Positions 1 through 53,428 of a stretch of 53,428 nt of DNA are shown here, piece after piece (the first letter of the stretch is position 1; each line of letters starts with the position of its first letter). Under the pieces are notes generated by a model. The model searched no databases. It had not been told where the DNA came from and saw nothing but the letters and a program-made list of their open reading frames with translations. Source of the stretch: a virus. The DNA is taken from IMG/VR virus record IMGVR_UViG_3300013285_000002, positions 1-53,428 of that record. One strand, given 5' to 3'. A program made the translations under genes and the position numbers.

Positions 1-123
1 ACGTTGTCAGTCGGCAAGCCTTGCAGGACTTTCGATTGATGACGCGATGTAGTCCGGGAATCCCTGTCTTCATTGAAAAGCCAGACACCTTTGACGAAAG
101 CGGCAACCGGAAAATGCTTTCCG
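1..123. repeat. Left copy of the 123-bp end overlap (circular joint)
   Basis: These bases are identical to 53306-53428. The repeat lies inside a reading frame that continues without a break from one end to the other, so it most likely reflects an assembly overlap of a circular or circularly permuted molecule. A true packaged terminal repeat is possible but would more usually lie outside genes. Confidence 0.95.
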
Positions 124-236
124 CAGGAATAAACGATGTATGCACTGTCAATCTGTTCAGAAAATAGTGACTTGTTGCAGTTGAAAGGGGTACGGCTTGA
201 TACGCAACTAGGCACTTGCTTGAGTGAGATTTTCAT
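1..236 (-). CDS. Small hypothetical protein, N-terminal part (gene spans the circular joint)
   Basis: The ATG is at 236-234 and the frame stays open to base 1. It continues in the same frame at the other end of the window (53428-53251) to a TAA, giving a 96-residue protein when the ends are joined. It begins MKISLKQVPSCVSSRTPF and contains three cysteines in the first half. Its ATG overlaps the TGA of the upstream gene (ATGA), and it lies 9 bp before the AAA ATPase gene, so it belongs to the leftward accessory operon. I do not recognise a domain; there is no signal peptide or membrane segment. Confidence 0.8.
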   Translation of the reverse strand, partial: MKISLKQVPSCVSSRTPFNCNKSLFSEQIDSAYIVYSCGKHFPVAAFVKGVWLFNEDRDSRTTSRHQSKVLQGLPTDN

Positions 237-529
237 GATTTGCTTTCGGGTTTGATTGACAAAAAGGCATTGACTAAAATTCGGCAAGCTTCGCGCTGAC
301 CTAGGGATAAATCGAGGACTTGAATTCGTCCGGTGTATATACGGGTTATGTGAGAAACCATTTCCATGCTTTCAGCCGTTGCATTCTTCAATCTGAATGG
401 GGCAATTTCGAGCTTGAATTGCTCAATTGCCTTCGGCATTAGGTCGGTGCTTTGCATAAGTGCTTTCGTGAGTTGCGATATTGGGCAGGGTAAGAACGCC
501 CAGCGAATGACACGGCTACAAGGAGGCAT
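233..529 (-). CDS. Hypothetical protein, first gene of the leftward accessory operon
   Basis: A 98-residue frame whose TGA overlaps the ATG of the joint-spanning gene, which supports it being translated. The start is uncertain: the ATG at 529 has no clear ribosome binding site, and in-frame ATGs at codons 25 and 31 are alternatives. The C-terminal half (residues 35-95) looks helical and mildly charged, with no motif I know. It lies about 250 bp downstream of the promoter proposed at 784-813 and so is probably the leading gene of the long leftward transcript. Confidence 0.6.
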   Translation of the reverse strand: MPPCSRVIRWAFLPCPISQLTKALMQSTDLMPKAIEQFKLEIAPFRLKNATAESMEMVSHITRIYTGRIQVLDLSLGQREACRILVNAFLSIKPESKS

Positions 530-783
530 GTCATTCAGTTGGTGCTCTGGTAAGCCCCGTCTTATCCACTTGTCAGGTGTTACGGGTATCAGGCAGCTTG
601 TTTTTCAGCCTGATCGCTATTTGCTGGGTCGTCGGTCACTCACGATTCGCACCGTGAAGCCACATCTCTAATGTTGACGCTGTAGTTCCCATCCGGGCAG
701 CGTCTCAAGCCTTGGAGCCACTATCTGTTGTATGCCGCCGATAGAGCGACTTCATTCAGCGTTTCCGCCGTTTGATGGGATGA

Positions 784-813
784 AATGTACATCGAGCCTT
801 GTCACTGTGTCAA
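784..813 (-). promoter_or_regulatory. Leftward promoter of the accessory operon
   Basis: On the minus strand a perfect -35 TTGACA (813-808) is followed after 18 bp by TACATT (789-784), four of six matches to TATAAT. It points at the gene starting at 529. The -35 box lies inside a 17-bp near-palindrome that is also found at the repressor promoter. Confidence 0.55.
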
Positions 814-814
814 G
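798..814. promoter_or_regulatory. Candidate repressor operator, copy 1
   Basis: CTTGTCACTGTGTCAAG is an odd-length near-palindrome (one mismatch between the half-sites CTTG-T/A-CAC). It matches 37873-37889 at 15 of 17 positions, and in both places the -35 hexamer occupies the same positions within the site. Repressor binding here would block RNA polymerase. Confidence 0.5.
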
Positions 815-889
815 TTGCCCTGTTAATCTTGGCACTCCCTAAAGGGGCTTGTAACAGTTTGGGTGAAATCTGTTGGCCTCTCGCCGGAC

Positions 890-911
890 ACCCCTGACCC
901 CATACATGCCA
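890..911. repeat. 22-bp direct repeat, copy 1
   Basis: The sequence begins ACCCCTGACCCCAT and runs to GCCA; an exact copy lies at 1068-1089, with a further CGCCG shared just upstream of both (882-886, 1060-1064). The 178-bp spacing and non-coding setting suggest a protein-binding or structural site. Function unknown. Confidence 0.85.
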
Positions 912-1067
912 GACATCGCTAGAGAGGAAGCAGGCACATCGCAAGCATGAGTCCAAAGGACAACGTAGGGCGACATAACCCATGCGTGAAGGCTTCGTGT
1001 GAGCGCCTAGGAAGCAACGTAGAAGCGAGCATTCATGCGGGTTACAGCCAGAAAACCTCCGCCGAAA

Positions 1068-1089
1068 ACCCCTGACCCCATACATGCCA
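1068..1089. repeat. 22-bp direct repeat, copy 2
   Basis: Exact second copy of the repeat at 890-911, in the same orientation. Confidence 0.85.
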
Positions 1090-1450
1090 AGCTCTGCTTC
1101 GCTTGCTCATGACGTAGGGAGTGAGACAAAGCATGAAAGCCACTTAATTTGCAGTGGAAAGAAAACCTAGGCCATTGAATTGAAAGAGAAAACGACCCTA
1201 TGAAATTGGAGATGGCACAGCATCCCATGCGCTAGGCTCAGGAAAACACAGTTTTTCATGCCGCAAACAGGCAAATGACGCACAGATCATGCTGCCCATA
1301 CAGCCTTCGGCCCACGCCATATCGACCAATGCCATGCCATATCAGCACAAACTAGGGCACAAACAACGCTGCAAGCCCCTATCTACGCCATTCCTCACCA
1401 GTTTTATGCTCTTACGTGGTGCAATGCGCCCTGCCATGACGCGCCTAGGC

Positions 1451-1477
1451 GGGCGGGGGTGGGCTGCCCACACGCCC
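1451..1477. other. GC-rich hairpin in the non-coding region
   Basis: GTGGGC-T-GCCCAC is perfectly self-complementary and is flanked by GGGCG and CGCCC, which extend the stem past a small bulge. It has no T-run after it, so it is not an obvious terminator. It may be a packaging or structural element. Confidence 0.5.
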
Positions 1478-1937
1478 AAAGGAGGGTGTCCTCGCATCTA
1501 CCTATGGGGGATTCACACACACAAATCGTGTCTCCCACCAAACATAGGGGGTACGTCTTATTCAGAACCAATTTAAATTTTTCACACGAAATACTGAATT
1601 AGCCACAAAGATCCTTGTTATTAGACGGATCAGTCATGTAGAGTGCATACCAAGATAGAGCATCTGTCCCTAATTGATGATTCTCCAGCGGATAGTGAGA
1701 CGGATAACTACCGCAGTCATGGGCCTTCTTAGTCTTTCTGGGGCTGACATGGCCGAATAGCCCACGACACGGGCTGCCTTATCAAGAGGAATGGGCACTA
1801 ACAGCTATCGGCTCGCCGTTGGAAGAACACGGACAAGTAGGCCCGACTGTAAAACAGTGCTCATCTCTGTTGGTTAAGCACTTTGTGCAGGGCTGGGGGT
1901 TCCCGGCTGCCAACTCCTTCTACTGAAAAACAAAATT

Positions 1938-1950
1938 CGGCTTCGCCGAT
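1938..1950 (+). other. Small hairpin just upstream of the small terminase start
   Basis: CGGC-TTC-GCCG (extended by AT pairs) ends about 10 bases before the ATG at 1961, where a ribosome binding site would be expected but is poor. It could tune translation of terS or be part of a packaging recognition site. Confidence 0.4.
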
Positions 1951-1960
1951 CTCTCAAATC

Positions 1961-2263
1961 ATGGCACTCAAAAAACTCCCACCCAAAGAAACTGTCAGCG
2001 CTAGGCGTGAGCAGCTTCGTGAGGAACATGCTGATGCCGTGCGAGAGAAGATTCAAACTACCAGCCTTGTGAATGTTCTTCAGGGTTACGCCCTCGGAAC
2101 TTCCAAGGTGAAGATGACTGGTACTCGTCTGAAGGCGATTGAGCTACTCCTTGACAAGACTATTCCAAATCTTGCATCCGTCAAACATGAAGTTGAACAC
2201 AGCAAAGTCGCTTTCTTCATAAACACAGATTACTCAGCACCAGACAAAAATCTGGAAGAGTAA
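1961..2263 (+). CDS. terS: Probable terminase small subunit
   Basis: This 100-residue protein starts MALKKLPPKETVSARREQ. The frame is open further upstream, but the ATG at 1961 gives the sensible basic, helical N-terminus. Its place immediately before the large terminase (interrupted only by an HNH gene) is the main evidence. Small terminases recognise the phage DNA at the packaging start site and stimulate the large subunit. Residues 25-75 look helical, and a short acidic tail ends in DKNLEE. It is short for the family, and I see no strong sequence signature, so the call rests on context. Confidence 0.6.
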   Translation: MALKKLPPKETVSARREQLREEHADAVREKIQTTSLVNVLQGYALGTSKVKMTGTRLKAIELLLDKTIPNLASVKHEVEHSKVAFFINTDYSAPDKNLEE

Positions 2264-2269
2264 AACGCA

Positions 2270-2298
2270 AAGCCCCGGCGCTATCAACACCGAGGCTT
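2270..2298 (+). terminator. Possible weak terminator or processing hairpin after terS
   Basis: AAGCC-C-CGG pairs with CCG-A-GGCTT around an 11-base loop, in the 64-bp gap between terS and the HNH gene. There is only CACTT after it, so termination would be weak. It could equally mark the edge of the inserted HNH gene. Confidence 0.3.
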
Positions 2299-2327
2299 CA
2301 CTTCCCAAGCGATGAAGGAGCCATCAC

Positions 2328-2828
2328 ATGAGCACAGATATTTTAACTGCTGAACTAATTCGTGAGCTACTTAGCTACGAGGTTGAGACTGGAATCTTTA
2401 AGTGGAAGAAAAGTATTGGAGCTAGGAGCAAAGTTGGAAAAGTAGCCGGATGCCTCAACAAAGGTACAGGCTATTACTACATAAAGATTTTTGGAAAGTC
2501 CCACTTTGCTCATAGGCTTGCATGGCTTCATGTTTATGGACACTGGCCCGACCTAGTGATTGACCACATAAATGGGATCATTGGTGACAACAGGATTTGC
2601 AACCTTCGTGACGTAGACCGAAAAGCAAACTCTCAAAATCAACTCAAAGCCCATAAGAACAACCTCTCAACTGGATTGATTGGTGCTGCTAAGAATGGAA
2701 ATAAATTCCGAGCAGCTATTCGCTTCAATGGAGTGATGAAGCATATTGGTAATTTCAACACACCACAGGAAGCTCATCTAGCGTACATTGCTGCAAAAAG
2801 GGTAATGCACGTTGGATGTACGTTGTAA
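2328..2828 (+). CDS. HNH homing-type endonuclease with AP2-like C-terminus
   Basis: A 166-residue protein preceded by AAGGAG. Residues about 60-105 carry the HNH-like core: HRLAWLHVYGHWP, then DHINGIIGDNRICNLRDV, then a conserved N-rich stretch ending NSQNQ. The C-terminal third (KFRAAIRFNGVMKHIGNFNTPQEAHLAY) resembles an AP2 DNA-binding domain, the usual partner in free-standing phage homing nucleases. It sits between the two terminase genes, a common insertion place, and its TAA shares a base with the terL ATG. Such genes generally spread themselves into phages lacking them rather than serve the virion. Confidence 0.85.
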   Translation: MSTDILTAELIRELLSYEVETGIFKWKKSIGARSKVGKVAGCLNKGTGYYYIKIFGKSHFAHRLAWLHVYGHWPDLVIDHINGIIGDNRICNLRDVDRKANSQNQLKAHKNNLSTGLIGAAKNGNKFRAAIRFNGVMKHIGNFNTPQEAHLAYIAAKRVMHVGCTL

Positions 2829-4279
2829 TGGCAGAAACAAATACAAAAGCAGTTAGGTACTCACCCCCGGGAAGTGTTGCTGCAAAGTTCCATAAGTCAG
2901 AAGCATTTGTTCGTGGACTCAAGGGGCCAGTAGGCTCTGGAAAGTCTTCGAGTTGCTGCGTTGAAATAATCCAGCACTCACTTAAACAAGTGCCGTTCAA
3001 CGGGATGCGCCGAGCACGTTGGGCTGTCATCCGGAACACATACCCAGAACTCAAGTCCACGACTATTAAGACGTGGGAGAACTGGATGAGCACTGATCTA
3101 GCCCCGATTCGTTGGGATGCCCCGATCACTGCGACCCTGAAGATCAAAGACTGCGGAGATGGCAACGGCCTTGAGCTTGAAGTCATCTTCATTGCGTTGG
3201 ACAAAGCCTCTGAAACCGGCAAGCTGCGCTCCTTGGAGTTAACAGGTGGCTGGATCAACGAGTGCTCTGAAGTTCCCAAGGAAGTTTTCGACATGCTTAC
3301 CCAACGGGTAGGCCGTTACCCGCCGAAGACTCAAGGTGGTGCAACTCACCCTTGTGTGATTCTGGATACCAACCCACCAGACGACGATCACTGGTACTAC
3401 AAGTACGCAGAAGAGGAATGTCCCGATGGCTGGGAATTTTTCGATCAGCCCGGTGGACTGATTAGGAAGCAAGAAGATGATGAGGTTTGGTATGAACCAA
3501 ATCCCCTCGCTGAAAACGTCTTCAATCTGTCCCAAGGGTATGACTACTACCTGAACATGATCGGCGGTAAGAACGATGACTGGATCAAAGTTTTTGTCTT
3601 GGGTCAGTACGGCACAACGGCTGATGGGAAACCTGTCTACCCTGAGTACAACGACAAAATTCACGTTGCCAAAGAAGACATCGAGCCAAACCCTTTACTT
3701 CCCGTATTTCTGGGCTGGGACTTTGGATTGACGCCTGCTTGCATCGTTGGACAGATGACCCCTCAAGGTCAGCTTGTGATTCTTGATGAGTTCGTTGCTG
3801 AAGACATGGGCATTCGTCAGTTCGCCGCAGAGATTGTTAAACCAATCCTGATGAACAAGTATGCTGGCTGCCGCTTTCAATCTGTTGGCGACCCTGCCGG
3901 TGTAGCTCGATCATCAACCGACATGAGAACCTGTTATCAGGAACTCCTCGAAGCTGGAATTGCATCTGAACCAGCTTCAACAAACGATTTCATTCCTCGG
4001 CGCGAATCTGTTGCGTTCTTCCTTACGAGGATGGCGAACGGAGGGCCGGGGTTTCTGCTTTCTCCCAACTGCCGAACACTCCGCAAAGGATTGATTGGTG
4101 GCTATCGGTACGAACGTCTGAAAGTTTCAGGTGAGCGCTACCGTGACCGTCCGGTCAAAGATAAATTTAGTCACCCACATGACGCCTTGCAGTACCTCTG
4201 CATGGAAGCTCGTGGTGGACAGGTGAAGTCTGTACGGGCGCGGTCAATTGGGAAAGCTCCTTCAAAAGCATGGACTTAG
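2828..4279 (+). CDS. terL: Terminase large subunit (packaging ATPase and nuclease)
   Basis: A 483-residue motor protein that pumps DNA into the prohead and cuts it. The ATPase domain has a Walker A-like GPVGSGKS near residue 33 and a Walker B region around GGWINECSEVP. The C-terminal RNase H-like nuclease domain starts at FLGWDFGLTPACIVG, continues through GDPAGVARSSTD and ends with DKFSHPHDALQYLCM, supplying the expected acidic residues. The start is the ATG in the TAATG overlap with the HNH gene; an ATG four codons earlier is also in frame. Confidence 0.93.
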   Translation: MAETNTKAVRYSPPGSVAAKFHKSEAFVRGLKGPVGSGKSSSCCVEIIQHSLKQVPFNGMRRARWAVIRNTYPELKSTTIKTWENWMSTDLAPIRWDAPITATLKIKDCGDGNGLELEVIFIALDKASETGKLRSLELTGGWINECSEVPKEVFDMLTQRVGRYPPKTQGGATHPCVILDTNPPDDDHWYYKYAEEECPDGWEFFDQPGGLIRKQEDDEVWYEPNPLAENVFNLSQGYDYYLNMIGGKNDDWIKVFVLGQYGTTADGKPVYPEYNDKIHVAKEDIEPNPLLPVFLGWDFGLTPACIVGQMTPQGQLVILDEFVAEDMGIRQFAAEIVKPILMNKYAGCRFQSVGDPAGVARSSTDMRTCYQELLEAGIASEPASTNDFIPRRESVAFFLTRMANGGPGFLLSPNCRTLRKGLIGGYRYERLKVSGERYRDRPVKDKFSHPHDALQYLCMEARGGQVKSVRARSIGKAPSKAWT

Positions 4280-4283
4280 TTAT

Positions 4284-6302
4284 ATGACCGATGTGTATCA
4301 GGCAATTCCTCCCGTCGAAGCAGACGTGAGTTCGCCCCAGATTCCGGGCATGGATAACTCCGACATGATTGCGTCCGGCATTGCTGGGCATATCAACGAT
4401 TGCTGGAGTAAGGCGAAGTTTGCCAAGCAACGCATCACAGAGCGTCTGTTGTCTTGCGAGCGTCAACGCCGTGGTCAGTACGATCCTGATAAAGCATCAG
4501 ACATCGCACAGACTGGCGGCTCTGACATCTTCATGATGATTACGGATGTGAAGTGCAACTCAGCAAAGTCTTGGATTCAGGACGTGATGCTGCAAAATGC
4601 ACGCCCATTTGATCTTGATCCGTCAGAAGAACCGAATCTTCCTATCGAAGTAAAGCTCTCCATCATTGACTTCGTTCGCCATGAGGCAGAAGCGTATGTG
4701 ATGCAGGGCCAACAACTTCACCCAGAAGCATTCCGTCAACGGATGGAAGAGGTTCATGACCAGATTCTGTTGAAGCTTCGTGAAGAGGCCAAGTCAACTG
4801 CTGAGCGTATGGCTGGCGTCATTCAAGACCAACTCAATGAGGGTGGTTTTGAGCGTGCTATGCAGGACTTCATTGATGACTTCGTTACCTACCCAACTGC
4901 GATCATCAAAGGGCCAGCAGTTCGCAAGAAAAAGAAGTTAACGTGGGGGCCAAACTTTACCCCTGTCGTCTCCAACAGTTTTTTCCGTGAGGTTGAGCGT
5001 GTCAGTCCTTACGATCTGTTCCCAAGTCCTAATGCCTCTGGTGTTGACGATGGTTACATCATTCAGCGCCACAAGCTTACTGTCCGTACTTTGGACTCAA
5101 TGCGCGGCGTTCCCGGTTACTCTGATTCAGAGATTGACCAAGTAATCGACCGCTATGCTGGCAAAGGTTTCCGCTACTTTGAGTACGGCGACCAGCAGCA
5201 TGACAACCTTGAAGGCAAGTACCACTCGCGTCTGTATAACGACAACGTGATTGAGGCTCTTGAGTTCTGGGGGCCAGTGATGGGCGAGATGCTTATCCAG
5301 TGGGGCATGAAAGATGTCAATCCACGGGATGTCTATGAAGTGAATGCTTGGCAAGTTGCTGGCTTCACTATCAAGTGTGTCTTGAATCCTGATCCACTTG
5401 GTGAGCGCCCATATGAGATTTCATCTTGGCGTCCAATCCCCGGTGCATTCTGGGGCGGCGCTCTTCCTGAAGTCATGCGTGATGTCCAAGTCATGTGCAA
5501 TGCTTCGGCTCGCGCCCTAGCAAACAACATGGGCATTGGCTCTGGCCCACAGGTTGAAGTTGCCGTAGACAGATTGGCTGATGGTGAAGACCTCACTGAG
5601 ATGTACCCTTGGAAAATCTGGCAGACCACTTCAGACAAGACGGGCGGCAACCAACCGGGTGTTCGTTTCTTCATGCCTGAAATGAAAGCTGGGGAACTGA
5701 TGGGCATCTACGGTCAGTTCTCCAAACAAGCTGATGAAGTTACTGGAATTCCTAGCTACCTCTATGGCGGGTCAAGCGGTTCTGGTGCTGGTCGCACAGC
5801 TTCCGGCTTATCAATGCTGATGGACAACGCTGCAAAAGGCATCAAAGCTGCTGTTCTGCAAGTTGACCGTGCTGTTGAGATGGTGGTCAAACGGTTCTAT
5901 GTCCACAACATGATGTACAACCCAGACCCCTACATCAAGGGTGACTTCAAAGTCGTCGCAAAAGGTGCGATGGGCTTGATGGCTAAAGAGGCAATTCAGG
6001 TTCGCCGGAATGAATTCTTAGCATCGACAAACAATCCTGTTGATCTTCAGATCATTGGTGTTGAGGGTCGGGCTTACTTACTTCGTGAAATGGCTTCTGG
6101 CCTACAGATGGATACCGACAAACTGGTTCCAACTATCGAAGCAATGAAGTTCAAGCAAGAGCAAGTTCAACAAGCTATCAATGCACAGCAGGCGCAACAG
6201 GCTCAGCAACAAGCTCAGCTTCCAGCGCCAGCACCTGAAGGCGCTCCGCAAGGTGGCCCACCTCCAGTCAACACAGTTCAACCACAACAGGCAATCCAAT
6301 GA
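4284..6302 (+). CDS. Portal protein
   Basis: A 672-residue protein directly after terL, the classic portal position and size for podovirus-like phages. Portals form the dodecameric ring at the head vertex through which DNA passes and to which the terminase and neck attach. I see a long helical N-terminal part, a central stretch SSWRPIPGAFWGGALPEVM followed by NASARALANNMG, and a GSGAGRTASGLSMLMDNAAKG segment, typical of this large-portal group. The C-terminus is a Gln/Ala/Pro-rich tail (about residues 635-672) that is probably disordered. The ATG at 4284 is chosen because it follows the terL stop by 4 bp. Confidence 0.88.
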   Translation: MTDVYQAIPPVEADVSSPQIPGMDNSDMIASGIAGHINDCWSKAKFAKQRITERLLSCERQRRGQYDPDKASDIAQTGGSDIFMMITDVKCNSAKSWIQDVMLQNARPFDLDPSEEPNLPIEVKLSIIDFVRHEAEAYVMQGQQLHPEAFRQRMEEVHDQILLKLREEAKSTAERMAGVIQDQLNEGGFERAMQDFIDDFVTYPTAIIKGPAVRKKKKLTWGPNFTPVVSNSFFREVERVSPYDLFPSPNASGVDDGYIIQRHKLTVRTLDSMRGVPGYSDSEIDQVIDRYAGKGFRYFEYGDQQHDNLEGKYHSRLYNDNVIEALEFWGPVMGEMLIQWGMKDVNPRDVYEVNAWQVAGFTIKCVLNPDPLGERPYEISSWRPIPGAFWGGALPEVMRDVQVMCNASARALANNMGIGSGPQVEVAVDRLADGEDLTEMYPWKIWQTTSDKTGGNQPGVRFFMPEMKAGELMGIYGQFSKQADEVTGIPSYLYGGSSGSGAGRTASGLSMLMDNAAKGIKAAVLQVDRAVEMVVKRFYVHNMMYNPDPYIKGDFKVVAKGAMGLMAKEAIQVRRNEFLASTNNPVDLQIIGVEGRAYLLREMASGLQMDTDKLVPTIEAMKFKQEQVQQAINAQQAQQAQQQAQLPAPAPEGAPQGGPPPVNTVQPQQAIQ

Positions 6303-6637
6303 GTTCAACATCAGTTCGAAAAATCGTGAAGCCAACTAAAGGGGTTATCCCTGCTGGTTTCGCTGACGGCGGTAAGTTCAAACCCTTCACCGCTAAAGAT
6401 ACCAAGGGTGAAGAGATGGCTGAAGCTAAAGCTGTTCGCTCTGGCAAGGTATCTCCAAAGGGTTACGCCAAAGCTGAGAAGGCAGAAGAGAAAAAAGAAG
6501 GCGAGAAGTTCTCCCCAAAGAAAACCCTCGCTACTGGTAAAGCTCTGGCTTCCGGCAAGCTGAGCGCCAAGGACTATGCAGCCCAAGACGCAAAGATGGC
6601 AAATGGTGGCAAGGTCGTTAAAAAGAAAGGCCGGTAA
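6299..6637 (+). CDS. Lysine-rich small virion-associated protein with ADGG motif
   Basis: A 112-residue protein whose ATG overlaps the portal TGA. It is very rich in Lys, Ala and Gly and contains GFADGGKFKPF near residue 22 and AKMANGGKVVKKK near the C-terminus. Two further proteins in this genome (6640 and 21358) carry the same short ADGG-type motif. It has no enzymatic signature. Its position between portal and scaffold suggests a minor head component or assembly factor. Confidence 0.75.
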   Translation: MSSTSVRKIVKPTKGVIPAGFADGGKFKPFTAKDTKGEEMAEAKAVRSGKVSPKGYAKAEKAEEKKEGEKFSPKKTLATGKALASGKLSAKDYAAQDAKMANGGKVVKKKGR

Positions 6638-6639
6638 TC

Positions 6640-7440
6640 ATGTCTGATTGGCAAACTCAAAACTTCAAGAAGGTTGGTACTCCAGCAGGCCCAGCCCAAA
6701 TGAACAGCAAGCTCTGCGCTCCTGTTACTTCTGGTCTTCACAGCAAGATTGCAAAGCCAACAGGCAGCCAGTTTTCACCAGCCATTCAGAAGTTTGCTGA
6801 CGGTGGTGAAGTGGAGCAAGAGGCTGCTTACAAAGCGGCTGGCTTGGCTGCTTCAAAGGATGAGAGTAGTGGTTTGTGGGATCGTCTTAAAGCAGGGAAC
6901 ATTGATGCTCCCGGCTCTGATGCTTACAACCGCTGGGGTGCTGGTCGAGGTCGTGCTGATGAGGCTCAGTTGGGTCGTGAATCAAAACGCGGCATGACTG
7001 AAGATGCTCCGACTGTTACTCCTGCTGCTGAAGAAACAAGTGCTCCTGAAAAAGCTGCTCCTGTTGAAGAGGCAAAAGCACCAGTCACTGCCGAACCAAA
7101 GAAGACTGCACCAACTGCCAAGCGAGCAATCGTTCCGCGTGCTCGTGCAGCAGCTTCTGAAGATGTAGCAGCCCCGGCATCAATCGCTTCGAGTACACCA
7201 TCTGTTGTCCTCAAGCCTGTTGCCGCAACAACTGCATTTAATCCATCTGAGTTGAGCTTTGCCAATGGCACAGGCTTTGGTCAGAAGGTTGAGGAAGAGG
7301 CTCCAGCGCCACGTAGAGGCTTCAAATCAGGTAGCTCTACTGGCTCATCACCTGCTCCTGCAAAAGCTCCTGTAGCGAAATCTGATACGCCGCGTCGTGG
7401 CTATCAGTCCAGTCGTGACATGAGTAAGAATGCTCAATAA
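6640..7440 (+). CDS. Ala/Pro-rich head-region protein with ADGG motif
   Basis: A 266-residue protein of low complexity. Residues about 49-56 read QKFADGGEVE; the middle (about 125-180) is an Ala/Pro/Glu/Lys linker, and the C-terminus is basic and Ser/Gly-rich (APRRGFKSGSS, DTPRRGYQSS). It is mostly predicted disordered by eye. It lies in the head gene block and overlaps the next gene by 11 bp. A minor capsid or internal head protein is likely; no specific family is recognised. Confidence 0.7.
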   Translation: MSDWQTQNFKKVGTPAGPAQMNSKLCAPVTSGLHSKIAKPTGSQFSPAIQKFADGGEVEQEAAYKAAGLAASKDESSGLWDRLKAGNIDAPGSDAYNRWGAGRGRADEAQLGRESKRGMTEDAPTVTPAAEETSAPEKAAPVEEAKAPVTAEPKKTAPTAKRAIVPRARAAASEDVAAPASIASSTPSVVLKPVAATTAFNPSELSFANGTGFGQKVEEEAPAPRRGFKSGSSTGSSPAPAKAPVAKSDTPRRGYQSSRDMSKNAQ

Positions 7441-7663
7441 ACCGAGTCCCCAAGTCACTAGCGCACTCGCTGCGCTTGGTGGAAATCCTAATTTTGAAAC
7501 CATCCGTAGCTGGCTTCAAGAATCTCTTCAATCCCTGTACTCCGACTCTTGCCACACGAAAGATGAAACTCTTTCACGCTGGCAACAAGGGGCTGCACAG
7601 GCTGTCGATGAATTCTTAACGAAGTCAGAAGAAGCTGCGGGTGTTATTCGCAAATCGCGGTAG
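7430..7663 (+). CDS. Small helical hypothetical protein in the head block
   Basis: A 77-residue protein overlapping the previous gene by 11 bp. The segment FETIRSWLQESLQSLYSDSC followed by DETLSRWQQGAAQAVDEFL looks like two amphipathic helices. This pattern is common for a small conserved protein near phage portal genes, but its role is unknown to me. Confidence 0.65.
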   Translation: MLNKPSPQVTSALAALGGNPNFETIRSWLQESLQSLYSDSCHTKDETLSRWQQGAAQAVDEFLTKSEEAAGVIRKSR

Positions 7664-7802
7664 CTAGCTGGTTCACTCCATCTAGTTATTAGTGGCGTTC
7701 TGCCACAAGAAGGCGCTGGCCTTTCCAGCACCGATGAATACCGAACGAATCACTTGAACACCGCGAGGCTCAAATGTGACCGACTCGGCTCACGGAGAAA
7801 AA

Positions 7803-8714
7803 ATGTCAAATGTACCCCGCGCAGTTTTGCAAGCCGACGAACGTGCTACCAAACTGCAAGAAGAACTGATCGCACAGAAGCAACAGATTGCAACTGAGCC
7901 TACTGACCCTGCTGCACAGCCTAGCGAAAGCCCTGCTGAAGTAGTTGTGCCAGTGGAAATCCCTGTGGCCGACAACGGCTCTCAAGCTACACCACCCGGT
8001 GACGATTGGGAACACCGATTCAAGGTACTGCAAGGAAAGTACAACTCAGAAGTTCCACGCTTTGCAAATGAGAACAAGGAATTGAAGACACGTCTTGGAC
8101 AGATTGAGTCAGAAGTGACCCAACTCAAGACTAAGCCTCCTGAACCGCTGGTCAACCAGCAAGAGATTGATGAGTACGGTGAGGGTTTGATTGACGTTGC
8201 ACGTCGCATCGCTCGTGAAGAGTTGAATGCGAAGCAGGGTGAAATCGACGCTCTCAAAGTACAAGTCCAGAACTTGTCTGATACATCGACCAACACGGCA
8301 AAGAATGACTTCTTTAAGACTTTGAATGAACTCGCTCCCGGTTGGCAGGAAATCAACGAAGACCCGAACTTCCTTAAATGGTTAGATGGTGTTGATGAAC
8401 TGACAGGCGAGACGAAACAATCTCTGTTGAGCAAGGCTGAGCAATCTCGTGACGCTTCCCGTGTAGGCAAGTTCTTTGCTTCGTACACCAAAACATCTGC
8501 ACTGTGGGCAGCGAATGGCAACAAGTCACTCGAACAACAAGTAATTCCATCATCGAGCAAATCTCCTGATGTGCCACCCTCCAAAAGAGTGTGGACACGG
8601 GGTGAGATTTCTGAGTTCTATGACCGGATGCGCCGTGGTTCTGTGAGTGATGCTGATGCTATCGCTATCGAGGCTGACATTACAGCAGCCTCAATCGAGG
8701 GTCGTATTCGATGA
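7803..8714 (+). CDS. Probable scaffolding protein
   Basis: A 303-residue protein immediately before the coat gene. The ATG at 7803 is preceded by CGGAG at good spacing; an upstream in-frame ATG lacks this. The N-terminal 70 residues are acidic and Pro/Ala-rich. A heptad-like coiled coil covers residues about 75-110 (ENKELKTRLGQIESEVTQLK) and a second covers about 130-165. The C-terminus is mixed-charge (VWTRGEISEFYDRMRRGSVSD). Length, position and helical make-up fit a scaffold that directs coat assembly and then leaves. Confidence 0.75.
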   Translation: MSNVPRAVLQADERATKLQEELIAQKQQIATEPTDPAAQPSESPAEVVVPVEIPVADNGSQATPPGDDWEHRFKVLQGKYNSEVPRFANENKELKTRLGQIESEVTQLKTKPPEPLVNQQEIDEYGEGLIDVARRIAREELNAKQGEIDALKVQVQNLSDTSTNTAKNDFFKTLNELAPGWQEINEDPNFLKWLDGVDELTGETKQSLLSKAEQSRDASRVGKFFASYTKTSALWAANGNKSLEQQVIPSSSKSPDVPPSKRVWTRGEISEFYDRMRRGSVSDADAIAIEADITAASIEGRIR

Positions 8715-8746
8715 CCCGAACTTTTAAATTTATCTAAGGATTCCAA

Positions 8747-9658
8747 ATGTCATTTCCCGTAGCTTCTGGCCGCACTCAATACAGCGGCAACTTCGTTCCT
8801 GAAATCTGGTCTGGCAAACTGCAAGCCAAGTTTTACAAGACCACGGTCTTCTCGGAAATCTCTAACAACGATTGGGAAGGCGAAATCAAGGGTCAAGGCG
8901 ACAAGATTCATATCCGCACGATCCCAACGATCACCATCAACTCGTACAACAAAGGCGATAACCTGACCAATCAGGTTCCAACCTCTGCCCCAATCGAGTT
9001 GCTGATTGACCAAGGTAAGTATTTTGCTGTTGTTCTGGATGACGTTGACGCCGTTCAGACTGACATCAAAATGATGGACTTGTTTACCAATGACGCTACT
9101 GAACAGATGAAGATTGCGATTGACGCACAGATTCTGGCTGGCGTTAAAGGCTCTGCCGCTGCTGCCAACCAAGGCTCAACAGGTGGCTTCGTTTCTGGCA
9201 ACTTGAACTTTGGTACTGACTCATCCCCACGCGCTATCACCAAAGCCAACATCCTTGATTTGATTTTGGATGCTGGTCAAGGTCTGGATGAACAGAACGT
9301 TCCTGAGTCTGGCCGTTGGTTGCTGATCCCTTCGTGGATGGCCGCTATGGTCAAAGGTTCGGACTTGAAGCAAGCCTACCTGACTGGTGATACTGTTTCC
9401 CCACTGCGCAACGGCAAGCTCGGCATGATCGACCGCTTCCAAGTGTATGTGTCGAACAACTTGCCAAAGACTGCCGATGGCGACAGCTACTTGATGGCTG
9501 GTACGAAAGATGCGATCACCTTCGCATCGCAGATGACTAACGTGGAAACCCTCCGCGCTCAGTCAACCTTCGGCAACATCGTTCGTGGTTTGAACGTGTT
9601 CGGCTACTCTGTTGTCAAGCCAGAGGCTTTGATTAACATGGTTGCTGTCAAAGGTTAA
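8747..9658 (+). CDS. Major capsid protein
   Basis: A 303-residue coat protein with CTAAGGA before the ATG. It starts with FVPEIWSGKLQAKFYKTTVFSEISN, the typical opening of one HK97/P22-type coat family, and has the later segment ESGRWLLIPSWMAAMVKGSD and the end RGLNVFGYSVVKPEALINMVAVKG. Codon choice is strongly biased (many GAC, CAG, CTG), in keeping with high expression. A clear terminator follows it. It forms the icosahedral shell together with the portal vertex. Confidence 0.9.
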   Translation: MSFPVASGRTQYSGNFVPEIWSGKLQAKFYKTTVFSEISNNDWEGEIKGQGDKIHIRTIPTITINSYNKGDNLTNQVPTSAPIELLIDQGKYFAVVLDDVDAVQTDIKMMDLFTNDATEQMKIAIDAQILAGVKGSAAAANQGSTGGFVSGNLNFGTDSSPRAITKANILDLILDAGQGLDEQNVPESGRWLLIPSWMAAMVKGSDLKQAYLTGDTVSPLRNGKLGMIDRFQVYVSNNLPKTADGDSYLMAGTKDAITFASQMTNVETLRAQSTFGNIVRGLNVFGYSVVKPEALINMVAVKG

Positions 9659-9670
9659 ACCTTGACCTAA

Positions 9671-9709
9671 AGCTCACTGGGGTTCGCCTCAGTGGGCTTT
9701 CTTTCATTT
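9671..9709 (+). terminator. Rho-independent terminator after the coat gene
   Basis: A 12-bp stem (two G-T wobbles) closed by a TTCG tetraloop, 9671-9698, is followed by TTCTTTCATTT. This is the best terminator in the window. It would raise coat message over downstream genes. Confidence 0.85.
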
Positions 9710-9717
9710 AGGAACTC

Positions 9718-9933
9718 ATGGCTATTCACAAGATTCCAACTTCGATCCGTCAAATGAAGAACACTCGTACCGGCAAGATTGCCGTGTATGACGCCGACCT
9801 TATTGAGTCTGGCCGATGGGAGAAGTACTCCCCAGAAGTAGTGAAGCCAGCATCAAAAGGGAAGACCTTTACTGCGACTGCTTCGATTGCTGTGACCCCG
9901 GTAGCTACTCATGTAGGCTCCAAAACCGAATAA
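9718..9933 (+). CDS. Small hypothetical protein downstream of the coat gene
   Basis: A 71-residue protein with TTAGGAACTC before the ATG. The first half is basic and ordered (KIPTSIRQMKNTRTGKIAVYDADLIESGRWE); the second half is Thr/Ala/Val-rich. Small genes at this place often encode head decoration or completion proteins, but I see no diagnostic feature. Confidence 0.65.
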   Translation: MAIHKIPTSIRQMKNTRTGKIAVYDADLIESGRWEKYSPEVVKPASKGKTFTATASIAVTPVATHVGSKTE

Positions 9934-9954
9934 CTGAAGAACAGATCAACAGAT

Positions 9955-10299
9955 ATGGCAACATTCCAACAGATCATTGATGATGCTCGTGTCATTCTCA
10001 ACGATGAGATTTCAAGCGAATCAACAGTTCCACGCTACACAGTAGCCCAGTTGCTAAGCTATGCACGTCAAGCACTCGTTGGGGCCAGACAAGTTCGACC
10101 TGATCTGTTCCTGTCAAACCTTGTTGGCGTGTTCCCTGCGTTTGCGGGTACTGACACAATTCCATTGCCAGAGCAATACCTTGTAACTTTGAGCGACTAC
10201 ATTGCCCATCGAGCAGAACTCCGAGACGATGAGTTTGCTGTTGATGGACGAGCAAGTGCGCTACTCCAAAAATATAAAGCGGGGCTTCTAGGTCTATGA
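9955..10299 (+). CDS. Head-tail adaptor-like protein (DUF6682-like)
   Basis: A 114-residue protein beginning MATFQQIIDDARVILNDE, with QLLSYARQALVGARQVRPDLF and LPEQYLVTLSDYIAHRAELRDDE. This arrangement of helices resembles the small phage adaptor family annotated DUF6682, which sits below the portal. Its TGA overlaps the ATG of the next gene (ATGA), and the pair probably builds the neck. Confidence 0.7.
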   Translation: MATFQQIIDDARVILNDEISSESTVPRYTVAQLLSYARQALVGARQVRPDLFLSNLVGVFPAFAGTDTIPLPEQYLVTLSDYIAHRAELRDDEFAVDGRASALLQKYKAGLLGL

Positions 10300-10946
10300 A
10301 AACATATGATGTCTTCTATCCGCATGTATTGCCTGATGTTCCGGGATGTCCTCCTGAGATGGCAGTCATTGCGCTACGAAATACGATCATTGAGTTTTGC
10401 GAGAAGTCATTTATCAACCAAGTGACGCAAGACCCAATTACCCTCCGAGCAAATATTACTGACTACGATCTTGATGCCCCATCTGGGTATCGGGTTCAAA
10501 AGATCATGCGTGCATGGTTTCGTGGCAAAGAGCTTGGCCCAATTGCACCAGATGCTATCAGTGGCCCTGACATTTATAGTCAGAACATTCCCGGTTACAC
10601 AGCCACAAAAGGCCCGCCAACTGCTTACACGCAGAAGGAATCTGGACTGCTTAGTTTCATGCCAATACCGGATCAGACGTATCAAGGCTCCGTTACAATC
10701 CGTGTAGCGGTTGTACCCCTTCGAGACTCGGTAAAGTTTGATGACTTTCTGTATGAAGAATGGTGCGAAGCAATCGCTTGTGGAGCAAAAGCTAGGCTGA
10801 TGCTAACTTCTGGAAAGCCCTACACAAACAAAGAGGGCGCAGGTATCAATCAATCTCGATACTTGATAGCCCTCAATGATGCTAGGCAGCGTGCTATTCG
10901 CGGCAATGTTCGCTCTGATCTGAGCGTGAAATTGAGGAAGCCATGA
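10296..10946 (+). CDS. Neck / tail-adaptor protein
   Basis: A 216-residue protein translationally coupled to both neighbours (ATGA on each side). It starts with MKTYDVFYPHVLPDVPGCPPEMAV and has a central beta-rich part (ANITDYDLDAPSGYRVQKIMRAWFRGKEL) and a helical end (YEEWCEAIACGAKARLMLTSGK). This fits proteins of the phage adaptor/nozzle region, comparable in place to tail tubular A proteins. Assignment is by position and fold impression rather than motif. Confidence 0.6.
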   Translation: MKTYDVFYPHVLPDVPGCPPEMAVIALRNTIIEFCEKSFINQVTQDPITLRANITDYDLDAPSGYRVQKIMRAWFRGKELGPIAPDAISGPDIYSQNIPGYTATKGPPTAYTQKESGLLSFMPIPDQTYQGSVTIRVAVVPLRDSVKFDDFLYEEWCEAIACGAKARLMLTSGKPYTNKEGAGINQSRYLIALNDARQRAIRGNVRSDLSVKLRKP

Positions 10947-11272
10947 CCGAAAGAATTAGACTCGTTCAAGGTGATACTCGACCTTTCATTCGACTTATCC
11001 TTAAAGACGCTGACGGCCAAGTCATCAATGTTGCAAACGCTATTGTTCGGATTAAGTTCAGAGCTTCCGGCACATCAACCAATCTATTCATCCTCACTTG
11101 CCTAAAACCAAATGGTGGTGGTGATGGGGTGGTGGTATTCAACTTCCCTGTTGACTCGCTCAACATTGAACCCGGCCCATACGAAGCGGAAGTCGAGATT
11201 GATTACGGATCAAAAGACATCCAAACCGTGTACGACCTGTTGAAGTTTTCAATCCGCGCCCAATTCAATTAA
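10943..11272 (+). CDS. Small Ig-like / BppU-N-like virion protein
   Basis: A 109-residue all-beta protein. The opening IRLVQGDTRPFIRLILKDADGQVINVANAIVRIKFR matches the common N-terminal module of phage baseplate upper proteins, here as a stand-alone domain. It probably decorates the virion or attaches fibres. Coupled to the previous gene by ATGA. Confidence 0.6.
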   Translation: MTERIRLVQGDTRPFIRLILKDADGQVINVANAIVRIKFRASGTSTNLFILTCLKPNGGGDGVVVFNFPVDSLNIEPGPYEAEVEIDYGSKDIQTVYDLLKFSIRAQFN

Positions 11273-11285
11273 CTAGGAGATTTCC

Positions 11286-11723
11286 ATGAGTGCAATGTCA
11301 GACTATCTTGAGAACAAGATCATCGACCAACTGTTTCGCGGCCAAGCTTATGCTTTTCCGTCCACGCTTTACATTGGCCTGCTAACTGCCGTCCCTTCGG
11401 ATACTGGCGGTGGTACTGAAGTTTCTGGTGGTGGCTATGCACGCGCATCATCTGCTGCTGGCTTGGCTACCTTTGCTGGTACACAAGGTGTCGGTACTAC
11501 CGCCGCATCTACTGGCAACACTGGCACAACTTCAAACAATGCGTCGATCACCTTTGTGACTCCGACTGCAAGTTGGGGTGCTGTAACTTCATTCGGTATC
11601 TACGATACGGCTACTGGCGGAAACTTGTTGTTCTACGGTACGCTCAGTATCAGCAAAACCATCAACCAAGGCGACACGGTAACGTTCCCTGCCGCTTCTC
11701 TGTCTGTCCAAATCGACAACTAA
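11286..11723 (+). CDS. Tail-fibre-associated protein
   Basis: A 145-residue protein with CTAGGAGATTTCC before the ATG. The start MSAMSDYLENKIIDQLFRGQAY and then STLYIGLLTAVPSDTGGGTEVSGGGYAR is a pattern I know from many phage tail-fibre-region proteins. The rest is Thr/Ser/Gly-rich beta sequence ending in DTVTFPAASLSVQIDN. It probably forms a beta-sandwich on the tail. Confidence 0.7.
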   Translation: MSAMSDYLENKIIDQLFRGQAYAFPSTLYIGLLTAVPSDTGGGTEVSGGGYARASSAAGLATFAGTQGVGTTAASTGNTGTTSNNASITFVTPTASWGAVTSFGIYDTATGGNLLFYGTLSISKTINQGDTVTFPAASLSVQIDN

Positions 11724-11730
11724 TTGATCC

Positions 11731-13362
11731 ATGTTACTGAACAAGGCTGCCCTTGATACGTCAGTACTGAACGGCTCTGCTGGTGGAAGTGTACAAAGCC
11801 TTTCGGCTAGTGCCTTTGTCAGCAGTTCCTCAGTCGGCGCACTCACCAATACTCAGAGTCTTGGCGCAGCTTCGTTCGTAACATCGACTGCAAATGGTTT
11901 GCTCTCAAAGAGTGCTCCACTTGCGTCATCAATTCAGTCATCAGCCGCTGCACTAGGTGGAATTACAGACACGATCCCACTGGGTTCATCTGTCTCAGTT
12001 TCATCTTATGCAGTCGGTGCAACTTTTGATACGCTCCCAATTGCATCAGTTGCTGGAACAGCAGCAATCACCAACATTGTCAAAGCAGATACGTCTGTTG
12101 CTTACTCTGTTGCGTCATCTGTTTCTGTTGCCTCTATTGCTTCTGCACTGGTATCGCTGACAAAGCCAATTAACGCAAGCGTACAAGCAGTTGCATCGTA
12201 CTCCGCTGGACTTACCAATACGATATGGCTGGCAAGTTCTACCTCTGTTGGATCGTCTGTATCTGGTGCGATTCTTGCCGTTAAAACACTGTCCACTGTG
12301 GCTGTCTCATCGGCAACTGCAACTGGCGGGTTGGTTGATTTAATTCCGCTTGACGCTATTGCGACATCTTCTGTTGCGACATTGGCTACCACCTCCGTAG
12401 CTTTTATCGTTGATGCTAGTGTCTCTGCCAAGGCTACTGTCACTGGTGATATTCCACTTGGAATTAACCTCCTTGCCGGTCGGCCAAGCAACTCTCTCGG
12501 TGAGTCGTCGCTAAACACATTTGCTCTGAATGATGGATCAAGTTTTGTTTCTTCTGGAAGCAAGGTAAGCGGGACAATCATCATCATCTTTGCTGCCTCG
12601 GCAAATGTTGGATGTGTATCCGTTTCGAATGGTGGCCTTCAGAACACAATCCCACTGATAGGAAGTGCAAGCACGGGATCAATCAGTACCGCCATTGCCA
12701 GCCTTGATCTGGTTAAAAACATCGGAGCCTCGGCTTCTGGCCTGACTTCAATCTCGGCTGACATCAATCTTGTCAAAGGGATTGGCTCTATAGTTTCAGT
12801 AACTTCCACAACAGCAGCATCTGCCAATATAGTGAAGGGTCTTGGGGGTTCACTGAACGTCGCTGGAGACTCCATTCCAGCAGTGACCTCAGTCCACTAT
12901 GTAATTGAGTCAAAGGCTGTCTCAAGCGCTCTGACAAGTGGCGGCATAAATCTCGTCAAGCCTATTGCTGGCTCGATTGCTTCAAGTGTTTATGCAACCC
13001 CAGTCAAGTCAAGTGTTGCGTATGTTGTCATGGGCGGTGGACTTGTACTCGTTAAGACGACTGCCGATCTACATAAGACTGACAACCTCGGTAGCTTGGA
13101 AGGCACAAGTGCAATAGCAAACATTGCTTTTGCCAACATTATGCTTCGCAAGCCGCTTGGCGCAGTAGCATTTATTACTCTTGCAACAGACGCCAACTTA
13201 GTTGCAGCACACACAGTTGACTATGACATTGCATTTAGCTCGTATGCAGAAATGATTGCTGGAGTCATACAGATGGAGTCGCATGTTTCTGATGTGACCG
13301 CAGAGGTAATAGATGTCTCATACATCACAAGTGATGTTGAAGAGATTGAAAACGCTTTATAA
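11731..13362 (+). CDS. Ser/Ala/Val-rich repeat protein, probable fibre
   Basis: A 543-residue protein built mostly from diverged repeats of roughly 20 residues. Examples: TDTIPLGSSVSVSSYAVG, DTLPIASVAGTAAITNIV, VKNIGASASGLTSISADINL, VKGIGSIVSVTSTTAASANI. The common theme is a hydrophobic/Lys/Thr lead, I or L, small residues, then alternating Ser/Ala/Val. About 250 residues in, a non-repeat insert (INLLAGRPSNSLGESSLNTFALNDG) breaks the series. The alternating pattern suggests a beta-solenoid or beta-strand shaft. It has only one Cys (in NVGCVSV). It sits between two fibre-related genes, so a tail spike or shaft is likely; no adhesin domain is recognised. Confidence 0.65.
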   Translation: MLLNKAALDTSVLNGSAGGSVQSLSASAFVSSSSVGALTNTQSLGAASFVTSTANGLLSKSAPLASSIQSSAAALGGITDTIPLGSSVSVSSYAVGATFDTLPIASVAGTAAITNIVKADTSVAYSVASSVSVASIASALVSLTKPINASVQAVASYSAGLTNTIWLASSTSVGSSVSGAILAVKTLSTVAVSSATATGGLVDLIPLDAIATSSVATLATTSVAFIVDASVSAKATVTGDIPLGINLLAGRPSNSLGESSLNTFALNDGSSFVSSGSKVSGTIIIIFAASANVGCVSVSNGGLQNTIPLIGSASTGSISTAIASLDLVKNIGASASGLTSISADINLVKGIGSIVSVTSTTAASANIVKGLGGSLNVAGDSIPAVTSVHYVIESKAVSSALTSGGINLVKPIAGSIASSVYATPVKSSVAYVVMGGGLVLVKTTADLHKTDNLGSLEGTSAIANIAFANIMLRKPLGAVAFITLATDANLVAAHTVDYDIAFSSYAEMIAGVIQMESHVSDVTAEVIDVSYITSDVEEIENAL

Positions 13363-13374
13363 CAAGGAACCCAA

Positions 13375-14217
13375 ATGTTGAAATTTACGAACAATGCTTC
13401 GGCAACTCTTGCGGGAAGTATCGCAAGCACAGCTACAAGCATTACGCTTTCTTCTGGCAATGGTGCTCTGATGCCTGCACTAGCAGCCGGTGAGTTCTTT
13501 TTTGCCACACTGATCGACTCATCAAACAACCTTGAGGTGATTCGCGTCACTGCTCGAAGTGCTGATGTTTTGACTGTGACTCGCGCTCAAGATGGAACTA
13601 CTGCTCGTGCATACGCCGCTGGTGACAAGGTTGAATTGCGCCTAGTTGCTGCAACATTCCTTGAACTTGTTCAGCGTGACGGCTCTGTTGTTATGACTGC
13701 CAACTTGAATCATGGTGGGTTCAAAGCGACTGGGCTTGCTGAGCCGACAGTATCAACAGATGGAGCTACAAAGAATTACACTGATACAGCAATTTCAAGT
13801 GCCGTCAGTGCAGAAGCAACGGCTCGCTCCAATGCTGATGCCGCTGAAATTACTGCTCGTAACACGGCAATTTCTAATGAAGCTACTGCAAGAACGAATG
13901 CAGACACTGCATTAGGTGCAGCGAAAGTAAGTCTTGATGGATCAAATGCAACTGGCACATGGGCTGGATCAACTGAATGGACTCGTGTAACCAATCGCCC
14001 AACATCATTGAACTCATTTTCAAATGACCCCGGATTTACGAATGGTGGTGGTGGCTACACAACTGCACGAACTTATGGCGATGGTGTAAATGCAATGGGA
14101 GCAGCGCCAGGAGGCGGATTAAATGTATCTGGCCGCGGCCTACAAATTATAAAAAGTGGGAATAATTATTTACTTTGGGGTAGCAATTGCAACTGTAATT
14201 GCTGCTGCTGCTGTTAA
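13375..14217 (+). CDS. Tail-fibre protein with a poly-cysteine C-terminal tip
   Basis: A 280-residue protein. Residues 1-90 are a beta-rich domain (SITLSSGNGALMPALAAGEF, AYAAGDKVELRLVAATF) followed by a collar-like segment (ANLNHGGFKATGLAEP), then a coiled-coil shaft of repeated Ala/Ser/Asn heptads (about 135-185), then a Gly/Thr-rich part. There is no cysteine until residue 272. The last nine residues hold seven: Asn-Cys-Asn-Cys-Asn then Cys 276-280. The final five Cys codons include four TGC in a row, and the gene ends with tandem stops TAA TAG. The last 25 codons are AT-rich, unlike the rest. It heads a coupled cassette with radical SAM and 2OG-Fe(II) enzymes, so the tip is a likely modification target. 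Confidence 0.85.
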   Translation: MLKFTNNASATLAGSIASTATSITLSSGNGALMPALAAGEFFFATLIDSSNNLEVIRVTARSADVLTVTRAQDGTTARAYAAGDKVELRLVAATFLELVQRDGSVVMTANLNHGGFKATGLAEPTVSTDGATKNYTDTAISSAVSAEATARSNADAAEITARNTAISNEATARTNADTALGAAKVSLDGSNATGTWAGSTEWTRVTNRPTSLNSFSNDPGFTNGGGGYTTARTYGDGVNAMGAAPGGGLNVSGRGLQIIKSGNNYLLWGSNCNCNCCCCC

Positions 14218-14232
14218 TAGAAAGATAATATT

Positions 14233-15039
14233 ATGAAAATTTTTCATGTAAAAATACATAAAGCAAATACTGCTGTTGAACTTTCATTTTATGAAGAGTC
14301 AATTAGTGTTTCAGTTATGGTGCATTATCCAACTTCAAAAGAAAATGATGATGGTATATCTTTAGAAGTTCCATTTTCGTTTAACAACCCTGATTTAACA
14401 TACAAAAAATCTACAGCAGTAATAAAAATTGCTGATTTACAGTCAAGCCCTCAAGCAGAGTCTGGTGCGTGTTGGAATGTGTATATGGATGAAAATTCAC
14501 TGTACCCAATCATCATAAATTCAAATGCAATGTCTCAGCCATTTCGCGGAGACGTTCATCAAGTTTATTCTGCATACTTACAAAAACCTCCGACGATTGT
14601 GATTTGTGTTCCAAGAATTGATTCTAAATTAGATGACTGCTTGATAGGCGTAAACACGTCTACCGATGCAGATGTAGGATTTAAATGCAGTACCACATTT
14701 ACTGATCTTGGAGATTCATATGATCTTGATTATGTGAGAAAAATGGTTCGTCCATTACTCTCGATTGTTGGAAACTTATCTATAACTCAAGGTACTTCGG
14801 AAATCTTTAACGTTACAGTTAATAATCAAGATGGTTCTATTGATGAACAGTTCAACGATCCTATCTATTTTGAGGCTACTGGTGGTCACTTAGCTGTATC
14901 TAAAGTGCAAGTAGTCAATGGAGTTGCTAAAGTAAGATTAATTGGGGATCACTTGATTGAAGGTGATGCAATTTCCATCAAAGCTGGAACGAAGTTTTAT
15001 ACATCACTTGCTAAGATTCATGTAAGGGTAACTGCATGA
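14233..15039 (+). CDS. AT-rich Ig-like domain protein in the modification cassette
   Basis: A 268-residue protein starting 15 bp after the fibre gene. Residues about 1-170 are of unknown fold and hold four cysteines. Residues 175-268 look like a bacterial Ig-like domain (SIVGNLSITQGTSEIFNVTV, then DPIYFEATGGHLAVSKVQVV, ending LAKIHVRVTA). Base composition is clearly more AT-rich than the genes on either side, suggesting recent arrival. Its TGA overlaps the ATG of the next gene. It could be a fibre partner, a chaperone, or a carrier presenting the fibre tip to the enzymes; none of these is shown. Confidence 0.7.
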   Translation: MKIFHVKIHKANTAVELSFYEESISVSVMVHYPTSKENDDGISLEVPFSFNNPDLTYKKSTAVIKIADLQSSPQAESGACWNVYMDENSLYPIIINSNAMSQPFRGDVHQVYSAYLQKPPTIVICVPRIDSKLDDCLIGVNTSTDADVGFKCSTTFTDLGDSYDLDYVRKMVRPLLSIVGNLSITQGTSEIFNVTVNNQDGSIDEQFNDPIYFEATGGHLAVSKVQVVNGVAKVRLIGDHLIEGDAISIKAGTKFYTSLAKIHVRVTA

Positions 15040-15647
15040 TTTTAAATTTGTGGCCTACTCGCGTAGCAGTCACAAAGCTCAACTACACAAACGAGTTTCT
15101 TGACAAGCTCAAGAACACTTGTTTGCGTGTTGATGCCCAGAAGAATCCAGAGGCTAAACCTTGGACTCGTGCTGACCATGACATCTATGATGAGCCGGAC
15201 GGTGAGCTGATAACTCTCAAGCAAGACATCATTGAATATGCTGAGCGTGCGTATGGTGTTAAGGTCGAGTCAATGACTGGAAGGGATATGATTTTGAGGG
15301 ATCGAGACTTGATTCCTCCGCACTCTGACCGAGACTCTCACTTGTCAGCAATCTTCTACATCCAGACTCCTGTTGTTGTGAAGCCACAAGAAAAAGATTG
15401 GAATGGTTTCTTTTTCATACAAGACCCTAGTCGCTACTTTGATGCACGTCAGATGCCTTGGGAGAACTGTGCCAACCATACAATAGCAGCAGAGAAAAAC
15501 CTATTGGTCATCTTCCCATCGCACCTCTGCCACTTCACTCACGCCATGAACCATCCAGATATGCAAATCGAGATGCACCATGAGATAAAAGTAAGCGGGG
15601 TGCATAACAGCAACGTGAGACGCATCACATACACCGAGGAAGAGTAA
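15036..15647 (+). CDS. 2OG-Fe(II) oxygenase-like protein (first of two)
   Basis: A 203-residue protein. Probable iron ligands are His96 and Asp98 (IPPHSDRDSHLSAIFYIQTP) and a distal His166 in LLVIFPSHLCHFTHAM, with the family's FFFIQDPSRY between them. This fits the putative 2OG-Fe(II) oxygenase family related to prolyl/asparaginyl hydroxylases. The usual Arg just after the distal His, which binds 2-oxoglutarate, is not seen; the matching stretch is IEMHHEIKV. It may use a different residue or be non-standard. Coupled by ATGA upstream and TAATG downstream to the radical SAM gene. Confidence 0.75.
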   Translation: MILNLWPTRVAVTKLNYTNEFLDKLKNTCLRVDAQKNPEAKPWTRADHDIYDEPDGELITLKQDIIEYAERAYGVKVESMTGRDMILRDRDLIPPHSDRDSHLSAIFYIQTPVVVKPQEKDWNGFFFIQDPSRYFDARQMPWENCANHTIAAEKNLLVIFPSHLCHFTHAMNHPDMQIEMHHEIKVSGVHNSNVRRITYTEEE

Positions 15648-17029
15648 TGGCACTGTTCAGGCTGAACACATTGAATCCAATGGATTCTGCTGATAAGAAA
15701 GTTTTCTACTACGACAACATGACATCAGCAATTCTTGATGAAAATCAAAACAAGATTGTCTTTGGTCAGTCTGAGCACAAAGAGTACAAGGATGCAGTTG
15801 TTGTTTCTGAAAACTCTCCGGGCAAGAAGACAAGCAGCATCAAACGTTTAAAGATTCAGCTTGGACTTTCCTGTAACTACGAATGTACCTACTGCAATCA
15901 ACGGTTTGTCCCTCATGCTGATGAGACAAACCCAGAAAGCATTGAGCCTTTCCTATCGCAGCTACCAACTTGGTTTGATGGTGGCTCTGATGGTAAAGGC
16001 GAGGGTGTAATTCTTGAGTTTTGGGGTGGTGAGCCATTTGTCTACTGGAAAACACTGAAGCCTTTGGCCGAGCGATTGAAGTCGATGTACCCAAACATCA
16101 CTTTTACGATGATTACCAATGGCTCTCTTTTGACATATGAAAAGAACCAGTGGCTTGATGATCTTGGATTTCAGATTGGCGTTTCTCATGATGGCCCCGG
16201 CTACCATGTTCGCGGTAAAGACCCGCTTGATGATCCTGAGCAACGGGCTGCAATCCTAGACTTGTGGAATAGGTTAAGCCCAACCAACCGCATGAGCTTC
16301 AACGCAATGATTAACAAAGACAATCAAAGCCGAAGTGACATTGCAGACTTTTTTCAAAAGAGTTTTGGGTTTACTCCTCCCATTGGCGAAGGAACATTTA
16401 TTGACCCATATGATGAGGGCGGTGAGAGTGCTTGCTTCGTTGAACCGGCAGATCATTTTGAGTTCAGGAACAAATCATTAGTTGAGCTTCGTGAAGGTGG
16501 AGCAAAGAACTTTGTCACCATCTCACAAAAGATTGATGACTTTGCAAAATCAGTAGTCAACAATCGACCGGCATCTGCTGTTGGTCAGAAGTGTGGAATG
16601 GACAGAACTGATAACATCGCCGTTGACCTTCTAGGGAATGTGCTAACTTGCCAAAACACCTCTCATGTTTCTTCTGGCCCAAATGGTCAGAGTCACCACA
16701 TCGGTCATGTAAGTAACCTTGAGGCTGTTGAACTCAAGACATCTTCACACTGGTCAATACGAGAAGAATGTCCTAAGTGTCCAGTGCTACAAATCTGTAA
16801 AGGTAGCTGCATGTTCCTACATGGACGGCTTTGGGAAATTGGATGTGACGCAGCTTTCTCTGACAACATCTCAATCTTCTCAGCAGCCTTTGAGTCAATG
16901 ACTGGATACATTCCATTCTATATTGATGGGCCACAGCGAGATAACCGTAAAGATATTTTTGGTCTGGTTAATGGCGCACCCGCAAGAAGCGCTAGGAAGC
17001 CATTCCCAATTCCTGTTATTTCAGCATGA
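15647..17029 (+). CDS. Radical SAM / SPASM maturase
   Basis: A 460-residue enzyme. The radical SAM core has Cys76-x3-Cys80-x2-Cys83 (LGLSCNYECTYCNQ), which binds the SAM-cleaving 4Fe-4S cluster, and the SAM-binding GGEP at 127-130. The C-terminal SPASM domain has Cys316, Cys335, Cys375, Cys378, Cys384, Cys388 and Cys400 in the spacing used to bind two auxiliary clusters, as in sulfatase maturases and RiPP enzymes such as sactipeptide synthases. The family modifies peptides and proteins. I see no PqqD-like leader-binding domain. It sits between two oxygenase genes and near the poly-Cys fibre, so that tip is the likely substrate. Phage-encoded SPASM proteins are unusual. Confidence 0.9.
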   Translation: MALFRLNTLNPMDSADKKVFYYDNMTSAILDENQNKIVFGQSEHKEYKDAVVVSENSPGKKTSSIKRLKIQLGLSCNYECTYCNQRFVPHADETNPESIEPFLSQLPTWFDGGSDGKGEGVILEFWGGEPFVYWKTLKPLAERLKSMYPNITFTMITNGSLLTYEKNQWLDDLGFQIGVSHDGPGYHVRGKDPLDDPEQRAAILDLWNRLSPTNRMSFNAMINKDNQSRSDIADFFQKSFGFTPPIGEGTFIDPYDEGGESACFVEPADHFEFRNKSLVELREGGAKNFVTISQKIDDFAKSVVNNRPASAVGQKCGMDRTDNIAVDLLGNVLTCQNTSHVSSGPNGQSHHIGHVSNLEAVELKTSSHWSIREECPKCPVLQICKGSCMFLHGRLWEIGCDAAFSDNISIFSAAFESMTGYIPFYIDGPQRDNRKDIFGLVNGAPARSARKPFPIPVISA

Positions 17030-17580
17030 GCCATATAAATCTGTTTGGTACTCCAGTATGGAAGCATTTTGTTGAGGCTCCTGAAGAGTTCAACAGAAAC
17101 CTATTTGTACAAGGCGAGTCATTTATTCGAGGCATGAACTACTTTGATCTTCCCGGTGATGCTATTGCCGAACTTAAAGTAAGCGTACTTGGGTTATCAA
17201 AGTCCATTGCAGCCGAGTTCAATTGGAATCGCCAAATAGCCTTTATCAAAGGTAGACAAAATCCAATTCATAAGAATCAGATTGATAGTCCTCACCACCA
17301 TAGTTCTGCAAAATTAGTTGGCGTCTACTATGTATCAGCTAATCTGGGGCAAGGAGACATCCTACTTCATGATCCTCGTGGAGCTACTACTTGGGATGAT
17401 CCTCAAGCAAGGTCGGACGATGGTAAGACGATGCGATCTTTCCATAGGATTACACCAGTATCCGGAATGCTTCTCCTTTTCCCCGGATACCTAATTCATT
17501 CTGTTGAACCAAATCTCACTGATGACGTAAGACTTTCAATTGCGATTGAAGTCTATACAGAATTTCCATCAGAACATTAA
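17026..17580 (+). CDS. 2OG-Fe(II) oxygenase (second of two)
   Basis: A 184-residue protein of the putative 2OG-Fe(II) oxygenase family. It opens with MSHINLFGTPVWKHFVEAP, as many members do. The metal site is in DSPHHHSSAKLVGVYYVS (His90-92), and the distal His158 is in LLLFPGYLIHSVEPN, followed by Arg169 (DDVRLSIAIEV), the expected 2-oxoglutarate ligand. GDILLHDPRGATTW is the typical middle stretch. Likely reaction: hydroxylation of a protein side chain using O2 and 2-oxoglutarate. Its ATG overlaps the radical SAM stop, which puts both in one transcript and probably one pathway. Confidence 0.85.
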   Translation: MSHINLFGTPVWKHFVEAPEEFNRNLFVQGESFIRGMNYFDLPGDAIAELKVSVLGLSKSIAAEFNWNRQIAFIKGRQNPIHKNQIDSPHHHSSAKLVGVYYVSANLGQGDILLHDPRGATTWDDPQARSDDGKTMRSFHRITPVSGMLLLFPGYLIHSVEPNLTDDVRLSIAIEVYTEFPSEH

Positions 17581-17606
17581 CCGTATTTAAACTTTAAGGG
17601 AATCAA

Positions 17607-17891
17607 GTGTCCGAAGACAACAGTAAAAAGAACGTATGGTTTGACCCAACTATCAACTTAGGTCACATCCTGACCTTCGTTGGATTTCTAATAGCTGGTT
17701 TTGCTGCATGGGGAACACTAGATAAAAGGCTCACAGTCATGGAAGAGAATCGCGGCTTTCAAAAAATGATTGACATCACCCAAGACCAGCGAGCGATTGA
17801 AGCCTACACAACACTTCGTGAATCATTGACAAGACTAGAACGTCAGGCTGAGCGTAACTCTGATCGACTGGACAAACTAGGAGTCCGATAA
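17607..17891 (+). CDS. Small single-span membrane protein of the lysis block
   Basis: A 94-residue protein starting with GTG, preceded by TTAAGGGAATCAA. One membrane segment (about residues 18-37, LGHILTFVGFLIAGFAAWGT) is followed by a charged coiled coil (RESLTRLERQAERNSDRLDKL). It is followed directly by a holin and an endolysin. It could be a holin partner, an antiholin or an inner-membrane spanin; the data do not decide. Confidence 0.7.
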   Translation: MSEDNSKKNVWFDPTINLGHILTFVGFLIAGFAAWGTLDKRLTVMEENRGFQKMIDITQDQRAIEAYTTLRESLTRLERQAERNSDRLDKLGVR

Positions 17892-18382
17892 TGGAATGGC
17901 TAAAGATGATTGCGCCAACGATTGCTACGGCTATCGGCGGCCCCTTCGGTACGATGGCTTACGGAATCATTGCTCACGAACTTGGCATTTCTTCTGATGA
18001 TGCTAAGGCTACGATTGAATCCGGTAAGTTAACTGCCGAACAGATTGCCTCTGTTCAATTGGCTGAGATTGCTTTGAAGGCTAAGGCTCAAGAGTTAAAT
18101 CTGAACTTTGAGCAACTTGCTGTTGACGACCGCAAGTCTGCACGGGATATGCAGTCATCCACAAAGAGCATTGTTCCCTCAATCCTTGCACTTGTTGTCA
18201 CGCTTGGCTTCTTCGGAATCCTTGGTGGCCTGATGTTCGGCGTTGTTCAAAAGAGTGATGCTCTGATGTTGATGTTGGGCAGCCTTGGTACTGCATGGAC
18301 TGGGATTGTTGCCTTCTACTTTGGTAGCAGCGCAAGCAGCCAAGTCAAGAGCGAGATGCTCTACAACTCTAAGCCAGTATGA
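17891..18382 (+). CDS. Holin (3-TM GTA-holin-like)
   Basis: A 163-residue protein. The N-terminus is amphipathic and Gly/Ala-rich (IAPTIATAIGGPFGTMAYG), the middle has AVDDRKSARDMQSSTKSIVPS, and the C-terminus has two hydrophobic spans (about 93-115 and 125-147). This layout and the DDRKSAR stretch match the holin family seen in gene transfer agents and many proteobacterial phages. It makes holes in the inner membrane to start lysis. Its stop overlaps the endolysin start. Confidence 0.8.
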   Translation: MEWLKMIAPTIATAIGGPFGTMAYGIIAHELGISSDDAKATIESGKLTAEQIASVQLAEIALKAKAQELNLNFEQLAVDDRKSARDMQSSTKSIVPSILALVVTLGFFGILGGLMFGVVQKSDALMLMLGSLGTAWTGIVAFYFGSSASSQVKSEMLYNSKPV

Positions 18383-18840
18383 ACCTCTCAGAACACTTTG
18401 ATCTAGCTGAAGCTACCTACTCAGAGACAGCTATTCGGCTTGGTTTAGACAACCAGCCAACTCCTGAGATTCTTCAGAACATGGTATTCGCTGCATCAAA
18501 GATGGAGCAGGTACGTTCACTACTTGGATTTCCAGTCAACGTTAATTCTTGGCTTCGTCTTCCAGATGTAAACGTTGCTGTTGGTGGATCAAAGATTTCA
18601 TCTCACATGGATGGGTGGGCAATTGACCTTACCTGCAAATCCTTTGGGAACCCACTAGCTATTTGCAAACAGATAGCCCAATCTGGCATCAAGTTTGACC
18701 AGATGATTCATGAGTTTGGTAGCTGGACTCACATCTCATTTGCTCCCGCAATGCGTCAGCAGCAACTTACGATCTTTCGTCCACAAATGAAGTACGTTAC
18801 TGGACTCTATTCCAGCGATGAGTACGCACAACTTGCATAA
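18379..18840 (+). CDS. Endolysin, M15-type peptidase
   Basis: A 153-residue cell-wall peptidase of the D-Ala-D-Ala carboxypeptidase-like M15 family. Zinc ligands are His76 and Asp83 in SSHMDGWAIDL and His118 in WTHISFAP; Ser/Arg-containing NSWLRLPDVN lies before them as usual. It has no signal peptide, so it needs the holin next door. A complete small endolysin with no separate wall-binding domain. Confidence 0.9.
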   Translation: MNLSEHFDLAEATYSETAIRLGLDNQPTPEILQNMVFAASKMEQVRSLLGFPVNVNSWLRLPDVNVAVGGSKISSHMDGWAIDLTCKSFGNPLAICKQIAQSGIKFDQMIHEFGSWTHISFAPAMRQQQLTIFRPQMKYVTGLYSSDEYAQLA

Positions 18841-18853
18841 GTAGGAATCACAA

Positions 18854-20668
18854 ATGGCTGGACTAAAGCTGCAAGCATTCGCAGGTATCGTTCCAAAGAA
18901 GAGCGCATATCTGTTGCAGGACACTGAGGCCCAGATCGCATCCAACACAAAATTATCTAGTGGCGAGATTCGCTCATGGCGCAAGCCGGGATCAGTATTC
19001 CCAAAAGTCATCTCAGCTTTTGAGCCTACATCAATCTACCGGATGAACAATGTCTCTGGCGATAGCATCTGGCTTGCATGGCCCACTGATGTTGATGTAG
19101 CTCCCGGCCCAATCTATGACTCTGGAAGCCCGATCTACTACACGGGTGACGGCCTGCCAAAGAAGACGAATGCTGCAATGGCCTCATCTACTGGTTCTGC
19201 ATTTCCAGCCGACTATTTGTTAATGGGTGTGCCAACTCCAACAGTCGCTCCAACAGTTAGCTCAACAGATGGTGCTGCTGTAACTGGCTCAACTACTGAA
19301 ACTCGAACTTATCTGTACACCTACATTTCAATGTTTGGTGCAATTGCTGAAGAGTCTGCGCCTTCGCCAGCTTCTGCCTTGGTGAATGTGCTACCCAATG
19401 GGACTGTCAACATTTCAGGTCTTCCATCGGCTGCCCCGTCTGGAAAGTACAACATCACAAGTGTTCGTGTTTACCGATCTGTTACCGGAACATCCTCAAC
19501 TATCTTCCTAAAAGTTGCAGATGTTGCGATTGGGACTACAACCCTGCATGACACACTGTTGGCTACATCACTAGGTGTCAGCCTCCCATCGACTACATGG
19601 TCTCCGCCTCCAGATGGCTTGACTGGATTGGTTGGAATGGCTAACGGCATCATGGCCGGTTTTGTTGGCAACCAGATTTACTTCTGTGAGCCATTCAAGC
19701 CCCATGCTTGGCCTCCTGAATACGGCCTCTCAGTTGAGTTCCCTGTTGTCGGGCTAGCTGCCTATGGCTCTTCATTGGTTGTGGCAACCAAGGGTAATCC
19801 GTTCATCATAACGGGCACTAACCCAGCAGCGATGAGTCAGGACAAGCTTCCACTGTATGAACCTTGCATGTCTAAGCGGTCTATCGCTAGTGACGAGCAG
19901 GGTGCAATGTATGCCTCACCCAACGGCATCATTAAAATTGGCCCATCAATTGCTGACAATGTTTCAAGGAATCTGTTTACTCGTGATGAGTGGTCTGCCT
20001 ATAACCCAGTCTCCATGATTGGTGAAGTTCAGGATGGTCGCTACTTCTTGTTTTATACAGTTGGCGATGTTCATGGTGGATTGATCTTAGATCGAAATTC
20101 AGTGGCATCTCCTTTGACGCTGGTAACAACCTATGCAACAGCACTCCATACTGACCCTGTAAATGCAAAGCTTTACATTGCAGAAGACTCAGAGATAAAA
20201 GGGTGGGACTCAGACCTTGTGAACTATCTGAGTTATGAGTGGAAGTCAAAGATTTTCGTACTGCCGCGCCCACTAAACTTTGGTGCAGCACAGATCAATG
20301 GCGACTTCAGTCTTGTTAACTCTGCTGCAAATCTACAGTCATTACTCGACTACCTAAGATTGCAGAACAATGCGCTATGGACATCTGTTGGCGGCCTGCT
20401 TGGTACTCTGAACAAGACACCACTCAATACATTTACTGTTGACGGCTCTGTCATGATCCCTCTGCCAAGCGCTATTGATACGCCATTTGTCCTACTGTCT
20501 GTTTATGGCGATGGTCTTTTGCGTGCGCAAGTACAGGTAAACAGTGACAAGCCGTTCCGTCTACCCTCTGGATATAAAGCCGATCAGTGGGAATTTGTAG
20601 TCACCGGCAATGTCCCAATCCGGTTCATCAAGATTGCTGAGACTTCAAAAGAGCTTGTCAACATCTAA
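18854..20668 (+). CDS. Tail hub / nozzle protein (beta-propeller-like)
   Basis: A 604-residue protein. It begins with LKLQAFAGIVPKKSAYLL, carries an inserted fibronectin-like domain at about residues 145-245 (TRTYLYTYISMFGAIAEESAPSP) and then propeller-like blade sequences (GLVGMANGIMAGFVGNQIYFCEP, VVGLAAYGSSLVVATKGNPFIITG, YASPNGIIKIG, YFLFYTVGD). This is the pattern of podovirus nozzle proteins comparable to tail tubular B. It closes the tail end and probably anchors fibres. Confidence 0.65.
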   Translation: MAGLKLQAFAGIVPKKSAYLLQDTEAQIASNTKLSSGEIRSWRKPGSVFPKVISAFEPTSIYRMNNVSGDSIWLAWPTDVDVAPGPIYDSGSPIYYTGDGLPKKTNAAMASSTGSAFPADYLLMGVPTPTVAPTVSSTDGAAVTGSTTETRTYLYTYISMFGAIAEESAPSPASALVNVLPNGTVNISGLPSAAPSGKYNITSVRVYRSVTGTSSTIFLKVADVAIGTTTLHDTLLATSLGVSLPSTTWSPPPDGLTGLVGMANGIMAGFVGNQIYFCEPFKPHAWPPEYGLSVEFPVVGLAAYGSSLVVATKGNPFIITGTNPAAMSQDKLPLYEPCMSKRSIASDEQGAMYASPNGIIKIGPSIADNVSRNLFTRDEWSAYNPVSMIGEVQDGRYFLFYTVGDVHGGLILDRNSVASPLTLVTTYATALHTDPVNAKLYIAEDSEIKGWDSDLVNYLSYEWKSKIFVLPRPLNFGAAQINGDFSLVNSAANLQSLLDYLRLQNNALWTSVGGLLGTLNKTPLNTFTVDGSVMIPLPSAIDTPFVLLSVYGDGLLRAQVQVNSDKPFRLPSGYKADQWEFVVTGNVPIRFIKIAETSKELVNI

Positions 20669-20677
20669 GGAGTGGCA

Positions 20678-20878
20678 ATGAAAAAGCCAGCAATTCCATC
20701 CATCATTGGAGTAACAGACACAGCCACAATTCGAATCTTGGCCGCTCTGAAAGAGAACGTTGAACTAATCAACGGTACTCGTGAAGGTGCAATCCAGAAG
20801 ATACCAGTTGGTGCTAGTTTGTACGTCTGCGTGGAGAAGATCAATGAGATAATTGGTCGGCTCAATGCAACCGGATGA
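20678..20878 (+). CDS. Small conserved-looking tail-region protein
   Basis: A 66-residue protein (MKKPAIPSIIGVTDTATIRIL...). The ATG at 20678 is preceded by AAGGAG with 5-6 bp spacing; a GTG two codons earlier overlaps the site and is less likely. A basic start and two short helices (RILAALKENVELINGTREGA, YVCVEKINEIIGRL). Role unknown; probably structural because of its place. Confidence 0.65.
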   Translation: MKKPAIPSIIGVTDTATIRILAALKENVELINGTREGAIQKIPVGASLYVCVEKINEIIGRLNATG

Positions 20879-21356
20879 ATCAATGGAATCCGAACAAACT
20901 CATGGTGAATTGTCTGCCGTAGAGAAGCAGCTTCAAGCTATACGCAAGGAAGGGGTCAGGGCAAAAGTGATAGCCCTTGAGCATGAGTGCTCAAAGCAGC
21001 CCCAACTTGAAGTGGATACCCGACACTACTTTTCTCGTGGCGTCTATGCAAGGGAGATGCGAGTCCAAGCCGGGGCAGTTGTAACCGGAAGAATTCACAA
21101 GCATAGTCAGATCAACATCCTTTCTCAAGGGAAGGTATCTGTTGTCACTGATAACGGCCTCATCACTGTGTCAGCACCTTACACGCTAGTAGCTGAGCCT
21201 GGAGCAAAGAGAGCTTTCTACGTTCATGAGGATTGTGTTTGGACAACAATCTGTGGAACACAAACAATTGACATCGAACTACTCGAAGACGAATTGACAT
21301 CAGAGTCATTTGAGTCTTATGAAGACTTCCGTCTCGAATACAAAGAGGATAAATAG
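20865..21356 (+). CDS. Cupin-like protein
   Basis: About 163 residues; the start may be the ATG at 20865 or 20883. Residues about 45-140 look like a cupin barrel: GAVVTGRIHKHSQINILSQGKVSVVT supplies an HxH metal motif, and VAEPGAKRAFYVHEDCVWTTI gives a second motif with a His. An acidic C-terminus follows. It could be a metal-dependent enzyme or a purely structural barrel. It overlaps the gene before it and ends one base before the next, so it is part of the structural operon. Confidence 0.55.
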   Translation: MQPDESMESEQTHGELSAVEKQLQAIRKEGVRAKVIALEHECSKQPQLEVDTRHYFSRGVYAREMRVQAGAVVTGRIHKHSQINILSQGKVSVVTDNGLITVSAPYTLVAEPGAKRAFYVHEDCVWTTICGTQTIDIELLEDELTSESFESYEDFRLEYKEDK

Positions 21357-21357
21357 C

Positions 21358-22491
21358 ATGGCATTTTTTACATATGTTGCAGCCGCCGTTGGTGGCTCAT
21401 TACTTTCTGGAATGATGAGTGGCGGTGGGTCATCATCAGATGGTAGCGCTGGTGCTGCTGCAAGTGCTGCCGCAACGACTGATGTTGCAAACATTCAGGC
21501 AAAAACAGCAAGCGACTACTTGGATTTTCAGAAGCAACAGTACGCTGACATGAAGCCTATCGCTGTCGCTGCATCTGCTGCACAGACTGCAACTGCAAAC
21601 CAACAAGCCGCCACTGCAACGGCTAATGATGCTCGCGCTGCTGACTATGCTGCCTATGACAAGAGTACATTCCGCCCACTGGAGCAGGGCATTGTCAATG
21701 ACGCCAACAGTTTCGACACCACTGCAAAGCAGAATGATCTTGCTCGTCAAGGTGTTGCTGATGTTGCTACAGCCTATGACACTCAGCGGAAAAATGCCTT
21801 GGACACAATGTCCAGCTATGGCATCAATCCAAACTCCAACAGATTTGCTGCAATCAACTCTCAGTTGAGCCAAGGTCAGGCGGCGGCTGGTGCTGGTGCT
21901 GCTACGAATGCCCGCTCTCAGGCTGAGCAGATGGGCTATGCCCGTAAGCTAGATGCTGCATCTCTTGGTCGTAACTTAGCTGCCAATGCCTCGACTGCTT
22001 ACGGTGTTTCAATCAATGCTGGTAACTCATCATCAGCAAACAATACTGCGGCTTACAACACTGCGGCTGCACCCGGTGCAACCCTTGCTGCTGGCATGAA
22101 CACATCTAGCTCCATGCTTGGTAATGCTGCCAACTCGTACTATGGCGCTGGCAACCTCTACAGCCAACAGTACAAAACATCATCTGCCAACAGTTCTGCT
22201 GCAATGAGTGGCCTTGGTTCAATTGCTGGTCAATGGGCTGGCTCTACTGCTGGCTCCGCTGCTATTGCGGCAATGGCCGATGGTGGCGATGTACACAAAG
22301 GTGCAGGCCGTGTTCGTGGAATTGGTGGGCCAGTCGATGACAAGGTTCCGGCCATGCTCTCCAATGGTGAGTACGTCATTCCCGCAGACACTGCAAAAGC
22401 AATTGGTATCTCCCGCCTAGACAAACTCGTCAAACAGACTCACACGCCTGCCGCTACCCAGCGTCGTCGCGCACTCACTCAAGGAGCTTAA
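21358..22491 (+). CDS. Internal virion (DNA ejection) protein with ADGG motif
   Basis: A 377-residue Ala/Ser/Asn-rich protein. The ATG at 21358 follows AGAGGATAAATAGC. A hydrophobic Gly-rich N-terminus (FFTYVAAAVGGSLLSGMMSGGG) could insert in a membrane; a long Ala-rich helical region follows. The C-terminus carries MADGGDVHKGAGRVRGIGG then PVDDKVPAMLSNGEYVIPA, a module I have seen at the C-terminus of many phage virion proteins. Position before two larger ejection-like proteins suggests a role in forming the DNA channel. Confidence 0.65.
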   Translation: MAFFTYVAAAVGGSLLSGMMSGGGSSSDGSAGAAASAAATTDVANIQAKTASDYLDFQKQQYADMKPIAVAASAAQTATANQQAATATANDARAADYAAYDKSTFRPLEQGIVNDANSFDTTAKQNDLARQGVADVATAYDTQRKNALDTMSSYGINPNSNRFAAINSQLSQGQAAAGAGAATNARSQAEQMGYARKLDAASLGRNLAANASTAYGVSINAGNSSSANNTAAYNTAAAPGATLAAGMNTSSSMLGNAANSYYGAGNLYSQQYKTSSANSSAAMSGLGSIAGQWAGSTAGSAAIAAMADGGDVHKGAGRVRGIGGPVDDKVPAMLSNGEYVIPADTAKAIGISRLDKLVKQTHTPAATQRRRALTQGA

Positions 22492-22493
22492 TC

Positions 22494-23888
22494 ATGGGAT
22501 TTGGTTTAGGATTCGGCGCATTTGTTTCTGGCGCAACAGATGGTTATGACCGCAGTCGTGCTCGCACTCGTGCTGATGAGCAGGATAAATGGCTTCGCGA
22601 GGATCACGATGAAAAGGTTCGCCTTCGTGATGAGACGAAAAACTTTGCAACAGATATGGAGTCCATTCAAAAGAGCCGGATGAGTGGTGGTATTCCCGGT
22701 GTTGATGGCCTTAGCCCAGAGGGTCAGGCTTTCATAGATCAAGGCAACGCTAGCTATGACCGTGTTGAGGCTGCTCGTCTCGGAAAGACTCCTGCCACAT
22801 CAGCTATCGCCCCACCGGTTGACAGTAGCGTTGCTCCAACAGATGCTCCAGCTACAGGTGTTTCAAGCCCTAATGCTGCACCAGTTCAGTCTGCCCAGAC
22901 GACTCAAGCTGCACCAAATACTCCAAGTCTTTCTCGCACAGAGCAGCAAAACAAAATGTTTCAGAATGGGTCTGGCCTTTACGCAAATCAAAGCTCTGCT
23001 GACGGCGCTTACTACAAGCAAGTTGAAGACAGGACTGCAAAGTACCTGTATGCGACTGGTCAAGGCGACCGTGTTCCAGCACTGAAGAAACAGATTCAGG
23101 ATATGCAGCAACAAGAGTACGAGCCGTTGCGCCAAGCTGCTGCTGATGCGCTTGCAGTTGGTGCTCCCAATGCACTTGAGCTTGTATCAAAAGCTTCCCG
23201 TGCTAGTGGTTACGGTGCAAACATTGACCCATCTTCAGGTTCGTATGATGCAAAGACTCAGACTTGGAAAGGCGTATCCGTAACTGATCCATCAGGTAAG
23301 ACGGAAAAGCATGACCTCACAATGTCAAGCTTGCTTGTTGGTCTTCACCAAGTTACTCCTGCTGCTGCCGTAGCAATGAACTTCGGTAGGACTGATGCAG
23401 AGTTCGACAAAGGAATCAAGGAGCGTACAACTGCAAGTGGTGAAATGACTGCACGTAGTAATGCTGCTGTTGCTAAAGCAACTGTTGATATCAAGGGCAT
23501 TGCCGTCAGCAATCAAACGATGGCTCTTGAAAATCATCGGAATTCAGCACAGGCCGAAATTGAACGAAAGCGTGAAGGCCAGTTCACCAAGGAACTTGAG
23601 ACTGATCTATTCCGTGGTAAAGACCCATCAATGATGAAGCCAGCCGATCAAGAGAAGCTAACTCGGACAGCTTCTATCGCAAGGAATCTTTTTGCTGTTC
23701 CCGGTAATGAGAGCTTGAATGCAGCTACGCTTGCTGGAGTGGCGCGTGGTCTAGGTAATGGCAGTGCTCGTGTAACAGAGTTGCCAGCATCTGCACCAGA
23801 GGCTCAGCGCAAAGGCTTCCTACAGGCCGAGTATGCAGGGGCAACGATCTTGATCCCACGTAGCACTCTCCAACAATCGACAAAATAA
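22494..23888 (+). CDS. Second internal virion protein
   Basis: A 464-residue protein starting MGFGLGFGAFVSGATDGYDRSRARTRADEQ, the usual opening of one ejection-protein family. Helical charged stretches alternate with a Pro/Ala/Thr-rich linker (about 95-150). It begins 2 bp after the previous gene. Likely released into the host with the DNA; no enzymatic motif seen. Confidence 0.65.
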   Translation: MGFGLGFGAFVSGATDGYDRSRARTRADEQDKWLREDHDEKVRLRDETKNFATDMESIQKSRMSGGIPGVDGLSPEGQAFIDQGNASYDRVEAARLGKTPATSAIAPPVDSSVAPTDAPATGVSSPNAAPVQSAQTTQAAPNTPSLSRTEQQNKMFQNGSGLYANQSSADGAYYKQVEDRTAKYLYATGQGDRVPALKKQIQDMQQQEYEPLRQAAADALAVGAPNALELVSKASRASGYGANIDPSSGSYDAKTQTWKGVSVTDPSGKTEKHDLTMSSLLVGLHQVTPAAAVAMNFGRTDAEFDKGIKERTTASGEMTARSNAAVAKATVDIKGIAVSNQTMALENHRNSAQAEIERKREGQFTKELETDLFRGKDPSMMKPADQEKLTRTASIARNLFAVPGNESLNAATLAGVARGLGNGSARVTELPASAPEAQRKGFLQAEYAGATILIPRSTLQQSTK

Positions 23889-23906
23889 ATTAGGGGTGAA
23901 ATCTTC

Positions 23907-26900
23907 ATGGCATCTGGACTCAACGATTTAGGTAGTGATGATTTTCTAGATCAAGGTGATTCGTCGCCCGACATCTTTAAGACATTTGCAGAGGCTAACC
24001 AGCAAGTAAATACAAGGGCATCTGAGCTTCGGCTTGGACGCCCTGTTGCTGATAAGCCACCAGAACAGTTCGCCATGAATGACGCAAAGCCATTCACATA
24101 CACGCCACTTTTTAACGACTTGGCTCCAACTAAAGAGGCCCAGACAAAAGCTCCTGTCAGTGATGGAGGGTTTGCTTACACCCCGTTGTTTTCAGACCTT
24201 GAGCCAAAGAAGGCTGAATCCAATCCATTCATGCACGGCCTTAAAAGTGGTGGTATTGATTCTGCAAAGGAGTCTGCTGTTGGTGGTGCTGCACTGATTG
24301 CTCACACTGTTGGAGCAAAAGACACTGCTGATAAGCTGTTCACTAATCTCCAAGGTATGCAGAAGGAGTCTGAAGCTAACTCAAAAGAGTATGAGTCGTT
24401 TAGCAATGTGACGAGTGGGAAGGCTTCGTTTGGTGACTTCTTTGGTCATTGGGCTGGCTATGCTGTAGGTCAGGCGGCACAGACTGTTGCTGTTGCTGCT
24501 GCCGGTGCTGCTGTTGGCTCTGTTATCCCCGGTGCTGGTACTGCCGCTGGTGCTATCGGTGGGGTATTCGAGCGTGGCGTTGCGCAAGAGGGTATCAAGA
24601 AGCTTGTCGCCTCAAAGATGGAAGGCATGGTTGCCAAGAATATTGCTGAGAACACAGCAAAAGGAATGGCCTTGGCAGAGGCTGAGACCCTTGCATACCA
24701 ACAATCTGCCAAGACTGTGTTCCGGGAGATTGGTGTTGCCGCTGCGGTGACTGGACAGAACGTAATGATGGAAGGCTCATCCATCTATAGCGATGCTCGT
24801 GGAGATGCTGAGAAGCGTGGAGAGGAAGTTAACCTTGGTCGTGTATGGACTGGCACTATCTTGGCTGCCGCTACTGAATCAGCAATGGACTTTGTTGGCT
24901 TGAAGGGAATTCAGAAAGCTGCTGGTGGTGGCAACGTCTTTAAGAATATCGCGGTCGAATCATTCAAGGGCGGATTGCGAGAAGGATCAACGGAAGCCGT
25001 TCAAACAGGCTTCGAGAGATTTGGTGCTGGCCGTGACCTAGCTTCATCAGAAGCAATCCATGACTACATTGACAGTGCTGCTGCTGGCGCTGTTGGTGGT
25101 GTAATGTTTGGATCGGCAAAAGGTACGATGAAGTCGATGCGCGGAGAGCAAGACACCAATGAGAAGATGACAGTTGAGCAAGCCCGTGCAACTGTTGTTC
25201 AGCAATTAGATTCTGATGAAGGTCGTCGAACTCTTTACGACAGCATGATGGAAGACCCAAGGGTAGCTGCTGCACTGAAGCTATCTGGTATTGAGTCACA
25301 TGAAGACCCACGTTTTGACAAAGTAGTCATGCGCTCAATCAAAACATCACAAGCTCTTGAGGGGCTTGATGTTCCAACAGCCGAAGAGATTTCACAGAAA
25401 ACCAAAGATAGGAAGGCTGATTCGCAGGCTGCCTTTGGTGATACTGCCTCAACAGCTACTGGCGTGGGTACTGGTGCAAATGAACCAGTGATTCGACGCG
25501 ACTCCGTTACTCCAAACTTGGAGACAAAGACTCTCGACGGAGAAGCCAAGCCTGCAACCCTGACAACTGATGGAAGCGCTATCGCCATGTCCGGTGAGGA
25601 TATGGTTTCCCGTCAAGGTGGTTGGGAACCAGTGCCGCTTCAGGCTGAAGGCAAGGCAATCAATAACAGCTTCGTCTCACCTCAATTGGCCGAGACATTT
25701 ATGTATGGAACCAAAGACCCTGCCACTGGCAAACGGTCTGGTGGTTACGCCGAGTCTGCAACAGATACTGAGTTCCAGATTCGCAAAGCAAAGCGGTCGA
25801 AAGAGGCTGGCGGTGGAAACTTCTATTTCGTAGAGGGACGTGCCAAGAGTTCCGCAAGTACGACCGACCTCAAAAATACAAACACTGCTGGCTTTACTCC
25901 TGAGTCATCGACTCAAGTTCAGGCGCAAGTTGATGCAGTAAAGGATGGCCGAAAAGTTGCGGCCATTACTGGTGAGCAGGAGTCTAAGTCTGTTAACTCT
26001 GATGGCCTGACTACTGCGATTGTCAAAGACCCTGAGACTGGTTTGTCTTCTGCCGTCTACTCAAAAGACAAGGGCGTTGGCAAGAAGGTTCAGAAGCGCA
26101 TTGGAGAAGTTGGCCTCAAGCAGTCAATGGGTGAGGTGCTTGGATATGTTGAGCCGGGTGCTACTACAAACCCAGATGTGAGTAGCGTTGTTGTTAGGCA
26201 GACAGACAACACAAGTGGTGAAGTAATCCAAGAGCAAGTTGTTACTCCTGCAAACGTCTCCAAGATTCCAGCGATCAAGGGCACGAAGAATGAAGTTGTG
26301 ACTGTTGCAAAGGCGCAAGCTGACAGAAAGCAAAAAAGCGAACAAGTTACTGAACAAGTCAAACAGACTAAACCAGTCAAACAGACTGTTGAGCAGAACC
26401 TAAAAGACAAAGAAACTGAGCGCAAAAAAGCCAAAGCAGAAAAGGAAGTATCAGATGCCAAGTCCGTTCAAGCCGACCCCACTCCTACCAAAGATGAAGT
26501 TGCCAAAAGCACGCCTCCCGAAAAACCCGCTGCAAAAGCTGACAAAGCAGTTGAGCCGACAAAGCAAGCTGCCCCAGTCAAAGATGCCAAAGTAGTTGAG
26601 AAGAAAGAGGCTGCCCCCAAAGTCTCAAAATCTGCGGTACGTGAAGGCGCTATTGAATCGTGGGAAGACAATGATGATGGCAAAGCTGCACACACTCCGT
26701 TTGAGAAGCTATCCAAAGAGAATCAAGATGCTTGGCTTGCGGCCTACTCACCGGATGACGGAGAGGCCTCCTATTCAACTGCGCTCTATCATGATGAATT
26801 GGTACAGCGTGACCTCCGTGCGGCCCGTGTTGAGCGATCTAACAAGCGTGTGGCCGATGCTCGCGCCTCAGATGAAGACCTGAACGCAACCTTCCGCGTA

Positions 26901-29900
26901 AAAACGGTTGGCGATACTGGAATGAGCAAGGCTTCTGTAGAGAAGATCACATCCTTGGTCACTGCGAAATGGGAGAACCTTCCTCCAATCGTTGTTGTTG
27001 CAACAGAGGATGACCTTCCAATCAAGGCGCTGTCACAGATCAAGAAGAAGGACTCTTCAGGTCTTGTCCCCGGTATGTACTACAACGGCAAGGTCTATCT
27101 GATTGCTGGCAACATCCATGATGCCAATGATGCCGTCATCACGATTGCCCATGAGGTAACTGGACACTTTGGCCTTCGGTCTATTTTTGGCGAGGGTCAT
27201 GCCGAGAAGATGCTTGAGCTTTACAAGGGCAATAAGGCAATCCGCACGGCTGCCGACGCAATGATGGTCAAAGAGGGGCTGAGCAAAGTCATCGCAATTG
27301 AAGAGGCTTTGGCTGACATGGCTGAGCGCGATCCATCAACCCTCAAGGCCGATGAGAAAACTGCACTGACAAAACTGTATGAGGCTATTCGCAAGTGGCT
27401 GCTTGATACGCTCAACATCTCCAATGTTTCAGATCAGGAGATTGAACAGATCGTTGCAAATGCTCGTGCATATGTCATCGAAGGCAAGGGCACTGAAGGC
27501 AAAGGTGGTGTCGCTGGTGCTGCACAGTCTGTCAAGAATGAAGCAACTCTGCGCACTAATGGAACTCCGACTTTCTACTCCGCACTTGAGCGCAGCACGC
27601 GCATGGCAAAGCAAGAGTCTGCACCAGCTAAAGACTGGATTGCCATCATCTCAAAACTTCCGGGTGTGAAGAGTGAAGAGGTTGAGTGGACTGGTGTTAA
27701 CGAATGGCTTAGTGAACAGACCGGAAAGGTGACAAAGACTCAGGTCTTAGATTACATCGGCAATAACAAGATGCGTCTGTACGACCATATCTTGATCGAC
27801 ATGAGTAGCACTCCGACGCACGAGGACATGAGGGCTAAGCTGTTCGAGTTGATTGACTTGGGTGATTTGGATGAATCATCTGATCCAACCTACTTGAGCA
27901 ATGATGAACTGCAAGATGCGATTGCAACCAGTCTTGGACTGGGTAATTTTGTTCGTCAGTTCAAGGCAGACCAACGCAAATTAAAAGCACGTCATGGCGA
28001 TCTTGGGCATAACCTTGTACTTCCAAACGGTCGCGGCTATGTTGAGTTGACCGTCTCTGATCCGGGTGCTATTGAGTACAAGAAAAAAGATGAGGTTCAC
28101 TTCGGTGATGTGACTCATGGAAAAACAATTGGCTGGCTGCGCATGAACATCAGAGATGATGTCAACGGCAATCCAGTTCTGTTCCTCGAAGAGATTCAAA
28201 GTCAGCGTGCAAATGATGGACGTAAGGGTGGATTCGGTGCTGATGGTGCTGTTCCAGACGGCCCATTTATCAAGAGCACAGATGCGTGGACTTCGCTCCT
28301 ACTGAAAAGGGCAATCGCTTACGCACAAGAAAATGGAATTGACAGAATCTCTTGGACTAATGGCGAACAACAGAGCGAGCGATACGCACAAGACCCTGAT
28401 GAAAAAGGTCTTGCATATTACTACGATACAAAGCTCCCATCTGTTGCCAAAGAGTTGCTTCGCAAGCTAGGCTCCGGTGGATCAATCGAGCAGATGAAAT
28501 TCAAGGGAATGGTTCGCGGCCAAGAGTACGGCCTGCCAAGTGACTCCGAGTTTCAGGCCAATAAAAAATCTGGCGAAACTGTTGTTAGTTATGTCGCAAG
28601 AAAGAACGAAGAGGCTCCAAGCAAGGAGACAACGCACTCTGGCTTTGTGATTACCGAGAAGCTTCAGCAACTTGTCTCCGAAGATGGGATGCCAACGTTC
28701 CGCTTGCGTGACTATGAAGAACAGTTCGCTGACCTTCCTGCCAACGTTCGAGCTATGGCTGTTACAAAGGGTCACCGTAGTCCACCTAAGATCATGGATC
28801 GTCTGAAAGCTTTGCAGCCAAACCTTGCACGCCGGATCGTGCAGGGTACATTCGACAAGTTCCATGCCATCAAAGACATCGGTGACAAGTTCTACATCAT
28901 GGCTCGTATGTCCAACGGCCCACAAGAGGGTGGTCTGTCTGTTCTTGTTCATCACGGTCAGGTCTTCAATGACGGTGGTGCTTTGAATATCAAGAAGGGT
29001 ACGAAGGGTCTAGTTGATGTACTTAAAGAAGTTGGGCCAGAGGTTGATCGCTACCTCATGTGGGTCGCTGCTAACCGTGCTGGTGAACTCAAGAAAGATG
29101 AGCGCGAAAACTTCTTTACCCAAGAAGAGATTGACACTCTAAAAAAGCTAAACCTTGGAACAATGAAGGATGGCAAGTCTCGTGTTGCCACTTACATTAA
29201 GACTCTTCAAGGAATGAACGAACTGAACAAATCTGTTCTGGATGTTGCTAAGGGTGCTGGCCTCATTGATGATGCTGCCTACAAGAAGTTTTCCAACGAT
29301 GTCTGGTACGTTCCGTTCTATCGACAGATGGAGGATGATAAGTCTTTGTCCGGTGCGCAGACATCCTCCGGCCACGTCAATCAGTATCTGTCCAAGAAGC
29401 TGAAGGGTAGCTCACGCGGCGTCAACGACTTGATGGAGAACGTGCTTAACAACTGGTCACACATTCTGTCAGCCAGCATGAAAAACAATTCTGCTGTCGA
29501 GACTCTTGGTGCTGCCGAGAAGATGGGTGGGATTGTTAGCAGGCTCACCAAGATCGACGACAAGTTCGGGCGCGACACTGCCGGTAATGTTATTCCTCTG
29601 AAGTACACAGTCAAGGTTATGGAGGCTGGTAAGCCTATTCACTACGAGGTACATGATGAGTTCCTGTTGACTTCACTGGACTCGATTGCATCAATGGGTA
29701 GCAGCAACTGGGCACTCGATATTGCAGGTCAGTTCAAGACTACGCTGACACGCTTTGTCTCGCTTAGCCCAACCTTCAAGATCAACAACTTGATCCGCGA
29801 CTCTGTTCAATCGTTGGCACTTTCTGATAATGGCAATAGTCCTTGGGCAAATGCCAAGGGAGGATATGACGCATACCATAAGGATAAGGGTAGCGCTCTT

Positions 29901-31340
29901 GCCGGTGGTGGCCTGACTGTTATGGGCAATGCCTTCGACGGCGATCAGGCTAGCAACATCAAACGTATCCTGAAATCTGGTGTGAAATCTTCTAATGTTC
30001 TTGATACTACAAGCAAGGCTAAAGAGTGGTTTGGAAAATTCCAAGACAAGTACGATGACATCAGCGATGGTATGGAGAATGCAAACAGAATCTCCCTATA
30101 CAACCGGATCATTGCAAAGGGTGGCTCCCATCTTGAGGCTTCATTTCAAGCACGCGATCTGCAAGACTTCTCACTGCAAGGTAGCTGGGATGCAATCCGC
30201 TATGCAAGCAAGGTTCTTCCTTACTTCAATGCTCGGATGCAAGGTCTGTACAAGATTGGCCGTGATGGTCTGAGTCCTGTTCAATCTGTTCTGTTTGGCA
30301 AGGCAACAGATGGTGAGCGCAAGAAGGCCACCAAGTTTGCCGTAGTCCTTGGTGCAATCACGATGGTTGAGCTTGCTCTGTACCTTGCACAGATGGATGA
30401 CGAAGATTGGAAGAAGCGGGAAGAGTGGGACAAAGATTCCTTCTACTGGTTCAAACTTCCCGGTACTGAGAACGCTGTTCGCATCCCAAAGCCTTTTGAA
30501 CTTGGCGCAATTGGAACGGCTATTGGCCGAGTGACTGAACAGATCATTGATCCAGAAGTGGAGGGCAAGTTGTTCCGTCAACGGATGACGGCTCTGTTGC
30601 ATGACAACTTTGCGATCAACCCAATCCCACAAATCATTCGTCCGGTATGGGACTTGGCTGCAAACAAGGATGGGTTCACTGGACGCGATATTGAGTCAAT
30701 GGGTATGGAGCACATGTCTAAGACAAACCGAGTCAACCCCGGTACGTCTGCAATGTCTGTTGGCCTGAATAAGATCAATGACTTCTTTGCACAAGGTGTT
30801 TCGGCTGTGACTGGTGTAGATGCAAACAACCTACAACTTTCACCAATTCAGATCGACTACGCTGTACGCGGCTACTTGGGTTGGGTTGGCTCTGTGATGC
30901 AGTCAACCAGTACCTTGGCTGTGTCTCCATTAAAAGCTGGAGAGAGTGCAGACATGAAGATTGATGACTACCCTATCATCGGTACGTACCTCAAGTCTCT
31001 GCCTCCGTCGCAGTCAAAGTACATCACTGCCTTCTATGACCACTCCAAGGAGGTCACTACGGCTGTTGCTGATTACAAGATGTTGTCAGATGCTCATCGA
31101 GCAGATGAGGCTTTCAAGTTTGCTGAAGAGAACGGTGACAAGCTTCAGTTGGCAAAGATTTACTCATCGACTACCGCCGCACTGTCTAAGGTTTCTGGCC
31201 GGATCAAGATGGTTCAGGCTGCCGAGGACTGGACTGGTGCTGAGAAGCGAACAGAGATTGACAGACTGAATGCCATGAGGACTAGCCTAGCCAAGCGTGC
31301 AGAAGATATGCGCATGGCTCGTGCGCATAGATCAGACTAG
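23907..31340 (+). CDS. Giant polyvalent virion protein with metallopeptidase-like and LPD domains
   Basis: A 2477-residue protein, 14% of the genome, with AGGGG before the ATG. Order seen: short repeats FTYTPLFNDL / FAYTPLFSDL (55-95); a hydrophobic Gly/Ala region (about 185-222) that may enter membranes; a Lys/Ala/Pro linker (about 805-915); a metallopeptidase-like domain with VITIAHEVTGHFGLR (His1082); a large-polyvalent-associated domain around 1350-1510; a helical C-terminal part with LSPTFKINNLIRDSVQSLAL (about 1950) resembling LPD38; and a hydrophobic helix near 2145-2165. Such proteins are injected with the DNA and carry effector domains. The metal motif is HExxxH rather than plain HExxH, though this variant is common in phage polyvalent proteins as I recall. 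Confidence 0.85.
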   Translation: MASGLNDLGSDDFLDQGDSSPDIFKTFAEANQQVNTRASELRLGRPVADKPPEQFAMNDAKPFTYTPLFNDLAPTKEAQTKAPVSDGGFAYTPLFSDLEPKKAESNPFMHGLKSGGIDSAKESAVGGAALIAHTVGAKDTADKLFTNLQGMQKESEANSKEYESFSNVTSGKASFGDFFGHWAGYAVGQAAQTVAVAAAGAAVGSVIPGAGTAAGAIGGVFERGVAQEGIKKLVASKMEGMVAKNIAENTAKGMALAEAETLAYQQSAKTVFREIGVAAAVTGQNVMMEGSSIYSDARGDAEKRGEEVNLGRVWTGTILAAATESAMDFVGLKGIQKAAGGGNVFKNIAVESFKGGLREGSTEAVQTGFERFGAGRDLASSEAIHDYIDSAAAGAVGGVMFGSAKGTMKSMRGEQDTNEKMTVEQARATVVQQLDSDEGRRTLYDSMMEDPRVAAALKLSGIESHEDPRFDKVVMRSIKTSQALEGLDVPTAEEISQKTKDRKADSQAAFGDTASTATGVGTGANEPVIRRDSVTPNLETKTLDGEAKPATLTTDGSAIAMSGEDMVSRQGGWEPVPLQAEGKAINNSFVSPQLAETFMYGTKDPATGKRSGGYAESATDTEFQIRKAKRSKEAGGGNFYFVEGRAKSSASTTDLKNTNTAGFTPESSTQVQAQVDAVKDGRKVAAITGEQESKSVNSDGLTTAIVKDPETGLSSAVYSKDKGVGKKVQKRIGEVGLKQSMGEVLGYVEPGATTNPDVSSVVVRQTDNTSGEVIQEQVVTPANVSKIPAIKGTKNEVVTVAKAQADRKQKSEQVTEQVKQTKPVKQTVEQNLKDKETERKKAKAEKEVSDAKSVQADPTPTKDEVAKSTPPEKPAAKADKAVEPTKQAAPVKDAKVVEKKEAAPKVSKSAVREGAIESWEDNDDGKAAHTPFEKLSKENQDAWLAAYSPDDGEASYSTALYHDELVQRDLRAARVERSNKRVADARASDEDLNATFRVKTVGDTGMSKASVEKITSLVTAKWENLPPIVVVATEDDLPIKALSQIKKKDSSGLVPGMYYNGKVYLIAGNIHDANDAVITIAHEVTGHFGLRSIFGEGHAEKMLELYKGNKAIRTAADAMMVKEGLSKVIAIEEALADMAERDPSTLKADEKTALTKLYEAIRKWLLDTLNISNVSDQEIEQIVANARAYVIEGKGTEGKGGVAGAAQSVKNEATLRTNGTPTFYSALERSTRMAKQESAPAKDWIAIISKLPGVKSEEVEWTGVNEWLSEQTGKVTKTQVLDYIGNNKMRLYDHILIDMSSTPTHEDMRAKLFELIDLGDLDESSDPTYLSNDELQDAIATSLGLGNFVRQFKADQRKLKARHGDLGHNLVLPNGRGYVELTVSDPGAIEYKKKDEVHFGDVTHGKTIGWLRMNIRDDVNGNPVLFLEEIQSQRANDGRKGGFGADGAVPDGPFIKSTDAWTSLLLKRAIAYAQENGIDRISWTNGEQQSERYAQDPDEKGLAYYYDTKLPSVAKELLRKLGSGGSIEQMKFKGMVRGQEYGLPSDSEFQANKKSGETVVSYVARKNEEAPSKETTHSGFVITEKLQQLVSEDGMPTFRLRDYEEQFADLPANVRAMAVTKGHRSPPKIMDRLKALQPNLARRIVQGTFDKFHAIKDIGDKFYIMARMSNGPQEGGLSVLVHHGQVFNDGGALNIKKGTKGLVDVLKEVGPEVDRYLMWVAANRAGELKKDERENFFTQEEIDTLKKLNLGTMKDGKSRVATYIKTLQGMNELNKSVLDVAKGAGLIDDAAYKKFSNDVWYVPFYRQMEDDKSLSGAQTSSGHVNQYLSKKLKGSSRGVNDLMENVLNNWSHILSASMKNNSAVETLGAAEKMGGIVSRLTKIDDKFGRDTAGNVIPLKYTVKVMEAGKPIHYEVHDEFLLTSLDSIASMGSSNWALDIAGQFKTTLTRFVSLSPTFKINNLIRDSVQSLALSDNGNSPWANAKGGYDAYHKDKGSALAGGGLTVMGNAFDGDQASNIKRILKSGVKSSNVLDTTSKAKEWFGKFQDKYDDISDGMENANRISLYNRIIAKGGSHLEASFQARDLQDFSLQGSWDAIRYASKVLPYFNARMQGLYKIGRDGLSPVQSVLFGKATDGERKKATKFAVVLGAITMVELALYLAQMDDEDWKKREEWDKDSFYWFKLPGTENAVRIPKPFELGAIGTAIGRVTEQIIDPEVEGKLFRQRMTALLHDNFAINPIPQIIRPVWDLAANKDGFTGRDIESMGMEHMSKTNRVNPGTSAMSVGLNKINDFFAQGVSAVTGVDANNLQLSPIQIDYAVRGYLGWVGSVMQSTSTLAVSPLKAGESADMKIDDYPIIGTYLKSLPPSQSKYITAFYDHSKEVTTAVADYKMLSDAHRADEAFKFAEENGDKLQLAKIYSSTTAALSKVSGRIKMVQAAEDWTGAEKRTEIDRLNAMRTSLAKRAEDMRMARAHRSD

Positions 31341-31813
31341 GCGGCGAGGGCAACCTTCACAAAGTTGCCCTTTGCTAACTGATCCCCAACACTGCGAATG
31401 GCAATGTCCATCTCTCGGATTGGGGTCAGCGCTATCTGTTCGTCATGGATAGCAAGGGCATTGTTAATGGCCTTCATATCCTCCGAGCGCATGGTCATCT
31501 TGCCGGTACTTTTGAGTTGGTCGCGTAGCATGACCATTGCACCTTGGGAATCGACTATCTCGCCTATCAGGTCTTGTCCGTAGCCCATCTCGCAGAGAGT
31601 GACTGCAAGGTTCAAGACATTGGCTAGCTCCTGCCAGTCTTGATAAACCCCTGTGCCTTGAGTCATCCGAAGCATTGCCATGTGGTAGCTGATCTTCAGC
31701 TTAATCTGTGCGCTCTCAGGGGCTGGCTTGCTGCCACGTAGGACAAATGCCAATGGGTCTTTGATGACCGAACGTGGCTGGTACTTCTTTTTGGGCTTTT
31801 TGTTCTGTGCCAT
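31337..31813 (-). CDS. Hypothetical protein, convergent with the structural operon
   Basis: A 158-residue protein with a strongly basic start (MAQNKKPKKKYQPRSVIKDP) and a helical remainder (SYHMAMLRMTQGTGVYQDWQELANVLNLAVTLCEMGYG). Its stop overlaps the stop of the giant gene by 4 bp. It looks like a conserved phage/prophage protein but I do not know a function. The basic N-terminus could bind nucleic acid. Confidence 0.7.
   Translation of the reverse strand: MAQNKKPKKKYQPRSVIKDPLAFVLRGSKPAPESAQIKLKISYHMAMLRMTQGTGVYQDWQELANVLNLAVTLCEMGYGQDLIGEIVDSQGAMVMLRDQLKSTGKMTMRSEDMKAINNALAIHDEQIALTPIREMDIAIRSVGDQLAKGNFVKVALAA
31347..31371 (+). terminator. Candidate terminator of the structural operon
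   Basis: An 8-bp stem AGGGCAAC / GTTGCCCT with a 9-base loop lies just after the giant gene's stop, inside the tail of the convergent gene, followed by TTGCT. The T-run is short. Confidence 0.5.
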
Positions 31814-32171
31814 TGTGGTGTTGTGAGTTAATTTACGTACCCTTGCCAGTTTAATTTCGAGGTAAAACTGGTGAAGACTGATGAAAACTGGTGAGGATTG
31901 GAGTGTGCCTAATTTGTGTCCAAACTTTTATAGCGGCTTGTAGTTATATGTGTTTTAAGCACGCTTTTGGGCACAAGAAGATCGGGCAGATCGTGCGCTC
32001 AAGTTACTGATTTCTCAGGGATTTTTACTTCTTGTACTGCTGCATATGTGTGACTTGAAATCTGGTGTCAGTGCTTGTAAACAAAGGGCTAGCGGGGCGG
32101 TGTGTACGAATCTGTGTTTTACCCCAAAAGCGCTACAATTTACAGTCTTGCACTGGGTGTTTTGCAGGTAA
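31814..32171. other. Non-coding region before tRNA-Ser, with AAACTGG motifs
   Basis: A 358-bp region with no convincing gene. It contains CCAGTTT at 31846 and AAACTGG at 31865 and 31885 (the last two inside a 14-bp imperfect direct repeat, AAAACTGGTGAAGA). It also has a possible promoter for the tRNA: TTGAAA 17 bp before TAAACA, and TACAAT at 32134. The repeats could be integrase arm sites or an operator for the gene at 31813. Confidence 0.5.
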
Positions 32172-32261
32172 GGAAGAGTGGCAGAGTGGTCGATTGCAAT
32201 AGTCTTGAAAACTATCGAAGGGTTAAACCTTCCGTGAGTTCGAATCTCACCTCTTCCGCCA
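32172..32261 (+). tRNA. tRNA-Ser (anticodon TGA)
   Basis: A full class II tRNA. The acceptor GGAAGAG pairs with CTCTTCC, followed by G and an encoded CCA. The anticodon stem ATAGT / ACTAT encloses CTTGAAA, so the anticodon is TGA. A long variable arm (GAAGGGTTAAACCTTC) and the T-arm GTGAG-TTCGAAT-CTCAC are perfect. It lies 10 bp from the integrase stop. Tyrosine integrases often use tRNA 3' ends as attachment sites, so this phage probably carries a tRNA copy that replaces the host one after integration. Confidence 0.97.
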
Positions 32262-32271
32262 AACTTGCATC
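32215..32271. other. Probable attP region (tRNA-Ser 3' half)
   Basis: The 3' half of the tRNA-Ser gene up to the integrase stop is the likely crossover core, inferred from the int-tRNA adjacency and the common use of T-arm/3' ends. The exact core cannot be set without the bacterial attachment site. Confidence 0.55.
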
Positions 32272-33339
32272 TCATCCTACCAACCGTAGATGCTGACCAG
32301 CTTCAGTCTGCTGTCCACGTTGTCCCAATACCTGACCCATCTTTTCATCCACAATTTCCGCATGGCTACGCACAGATTCAGTCGAGTGGTGTGCGTATTT
32401 GCGCACCATGCTCGGTGTTTCCCATGCACCCAATGCCATGAGCGCATTGTCTGGGACTCCGGCTTGCGCGAGAGTTGAGGCCCATGTGTGACGCATGTCA
32501 TGCCAACGGAAATTCTCAATGCCTGCCTTCTCTTTGGCTGCCTTCCACGTATCACTGCTGATGCACTTTCTAGGTCGCCCTTGGTAAGTGAACACCGATA
32601 CCTGATGCTTGCCAACCTGTCGCCGTAGGATGTCAACCGCAGCTTGAGGGAGGGGTATCCCAAACTCTTGCCCGTTCTTCATCTTGTCAGCGCCAATCAC
32701 AATAATGCGATTGACTAAATCCACTTCACTCCAATTGAGCTTGATGACGTTGGCTTGCCGAAGACCTGTTGCAAAGGAGAATGCCGCCATGTCTTGCATG
32801 TGGTGAGGCAGTGCTTCTAGCAATCGGGAAATCTCGTCGGGCTTTAAGAAGCGAACCCGACACTTCGGTTCCTTGTTCATGAAGAACGTGGGTGCAGTTT
32901 CAATCAACTGGTACTTCCGATGAGCCATCCTCATGACCGCACGCAGCACTGCCAAATATCTGTTCAGTGTTGCGCCAGAGAGTGAGCCATCATCCTTCGT
33001 TTTGATTGTCTTTAGAACAAGGTCTTGTGTAATCTGGCGAACCATCTTTGACTTGAACTCATCCTTCCACCAATCGAGCAACAGTTCATATCCGGCAATC
33101 GTGTCTGCTTTTAAATCCTTGCTCTTCTCTGTTAAGAACAAGTCAGCCACTTCAGAAAAAGGCTTGTCTTGCTTGACGCCCAATCGGGCTTCTGACCATA
33201 GACCGGCCTTCATCTTGTCTTGATACTCTGTTGCTAACTTCTTGTTCTCTGTGCCAGTAGATTCACGGCATAGAGTACCGTCAGGTCTGGTGAACTTCAT
33301 GTGCCAGATGGGTGACGTACCTCGTTTATATAGCGACAT
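32272..33339 (-). CDS. int: Tyrosine integrase
   Basis: A 355-residue site-specific recombinase. The catalytic residues are in place: Arg194 (ATGLRQANVIKL), Lys around 219-221, His280 and Arg283 (WHDMRHTWAS), and the nucleophile Tyr315 (MVRKYAHHS). A SAM-like core-binding domain spans about 60-150, and an arm-binding-like N-terminus (MSLYKRGTSPIWHMKFTRPDG) precedes it. AAGGA lies before the ATG. It is the last gene of the leftward lysogeny/recombination transcript and abuts the tRNA-Ser that it probably uses as attachment site. Confidence 0.95.
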   Translation of the reverse strand: MSLYKRGTSPIWHMKFTRPDGTLCRESTGTENKKLATEYQDKMKAGLWSEARLGVKQDKPFSEVADLFLTEKSKDLKADTIAGYELLLDWWKDEFKSKMVRQITQDLVLKTIKTKDDGSLSGATLNRYLAVLRAVMRMAHRKYQLIETAPTFFMNKEPKCRVRFLKPDEISRLLEALPHHMQDMAAFSFATGLRQANVIKLNWSEVDLVNRIIVIGADKMKNGQEFGIPLPQAAVDILRRQVGKHQVSVFTYQGRPRKCISSDTWKAAKEKAGIENFRWHDMRHTWASTLAQAGVPDNALMALGAWETPSMVRKYAHHSTESVRSHAEIVDEKMGQVLGQRGQQTEAGQHLRLVG

Positions 33340-33360
33340 AGTGGTTCCTTTCGTGATTCA

Positions 33361-33576
33361 CTATTCAGCGCTATCGACCTGCCCGGTCTGAGGAACAGTT
33401 TGCCGTGTCAGAATAAACTTGTCAATGTCGTCACGGAAGGCACGCCAGTGGCCGGTGTCTCCATAACGAAAGACGGGCAGGACGCCAGAAACGGCCCAGC
33501 GACGAACAGTTTCACGGGCAACGCCAAGGATTTTTGCAACCTCTGGCAATGCGATTACTTCACGGGGTATGGTCAT
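33361..33576 (-). CDS. Excisionase-like helix-turn-helix protein
   Basis: A 71-residue MerR/AlpA-type DNA-binding protein: ALPEVAKILGVARETVRRWAVSG is a helix-turn-helix, and LPVFRYGDTGHWRAFRDDIDKFI is the wing/helix typical of small excisionases. AAGGAAG precedes the ATG. It is directly upstream of int, fitting a role in bending attachment DNA for excision or regulating int. Confidence 0.8.
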   Translation of the reverse strand: MTIPREVIALPEVAKILGVARETVRRWAVSGVLPVFRYGDTGHWRAFRDDIDKFILTRQTVPQTGQVDSAE

Positions 33577-33585
33577 ACTACTTCC

Positions 33586-33726
33586 TTAAAAAATAATGCT
33601 AATGAGGTGGCATACGAATGCCAGTGGGACGATGATGAACATCACCACTAGCAACAGAAACATCATGGTTACAGCCATGAAAAAGCCAGCACTCAACATG
33701 AAGTCAAGCCAGCTTAAATGTTTCAT
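33586..33726 (-). CDS. 46-residue membrane protein
   Basis: The ATG shares a base with the upstream TAA (TAATG), which supports translation. The protein (MKHLSWLDFMLSAGFFMAVT...) has one or two hydrophobic spans across residues 8-45 and almost no charge. Between the 79-residue gene and the excisionase gene. Function unknown; small membrane proteins of lysogeny regions can act in superinfection exclusion. Confidence 0.65.
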   Translation of the reverse strand: MKHLSWLDFMLSAGFFMAVTMMFLLLVVMFIIVPLAFVCHLISIIF

Positions 33727-33965
33727 TACGCAGCGACCTTTGCTGGCTCGGTTTTGTCTTCGAACAGATCAATCGTTTCAGCATCAGAGCAGCTTTCAAT
33801 GGTGATGCCCTTACCTAGTGCAGCAACGAGTTCATGCTGACTAGCTACCTTGACGTTAATCAAACTACGGGCCACATGGCTCAATGCTTGGGCGCGGTGC
33901 GCGGCACTTACGAGACGCATCTCAACACCATGACCGACGAGATAAATACGATGATTGGGTTTCAT
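33726..33965 (-). CDS. Conserved-looking small phage protein
   Basis: A 79-residue protein with TTAGGAATTC before the ATG. RIYLVGHGVEMRLVSAAHRAQALSHVARSLINVKVAS is a pattern I associate with small phage proteins in lysogeny regions of Burkholderiales prophages; the C-terminus is acidic. Function unknown. Confidence 0.7.
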   Translation of the reverse strand: MKPNHRIYLVGHGVEMRLVSAAHRAQALSHVARSLINVKVASQHELVAALGKGITIESCSDAETIDLFEDKTEPAKVAA

Positions 33966-33980
33966 TTTGAATTCCTAAAA

Positions 33981-34181
33981 TTACAGTTGAGATTTTTTGT
34001 ACGGGACAACTTGAAGTTCTCCCTCGATGTAGTAGCCGCATCCCCGAAGGAAGCGCTCCATTACTTTGAGCGTTTGCTCGAATGAGTCTAGCCCCACTCG
34101 AACAGATACGCATTCACCAGTGGATCGAATGTTTGCCATCAACAGAAGGGTGTCCTGTGGCTCTTCGTGTTTGCAGGTCAT
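33981..34181 (-). CDS. Small hypothetical protein
   Basis: A 66-residue protein coupled to the MazG-like gene by ATGA. It has alternating beta/helix (LLLMANIRSTGECVSVRVGLD, EQTLKVMERFLRGCGYYIEGELQVV). No family recognised. Confidence 0.65.
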   Translation of the reverse strand: MTCKHEEPQDTLLLMANIRSTGECVSVRVGLDSFEQTLKVMERFLRGCGYYIEGELQVVPYKKSQL

Positions 34182-34624
34182 ATGAACTTCTTCAGGTTAG
34201 GGCCAACCCAGCCATCCGGCTTGCCGATCTTGCCACCAGCCAACAGAACGGGCTTGCCATCAACTAGCTTGCGCTCATTCGATGACATCACTTCTTCGTC
34301 AGCACTGACCTTATCGAAGCCAGCAAAGAACGCTACGCCATTGCCGGTCACTTCGGTATCACACAGTGCATCCAGTGCAGCCTCACGCAAGTGGATCGGG
34401 ATATGAATGTCCTGCTCCTTGCGCTTGAGCTTTCCGGCAAACCAATCAAGGTCAATGATGGTGCGCTTGAGCAGTTGGTTGTAGCCATCGCTATCTGTTC
34501 GTAAGGCTCCAAGGAACTCACAGAACTCTTCAATGTGACAGCCAATCTGAACAGACGCATTCTCAGGACTTGGTGTCTTACCGCAAGCAGCTAGCCAGTC
34601 CACAGTGCGCTGGTAGTTGGTCAT
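34178..34624 (-). CDS. MazG-like nucleotide pyrophosphohydrolase-type protein
   Basis: A 148-residue protein. HIEEFCEFLGALRTDSDG and REAALDALCDTEVTGNGVAFFAGFD resemble the acidic helices of the all-alpha NTP pyrophosphohydrolase (MazG/PRA-PH) fold, which hydrolyses NTPs to NMP and pyrophosphate. The C-terminus (GKIGKPDGWVGPNLKKFI) is as in phage members of this group. The ATG at 34624 is chosen because it overlaps the TGA of the upstream gene. It may adjust nucleotide or alarmone pools. Confidence 0.65.
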   Translation of the reverse strand: MTNYQRTVDWLAACGKTPSPENASVQIGCHIEEFCEFLGALRTDSDGYNQLLKRTIIDLDWFAGKLKRKEQDIHIPIHLREAALDALCDTEVTGNGVAFFAGFDKVSADEEVMSSNERKLVDGKPVLLAGGKIGKPDGWVGPNLKKFI

Positions 34625-34902
34625 GCTGGTACTCCAATTTTTGTCTCGGTGCGCATCTTCTCTTTGAGCAAGTAGCCTTCGAGTGCCCACAGTTTTTCGT
34701 AAGCATTGTCGTAAGCCATTTCCCTGCCAGTCTCAGCATCAAAGATTGCTGGGTCTACACAAGCAGACTCGCCCGTCACCATGAATCCGTTAATCATTTC
34801 AATCACGCAGATGGTCAGCGTTGTATCTTTGACTTGAATGAAATTCGCCGCCTTGATTCGTGCATCAATGCTTGCTGGCGTTACTTTGTTTTCTGTTGTC
34901 AT
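34621..34902 (-). CDS. Gp49/66-family phage protein
   Basis: A 93-residue protein. TTLTICVIEMINGFMVTGES then ACVDPAIFDAETGREMAYDNAYEKLW is the signature of the phage Gp49/Sf6 gp66 family, whose function is unknown. It is full length for the family. It is coupled by ATGA to the MazG-like gene. Confidence 0.85.
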   Translation of the reverse strand: MTTENKVTPASIDARIKAANFIQVKDTTLTICVIEMINGFMVTGESACVDPAIFDAETGREMAYDNAYEKLWALEGYLLKEKMRTETKIGVPA

Positions 34903-34905
34903 CTC

Positions 34906-35253
34906 TTATTCCATTCTGTTAGGCGTGGCTTTCACTACCCGTTGTTTTCTACCCGATGAACCAACTCGTCGCTCGCCCGTGTCGTAGATGTAACCCTTGC
35001 GAATCAGCGGTGCAAAGCGTGGAGTGAAACTGTTACTGCGTACCAATGGCAACGCCTTCTCAATGTCATCTGCCGTGCAACCGTTTTCGCATTTAGCGAT
35101 CACGTCATAAACAATCTGTTCCAACTCTGAGGCAGAGACTGAGGCCGCAGCCTCATGACTCGTATCAGGATCAGTGTTCCTTGCCATAGCTCTAGGAAGA
35201 GTCCCAAAGAGATTTGGGAAAAACCGATCAAGCAGTGTTCTGTTCAAGTTCAT
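34906..35253 (-). CDS. Winged-helix-like protein
   Basis: A 115-residue protein with TAGGAG 7 bp before the ATG. Residues 25-105 (NTDPDTSHEAAASVSASELEQIV, DDIEKALPLVRSNSFTPRFAPLIRKGYIYDTGER) have the helix-helix-wing pattern seen in small phage winged-helix proteins near recombination genes. It may bind DNA as part of the recombination set. Confidence 0.6.
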   Translation of the reverse strand: MNLNRTLLDRFFPNLFGTLPRAMARNTDPDTSHEAAASVSASELEQIVYDVIAKCENGCTADDIEKALPLVRSNSFTPRFAPLIRKGYIYDTGERRVGSSGRKQRVVKATPNRME

Positions 35254-35266
35254 GAGGTGCTCCTAA

Positions 35267-35575
35267 TCAAAAAGGAATGTCATCATCCATGTCGTCAAAG
35301 CCGCTGCCTCGTGGGGCTGGGGCTGGTGCTCGTGCTGGTGCTGCTGGTCGTGCGCCGCCACGTGCTGCTGGTGCTGCATCCTTTGGATCAAGGGCTAGCG
35401 AAAAGAACTTCTTACCTTCCATCTTCGAGCCATCTTTGCCAGTACGAATCCAAGCCTTCACCCAATACTCAACACCGGCAACAGTGATGAAGCCTGTGTA
35501 CTCTGGGTCTTTCTTGTCGGGACGCATCCGTTCATTCTTTGCGATCATCCCAGTGTTGTTGTTGTCGTATGCCAT
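35267..35575 (-). CDS. Single-stranded DNA-binding protein-like
   Basis: A 102-residue protein. The first 60 residues give a small beta-rich fold (GFITVAGVEYWVKAWIRTGK, KKFFSLALDP). An Ala/Pro/Arg/Gly linker follows, then an acidic tip GFDDMDDDIPF, like the tail with which bacterial SSB recruits partner proteins. It is smaller than standard SSB. Lying next to the exonuclease and annealing protein, it probably protects ssDNA in recombination. Confidence 0.75.
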   Translation of the reverse strand: MAYDNNNTGMIAKNERMRPDKKDPEYTGFITVAGVEYWVKAWIRTGKDGSKMEGKKFFSLALDPKDAAPAARGGARPAAPARAPAPAPRGSGFDDMDDDIPF

Positions 35576-35587
35576 TTGTTTACTACC

Positions 35588-36214
35588 TTAGTTAAGTTGA
35601 ATAATTCGCTCTGACAGAATGAGTTGGTCTGTCGGAGGGGGCTGCTGTTTCTTCTCTCTCGGTGGCTCGATCTGGGCGCAGCGCCATGTCCAGAAGTCTG
35701 CCAATCTCAGGTGTAACCAATCCCAATATTCATCGGAACGGGCCACCTGCCTGATACTCATTTTTTCGGGTGTCCACACAACAAAGTCGCACCACTTGCG
35801 ATCAGTGATTTGCATAACGCCTTGCACTTGCGCCATGTAGTAGGGCGGTATGTCGGGATAGATGACGCCGGAGAACGGGCACTTGATTTCTCCCACACCT
35901 TCATCCCCACAAAGAAAATCGGGTGAAGCTCCAAGCCAAGCCAGCGTCGGGTGCGGTACGAAGCCCACCAGATCGACGACCACAGATTCAGAAACCTGAT
36001 ACGCAGATACCGCATCACTCTCATGTTCTTCTCCCCACATGGTTGCTGGATTGCCTTCGAATACTTCTAGCCCCATCTGCCGACGCCACAGTTGCTGACG
36101 TGATCCGGGGCCAAGACCAGCCGCCTGTCCAAACGAGGATGCGGTCAGCTTGCCTTCGCGTGCCTTGAACCACTCATCTGTTTTTTGATGAGGGTTGTGA
36201 TTGACTTCGGTCAT
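35588..36214 (-). CDS. YqaJ/lambda-exonuclease-type recombination exonuclease
   Basis: A 208-residue nuclease. GKLTASSFGQAAGLGPGSRQQLWRRQMG is the typical opening, with a glutamate in WGEEHESDAV, then Asp99 (GASPDF) and Glu109-x-Lys111 (GEIKCPF), which make the PD-(D/E)xK metal site. YYMAQVQGVMQIT is the usual following helix. It digests 5' ends of double-stranded DNA to expose single strands for the annealing protein, to which it is coupled by ATGA. Confidence 0.92.
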   Translation of the reverse strand: MTEVNHNPHQKTDEWFKAREGKLTASSFGQAAGLGPGSRQQLWRRQMGLEVFEGNPATMWGEEHESDAVSAYQVSESVVVDLVGFVPHPTLAWLGASPDFLCGDEGVGEIKCPFSGVIYPDIPPYYMAQVQGVMQITDRKWCDFVVWTPEKMSIRQVARSDEYWDWLHLRLADFWTWRCAQIEPPREKKQQPPPTDQLILSERIIQLN

Positions 36215-36960
36215 TTCAGTGACGCGGCAAGTGCTTGGGAATATTCTTTGGTGGCTTCTTGCAATGGCTTGCTTAGTGCAGCAAAGACAGTTCGAAGCTG
36301 TTCAACAGATGCGCATGTAGACAGATTTGTTTTTGCTGTCACCAGATCAGCGGCTGCAACCTTCGGAATGATTTCACTCTTGTCTTTGGTTTTCTCTGCC
36401 GCAGCCTTGGCATCGTTGACATACTTGTTGTCATCGAATAGTCCAAGGTACACGTCAGCGGAGAAGCCCAGCATGGAGAGTGCCTTGCCGATTGCGTCTG
36501 TCAGTGATTTCTTCGGAGCTTCTTCGTCAGTGAAGTAGCCACGCTTGTTCTGGCCGACAAATGTTGTCTGACCGAAGTGCTCGACCGTGCCGGTGTTGCC
36601 ATCGGAAGGATAGTGAAGCTTGATGCGAACGTAGTGAATCTGTTCATGGCCGATGACTTTGTTCTCGATTGACTTCTTGGTAACAGAGACAACGCCGTCA
36701 GCATTGATGGAGTACTCCTCGTTGTAGTCCTCAACCACCAGAGGTTGACCCTGCAAGAGTCCTTGTTCAACAATCTCGACGCACCACTTGTCACCCATTG
36801 GCCCCCACATTTCAGTGGCCTTGTGGATTTGGTACGTGTGGTTGATTGCTGTGCCGGAGAAACCGCCGCCGCGTTGAAAGCTCTTGGTGTATGTCGGGTC
36901 TGTCTTGCACGTCTTGTCCCAGACGGCGAGGGTGTTAACTACTGGTGCTGCTTGTGTCAT
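36211..36960 (-). CDS. Single-strand annealing recombinase (Rad52/Erf-like)
   Basis: A 249-residue protein. The ATG at 36960 has GGAG 8 bp before it; an ATG six codons earlier does not. The core (FSGTAINHTYQIHKATEMWG, HEQIHYVRIKLHYP, then EAPKKSLTDAIGKALSMLGFSADVYLGLF) matches phage annealing proteins of the Rad52-like group. The C-terminal 50 residues form an Ala-rich helical tail. With the exonuclease and SSB-like protein it makes a complete phage recombination set, useful for circularising or recombining phage DNA. Confidence 0.8.
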   Translation of the reverse strand: MTQAAPVVNTLAVWDKTCKTDPTYTKSFQRGGGFSGTAINHTYQIHKATEMWGPMGDKWCVEIVEQGLLQGQPLVVEDYNEEYSINADGVVSVTKKSIENKVIGHEQIHYVRIKLHYPSDGNTGTVEHFGQTTFVGQNKRGYFTDEEAPKKSLTDAIGKALSMLGFSADVYLGLFDDNKYVNDAKAAAEKTKDKSEIIPKVAAADLVTAKTNLSTCASVEQLRTVFAALSKPLQEATKEYSQALAASLK

Positions 36961-36974
36961 TCGTGTACTCCAGA

Positions 36975-36996
36975 ACAAACAAGTGATTTTGTTTGT
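36975..36996. promoter_or_regulatory. Inverted repeat near the recombination-operon start
   Basis: ACAAAC and GTTTGT, 6-bp perfect arms 10 bp apart, lie just downstream of the expected start of the leftward transcript. It may be an operator or an mRNA hairpin before the ribosome binding site. Confidence 0.45.
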
Positions 36997-37004
36997 GAGT
37001 CTGG

Positions 37005-37033
37005 ATTATGACCACCGTCTTGTAGCTTGTAAA
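37005..37033 (-). promoter_or_regulatory. Leftward promoter of the recombination/integration operon
   Basis: TTTACA (37033-37028) and CATAAT (37010-37005) with exactly 17 bp between on the minus strand; each matches five of six consensus bases. It drives the annealing protein and downstream genes to int. Confidence 0.65.
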
Positions 37034-37153
37034 GGCTTTATGTGTAATGACCTACCGTTTAACAAGGTTATGTGTGGATTAGTTATCCTTGGTGCAGGTC
37101 TGTAGCGGCTTGCAGGCTTTAGAGTGACGAGCTACGCCTCGCCAGTTCCCATG

Positions 37154-37795
37154 CTACTTCGGTGTGCGATAGCTCCTATGCTCAACCATGACGCCAATGA
37201 CCTTCACATCTCCATCTGTAGATCGAATGATGGGCCAGTCGCTGTTGTTGGGCACAAGTTCAAAGCTTGAGCTTGTCGTCTGCCGGTATTTTCGAAACGC
37301 CACCACTCCATCAACACTTACTGCTACGTAGTCTCCGGGTTGCGGCATCAAGCAAAGGTCGATGACAACCTTATCGTGTTCCTTAAACAAGGGCATCATG
37401 CTTTCCCCTTGAAGCTCTATTGCAAAAGCTCCTTCTCCAATTTTTATGTCCGTCATCAATGCCTCTTTCAATTCACTCTTGCCGCCAGCGTTGATATGAG
37501 GAATCACATCTTGTGGTGCTAGCAGCGCCAAGCGCGTTACGGTTACATCTATACCGCCTAGATCAATCTTGACCATTGGATCAAGTCGATCACCTTCTCC
37601 GGATTGAAGCCAAAGCGGATTGACTCCAAGAATCTGTGAAATTTTTACTGAGTACCGGGATGTTGCAGCCGGTGATTCTGGTGAACAGATGTAGCTAATC
37701 GTCTGCTGCTTCACGCCAACAAGACGGGCTAACTCAGACTGAGTGATATTTTTTTCTTCGAGGACTCTGCGAATCCTTGCGCCTAGATGTGACAT
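37154..37795 (-). CDS. CI-type repressor (HTH + S24 self-cleaving domain)
   Basis: A 213-residue repressor. Helix-turn-helix at residues 18-40 (TQSELARLVGVKQQTISYI). The C-terminal S24 domain has the catalytic Ser132 (LQGESMMPLF) and Lys169 (VVAFRKYRQ), with a likely Ala-Gly cleavage site at 103-104 (INAGGKS). RecA-stimulated self-cleavage after DNA damage would induce the prophage. The ATG at 37795 (MSHLGARI) gives the normal N-terminus; a longer frame upstream lacks support. It is controlled by the promoter at 37860-37888, which overlaps its own probable operator. Confidence 0.93.
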   Translation of the reverse strand: MSHLGARIRRVLEEKNITQSELARLVGVKQQTISYICSPESPAATSRYSVKISQILGVNPLWLQSGEGDRLDPMVKIDLGGIDVTVTRLALLAPQDVIPHINAGGKSELKEALMTDIKIGEGAFAIELQGESMMPLFKEHDKVVIDLCLMPQPGDYVAVSVDGVVAFRKYRQTTSSSFELVPNNSDWPIIRSTDGDVKVIGVMVEHRSYRTPK

Positions 37796-37859
37796 TCCGC
37801 TCTCCAAATTGTGTACAAGTTTGCTACTTCCCACACATACATCTGTTTAATGTAACCAA

Positions 37860-37888
37860 ATAGTACAACACGCTTGTTACCGTGTCAA
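37860..37888 (-). promoter_or_regulatory. Repressor gene promoter
   Basis: On the minus strand TTGACA (37888-37883) and TACTAT (37865-37860) are 17 bp apart. The first is perfect and the second matches five of six. Start is expected about 60 bp before the repressor ATG. Confidence 0.75.
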
Positions 37889-37889
37889 G
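37873..37889. promoter_or_regulatory. Candidate repressor operator, copy 2
   Basis: CTTGTTACCGTGTCAAG, a near-palindrome covering the -35 box of the repressor promoter, is 15 of 17 identical to 798-814. Other palindromes nearby, TTGTGTACAA (37809-37818) and TTGTGGACACAA (37954-37965), could be further operators with diverged sequence. Confidence 0.55.
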
Positions 37890-37943
37890 AAATCATGAGC
37901 CGCACTAAGCCGCATTACCCGACAAATAAACAAGGATATTTGA

Positions 37944-37972
37944 TTGACACGGCTTGTGGACACAACGACACT
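37944..37972 (+). promoter_or_regulatory. Possible rightward early promoter
   Basis: TTGACA at 37944-37949 is perfect; GACACT at 37967-37972, 17 bp on, is a weak -10. The palindrome TTGTGGACACAA lies in the spacer. TTGACACGG is shared letter for letter with the repressor promoter on the other strand. It would drive the replication genes. Confidence 0.45.
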
Positions 37973-37987
37973 TGTGACGCTGGATAG

Positions 37988-38008
37988 GTTCTCGGTCGCT
38001 CTGAGAAC
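37988..38008 (+). other. Leader hairpin of the rightward early transcript
   Basis: GTTCTC pairs with GAGAAC around a 9-base loop, near the expected transcript start. A second small hairpin (CCCC-TTT-GGGG at about 38052) follows. They may act as an attenuator or antitermination site. Confidence 0.35.
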
Positions 38009-38157
38009 TGAACGGGGTGAGCTTTTTAGTTCCTTTCGTAGCCCCTTCCAGCCCCTTTGGGGTTTCACGCAGAGGACGCAATGGAAGAAGGAACCATGAC
38101 TTACCAAACTTTGTTGGCTTGGGGAACAAGCCGACTGTCTCAGATGGTGATTGCAGT

Positions 38158-38913
38158 ATGAGCAAGTCACCCGCATTCCAGTTCTATGCCGCTGAGTTCC
38201 TAGCTGATGAGAACGTGGTGATGATGACCAACCAAGAAATAGGTTGCTACATCAAACTCATGTGCTACTGCTGGCGCGAAGGCTCAATCCCATCTGACGT
38301 TTCCAAGATAGCTAAGCTGTGTGGTGAGGATAGCTCAGCTATGGCTCAGCTATGGCTCAGCGTAAGCACTTGCTTTAGCTTAGCTGAAGCAGCACCCGAC
38401 AGACTTGTTCACAAGAGACTTGAAAAAGAGAGAGAGAAGCAAAAAAGCTATAGTCTTGAGCGGTCTGCATCTGGGAAAAAGGGAGCAGAAGCCAAGCGGA
38501 ATGCGGCTTCCAAGGGTTCTAGCTCAGCTACTAGCTCAGCTTCAGCTAAGCATATAGCTATTGACAGCTCTTCATCTTCATCTTCATCTTCATCTTCTAT
38601 AGTTAAGACACTACTTACACAACCTCCGGTTGCTGTGTTGTCTGGCATGGAATCGGATGGGTTCGATACCTTCTGGTCAACATGGCCCCAAAGCCAACGC
38701 AAGGTGGGTAAGGTCAGCGTTCAGGCCAAGTGGAAAAAGCTTAGACTTTTCTCCATTGCCAAACAGATCACTGACCATGTGAAGCTGATGAAGGAATCGA
38801 AGCAATGGAAAGACGGCTATGAACCAGCCCCTCTGACCTACATCAATCAACGCCGATGGGAAGATGGCAACGAGCAATCTCCTGATGACCAACAGTTTGC
38901 AGGAGTGATGTGA
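38158..38913 (+). CDS. DUF1376-type replication protein
   Basis: A 251-residue protein. PAFQFYAAEFLADENVVMMT followed by NQEIGCYIKLMCYCWREGSIP is the DUF1376 signature of phage replication initiators or helicase loaders. A charged helix (EKEREKQKSYSLERSASGKKG) and a run of 11 serines (encoded by TTCATC units, 38571-38594) form a linker to a C-terminal domain (GFDTFWSTWPQSQRKVGK, APLTYINQRRWEDG) as in DnaT/replisome organisers. The ATG at 38158 is chosen by the family's start; a longer frame begins at 38017. It likely binds the origin, which may lie in its own gene, and loads the helicase two genes downstream. Confidence 0.8.
   Translation: MSKSPAFQFYAAEFLADENVVMMTNQEIGCYIKLMCYCWREGSIPSDVSKIAKLCGEDSSAMAQLWLSVSTCFSLAEAAPDRLVHKRLEKEREKQKSYSLERSASGKKGAEAKRNAASKGSSSATSSASAKHIAIDSSSSSSSSSSSIVKTLLTQPPVAVLSGMESDGFDTFWSTWPQSQRKVGKVSVQAKWKKLRLFSIAKQITDHVKLMKESKQWKDGYEPAPLTYINQRRWEDGNEQSPDDQQFAGVM
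38330..38395. repeat. AGCTNAGCT repeat cluster 1 (candidate origin iterons)
   Basis: TAGCTCAGCTATGGCTCAGC continues with another TATGGCTCAGCG, then TTAGCTTAGCTGAAGC. At least four near-copies of the self-complementary AGCTNAGCT lie within 66 bp inside the replication gene. Placement resembles the lambda origin in gene O. Confidence 0.5.
38520..38560. repeat. AGCTNAGCT repeat cluster 2
   Basis: Two TAGCTCAGCT copies and a TCAGCTAAGC lie in 41 bp, 160 bp downstream of cluster 1 and just before the (TTCATC)4 tract. The encoded protein part is low-complexity Ser/Ala, so the DNA rather than the protein may be under selection. Confidence 0.5.
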
Positions 38914-39389
38914 TGACCAAGATCATGTTGCCGCAAGCACGGCCCATCTGGAACATGCGACTGTCCGGCAAGAAGCCGAACACTTTGGTCTTTGTCAGTC
39001 TGATAGGTGGACTGAACGTAGACCCTACCGTTTCAATACCCCCCGAGGTTCAACCAGAACGATGCGAGTGGCGTTGGACGGCTGATCTTGGTATCACCCT
39101 AGTCTTCAATGACTCCACGAGCAAGGCTAGGGTTTGGCAAGCATGTCAATCCATCCTTCGCAATGCACCGAACGGCGGCTACACCAAGTTCAGTAAGCAC
39201 CTTGGGTTCCTTTGGATGTGGAACACGAGCAGCCAGATCGCAACCCTGATGAGCTGGTGGCGCGGCATTGATGCCATTCCAGAGTTCGACATTGAAAAAA
39301 TCCCAGAAGAATTTACAACAAGCTCCGTCAGCAGGTGGGATAGGAATCTGTTCGTGGGCGTAGAAGCAATATCAGGAGCGGCAGCATGA
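38913..39389 (+). CDS. Hypothetical early protein
   Basis: A 158-residue protein; the ATG at 38913 has AGGAG 7 bp before it and overlaps the preceding stop region. Trp-rich segments (CEWRWTADLGITLVF, GFLWMWNTSSQIATLMSWWRG) suggest a compact globular fold. It is coupled by ATGA to the helicase gene. I do not recognise it; a replication accessory role fits the place. Confidence 0.65.
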   Translation: MTKIMLPQARPIWNMRLSGKKPNTLVFVSLIGGLNVDPTVSIPPEVQPERCEWRWTADLGITLVFNDSTSKARVWQACQSILRNAPNGGYTKFSKHLGFLWMWNTSSQIATLMSWWRGIDAIPEFDIEKIPEEFTTSSVSRWDRNLFVGVEAISGAAA

Positions 39390-40345
39390 GTACCTTTCAA
39401 GACCTGACCTTATCGGATGACAGTATTGACTTTCGGGAATTGGCCGCCGAGCCAGCAGACATTGAGCGCCTTGTATCACCAGACAGTTTCCGCGAAGAGA
39501 CGATTGATTACCTGACCGGCGACGGCGCTATGTACGGGGCAACACTGCCTTGGCACGATACGCACGAGAACCTACGCTTCAGACCGGGAGAGGTCAGCTT
39601 GTGGATGGGCATGAACGGACACGGCAAGAGTCTCATCACGAGTCAGGTGTTCCTTGACTTTATGCACCAAGGCCAAAAGGTCTGCATTGCCAGCTTTGAA
39701 ATGAAACCCAAGGCAACCTTGGCCCGGATGGTTCGTCAGGGTGGCATGACTTCAAGCCCGTCCATCCCATTCATTCACGGGTTCATAGATCACTCTGTTG
39801 GAAAACTGTTGCTGTACGACAAGCAGGGTAACGTCGATCCAGAGAACTTGCTGTCGATCATTCGCTACGCTGCACGCAAGCATGGCATTACGCAGTTCGT
39901 AGTTGACTCTTTGATGAAGTGCGTGAAGGGTGAGGATGACTACAACGGACAGAAGGATTTCGTCAGTAGTCTTTGCTCTATCGCGCAAGACCTGAACATT
40001 CACATTCACTTGGTTCATCACAGTCGTAAGCTCGCTGATGAAAGCCAGATGCCGGGGAAGTACGACTCCAAAGGTTCAGGGGCAATCGTCGATCAGGTAG
40101 ATCAGTGCTTCATTGTTTGGAGAAACAAAAAGAAGGAAGAGGCTATCCGCGCTGGAACAGATCACGACTCAACTAAGTTTGATGCGATCTTGAAGTGCGA
40201 TAAGAACCGACATGGCGAGTGGGAGGGGATGATTGGACTGTACTTCTCGCAAGGCCCATTGCATTACGCACGTCAGCAAGGAATTGTTGGTAACGGATAC
40301 GACTACAAACCCTACGTCAAGAGCTTGCAAGAGGTGGCGATATGA
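39386..40345 (+). CDS. DnaB-like replicative helicase (no primase part)
   Basis: A 319-residue RecA-fold helicase. Walker A GMNGHGKS at 75-82, Walker B-like QFVVDSLM near 173, HLVHHSRKLADE (motif H3-like), and a sensor region DQVDQCFIVWRNKKK. It lacks the N-terminal domain of full DnaB and any zinc or primase domain, resembling the helicase half of T7 gp4/Twinkle. It unwinds DNA at the fork and relies on host primase and polymerase, as no DNA polymerase gene is seen here. Confidence 0.88.
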   Translation: MSTFQDLTLSDDSIDFRELAAEPADIERLVSPDSFREETIDYLTGDGAMYGATLPWHDTHENLRFRPGEVSLWMGMNGHGKSLITSQVFLDFMHQGQKVCIASFEMKPKATLARMVRQGGMTSSPSIPFIHGFIDHSVGKLLLYDKQGNVDPENLLSIIRYAARKHGITQFVVDSLMKCVKGEDDYNGQKDFVSSLCSIAQDLNIHIHLVHHSRKLADESQMPGKYDSKGSGAIVDQVDQCFIVWRNKKKEEAIRAGTDHDSTKFDAILKCDKNRHGEWEGMIGLYFSQGPLHYARQQGIVGNGYDYKPYVKSLQEVAI

Positions 40346-40890
40346 GTACTCAATGGAATATGAACGCAACCTCAACTCTTGAGGTGGCAAAAGAAATTAG
40401 CATTGCCGCCTATCAAGGTGTCGAGGTTTACATCACAGAGAATCCAGTCAACTTCACTCAAAGAGTAGTTGCAAGGATTGGGGATAGGGTTGTGCAAGTA
40501 GAGCTTAATAACTTTGGTATTGGAAATAATGAAGATGTAATCCACGCCATACGCAAATGCACCAAAGAAGTTTTGATGGACTCAAAAGATCAGCCACGAA
40601 TTAACATCCTTGAGGCTGAACTCAAAAAGTACAAAGAGGTTGTCAAGAAGATGGCCTATGACGCAGAGATGGGCGCAGTCAATGTATATGTCGCAGACCC
40701 AAGGCTCGCAAGGACTCATGCACTTGTGCAAGCAGCAGAGATTTTGATGGAGCACGGAACCATTCACAGTCATGAAGAGTTGTTGGGTGTGATTGATGAA
40801 ATTGCAGGGCTACAACCAAGTGAACAGTTCAAGTCCGAGGAAGCACGCAGGCGCATGGACTTCATCATGGCAAAAGGAATGAAGCTATGA
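40342..40890 (+). CDS. Hypothetical early protein
   Basis: A 182-residue protein coupled on both sides by ATGA. A beta-rich first third (GVEVYITENPVNFTQRVVARIGDRVVQVEL), a coiled-coil middle (ILEAELKKYKEVVKKMAYDAE) and a helical end (LVQAAEILMEHG, SEEARRRMDFIMAKGMKL). Not recognised. Confidence 0.65.
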   Translation: MSTQWNMNATSTLEVAKEISIAAYQGVEVYITENPVNFTQRVVARIGDRVVQVELNNFGIGNNEDVIHAIRKCTKEVLMDSKDQPRINILEAELKKYKEVVKKMAYDAEMGAVNVYVADPRLARTHALVQAAEILMEHGTIHSHEELLGVIDEIAGLQPSEQFKSEEARRRMDFIMAKGMKL

Positions 40891-41141
40891 CTCTCGCTGC
40901 TTATCGACAACAGAAGTTCGACGAAGAGAAAAAGAAGAACAGGGATGCAGCGCCCAACTTAGCTGCACTTGTTGATGAAATAAGAGAACAGTTTCCCGGA
41001 GCTAAGTTGATCTGGGGAAAAGATGAGGTGACAGGAGTTGAGATAGGAACCAAAGAGGTTGTTGACGAAAGCAAAGTCTTCACCATCCCGCATGACTATT
41101 ACCCATGCCGTCCGGTAATTATTAAAGGAAGAAAGAAATGA
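40887..41141 (+). CDS. Small hypothetical early protein
   Basis: An 84-residue protein with a charged helical start (YRQQKFDEEKKKNRDAAPN) and a beta-rich end (KLIWGKDEVTGVEIGTKEVV, PCRPVIIKGRKK). Coupled by ATGA on both sides. Not recognised. Confidence 0.65.
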   Translation: MTLAAYRQQKFDEEKKKNRDAAPNLAALVDEIREQFPGAKLIWGKDEVTGVEIGTKEVVDESKVFTIPHDYYPCRPVIIKGRKK

Positions 41142-41476
41142 GCGAGAAAGCAGAAATCAGACTGGCAGAGTTGCGGTCAATGTCAGAAGAGTTTGCGGTC
41201 GCCTACTCGGAGCGAACCTACTTGGATGAGTTCAAGAAATCAAAGCTTGCAATCCTGATGCGACAAGCTGAGATGGATGGACACAAAACAATGGCCGCTC
41301 AAGAGCGAGAGGCTCGCGCCCACAAAGAGTACCTCGATCTGTTGCTTGCTTTGAAGGTAGCGGTCGAAAGATCGGAGCGCCTTCGCTGGCATCTTGAAGT
41401 TGCCAAGCTGGGAGTTGCAGTCTGGCAAACAGAAAACGCGAACAACCGATCAGAGCGCAGAGCATACGGAGCATAA
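41138..41476 (+). CDS. Coiled-coil hypothetical protein
   Basis: A 112-residue, almost wholly helical, charged protein (SEKAEIRLAELRSMSEEFAV, EREARAHKEYLDLLLALKVA). Pattern of a dimeric coiled coil. Resembles small phage proteins found next to RusA-type genes, function unknown. Confidence 0.65.
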   Translation: MSEKAEIRLAELRSMSEEFAVAYSERTYLDEFKKSKLAILMRQAEMDGHKTMAAQEREARAHKEYLDLLLALKVAVERSERLRWHLEVAKLGVAVWQTENANNRSERRAYGA

Positions 41477-41479
41477 GCA

Positions 41480-41701
41480 ATGAGGCTGACGCAATTCAAA
41501 TATTTCCTGAGCCATCATTCGTATAGCGACGAGATTGTTTCCGCAATGATTGCCGCATACGAATACGGAGCAGAGCACGAGAGGTTGATGTGCTCAGACA
41601 TTTGTAATGCACTTCGAGATAACGCACAGATAACAGACGTTGGTCGCAGAGAAGCTTTGTTCACTGCTGCCAGACAGATTGATTCCCGAGTAACCACGTA
41701 A
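41480..41701 (+). CDS. Small hypothetical early protein
   Basis: A 73-residue protein (MRLTQFKYFLSHHSYSDEIV...) with helical content and two cysteines. It follows the coiled-coil gene by 3 bp. Not recognised. Confidence 0.55.
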   Translation: MRLTQFKYFLSHHSYSDEIVSAMIAAYEYGAEHERLMCSDICNALRDNAQITDVGRREALFTAARQIDSRVTT

Positions 41702-41714
41702 CCGAGAGACAGAG

Positions 41715-42044
41715 ATGACTAAATTGATTGACATGGAATTAACAGATCGACAGATTGCAACCTTGGATCACCCGCTGATTGCGGTATTCCTTGATGCTGT
41801 AGAGCAGGCCATGTTTGGCAAGGGTGAGCGGCATGGCGGGGCACAGACTCCGTTCCTTGAGCAGCCTTGGGTTCACTACGCAAAGATGCACGGTGTCGGA
41901 TTCTTGACAGGTCAGGCCGCCAAGAAGTTAGAGGAAGCAGCCAGCACCAAGGTTGGAGAAGACTGGCGTCGTGAAATGTTGGGAGCTATCGTCTACGCAG
42001 GGATGGCGATTATCAATCAAGACATGGCCGAAGAACAGAAATGA
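41715..42044 (+). CDS. Conserved-looking phage protein
   Basis: A 109-residue helical protein with GAGAGACAGAG before the ATG. The stretch FLEQPWVHYAKMHGVGFLTG then QAAKKLEEAASTKVG is distinctive and familiar from other phages, but its function is not known to me. Coupled by ATGA to the HNH gene. Confidence 0.65.
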   Translation: MTKLIDMELTDRQIATLDHPLIAVFLDAVEQAMFGKGERHGGAQTPFLEQPWVHYAKMHGVGFLTGQAAKKLEEAASTKVGEDWRREMLGAIVYAGMAIINQDMAEEQK

Positions 42045-42376
42045 AGATCATCCCCCCATACATGACATTCCAACAGGCACTCAGCAATGGGTTTGTTGGT
42101 CGCATCCAAGACGCCAAGTACACGCAGTGGGTGAAGACGTTGAAGTGTTGTGGATGTGGGGATCAATCCGATGATCCGCATCACCCTCACGGTGCAGGCT
42201 TTAAGGGAATGGGCACGAAGGTTCCTGACTACTGGTGCATCCCACTGTGTCGCAAATGCCACGATGAATTGCATCATGACGTACACGCTTGGGAAGAAAG
42301 TAACGGAACTCAGTTCCAGCATACGACAATCACTCTGTTGCAAGCAATACACCAAGGGAGAATGAAGTTTGGTTGA
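42041..42376 (+). CDS. DUF968/HNH-type nuclease
   Basis: A 111-residue zinc-binding protein: CCGCGDQSDDPHHPHG, then YWCIPLCRKCHDELHHDVH. The paired Cys and the HH plus C-x2-C-HDELH give an HNH/DUF968 fold seen in lambda-like ninB-ninG region nucleases. Likely a recombination or structure-specific nuclease, in line with RusA two genes on. Confidence 0.8.
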   Translation: MKIIPPYMTFQQALSNGFVGRIQDAKYTQWVKTLKCCGCGDQSDDPHHPHGAGFKGMGTKVPDYWCIPLCRKCHDELHHDVHAWEESNGTQFQHTTITLLQAIHQGRMKFG

Positions 42377-42917
42377 ACTATCACTGTCCCTATCCGCACG
42401 CCGATGTAAGCATGATGATTGCTTCGAGCCTGCTGGAATGTTCGGAGTCTGTCCCGGCCATGAGCAAGAGGGCATCAACCGACACTTCGCTAAGTCGCTT
42501 GGGCGCGGGGTGGTAGAGATAGCTGCACCACTTTGCTTCAAGGGTCACGTCGAATGGAAGCATTACGTTGTTGCTGCAACTCTTTCTGTTCCTCACAAGT
42601 CACGCGCAGAGACGGATCATGCGGCTAGGCGAATGGACTACTGCAAGGACTGCACGATTAAGTTCAAGCAGGAGATGATGAAGAACGATACGTGCTCTCA
42701 TCCTGAAACTGTTTTCATTCTGTCGGACATCCATGCTGGTGATCTAACTGGTGTGTCTATCACGCATGAGGGCAGGACTGCACCTTGGGAAAAGGCTGTG
42801 ATGGGAATGTCAGGGCCGGTCGTCATGTTGCCAAGTGCAGATGTAATCAACGAACAGTTAACCATCATCTCAACGCCGAAGAAGCGTGGGCCAAAACCAA
42901 AGAAACACAATGTTTGA
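42369..42917 (+). CDS. Cys-rich hypothetical protein with TTG start
   Basis: A 182-residue protein; TTG at 42369 follows GGGAG by 7 bp and overlaps the preceding gene. Two metal-site-like regions: CKHDDCFEPAGMFGVCPGH and DYCKDCTIKF...DTCSHPET. The C-terminus ends in TPKKRGPKPKKHNV, a basic AT-hook-like DNA-binding tail. A DNA-binding role is likely; family not recognised. Confidence 0.6.
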   Translation: MVELSLSLSARRCKHDDCFEPAGMFGVCPGHEQEGINRHFAKSLGRGVVEIAAPLCFKGHVEWKHYVVAATLSVPHKSRAETDHAARRMDYCKDCTIKFKQEMMKNDTCSHPETVFILSDIHAGDLTGVSITHEGRTAPWEKAVMGMSGPVVMLPSADVINEQLTIISTPKKRGPKPKKHNV

Positions 42918-43323
42918 AATGTTATTTCCTTATCCAATTAGCTCGAACCGATATTGGCGAATGTTTCGGAACAGAATTGTTCGAAGCTCTGCTGCGAGGG
43001 AGTACAAGGATGTCGTAACAGATATTGCTCAGCAGTCTGGCAATCAGGAGTTCAAGGGGTGTGTGAAGGTTGACCTTCGCTTACATCCAGAGCGCCCGAA
43101 GGACTGGGAGAAGCGTGCCAAGAAAGATTCCCGCTGGGGTCTTGGTGTGCGGCGTGTTGACCTAGACAATGCACTCAAGGTTGCACTTGATGCACTGCAA
43201 GGAATTGCCTACGAGAATGACCGTCAAATTACTGACATCAGAATCAGGCTCGGGCTGCCCATTGAGGGCGGCGGTCTGTCGGTGATTGTGAGTGCCGACG
43301 AATACTGGGAAACACCAACATGA
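42910..43323 (+). CDS. rusA: RusA Holliday junction resolvase
   Basis: A 137-residue resolvase. VDLDNALKVALDALQG followed by YENDRQITDIRI contains the conserved acidic residues (Asp84, Asp86, Asp94, Asp104) that bind metal in RusA. The start FPYPISSNRYWRMF is typical. The ATG at 42910 overlaps the previous gene by 8 bp. It cleaves four-way junctions, clearing branched DNA before packaging. Confidence 0.93.
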   Translation: MFEMLFPYPISSNRYWRMFRNRIVRSSAAREYKDVVTDIAQQSGNQEFKGCVKVDLRLHPERPKDWEKRAKKDSRWGLGVRRVDLDNALKVALDALQGIAYENDRQITDIRIRLGLPIEGGGLSVIVSADEYWETPT

Positions 43324-43817
43324 ACTTTCATTCAGTAGAGCAAGCGCTAAAGTTTGCATCAAACGTCAGTGACAGGGCTGAGTACGGCAAGTCAGATTTA
43401 ATGGCTGTCCGTGGGACAAGCACTGAGTCACTGACACCGATGGACATGCACGCACAGGCTGCAATGATTCAAAGCATGGTGAACAGGATGCCTCCGATGG
43501 AGAGGGATTCTGTTGTTGCTCAGTACGGTAGGGGTAAGGAGAGGTCGGACGCCATACGCAGTCTAGCTGAGTACCTGATGCCGCATGTATCGGGCATGGT
43601 TCCAAGTAAGCATGTGGTGATGCTGGTTGTTTGTCATTGGGCTACTAAGCGCCCAGCCATCCGAGCTATTGCAGATGACCGGGCGGTGAGCTATCGAAAG
43701 GTCTGTTCATGGAGGACAACAATCCTCCGAGCATGGATGCCGCTACAGATACGGGCGATCAGCCGGTTGCATGACCAGATGTTTCATGAGGGTGGATTTA
43801 GTTTGGATGAGTCGTAA
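43320..43817 (+). CDS. Possible late-gene regulator (sigma-4/HTH-like)
   Basis: A 165-residue protein, last in the rightward early operon and coupled to rusA by ATGA. Residues about 110-160 (HWATKRPAIRAIADDRAVSYRKVCSWRTTILRAW) resemble a sigma region 4-like helix-turn-helix. The position after rusA is where lambda-type phages put their Q antiterminators. A role in switching on late genes is therefore plausible but inferred. Confidence 0.5.
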   Translation: MNFHSVEQALKFASNVSDRAEYGKSDLMAVRGTSTESLTPMDMHAQAAMIQSMVNRMPPMERDSVVAQYGRGKERSDAIRSLAEYLMPHVSGMVPSKHVVMLVVCHWATKRPAIRAIADDRAVSYRKVCSWRTTILRAWMPLQIRAISRLHDQMFHEGGFSLDES

Positions 43818-43835
43818 TATTTTTTCCTTTAGGGG

Positions 43836-43863
43836 TTGACGGATGCGCAACCAAGGATAGAAT
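43836..43863 (+). promoter_or_regulatory. Strong rightward promoter with no gene directly downstream
   Basis: TTGACG (43836-43841), a 16-bp spacer, TAGAAT (43858-43863): each hexamer is five of six. A transcript would start near 43870 and enter the inverted repeat at 43875. Confidence 0.65.
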
Positions 43864-43869
43864 TAAGTC

Positions 43870-43975
43870 ATCGAGTGTTACAGCACAAGACAAATCAACT
43901 GGCCTTGGCCTTTGCTTTCACCTAGAAATAGGGCGTGCTGTAACACGGAAAGTAAAGACCAAGGTCTTTTGCTTC
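43870..43975 (+). ncRNA. Candidate small phage RNA
   Basis: From the expected start near 43870 the RNA would form a 12-bp perfect stem (GTGTTACAGCAC 43875-43886 with GTGCTGTAACAC 43935-43946) and then a second hairpin (AAAGAC-CAAG-GTCTTT, 43954-43969) followed by TTGCTT. There is no frame of note inside. It could be a regulatory RNA, or the hairpins may simply be a shared terminator for the two converging operons. Confidence 0.4.
43954..43970. terminator. Bidirectional terminator-like hairpin
   Basis: AAAGAC and GTCTTT form a 6-bp stem with loop CAAG; TTTTGCTT follows on the plus strand and TTTACTTTCC on the minus strand. Modest T-runs on both sides. Confidence 0.5.
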
Positions 43976-44257
43976 CCAGTGTCAGGGCGCACATCGTTAC
44001 AGCACAAAGGGGTATGTCGTCCCAGCACCCAATGAAGCGATGCCGTACATGACCCCGACGGCTCGGCGTTTCTTAGCGACCGAACAAAACCAGCAAGCAA
44101 ACCGACGATACGCATGGCCCACGAACGGGCGCTGGACAATACGAATAAGACGTTCTGCGAGCAACAGACCCAAGTGAAAAACAAAATGGGTTGGTTGAAG
44201 ATTCCGTTAGGGGCATTCGCTAGGGATGTCGGGAGTCTCGGGGTCAGCTATGGGAAT

Positions 44258-44701
44258 TTAATTAACGTCTGCCACTGAACCATCACGGTAGTGCAGCTTA
44301 TTCCCGAACCTTGATGGAAGCTTGAGCGCATCATAAGCACCCGGCCTCACGCAGTTGTCACCAAGTTCACTACCTTTGTAGGTGGCTCGAATGAAAACCT
44401 CCTGAAGCTTTTCCTTGGGGCTGCGAACACAGATGGTTCCCTTTGCTGGTGGGCCATACACAAGGTTTGCATTTAACCCAATGTCAGTAATGCACCACGA
44501 GTCAGCGCCAACTTTGCGAACAACGCGCTGCTCTCCCATAGACTGAAGCACTTCACGAATCCTCGCTGCTGTAGTTGTAGTCCCAACGGCCCGACGCAAC
44601 TCAGCAACTGTCATCTCCTCGGCACAACCCGCAAGGATCGCCAACAGTTTGTGGTTCGCACTGTTCATCCGGTAGCCTAGGTTCAGTTCTTCGAATCGCA
44701 T
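44258..44701 (-). CDS. Winged-helix-like hypothetical protein, last gene of the leftward operon
   Basis: A 147-residue protein with AAGGA before the ATG. HKLLAILAGCAEEMTVAELRRA then TTTAARIREVLQSMGEQRVV is a winged-helix DNA-binding pattern. The rest includes VRSPKEKLQEVFIRATYKG. A 123-bp gap separates it from the upstream gene, so it may have its own promoter. Possibly a regulator. Confidence 0.65.
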   Translation of the reverse strand: MRFEELNLGYRMNSANHKLLAILAGCAEEMTVAELRRAVGTTTTAARIREVLQSMGEQRVVRKVGADSWCITDIGLNANLVYGPPAKGTICVRSPKEKLQEVFIRATYKGSELGDNCVRPGAYDALKLPSRFGNKLHYRDGSVADVN

Positions 44702-44824
44702 GATGTTCCTTGTTTAATCTGTTGAGTTCTAAGCGCACCTCTTGACGTGCATTGGGTTTGGTTGCAAACCACTGGCTTAGCTTTTTATTATCGTCTTGGA
44801 GTAGGCCCGGAGGCCAACCCGTTA

Positions 44825-45235
44825 TCAGAAGTAATCCATGTCTCTGAGCAAGAGTCGAGGGAAAATCTCAATCTTTTTATCAATGATGGCCGCTTCACTG
44901 AGAGTATCGTGAACGCTCACCATCTTCATGCCTTTTCTAAGCCACATTTTTCCCTCTCTTGTGGTGCTTCTTGTGACTTTAATCCCATGATTTTTCAGGT
45001 ACACGGGGTCATGTCCAACATCGACCCAACTCTGGTAAAAACCAGACGGTTCAGCTAATAAAAGAATGTCCAAGTCGCCGGGAGTAGGACTGCCCTTGAT
45101 CGTGCTGCCAAAAACCCATGCCTTCTTGACCAAGAAGAATTCATCACTGCCCCTAGGTGTCGGTATCATTCCACCAACAGATACAAGTCGAGTATGTATT
45201 TCTTTGACGTGGTGAACAGCGGTATCAATTTTCAT
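44825..45235 (-). CDS. Minimal nucleotidyltransferase-like protein
   Basis: A 136-residue protein of the polymerase-beta-like nucleotidyltransferase fold: AWVFGSTIKGSPTPGDLDILLL gives Gly43-Ser44 and the catalytic pair Asp54 and Asp56. Such enzymes add nucleotides to proteins or RNA, or serve as MNT antitoxins. No HEPN partner gene is seen beside it, so a modifying or anti-defence role is as likely as toxin-antitoxin. Coupled by ATGA to the 41-residue gene upstream. Confidence 0.75.
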   Translation of the reverse strand: MKIDTAVHHVKEIHTRLVSVGGMIPTPRGSDEFFLVKKAWVFGSTIKGSPTPGDLDILLLAEPSGFYQSWVDVGHDPVYLKNHGIKVTRSTTREGKMWLRKGMKMVSVHDTLSEAAIIDKKIEIFPRLLLRDMDYF

Positions 45236-45357
45236 ATCTTTAGCCTCTCTTCGAGATACTCAATGCGTGCAACCATGTAAGCAAGAAGCGTGAGTAAGGT
45301 GTCTTTGTCTATGTTGTCACCGGAGTAGGAGTGCAACAGGTTAATCATTCTTTTCAT
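45232..45357 (-). CDS. 41-residue hypothetical protein
   Basis: The protein begins MKRMINLLHSYSGDNIDKDT and ends in a helix (MVARIEYLEERLKI). ATGA overlaps at both ends with its neighbours are the evidence that it is translated. Function unknown; possibly a partner of the nucleotidyltransferase. Confidence 0.65.
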   Translation of the reverse strand: MKRMINLLHSYSGDNIDKDTLLTLLAYMVARIEYLEERLKI

Positions 45358-45548
45358 GTGTTCTTCTCCTTGAGCTTGGCTTCGATCATCTGAGGGAGTC
45401 CCTCATGAAATCCATCTGGGTCAATGCGAAACATCTCAGCCTCTGTCAGCCCTACCCATGTGCGTTTCTGCGCTTCTAATTGGGCAATTCGTACTTGATG
45501 TAACTGTTGTATTTCAGCGCAGATAGCAAGGTGTTTTGCTGGACTCAT
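45354..45548 (-). CDS. Small helical hypothetical protein
   Basis: A 64-residue protein (CAEIQQLHQVRIAQLEAQKR...), ATGA-coupled at both ends. Helical, probably coiled coil. Not recognised. Confidence 0.65.
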   Translation of the reverse strand: MSPAKHLAICAEIQQLHQVRIAQLEAQKRTWVGLTEAEMFRIDPDGFHEGLPQMIEAKLKEKNT

Positions 45549-46192
45549 GTCTTATCTCCTATGCCGAGGTCGGCTTCAATAGCTCGGGCAAATTCGATTC
45601 CGGCGCTAGTCACTGGCACCGAAATGGCTATGTGCTTTCTTGACACTGACATCCAGATTTCACCAATCCGATCATCCGTCAGCGGCTGGCGCTTTGGTGG
45701 TGATGTGTAGAGCTTGGTTCCCACGTCGAGCAAGTCAATTGGCTGGGTGTACTGCACGTACTTTCTGCCATGTTCTGGGCTGTGCATCACTTCGGCCACG
45801 GACTCCTGCTCTGGCTGTACTGGCTGCGCGATGGTTTGACGTTCATCCAAGTTCGCATCGGTATAAAAACCTTCTGCTGGATGGCGTACTCCGGCATCAT
45901 CAAGAAAACTTGTAAAGTCGCTGATATGTTTTACTTGAAGCAGGCCACATACGTCAATGAGCAGCAACCCAGTACTAACTTCAAAATCATTGATCGGCCA
46001 CTCCCAGCCGCCAATATCGCGGCCAATGAAAGGTTGCGACAAGCTGTTGATGTAGGCCATATCAAGAACATCAGTCCTAATTTTTTGTTTGATGCTGGCT
46101 GGCTGTACTGGCTGCGCGATAGCATTGATGGCGTCGCCAGGGAAAGCCTTGTGAGGCAGTTCGGCGTTATCCGCTTCAATTCGTTCATTCAT
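45545..46192 (-). CDS. Hypothetical protein with repeated AQPVQP linkers
   Basis: A 215-residue protein. The segment IAQPVQP occurs twice (about residues 25 and 120) as linkers. The C-terminal part, VGTKLYTSPPKRQPLTDDRIGEIW, is a familiar ending in proteins of phages and prophages of Burkholderiales and Enterobacteria, function unknown. ATGA-coupled on both sides. Confidence 0.7.
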   Translation of the reverse strand: MNERIEADNAELPHKAFPGDAINAIAQPVQPASIKQKIRTDVLDMAYINSLSQPFIGRDIGGWEWPINDFEVSTGLLLIDVCGLLQVKHISDFTSFLDDAGVRHPAEGFYTDANLDERQTIAQPVQPEQESVAEVMHSPEHGRKYVQYTQPIDLLDVGTKLYTSPPKRQPLTDDRIGEIWMSVSRKHIAISVPVTSAGIEFARAIEADLGIGDKT

Positions 46193-46335
46193 TTCAATAC
46201 CTCCGCTTCAAGCACTTCCATGCTCTGTGTAATTTTCTCGTACAGATAATCTGGAAGGGTATGGGTACTTGCAAAAGACCATGACTCAAGAGCGCTCAGC
46301 AACTTGATGACCTCCAAGACTTGTTCCTTTGTCAT
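46189..46335 (-). CDS. 48-residue hypothetical protein
   Basis: MTKEQVLEVIKLLSALESWS opens it and SMEVLEAEVLK closes it. It has ATGA overlaps on both sides. It resembles a small helical protein frequent in such phage clusters. Function unknown. Confidence 0.7.
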   Translation of the reverse strand: MTKEQVLEVIKLLSALESWSFASTHTLPDYLYEKITQSMEVLEAEVLK

Positions 46336-46520
46336 TTAGATTCTCCGGTTGCTTGTTTGTCTATGGCCCCTGCTCCGAACCAAATGTTCCAAGGCTGTTT
46401 GATCTCCTTGACTTGGCACTTGTTGCACTTGTTGCAGAAGCGTGACTGCACTTTTGTGTAGTCGCTCATGGAATCGAATGGTTTTGACCAGACACCCCAG
46501 TTGTGGAAACAAAACTTCAT
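46332..46520 (-). CDS. Small zinc-ribbon-like protein
   Basis: A 62-residue protein with CNKCNKCQVK and an earlier Cys/His pair (MKFCFHNWGVW), suggesting one zinc site. ATGA-coupled at both ends. Confidence 0.65.
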   Translation of the reverse strand: MKFCFHNWGVWSKPFDSMSDYTKVQSRFCNKCNKCQVKEIKQPWNIWFGAGAIDKQATGESK

Positions 46521-46756
46521 GATTGGCTCCTAGCTCTGATGGCTTCAGCGCAATGCCTTGGCCCCAGTGCAGGCCATACACCAACTTCTTCTTCACACAA
46601 CTTGGCACAAGCCTCACGCTCATGCGAGGCTACAAGGTAGGCGAAGTACTCGTCACGGTATTGCTTCCAGTACTGGGGATGCGCCGCAGGATTCCACTCG
46701 CAGTTTGCATAGGTATCTGCTTCGTGCCCCATCCCGATAATGTCGTCTTCAGTCAT
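46517..46756 (-). CDS. Small acidic hypothetical protein
   Basis: A 79-residue protein starting MTEDDIIGMGHEADTYANCE; this start overlaps the TGA of the upstream gene, so it is preferred over a longer frame. Segment HEREACAKLCEEEVG then AEAIRARSQS is common at the C-terminus of many small phage proteins. Function unknown. Confidence 0.7.
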   Translation of the reverse strand: MTEDDIIGMGHEADTYANCEWNPAAHPQYWKQYRDEYFAYLVASHEREACAKLCEEEVGVWPALGPRHCAEAIRARSQS

Positions 46757-46935
46757 TCTGTTTCTCCTCTTTTTGACTGCCATTTTTTCCAAACTCGATT
46801 GCGTTCCGCAGTAGCCACAATCTTGGCAAACTGTTTAAGTTCGTGGGTCAGATGCCCTTGGTGTGGCGGCATGACGAAGCCAGCATCTACATGAAACCCA
46901 GCTTCTTTTGCTGCCTTGATGAAGTCTTCATTCAT
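46753..46935 (-). CDS. Small hypothetical protein
   Basis: A 60-residue protein starting MNEDFIKAAKEAGFHVDAGF, with a second helix (ELKQFAKIVATAERNRVWKKW). It looks related in style to the gene downstream. Function unknown. Confidence 0.65.
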   Translation of the reverse strand: MNEDFIKAAKEAGFHVDAGFVMPPHQGHLTHELKQFAKIVATAERNRVWKKWQSKRGETE

Positions 46936-46943
46936 TCTGTTTC

Positions 46944-47414
46944 TCAGGTTGCTTTGCGAGCAACAGGCCAGCCCAGCTTGCACAGATCAGCGGCTACATC
47001 AATGAGTGCAGGAAGGTTCTTCGTAGGCTGAGCTTCTGTTGGGTAGTAGCGTGCAAACTCTGGCATCCGGTCGCTGAGTTGCTTGAGTGTGCTGCATGAG
47101 TTAACTGCGCTGGCCAGTTTGCTCTTCGCTAAGTTGCGTAAATCCTGAGCATCACGCCACGGCTTTAGTACATCATGAACATCAGCATCACCGCAGATAA
47201 ACATGCAGTGCATATCAAGACCGTAGTGATAGCCGGAGATGTGCTGGTTGAGCAGAGCTTTTGGATGCGTCTTATAAAGCTTGCGAGCCTCTGGCGACAT
47301 GGCTTTTACAAGAGCCTCTTGCATCTTTACCTTTTCCTTGGGAGTGTCGATAGTTGGGAGGTCGTTAAGGATGCTGCTGACGATGGCTTGCTTTGTGTAT
47401 GTAGTGAGTTTCAT
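46944..47414 (-). CDS. Possible Nmad5-like protein
   Basis: A 156-residue protein. MKLTTYTKQAIVSSILNDLP then TIDTPKEKVKMQEALVKAMS recalls proteins annotated as nucleotide modification associated domain 5. The middle has a Cys/His cluster (GLDMHCMFICGDADVHD). Nmad proteins are linked by context to DNA base modification in phages, but no modification enzyme is seen in this window. Family call is tentative. Confidence 0.5.
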   Translation of the reverse strand: MKLTTYTKQAIVSSILNDLPTIDTPKEKVKMQEALVKAMSPEARKLYKTHPKALLNQHISGYHYGLDMHCMFICGDADVHDVLKPWRDAQDLRNLAKSKLASAVNSCSTLKQLSDRMPEFARYYPTEAQPTKNLPALIDVAADLCKLGWPVARKAT

Positions 47415-47462
47415 TTGATGCTTTCGATTTGTTTCTGATCCGTTGATTCTGTTGTGGTCTGT

Positions 47463-47684
47463 TCAGTTATCGACTCCTTCAACTTCAAGTAAGCGCTTCT
47501 TCATGCGCTCCATTAACCAGAGCACGTCGCCGCCATCGGCATAGGTTGATGCGAAGTACTCAGTACCATCTAGGTCATACCCAAGAATGACGAAACCCTT
47601 GAGCTTGCCCTTGGTGTTCTCAAGTGTTGTGTCTGGGTCTAGGTTGAGTCGTGTGATGCCACGGAACTGAATGACGTTACTCAC
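47463..47684 (-). CDS. Small hypothetical protein with GTG start
   Basis: A 73-residue protein; GTG at 47684 follows GGAG by 7-8 bp and overlaps the upstream gene by 8 bp. SNVIQFRGITRLNLDPD then GYDLDGTEYFASTYADGGDV is a pattern recurrent in beta-proteobacterial phages. Function unknown. Confidence 0.7.
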   Translation of the reverse strand: MSNVIQFRGITRLNLDPDTTLENTKGKLKGFVILGYDLDGTEYFASTYADGGDVLWLMERMKKRLLEVEGVDN

Positions 47685-47871
47685 TTTGCTTCTCCTCGCC
47701 AAGCCCAAGCCACTTAGTGCGCGGCTCTCTTGCATGTTTGATGTAGAAGTGAATGAGGTAGTTAAAGATTTGAACGTAGCTCATACGGATACCAGTTTCC
47801 TTGAGGATGAACTCTCGGATGTGGTCTACGTCTGTGTCGATGTTGAATGTGATGCGCTTAGTTGTTTTCAT
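47677..47871 (-). CDS. Small ribbon-helix-helix-like protein
   Basis: A 64-residue protein; the start MKTTKRITFNIDTDVDHIRE gives a beta strand and helix as in Arc/MetJ-type repressors, followed by a second helix (SYVQIFNYLIHFYIKHA). It may regulate genes in this cluster. Confidence 0.55.
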   Translation of the reverse strand: MKTTKRITFNIDTDVDHIREFILKETGIRMSYVQIFNYLIHFYIKHAREPRTKWLGLGEEKQSE

Positions 47872-47883
47872 TTTTTTCCCTGC

Positions 47884-48150
47884 TTAAATGTTGTCCCAGT
47901 TGGGCGTTCTCCACCCATCGTCATCTATTGGTGGCTCGTACTCACTTGTCTCATGCTTAGAAGATTCAAGATCATCAATATCAAAAAACCGGCAGTGCCC
48001 ACCCCTGTGAGCAGTCTTAATTTGCACGGAGTATGGGTCTAGGTACTCATCAATCAACCAGAACAAATCCCTTTTGTTTTGGCCGCATACCATTCCGATG
48101 TAGCCCGTTGGCTTTCCATCATCCATCTGCCTAAAGTTGTAAGCAATCAT
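47884..48150 (-). CDS. Hypothetical protein
   Basis: An 88-residue protein (MIAYNFRQMDDGKPTGYIGM...) with AAGGA before the chosen ATG. Acidic C-terminus. Contains DLFWLIDEYLDPYSVQIKTA. Not recognised. Confidence 0.65.
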   Translation of the reverse strand: MIAYNFRQMDDGKPTGYIGMVCGQNKRDLFWLIDEYLDPYSVQIKTAHRGGHCRFFDIDDLESSKHETSEYEPPIDDDGWRTPNWDNI

Positions 48151-48163
48151 GTTGGATTCCTTG

Positions 48164-48406
48164 TTAGCGTCGAGCAATGAACCCAGTTGGTACATCGTTC
48201 TCGCTGGTTAATTTCTCGTACTCTGCAACTGCTAGCTTGTGGTCATCAAAACAAAATCTGTTTTCATGGCCCCATCTGTTACAGCCAAGGTGAATAGCTG
48301 TTGTGTACAGAAGCTTTCCGAGTGCAGCAATAGACCCATCCTCAAGTACCCTGACTCGCTGATACCCACCGCTGAACATAATTTCATCGGCCAATGAGTC
48401 AGTCAT
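48164..48406 (-). CDS. Conserved-looking small phage protein
   Basis: An 80-residue protein. GSIAALGKLLYTTAIHLGC followed by RWGHENRFCFDDHKLAVAEY is a recurrent phage motif with Cys/His. Start at 48406 gives a short overlap with the upstream gene; an ATG seven codons earlier is possible. Confidence 0.65.
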   Translation of the reverse strand: MTDSLADEIMFSGGYQRVRVLEDGSIAALGKLLYTTAIHLGCNRWGHENRFCFDDHKLAVAEYEKLTSENDVPTGFIARR

Positions 48407-48659
48407 AGATACCACCGCAAGCCTCATCCATGTAGTGCATGTACAGAGCGGCTACGTTGTCGAACTCAAGGCAGTTGTACAGATAGACATAGGTCATCTT
48501 GCCCAGTCGCCCAGTCCTCATGTTGCGATCTGTCCTCTGTACTAGCTTGATTCCCGTTAATGAGTTAACGTAGTATGTGACGGTGTATTTTGCAAAGCTC
48601 ATGTGCATTACGTATTCCAACTTGAAGTCGGTGAACTCGTCGTATGTGTATTGCTTCAT
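48399..48659 (-). CDS. Hypothetical protein
   Basis: An 86-residue Tyr- and Met-rich protein (MKQYTYDEFTDFKLEYVMHM...) with a predicted beta-rich middle. ATGA-coupled to the gene upstream. Not recognised. Confidence 0.6.
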   Translation of the reverse strand: MKQYTYDEFTDFKLEYVMHMSFAKYTVTYYVNSLTGIKLVQRTDRNMRTGRLGKMTYVYLYNCLEFDNVAALYMHYMDEACGGIYD

Positions 48660-48862
48660 GCCGCACCCTCATCATGGGTTAATGTTTCATTCAGACGTGC
48701 TGCATATCGGCCTAGGTTTTCAAGCACCTTCGGGTCAAGGGCAACAACTTTGTTCTCATGGTGATTGACAGCCAGCCAGACCTGAAACCCATCGAATGAG
48801 GCATACACCCCATCGCCTAGGTAGGTATCTGTTGCAGTGAATGGATGCTTAGGATTCGTCAT
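48656..48862 (-). CDS. Hypothetical protein
   Basis: A 68-residue protein starting MTNPKHPFTATDTYLGDGVY; GDGVYASFDGFQVWLAVNHHE is a compact beta motif seen in several small phage proteins. The longer upstream frame overlaps the next gene too far to be likely. Confidence 0.65.
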   Translation of the reverse strand: MTNPKHPFTATDTYLGDGVYASFDGFQVWLAVNHHENKVVALDPKVLENLGRYAARLNETLTHDEGAA

Positions 48863-49055
48863 GTGTTTCTTTCTTTGGTTTGAGTTGAGTTCGAGGGATG
48901 CACCACTGCTCACGGCCACCACCGCAATCAATGAGAAACGCACCGCTGATACGTCCCGCCTTGAGTCTTTGGTGTATGGCCTGTCGAGTCACGCCTTCAA
49001 TCTCCGCAGCATGTGATGCAGTGACGTAACCACGTTCAACTATCAGGAGAGTCAC
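48849..49055 (-). CDS. Small helix-turn-helix protein
   Basis: A 68-residue DNA-binding protein: VTASHAAEIEGVTRQAIHQRLKAG is a helix-turn-helix and ISGAFLIDCGGGREQWCIPRTQL its wing. Similar to excisionase-like regulators. ATGA-coupled to the gene upstream. Confidence 0.7.
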   Translation of the reverse strand: MTLLIVERGYVTASHAAEIEGVTRQAIHQRLKAGRISGAFLIDCGGGREQWCIPRTQLKPKKETHDES

Positions 49056-49786
49056 TTGTCACCCATCTTCTTGAGTGCATCGCCAAGGCCATTCTTTTCC
49101 ATGATGTCCTTCGCGCCTTTTTCTTCTTGGTCAAAGATGCTTTCAACAATCTTCATGATTGACTTCGCACCAGCCTCATCCTCTCGGCTGATACCAGCAT
49201 GACAAGCCATGATTTGAATCGTCTGTGCTGCCATGTCGCAGTCAATGCTGACCAGCATGTCGGCTACCTTCTCGGGCATCACCTCTGCATCAATGCAGGC
49301 ATTGATTAACATGCTCATTAACTGACTACGCTTACGGACAATCAACGCAATCTTCACTGTGTCGGCGAACAGATCGCCCTTGACGCTTCGGACGGTATCA
49401 AGAATGTCCTTCGCACCAGCAAAGCGTCCTAAGTCTTCTTCTCCCTGCTCTTTGGCAGACTCACGGAACAGATCGAGGATGATTTGAATTTTCTGTTGAG
49501 CCGCAACACTAAAGCCCCCAACATGCCAAGATGTAATCTTCTTTGTCTCTATTCCATCGTCACCAAGGTAGCACTTGCCGTCCTTCCAGTTGTACAGGGT
49601 AGCAATTAAAGAGTTGCCCTTGACCTCATCAAATTCAATCGACCACTGTGCATCCACCTTGTACCCATCAGCCTCGTGAGGTAAGCCGAACAGAGACACA
49701 AGCTCATCGTATGTAGCAGTGACTACGCCTTGCAGTGAAGAACCGTTTGAGTTGATTTCTTTTTGATTATGTGTGGTGAAGTTCAT
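49052..49786 (-). CDS. Hypothetical protein
   Basis: A 244-residue protein with AAAGGAAATT before the ATG at 49786. The N-terminal half (YDELVSLFGLPHEADGYKVDAQWSIEFD, WHVGG) contains an alpha/beta domain like one repeatedly found in phage proteins with unknown role. The C-terminal half is helical (residues 110-244). Not assigned. Confidence 0.65.
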   Translation of the reverse strand: MNFTTHNQKEINSNGSSLQGVVTATYDELVSLFGLPHEADGYKVDAQWSIEFDEVKGNSLIATLYNWKDGKCYLGDDGIETKKITSWHVGGFSVAAQQKIQIILDLFRESAKEQGEEDLGRFAGAKDILDTVRSVKGDLFADTVKIALIVRKRSQLMSMLINACIDAEVMPEKVADMLVSIDCDMAAQTIQIMACHAGISREDEAGAKSIMKIVESIFDQEEKGAKDIMEKNGLGDALKKMGDK

Positions 49787-49802
49787 TTGTAATTTCCTTT
49801 TT

Positions 49803-50195
49803 TTATTCAGTGATGTGGACAATCTGTCCGTTGTGATCCATCCAGATAATTTCTTGGTCGTTGACCCTTATTGGGGTAACAAAGCTGATCTTGTCGATTA
49901 ACTCTTGCAGGGTGATCTTCGGAGCAACACTCTCGCCTTTATCGTCACAGCCCATGACTAATGCTTTTCCAGCTAACGGTGTCGGGTAGTCGGCATGTTT
50001 AAAGAATGATTGGCTGGGCTTGAATAGACCTTCGTCATCAACGAACAGACCATCGTTATGCTTGTTGATACTGACAACATCAAACGCATCGCAATCAATG
50101 TGCTTGTAAATATCTGTGTAGTGACCTTGATACGTCACCTCTGTGATCGTCTCATCGTGTGGGTTGATAAGGAATGTGGTGAATGGTGTAGTCAT
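49803..50195 (-). CDS. DUF3846-like protein
   Basis: A 130-residue protein. FLINPHDETITEVTYQGHYTD followed by DAFDVVSINKHNDGLFVDDEGL and PLAGKALVMGCDDKG resembles small phage/plasmid proteins annotated DUF3846. Function unknown. Confidence 0.6.
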   Translation of the reverse strand: MTTPFTTFLINPHDETITEVTYQGHYTDIYKHIDCDAFDVVSINKHNDGLFVDDEGLFKPSQSFFKHADYPTPLAGKALVMGCDDKGESVAPKITLQELIDKISFVTPIRVNDQEIIWMDHNGQIVHITE

Positions 50196-50207
50196 GTGTG
50201 TCTCCAG

Positions 50208-50300
50208 TTATTCAAAGAAGCCGCTAGGCAGGGTGAGGGCAAGAAGGATGATGACGAATGCAAGGACTGTCAGCCAGTCAACAATGAACCAGCGTTTCAT
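50208..50300 (-). CDS. 30-residue membrane protein
   Basis: MKRWFIVDWLTVLAFVIILL and then ALTLPSGFFE: one hydrophobic span. The ATG overlaps the TGA of the gene upstream (ATGA), which supports translation. Function unknown. Confidence 0.6.
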   Translation of the reverse strand: MKRWFIVDWLTVLAFVIILLALTLPSGFFE

Positions 50301-50551
50301 AAGATTGACTCTTGATTTTTTGGGGCTTGCTTGGTAACTGCCTTGGCAGGTAGCCCAACTGCCCTACGAACACCGGCCATAGCCGACTTCGCATCATTCG
50401 TCCCAACCTTTTCGATAGTTGCGATTACTTGGGCAAATAAGGCCAGCGTTGCGGCGGGAATCTTTTCTCCACTTGGCTTCATTGTTTTGACAACGTGGTT
50501 GATTAGGCTAACCACGCCCTGATCTGTTTCCAGTTGGTAATCTGTTGTCAT
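50297..50551 (-). CDS. Small hypothetical protein
   Basis: An 84-residue helical protein (LINHVVKTMKPSGEKIPAAT, TIEKVGTNDAKSAMAGVRRA) with a Lys/Gln-rich end. Coupled by ATGA to the 30-residue gene. Confidence 0.6.
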   Translation of the reverse strand: MTTDYQLETDQGVVSLINHVVKTMKPSGEKIPAATLALFAQVIATIEKVGTNDAKSAMAGVRRAVGLPAKAVTKQAPKNQESIL

Positions 50552-50555
50552 CTGT

Positions 50556-50639
50556 TTACTTTCTCGTGAGTAGGTCGAACGCCACTACCAGAATGGCAAT
50601 GACATAGGTGATGCAGAGGGATAGGTCGAGCTTGCTCAT
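50556..50639 (-). CDS. 27-residue membrane protein
   Basis: MSKLDLSLCITYVIAILVVA then FDLLTRK: a single span with charged ends. The ATG overlaps the TGA of the NinX-like gene, supporting coupled translation. Confidence 0.55.
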   Translation of the reverse strand: MSKLDLSLCITYVIAILVVAFDLLTRK

Positions 50640-50992
50640 AGGCCGTTCGGAACTTCAACGTCATCACCCATATTTGAGGCAACGTAACATCGCATAGCTG
50701 CAATCAGGGGTGTTGGGCCAGCCCCATACGCCACCCCTTGAATGAAACCGGCCCATTCTTTAGATGTGCTCAAGTAAGCGCATTCGATGAGTTCGCGCTC
50801 AATGATCGGGCCACCTTGTGCCCAGTCTGTCGATGGCAGGTAGCTTTGTGCCCAACCCCTAGACAGGGCGCGGTCTTTGCCGTCTATCGTTATCCAGTAG
50901 GTAGCAACGCTGTCGTACCAAAATCCCGTACCTCCTTCACAATTAGCCACCGCCCAATCAAGTTGAGTCCCTATCAGTTCAGATGTTTTCAT
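50636..50992 (-). CDS. DUF2591/NinX-like phage protein
   Basis: A 118-residue protein. MKTSELIGTQLDWAVANCEG opens it, then STDWAQGGPIIERELIECAYL and GPTPLIAAMRCYVASNMGDDVEVP: the pattern of the DUF2591 (NinX) family, whose role is unknown. Confidence 0.85.
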   Translation of the reverse strand: MKTSELIGTQLDWAVANCEGGTGFWYDSVATYWITIDGKDRALSRGWAQSYLPSTDWAQGGPIIERELIECAYLSTSKEWAGFIQGVAYGAGPTPLIAAMRCYVASNMGDDVEVPNGL

Positions 50993-51004
50993 TTGAGTAC
51001 TCCC

Positions 51005-51196
51005 TTAAAGGGTTAGGCCAGCCGCACCAACTTTGTTGCCGTTGATGTCACGGAGGATGAATATTTCCTCATCCAAAAAGCCATGCTGGTTTGACTGAAT
51101 CTTTGCAGTGAGTGCAGTGAGTAACCTCATTACCTCGTATGAAGCTTCGCTGTCGTCGTCAATATGATCGAGTGAGAATGTAATCATTACTTGCAT
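51005..51196 (-). CDS. Small hypothetical protein
   Basis: A 63-residue protein with AAAGGAAACAAC before the ATG at 51196; MQVMITFSLDHIDDDSEASY and FLDEEIFILRDINGNKVGAA. The upstream extension overlaps the VWA-like gene and is not believed. Function unknown. Confidence 0.6.
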   Translation of the reverse strand: MQVMITFSLDHIDDDSEASYEVMRLLTALTAKIQSNQHGFLDEEIFILRDINGNKVGAAGLTL

Positions 51197-51209
51197 GTTG
51201 TTTCCTTTG

Positions 51210-52103
51210 TTATGCAGCTTCAAGCACTGGATTTTCAATTGCAGCCAGCGTCTCTTCAATCCATGCTTCGGCGCTTTCTTTATCAAGCACAGGCTTTTGG
51301 ATGATGATGTTTTGCGGAATGGGTAGCATCTTTGCGGCTTCGTAGATGTACTGCTGTCTCGGCGTCCCCATGCTTTCATTGGCACGTCTTCCGAACTGGT
51401 CAGCAGCGAAAGCAATCCCGACGAACATGCTTGTCCGAAAGAATCCACCCATGCCGGTCAACGCGGCTAGCTTGTCCATGTCCAGAGGAGAATCCTCGGC
51501 TTTGATCTCGACAAACTGTCCGACATTGAGCTTTTCACCCATGTTGTCAGCGTCCTTTGAGCCAGCCGCCCCGTATATAGCGACGTTGTATCCGCTGTCA
51601 GTCAGTGACTGAGCCAGCTTCAGAGCAGCAGCACCACGCCAGAACAATTGTGAGGACTTGACGTTGCAGGATGCACACAGGTCAATCACGACGCAGACTG
51701 TTCGAACTGTTGCTCTTGATTGGCGGCGAGTTTTTGTCCATGCTCGACTCATGTCGCCACGGTAGACCGCTTGCATGTCCACCTCATCACCCTGATCGGC
51801 CTTGACGCGGCGTCGGCGCACTGACGTTGGGTTACTCAATTCACGAATGGCAACTTCGTCGATCTTTTTTGCACCGTCAGCCCAGCCGTGAGTCAACCGC
51901 TCGTTGAACTCCTTGAAAGTCTTGACGCCAAGCCATTCAGGGTCATCGGCGTAGTGACTCATCTCAGAGCACCATTGAGCAGAGTTACTTGCACGGTCAG
52001 GGTCAAGCCACAGATTAGCGGCATGAGGCAGTGCAGCAGGCTCAGCCACTGAATCCCATAGGATTGCAGTCAGCTTTGTCTTTTTGTCGTGTTCAATAAT
52101 CAC
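51210..52103 (-). CDS. VWA-like / DUF7192-like partner of the AAA ATPase
   Basis: A 297-residue protein with GTG start 1 bp after the ATPase stop. Residues about 130-180 (TVRTVCVVIDLCASCNVKSS, ALKLAQSLTDSGYNVAIYGA) resemble a von Willebrand A fold, but the metal motif DxSxS is degenerate (DLCAS). A MoxR-type ATPase beside a VWA protein is a known chaperone pairing that inserts metals or remodels complexes. Here both are inside a phage early operon, so the client may be host or phage protein. Confidence 0.65.
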   Translation of the reverse strand: MIIEHDKKTKLTAILWDSVAEPAALPHAANLWLDPDRASNSAQWCSEMSHYADDPEWLGVKTFKEFNERLTHGWADGAKKIDEVAIRELSNPTSVRRRRVKADQGDEVDMQAVYRGDMSRAWTKTRRQSRATVRTVCVVIDLCASCNVKSSQLFWRGAAALKLAQSLTDSGYNVAIYGAAGSKDADNMGEKLNVGQFVEIKAEDSPLDMDKLAALTGMGGFFRTSMFVGIAFAADQFGRRANESMGTPRQQYIYEAAKMLPIPQNIIIQKPVLDKESAEAWIEETLAAIENPVLEAA

Positions 52104-52104
52104 G

Positions 52105-53241
52105 TTATGCCTCGACTTTCATTTTTTCGTCAGCTTTCCAGCCGATAAAGTAGGTTGACTTGATCTGTTCCAAAGTACGGCCAGCGGCCATCAACTTCGT
52201 TGCATCTAGCAGGAATCGAGTGCTCATCACTCGGCTTAGGCGGCTTGCAATGATCTTTTTACGCACCGCCCAGCCCCATGCCAGTATTTCGGTATGAATC
52301 ACAGATTTTTCAAATCGTGTGTCGTAATCGAGCAGCACAGTACCGGCACGGAATCGGTCAAGCGTTGCCTCATCAAGTCGTTCACGGCCTGCATAAGTCA
52401 TGTTTGCACCAGTACCGAAGGTATTTGCAGCGCCAAGGCAAACAAAATCAACGTGACGTTTAACTTTTGTCCGTCCTTTGCGTTGAGGCAGGTAGAAACT
52501 ACCGTTTGCAAGGGCTTGATTAACGAATAGCAAAGTATTCGGGTCAGCAGCGTCCATTTCATCGAACAAAAAGACACCGCCGTTTTCGTACATCGTTACG
52601 AAGTCTGAAGGTGTGTATTCAAATGCCCCGCCGTCAGCAGGCAGCATCCAGCCAGTCAATGCAGACTCAGACATACCGGCAGTGCATGAGATTGACGCAA
52701 ACTCACGGCCAAGAGCTTCGGCAACCTGAATTGCAAGGTGAGTTTTTCCGCAACCGGCAGGGCCGACAAGCAAGATATTCAAGCCGCAACCAGCCGATAC
52801 CAAAACCTCCTCAAATTCAGCCCTTACATGGCCTTCGGCCTTGTGTGTCGTACCGTCAGGACGTTGCACCACAATCGTCGTAATGGGTGACTTGTCAATT
52901 GCCGCCTTGACTTCGGCAGCCACAATTTCCCGCACCTTGTTTTCGTCAACTGCACCGCCTAACAGTGACCGAAGGGCAGACAATGCCGCCGCATCACCAC
53001 TGTCAACAGACTGTTTAACAACCTTTGGTTGAACATCGGTGACGTCAGGCATATCGAACTCAACGTGGGCCAAGGCTTGTTCAATCTTGAATGAGTCGTA
53101 CATAGATAGCAAACGCTCAACACAATCGACGCGCTTTGTTCGTTCGTGGTCAAAGCCAACGGAACCGCCGTTCAAATTCTTGAATATTTCGAGTAGCGAA
53201 GTCTTCGACAGATTTAGTAACTTTTCACGTAGTTCGAGCAT
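52105..53241 (-). CDS. MoxR/AAA_5-type ATPase
   Basis: A 378-residue AAA+ ATPase. Walker A GPAGCGKT (160-167), Walker B VFLFDEMD (223-230), a sensor-1-like FVCLGAANTFG and a downstream arginine-containing RERLDEATLDRFRAGTVLLDYD. The N-terminal 150 residues are phage-specific, with helices and a linker. It resembles the MoxR/dynein-type AAA_5 group. Energy-driven remodelling with the VWA-like protein is likely. It is near the start of the leftward operon, so it is expressed early if the promoter at 784-813 is real. Confidence 0.88.
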   Translation of the reverse strand: MLELREKLLNLSKTSLLEIFKNLNGGSVGFDHERTKRVDCVERLLSMYDSFKIEQALAHVEFDMPDVTDVQPKVVKQSVDSGDAAALSALRSLLGGAVDENKVREIVAAEVKAAIDKSPITTIVVQRPDGTTHKAEGHVRAEFEEVLVSAGCGLNILLVGPAGCGKTHLAIQVAEALGREFASISCTAGMSESALTGWMLPADGGAFEYTPSDFVTMYENGGVFLFDEMDAADPNTLLFVNQALANGSFYLPQRKGRTKVKRHVDFVCLGAANTFGTGANMTYAGRERLDEATLDRFRAGTVLLDYDTRFEKSVIHTEILAWGWAVRKKIIASRLSRVMSTRFLLDATKLMAAGRTLEQIKSTYFIGWKADEKMKVEA

Positions 53242-53250
53242 TGGAATTCT

Positions 53251-53428
53251 TTAGTGAGTGAGTGCAGCCACGACATCTTTGATGTGTGAACCAGTGGTTT
53301 TGACTACGTTGTCAGTCGGCAAGCCTTGCAGGACTTTCGATTGATGACGCGATGTAGTCCGGGAATCCCTGTCTTCATTGAAAAGCCAGACACCTTTGAC
53401 GAAAGCGGCAACCGGAAAATGCTTTCCG
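53251..53428 (-). CDS. Small hypothetical protein, C-terminal part (gene spans the circular joint)
   Basis: The frame open from base 53428 down to the TAA at 53253-53251 is the end of the gene whose start is at 236. Counting the overlap once gives 96 residues, ending TTGSHIKDVVAALTH. It stops 9 bp before the AAA ATPase start. See the N-terminal part. Confidence 0.8.
   Translation of the reverse strand, partial: GKHFPVAAFVKGVWLFNEDRDSRTTSRHQSKVLQGLPTDNVVKTTGSHIKDVVAALTH
53306..53428. repeat. Right copy of the 123-bp end overlap (circular joint)
   Basis: Identical to 1-123. Confidence 0.95.

What the first reader, a model, noticed from the sequence alone, without database searches (positions are those of the whole stretch)
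13375..17580. Phage fibre with a poly-Cys tip coupled to a radical SAM/SPASM enzyme and two 2OG-Fe(II) oxygenases
Seen: a fibre protein with seven cysteines in its last nine residues and none before, then a coupled run of an Ig-like protein, an oxygenase-like protein, a SPASM protein with intact cluster cysteines, and a second oxygenase. Known: SPASM enzymes install thioether or other crosslinks on Cys-containing peptides; 2OG oxygenases hydroxylate side chains such as Asn. Inference: the alternating Asn-Cys tip is crosslinked and hydroxylated before assembly, giving a hardened or metal-binding adhesin tip. I know of no described phage system of this kind.
Basis: partly seen in the sequence, partly recalled or inferred. 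Interest (0 to 1): 0.92.

Follow-up and report, generated by a model that had tools for sequence, protein, structure and literature searches.

The report
Phage fibre-tip maturation cassette
Many phages carry a fibre protein that ends in alternating asparagine and cysteine next to a gene for a radical SAM enzyme, and the two occur together so consistently that the enzyme very probably remodels the fibre tip, a kind of virus-particle modification for which we found no description.

Summary
Fibre 13375-14217 has seven Cys, all in its last nine residues (NCNCNCCCCC). It is followed by translationally coupled genes for an Ig-like protein, a 2OG-Fe(II) oxygenase, a radical SAM/SPASM enzyme with every cluster Cys intact, and a second oxygenase.

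Among 105 non-redundant rSAM relatives with enough upstream DNA, 95 have a same-strand neighbour with an (X-Cys)x3 run; for (X-Cys)x4 it is 71, against 1 on the opposite strand. X is Asn in 72% of positions, and most runs end the protein. Conversely, of 85 viral loci whose ORF truly ends NCNCNC, 63 have the rSAM in the same record, against 1 of 22 checked control contigs. Related fibres in rSAM-less phages lack the tip. The Ig-like protein is a new conserved partner; oxygenases are gained and lost often. In a few lineages a Hint domain directly follows the Cys tract.

Best explanation: the rSAM enzyme modifies the tip, most likely by Cys-Asn/Asp thioether cross-links; oxygenases add optional tailoring. 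Modification is strongly supported by genomics; the bond type is inference. No published description was found in open-access text.

The parts
13375..14217 (+). tail-fibre protein (280 aa), proposed substrate; N-terminal part related to tail fibres of Lessievirus-type podoviruses
   Evidence: phrog_8469 tail fiber E 3e-28; tblastn to BcepMigl, DC1, JC1 fibres
14185..14214 (+). C-terminal tip NCNCNCCCCC (proposed modified core)
   Evidence: sequence; same tip type in 95/105 non-redundant rSAM loci
14233..15039 (+). conserved partner protein: N-terminal alpha/beta domain plus C-terminal Ig-like domain; role unknown (chaperone/adaptor or virion part)
   Evidence: homologues in 68/105 cassettes; AF2 model pLDDT 90.5; Ig-like matches
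15036..15647 (+). 2OG-Fe(II) oxygenase 1 (HxD...H present)
   Evidence: PF13759 E 1e-6, phrog_81 E 3e-11, alignment
15647..17029 (+). radical SAM/SPASM enzyme (phrog_1802), proposed tip-modifying enzyme
   Evidence: AF2 model pLDDT 92.3; closest solved fold CteB 5WHY and anSME 4K37
17026..17580 (+). 2OG-Fe(II) oxygenase 2 (HHH variant of the HxD motif)
   Evidence: PF13759 E 4e-18; alignment

Best explanation
The cassette makes a chemically modified fibre tip. The fibre (or, in other phages, a small stand-alone tip protein) presents a flexible C-terminal run of alternating Asn/Asp/Ala-Cys. The rSAM/SPASM enzyme binds it, abstracts a hydrogen from (most likely) the beta carbon of Asn or Asp, and joins a Cys sulfur to it. 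This gives thioether cross-links within one chain (NCNC contains the N-x-x-C spacing) or between the chains of a trimeric fibre. The 2OG oxygenases, where present, add an optional oxidation such as Asn hydroxylation. The Ig-like partner probably brings substrate and enzymes together or becomes part of the tip. In a few lineages a Hint domain follows the tract and would be expected to cut itself off, leaving the tip at the C-terminus. The finished tip sits at the distal, receptor-facing end. Shown: the genes, their coupling, the association, intact catalytic motifs, the fold, and absence of the tip in fibres of relatives without the enzyme. Inferred: that the tip is the substrate (about 0.85), thioether chemistry (about 0.55), oxygenases acting on the tip (about 0.5), role of the Ig-like protein (about 0.35).
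For: Forward test: 95/105 non-redundant rSAM loci have an (X-Cys)x3 ORF on the same strand within 6 kb (20 opposite strand); for x4 it is 71 vs 1. X = N 380, A 73, D 43 of 531; 89 of 115 tips end within 6 aa of the C-terminus. Reverse test: scan for NCNCNC-stop: 63 of 85 true-tip loci have the rSAM in the record; 0/35 non-tip loci in the stretch held, 1/22 in whole contigs. Natural controls: BcepMigl, JC1, SopranoGao, Parlo and Itty13 fibres share the N-terminus but lack tip and rSAM; cyanophage fibres align to residues 7-924 of the L190 fibre, not to its tip. Gene order is mostly tip-Ig-(2OG)-rSAM. Tip type follows the rSAM tree (7 changes; all groups together 16 vs 30.3 shuffled). Nearest folds are CteB and anSME. 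Precedent for Cys-Asn (NxxcA) and Cys-Asp (freyrasin) beta-thioethers made by rSAM/SPASM enzymes: PMC8326336.
Against: No biochemical data. Fold similarity is moderate (TM about 0.5) and does not fix the chemistry. Ala at 14% of X positions and the poly-Cys end in this window do not pair one Asn per Cys. Ten of 105 loci lack a tip, several of them distant homologues in bacterial chromosomes. Three NCNCNC protein families (nine loci) have no rSAM in their record. Phage and cassette relatedness may inflate the tree signal.
Confidence: 0.62

Rival explanations
1. The rSAM enzyme modifies the tip but by other chemistry: Cys oxidation to formylglycine, epimerisation, heterocycle or thioamide formation, so that the tip becomes a metal ligand or reactive group.
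For: SPASM enzymes do many reactions; anSME is among the nearest folds and an annotator called the JWF homologue a sulfatase maturase. Alternating X-Cys resembles metal-binding sequences.
Against: The anSME general base Asp277 (identified from memory) aligns with the residue after the SPASM Cys, an invariant Gln here (GNVLTCQN vs GSVYPCDF). Asn/Asp at 80% of X positions fits beta-carbon thioether acceptors better.
Confidence: 0.22
2. The Cys-rich end is the core of a released, RiPP-like peptide (toxin or signal) that uses the fibre or small protein as a carrier.
For: Precursor-plus-maturase layout, C-terminal Cys-rich core, small stand-alone proteins of about 61-140 aa in many loci, Hint domains that could liberate a piece.
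Against: No protease, exporter or immunity gene is evident in the window cassette. Many substrates are full fibres of 280-1082 aa, one with five carbohydrate-binding modules. The Hint domain lies C-terminal to the tract, so it would free the fibre end, not the peptide.
Confidence: 0.08
3. The tip works by itself as a disulfide or metal knot; the rSAM gene serves another target and is merely a neighbour.
For: Cys-rich ends can bind metals or form disulfides unaided; nine NCNCNC loci have no rSAM in the record.
Against: Association in both directions across divergent rSAM lineages and different fibre bodies, and tip absence in rSAM-less relatives.
Confidence: 0.05
4. The rSAM and 2OG genes are auxiliary metabolic genes acting on host small molecules or DNA/RNA.
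For: phrog_81 2OG genes are filed as auxiliary genes.
Against: The genes lie inside the fibre gene block, coupled to the tip gene; the best family matches are peptide maturases (PapB, geopeptide, SCIFF).
Confidence: 0.03

Closest known systems
Ranthipeptide maturases (NxxcB, PapB, SCIFF maturases such as CteB)
   Same: rSAM+SPASM architecture, adjacent Cys-rich substrate, Asn/Asp near Cys; CteB is the top PDB fold match; PapB the top NCBIfam hit (53.6 bits)
   Different: far below every such NCBIfam maturase cut-off; substrate is a phage fibre or tip protein, not a short leader-core peptide; no RRE-like winged helix in the N-terminal region of the model (beta strands only)
QhpD (quinohemoprotein amine dehydrogenase maturase)
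   Same: SPASM enzyme that puts Cys-Asp/Glu thioethers into a protein subunit rather than a secreted peptide
   Different: bacterial enzyme subunit as substrate; TIGR03906 match only 41 bits against a cut-off of 453
Anaerobic sulfatase maturase (anSME)
   Same: fold, SPASM Cys pattern
   Different: residue at the general-base Asp position is an invariant Gln; substrate tip lacks a sulfatase CxPxR motif
PHROG 1802 'radical SAM domain-containing protein'
   Same: the window enzyme is a member (E 9e-63)
   Different: no function or substrate assigned there
Phage fibre auto-processing (S74-type chaperone, Hint/intein)
   Same: C-terminal processing of fibre proteins; Hint directly after the tip in JWF-type loci
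   Different: enzymatic radical modification is additional

Membership tests
radical SAM/SPASM enzymes | CxxxCxxC cluster motif | tested here: met
   C76, C80, C83 invariant
radical SAM/SPASM enzymes | SPASM Cys set (C-x-G-x4-C, CxxCx5CxxxC...C) | tested here: met
   C316, G330, C335, C375, C378, C384, C388, C400 invariant; TIGR04085 31.3 bits over its cut-off of 27
radical SAM/SPASM enzymes | fold of a two-auxiliary-cluster SPASM enzyme | tested here: met
   AF2 pLDDT 92.3; 5WHY E 1e-13, 4K37 E 7e-13
ranthipeptide/sactipeptide (RiPP) systems | Cys-rich C-terminal core next to the maturase | tested here: met
ranthipeptide/sactipeptide (RiPP) systems | short leader peptide with RRE recognition domain | tested here: not met
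   substrates are 61-1082 aa structural-type proteins; the N-terminal 60 aa of the enzyme model are beta strands, no winged helix; no RRE family among the hits listed
ranthipeptide/sactipeptide (RiPP) systems | protease/exporter for product release | tested here: not met
   none evident in the window cassette; not checked locus by locus
ranthipeptide/sactipeptide (RiPP) systems | thioether bond in product | not testable with these tools
   needs mass spectrometry
anaerobic sulfatase maturase | catalytic Asp (Asp277 in anSMEcpe, position from memory) after the SPASM Cys | tested here: not met
   Gln336 invariant at the aligned position
2OG-Fe(II) oxygenases PF13759 | HxD...H iron ligands | tested here: inconclusive
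   first oxygenase HSD...H; second has HHH in place of HxD although it scores far over the Pfam cut-off
PHROG 1802 | profile match over most of the length | tested here: met
   residues 20-414, E 9e-63

The most novel reading that the evidence does not exclude
A widespread, undescribed class of phage and prophage systems in which a dedicated rSAM/SPASM enzyme, with a conserved Ig-like partner and optional 2OG oxygenases, installs Cys-Asn/Asp cross-links into the receptor-facing ends of fibres, giving covalently locked (possibly inter-chain) non-canonical adhesin tips, sometimes unmasked by a self-cleaving Hint domain.
Probability: 0.45. Interest if true: 0.95.

Novelty: new variant of a known kind. 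Interest (0 to 1): 0.88.

Why it matters
It would be a post-translational radical chemistry acting on virus structural proteins, on the very part that meets the host cell, and in many phages of Proteobacteria including isolates (Achromobacter phage JWF and 2-1) and prophages of culturable bacteria (Limnohabitans, Burkholderia paludis, Thalassobacter). It gives PHROG 1802 a testable function, links rSAM/RiPP enzymology with phage adsorption, and offers many natural enzyme-substrate pairs with an unusually simple core sequence.

Tried and rejected
Chance or DNA-repeat origin of the tip: rejected; synonymous codons are mixed (both Asn codons in 69/88, both Cys codons in 50/88 tips) and the opposite-strand control is 1/105. 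Sulfatase-maturase reading: Asp-to-Gln at the base position. Unrelated-bodies argument: single-linkage clustering of fibre bodies gives 10 groups at E 1e-6 but 82 of 114 fall in one group through shared fibre segments such as PTxLSxFTND, so I claim several, not many, unrelated carriers. 2OG-substrate hint from tip composition: Asn 77% with and 64% without a nearby 2OG, too confounded by lineage to use. Literature: eight full-text searches of open-access PMC found no description; subscription papers and preprints are not covered.

Full report
WHAT IS THERE. The window is a virus record of 53,428 bases from a temperate short-tailed phage: terminase, head-tail adaptor, major head protein and integrase are present, and its fibre N-terminus is closest to Lessievirus-type podoviruses of Burkholderia. 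In the tail-gene region lie the fibre 13375-14217 and four following genes: 14233-15039, 15036-15647, 15647-17029, 17026-17580, which overlap one another by 1-4 nt. The fibre has seven Cys, all in its last nine residues. The third of these genes encodes a radical SAM/SPASM enzyme with every cluster Cys conserved, and the second and fourth encode PF13759 2OG-Fe(II) oxygenases.

IS THE PAIRING REAL? Forward test. The rSAM protein brought 80 loci from IMG/VR and 80 from bacterial genomes. After removing near-copies (80% identity) 128 enzymes remain, 105 with at least 3.5 kb upstream. Of these 95 have a same-strand ORF with three or more consecutive X-Cys units within 6 kb, against 20 on the opposite strand; with four or more units it is 71 against 1. 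X is Asn in 380 of 531 positions, Ala 73, Asp 43; 89 of 115 tracts lie within six residues of the C-terminus, and in 36 long fibres the rest of the protein is almost Cys-free.

Reverse test. In 85 the pattern is the true end of an ORF of at least 60 aa; 63 of these records carry the rSAM gene (56 in the fetched stretch, 7 more when the whole contig was searched). One more (L139) has a weaker partial match at the contig edge. Of the remaining 21, 12 are stretches that stop within about 1.5 kb downstream of the tip and whose fibre is related to one that has the rSAM, and nine belong to three protein families without rSAM (184, 190 and 202 aa). Of the 35 loci where the pattern is not a protein end, none has rSAM in the fetched stretch; 22 of their whole contigs were checked and one has it.

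Natural controls. Five related phages (BcepMigl, JC1, SopranoGao, Parlo, Itty13) carry fibres with the same N-terminus but no rSAM and no Cys tip. The 1,082-aa fibre of L190, with five carbohydrate-binding modules, aligns to cyanophage and Pelagibacter-phage fibres over residues 7-924 but not over its tip; those phages did not appear in the rSAM search.

THE CASSETTE. Homologues of the Ig-like protein 14233-15039 are found in 68 of 105 cassettes and of the oxygenases in 48 of 105. The commonest orders are tip-Ig-rSAM (22) and tip-Ig-2OG-rSAM (19). On the rSAM tree the oxygenases change 24 times and the Ig-like gene 14 times, while tip type changes only 7 times and is more clustered than in any shuffle (near relatedness inflates this). 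So tip and rSAM are the core and the oxygenases optional. The Ig-like protein is predicted with high confidence (pLDDT 90.5); its C-terminal half matches Ig-like domains such as intimin D0-D1, and its N-terminal half has no clear match.

TIP CARRIERS. Three arrangements exist: (i) fibre or small stand-alone protein ending in the tip, often several tandem paralogues of about 90 aa; (ii) a Cys-rich domain (NCNCG..QC..C...NC.NCD...LQ.NCNCACTYNC) just upstream of, or after, the rSAM gene, sometimes followed by a ~180-aa domain starting SKIICxKLYELG; (iii) a tract followed at once by a Hint domain, as in Achromobacter phages JWF and 2-1, Burkholderia paludis MSh1 and several alphaproteobacterial genomes (the Pfam match for JWF is over its cut-off, several others are below it). 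A C-terminal Hint is expected to cleave itself off and leave the tract at the end of the protein (inference from the known chemistry of Hint domains).

THE ENZYME. The model (pLDDT 92.3) is closest to CteB, which makes the SCIFF thioether, then anSME and the RiPP maturases ChlB and TigE. The anSME general-base Asp (Asp277, from my own knowledge) aligns with an invariant Gln, which argues against formylglycine formation. rSAM/SPASM enzymes are known to join Cys to the beta carbon of Asn (NxxcA, Cys23-Asn20) or Asp (freyrasin) (PMC8326336). NCNC contains the N-x-x-C spacing, and 80% of X residues are Asn or Asp. Thioether cross-linking is therefore the likeliest reaction, but nothing here shows it. 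There is no RRE-like winged helix in the N-terminal region; substrate recognition may use the conserved N-terminal beta domain (invariant Tyr22) or the Ig-like partner.

VERDICT. That the fibre tip is the substrate: about 0.85. Thioether chemistry: about 0.55. Oxygenases acting on the tip: about 0.5. It works like a RiPP-type rSAM maturation system but does not meet two features tested (short leader with RRE; release machinery), so I do not file it as a RiPP. Eight open-access literature searches found no description; subscription papers and preprints were not searchable.

Noticed in passing
L002:3793-5244, L003:3853-5295, L079:1790-2575, L230:5778-7307, L276:5257-6486, L280:5386-6600, L283:5059-6624: Hint (intein-like) domain begins at the last Cys of the X-Cys tract; suggests autoprocessing that exposes the tip.
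   Followed up: partly
L042:1980-2771, L043:8451-9335, L047:8501-9400, L050:9910-10812, L054:8446-9321: About 180-aa domain starting SKIICxKLYELG follows the Cys tract; no Pfam match in the two examined (L042, L047) nor in the L040 relative; might be another removable C-terminal domain.
   Followed up: partly
L025, L072, L073, L078, L237, L251, L262, L270, L083: Two rSAM genes side by side in the cassette, the second more divergent.
   Followed up: no
L100, L130, L149, L165, L183 (202 aa); L097, L138, L144 (184 aa); L157 (190 aa): Proteins ending NCNCNC without an rSAM gene in the record; the 202-aa family is weakly related to tip proteins of L192.
   Followed up: partly
L249, L271, L272, L281, L282, L284: Distant rSAM homologues in bacterial genome contigs (e.g. 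Variovorax, Bacteriovorax, Sulfuritalea) mostly without an NC tip; perhaps an older non-phage branch.
   Followed up: partly
window 14200-14214: The terminal CCCCC is a TGC repeat (TGC x4, TGT) and could vary in number by slippage.
   Followed up: no
window 52105-53241: CobS-like ATPase (phrog_249, porphyrin biosynthesis) in the phage genome.
   Followed up: no
window 23907-31340: Very large ORF of 2,477 aa after the fibre region, not examined.
   Followed up: no
L004:571-789: Small Cys-rich ORF (8 Cys) before a distant rSAM gene in an unverified gut virus contig; looks SCIFF-like.
   Followed up: no
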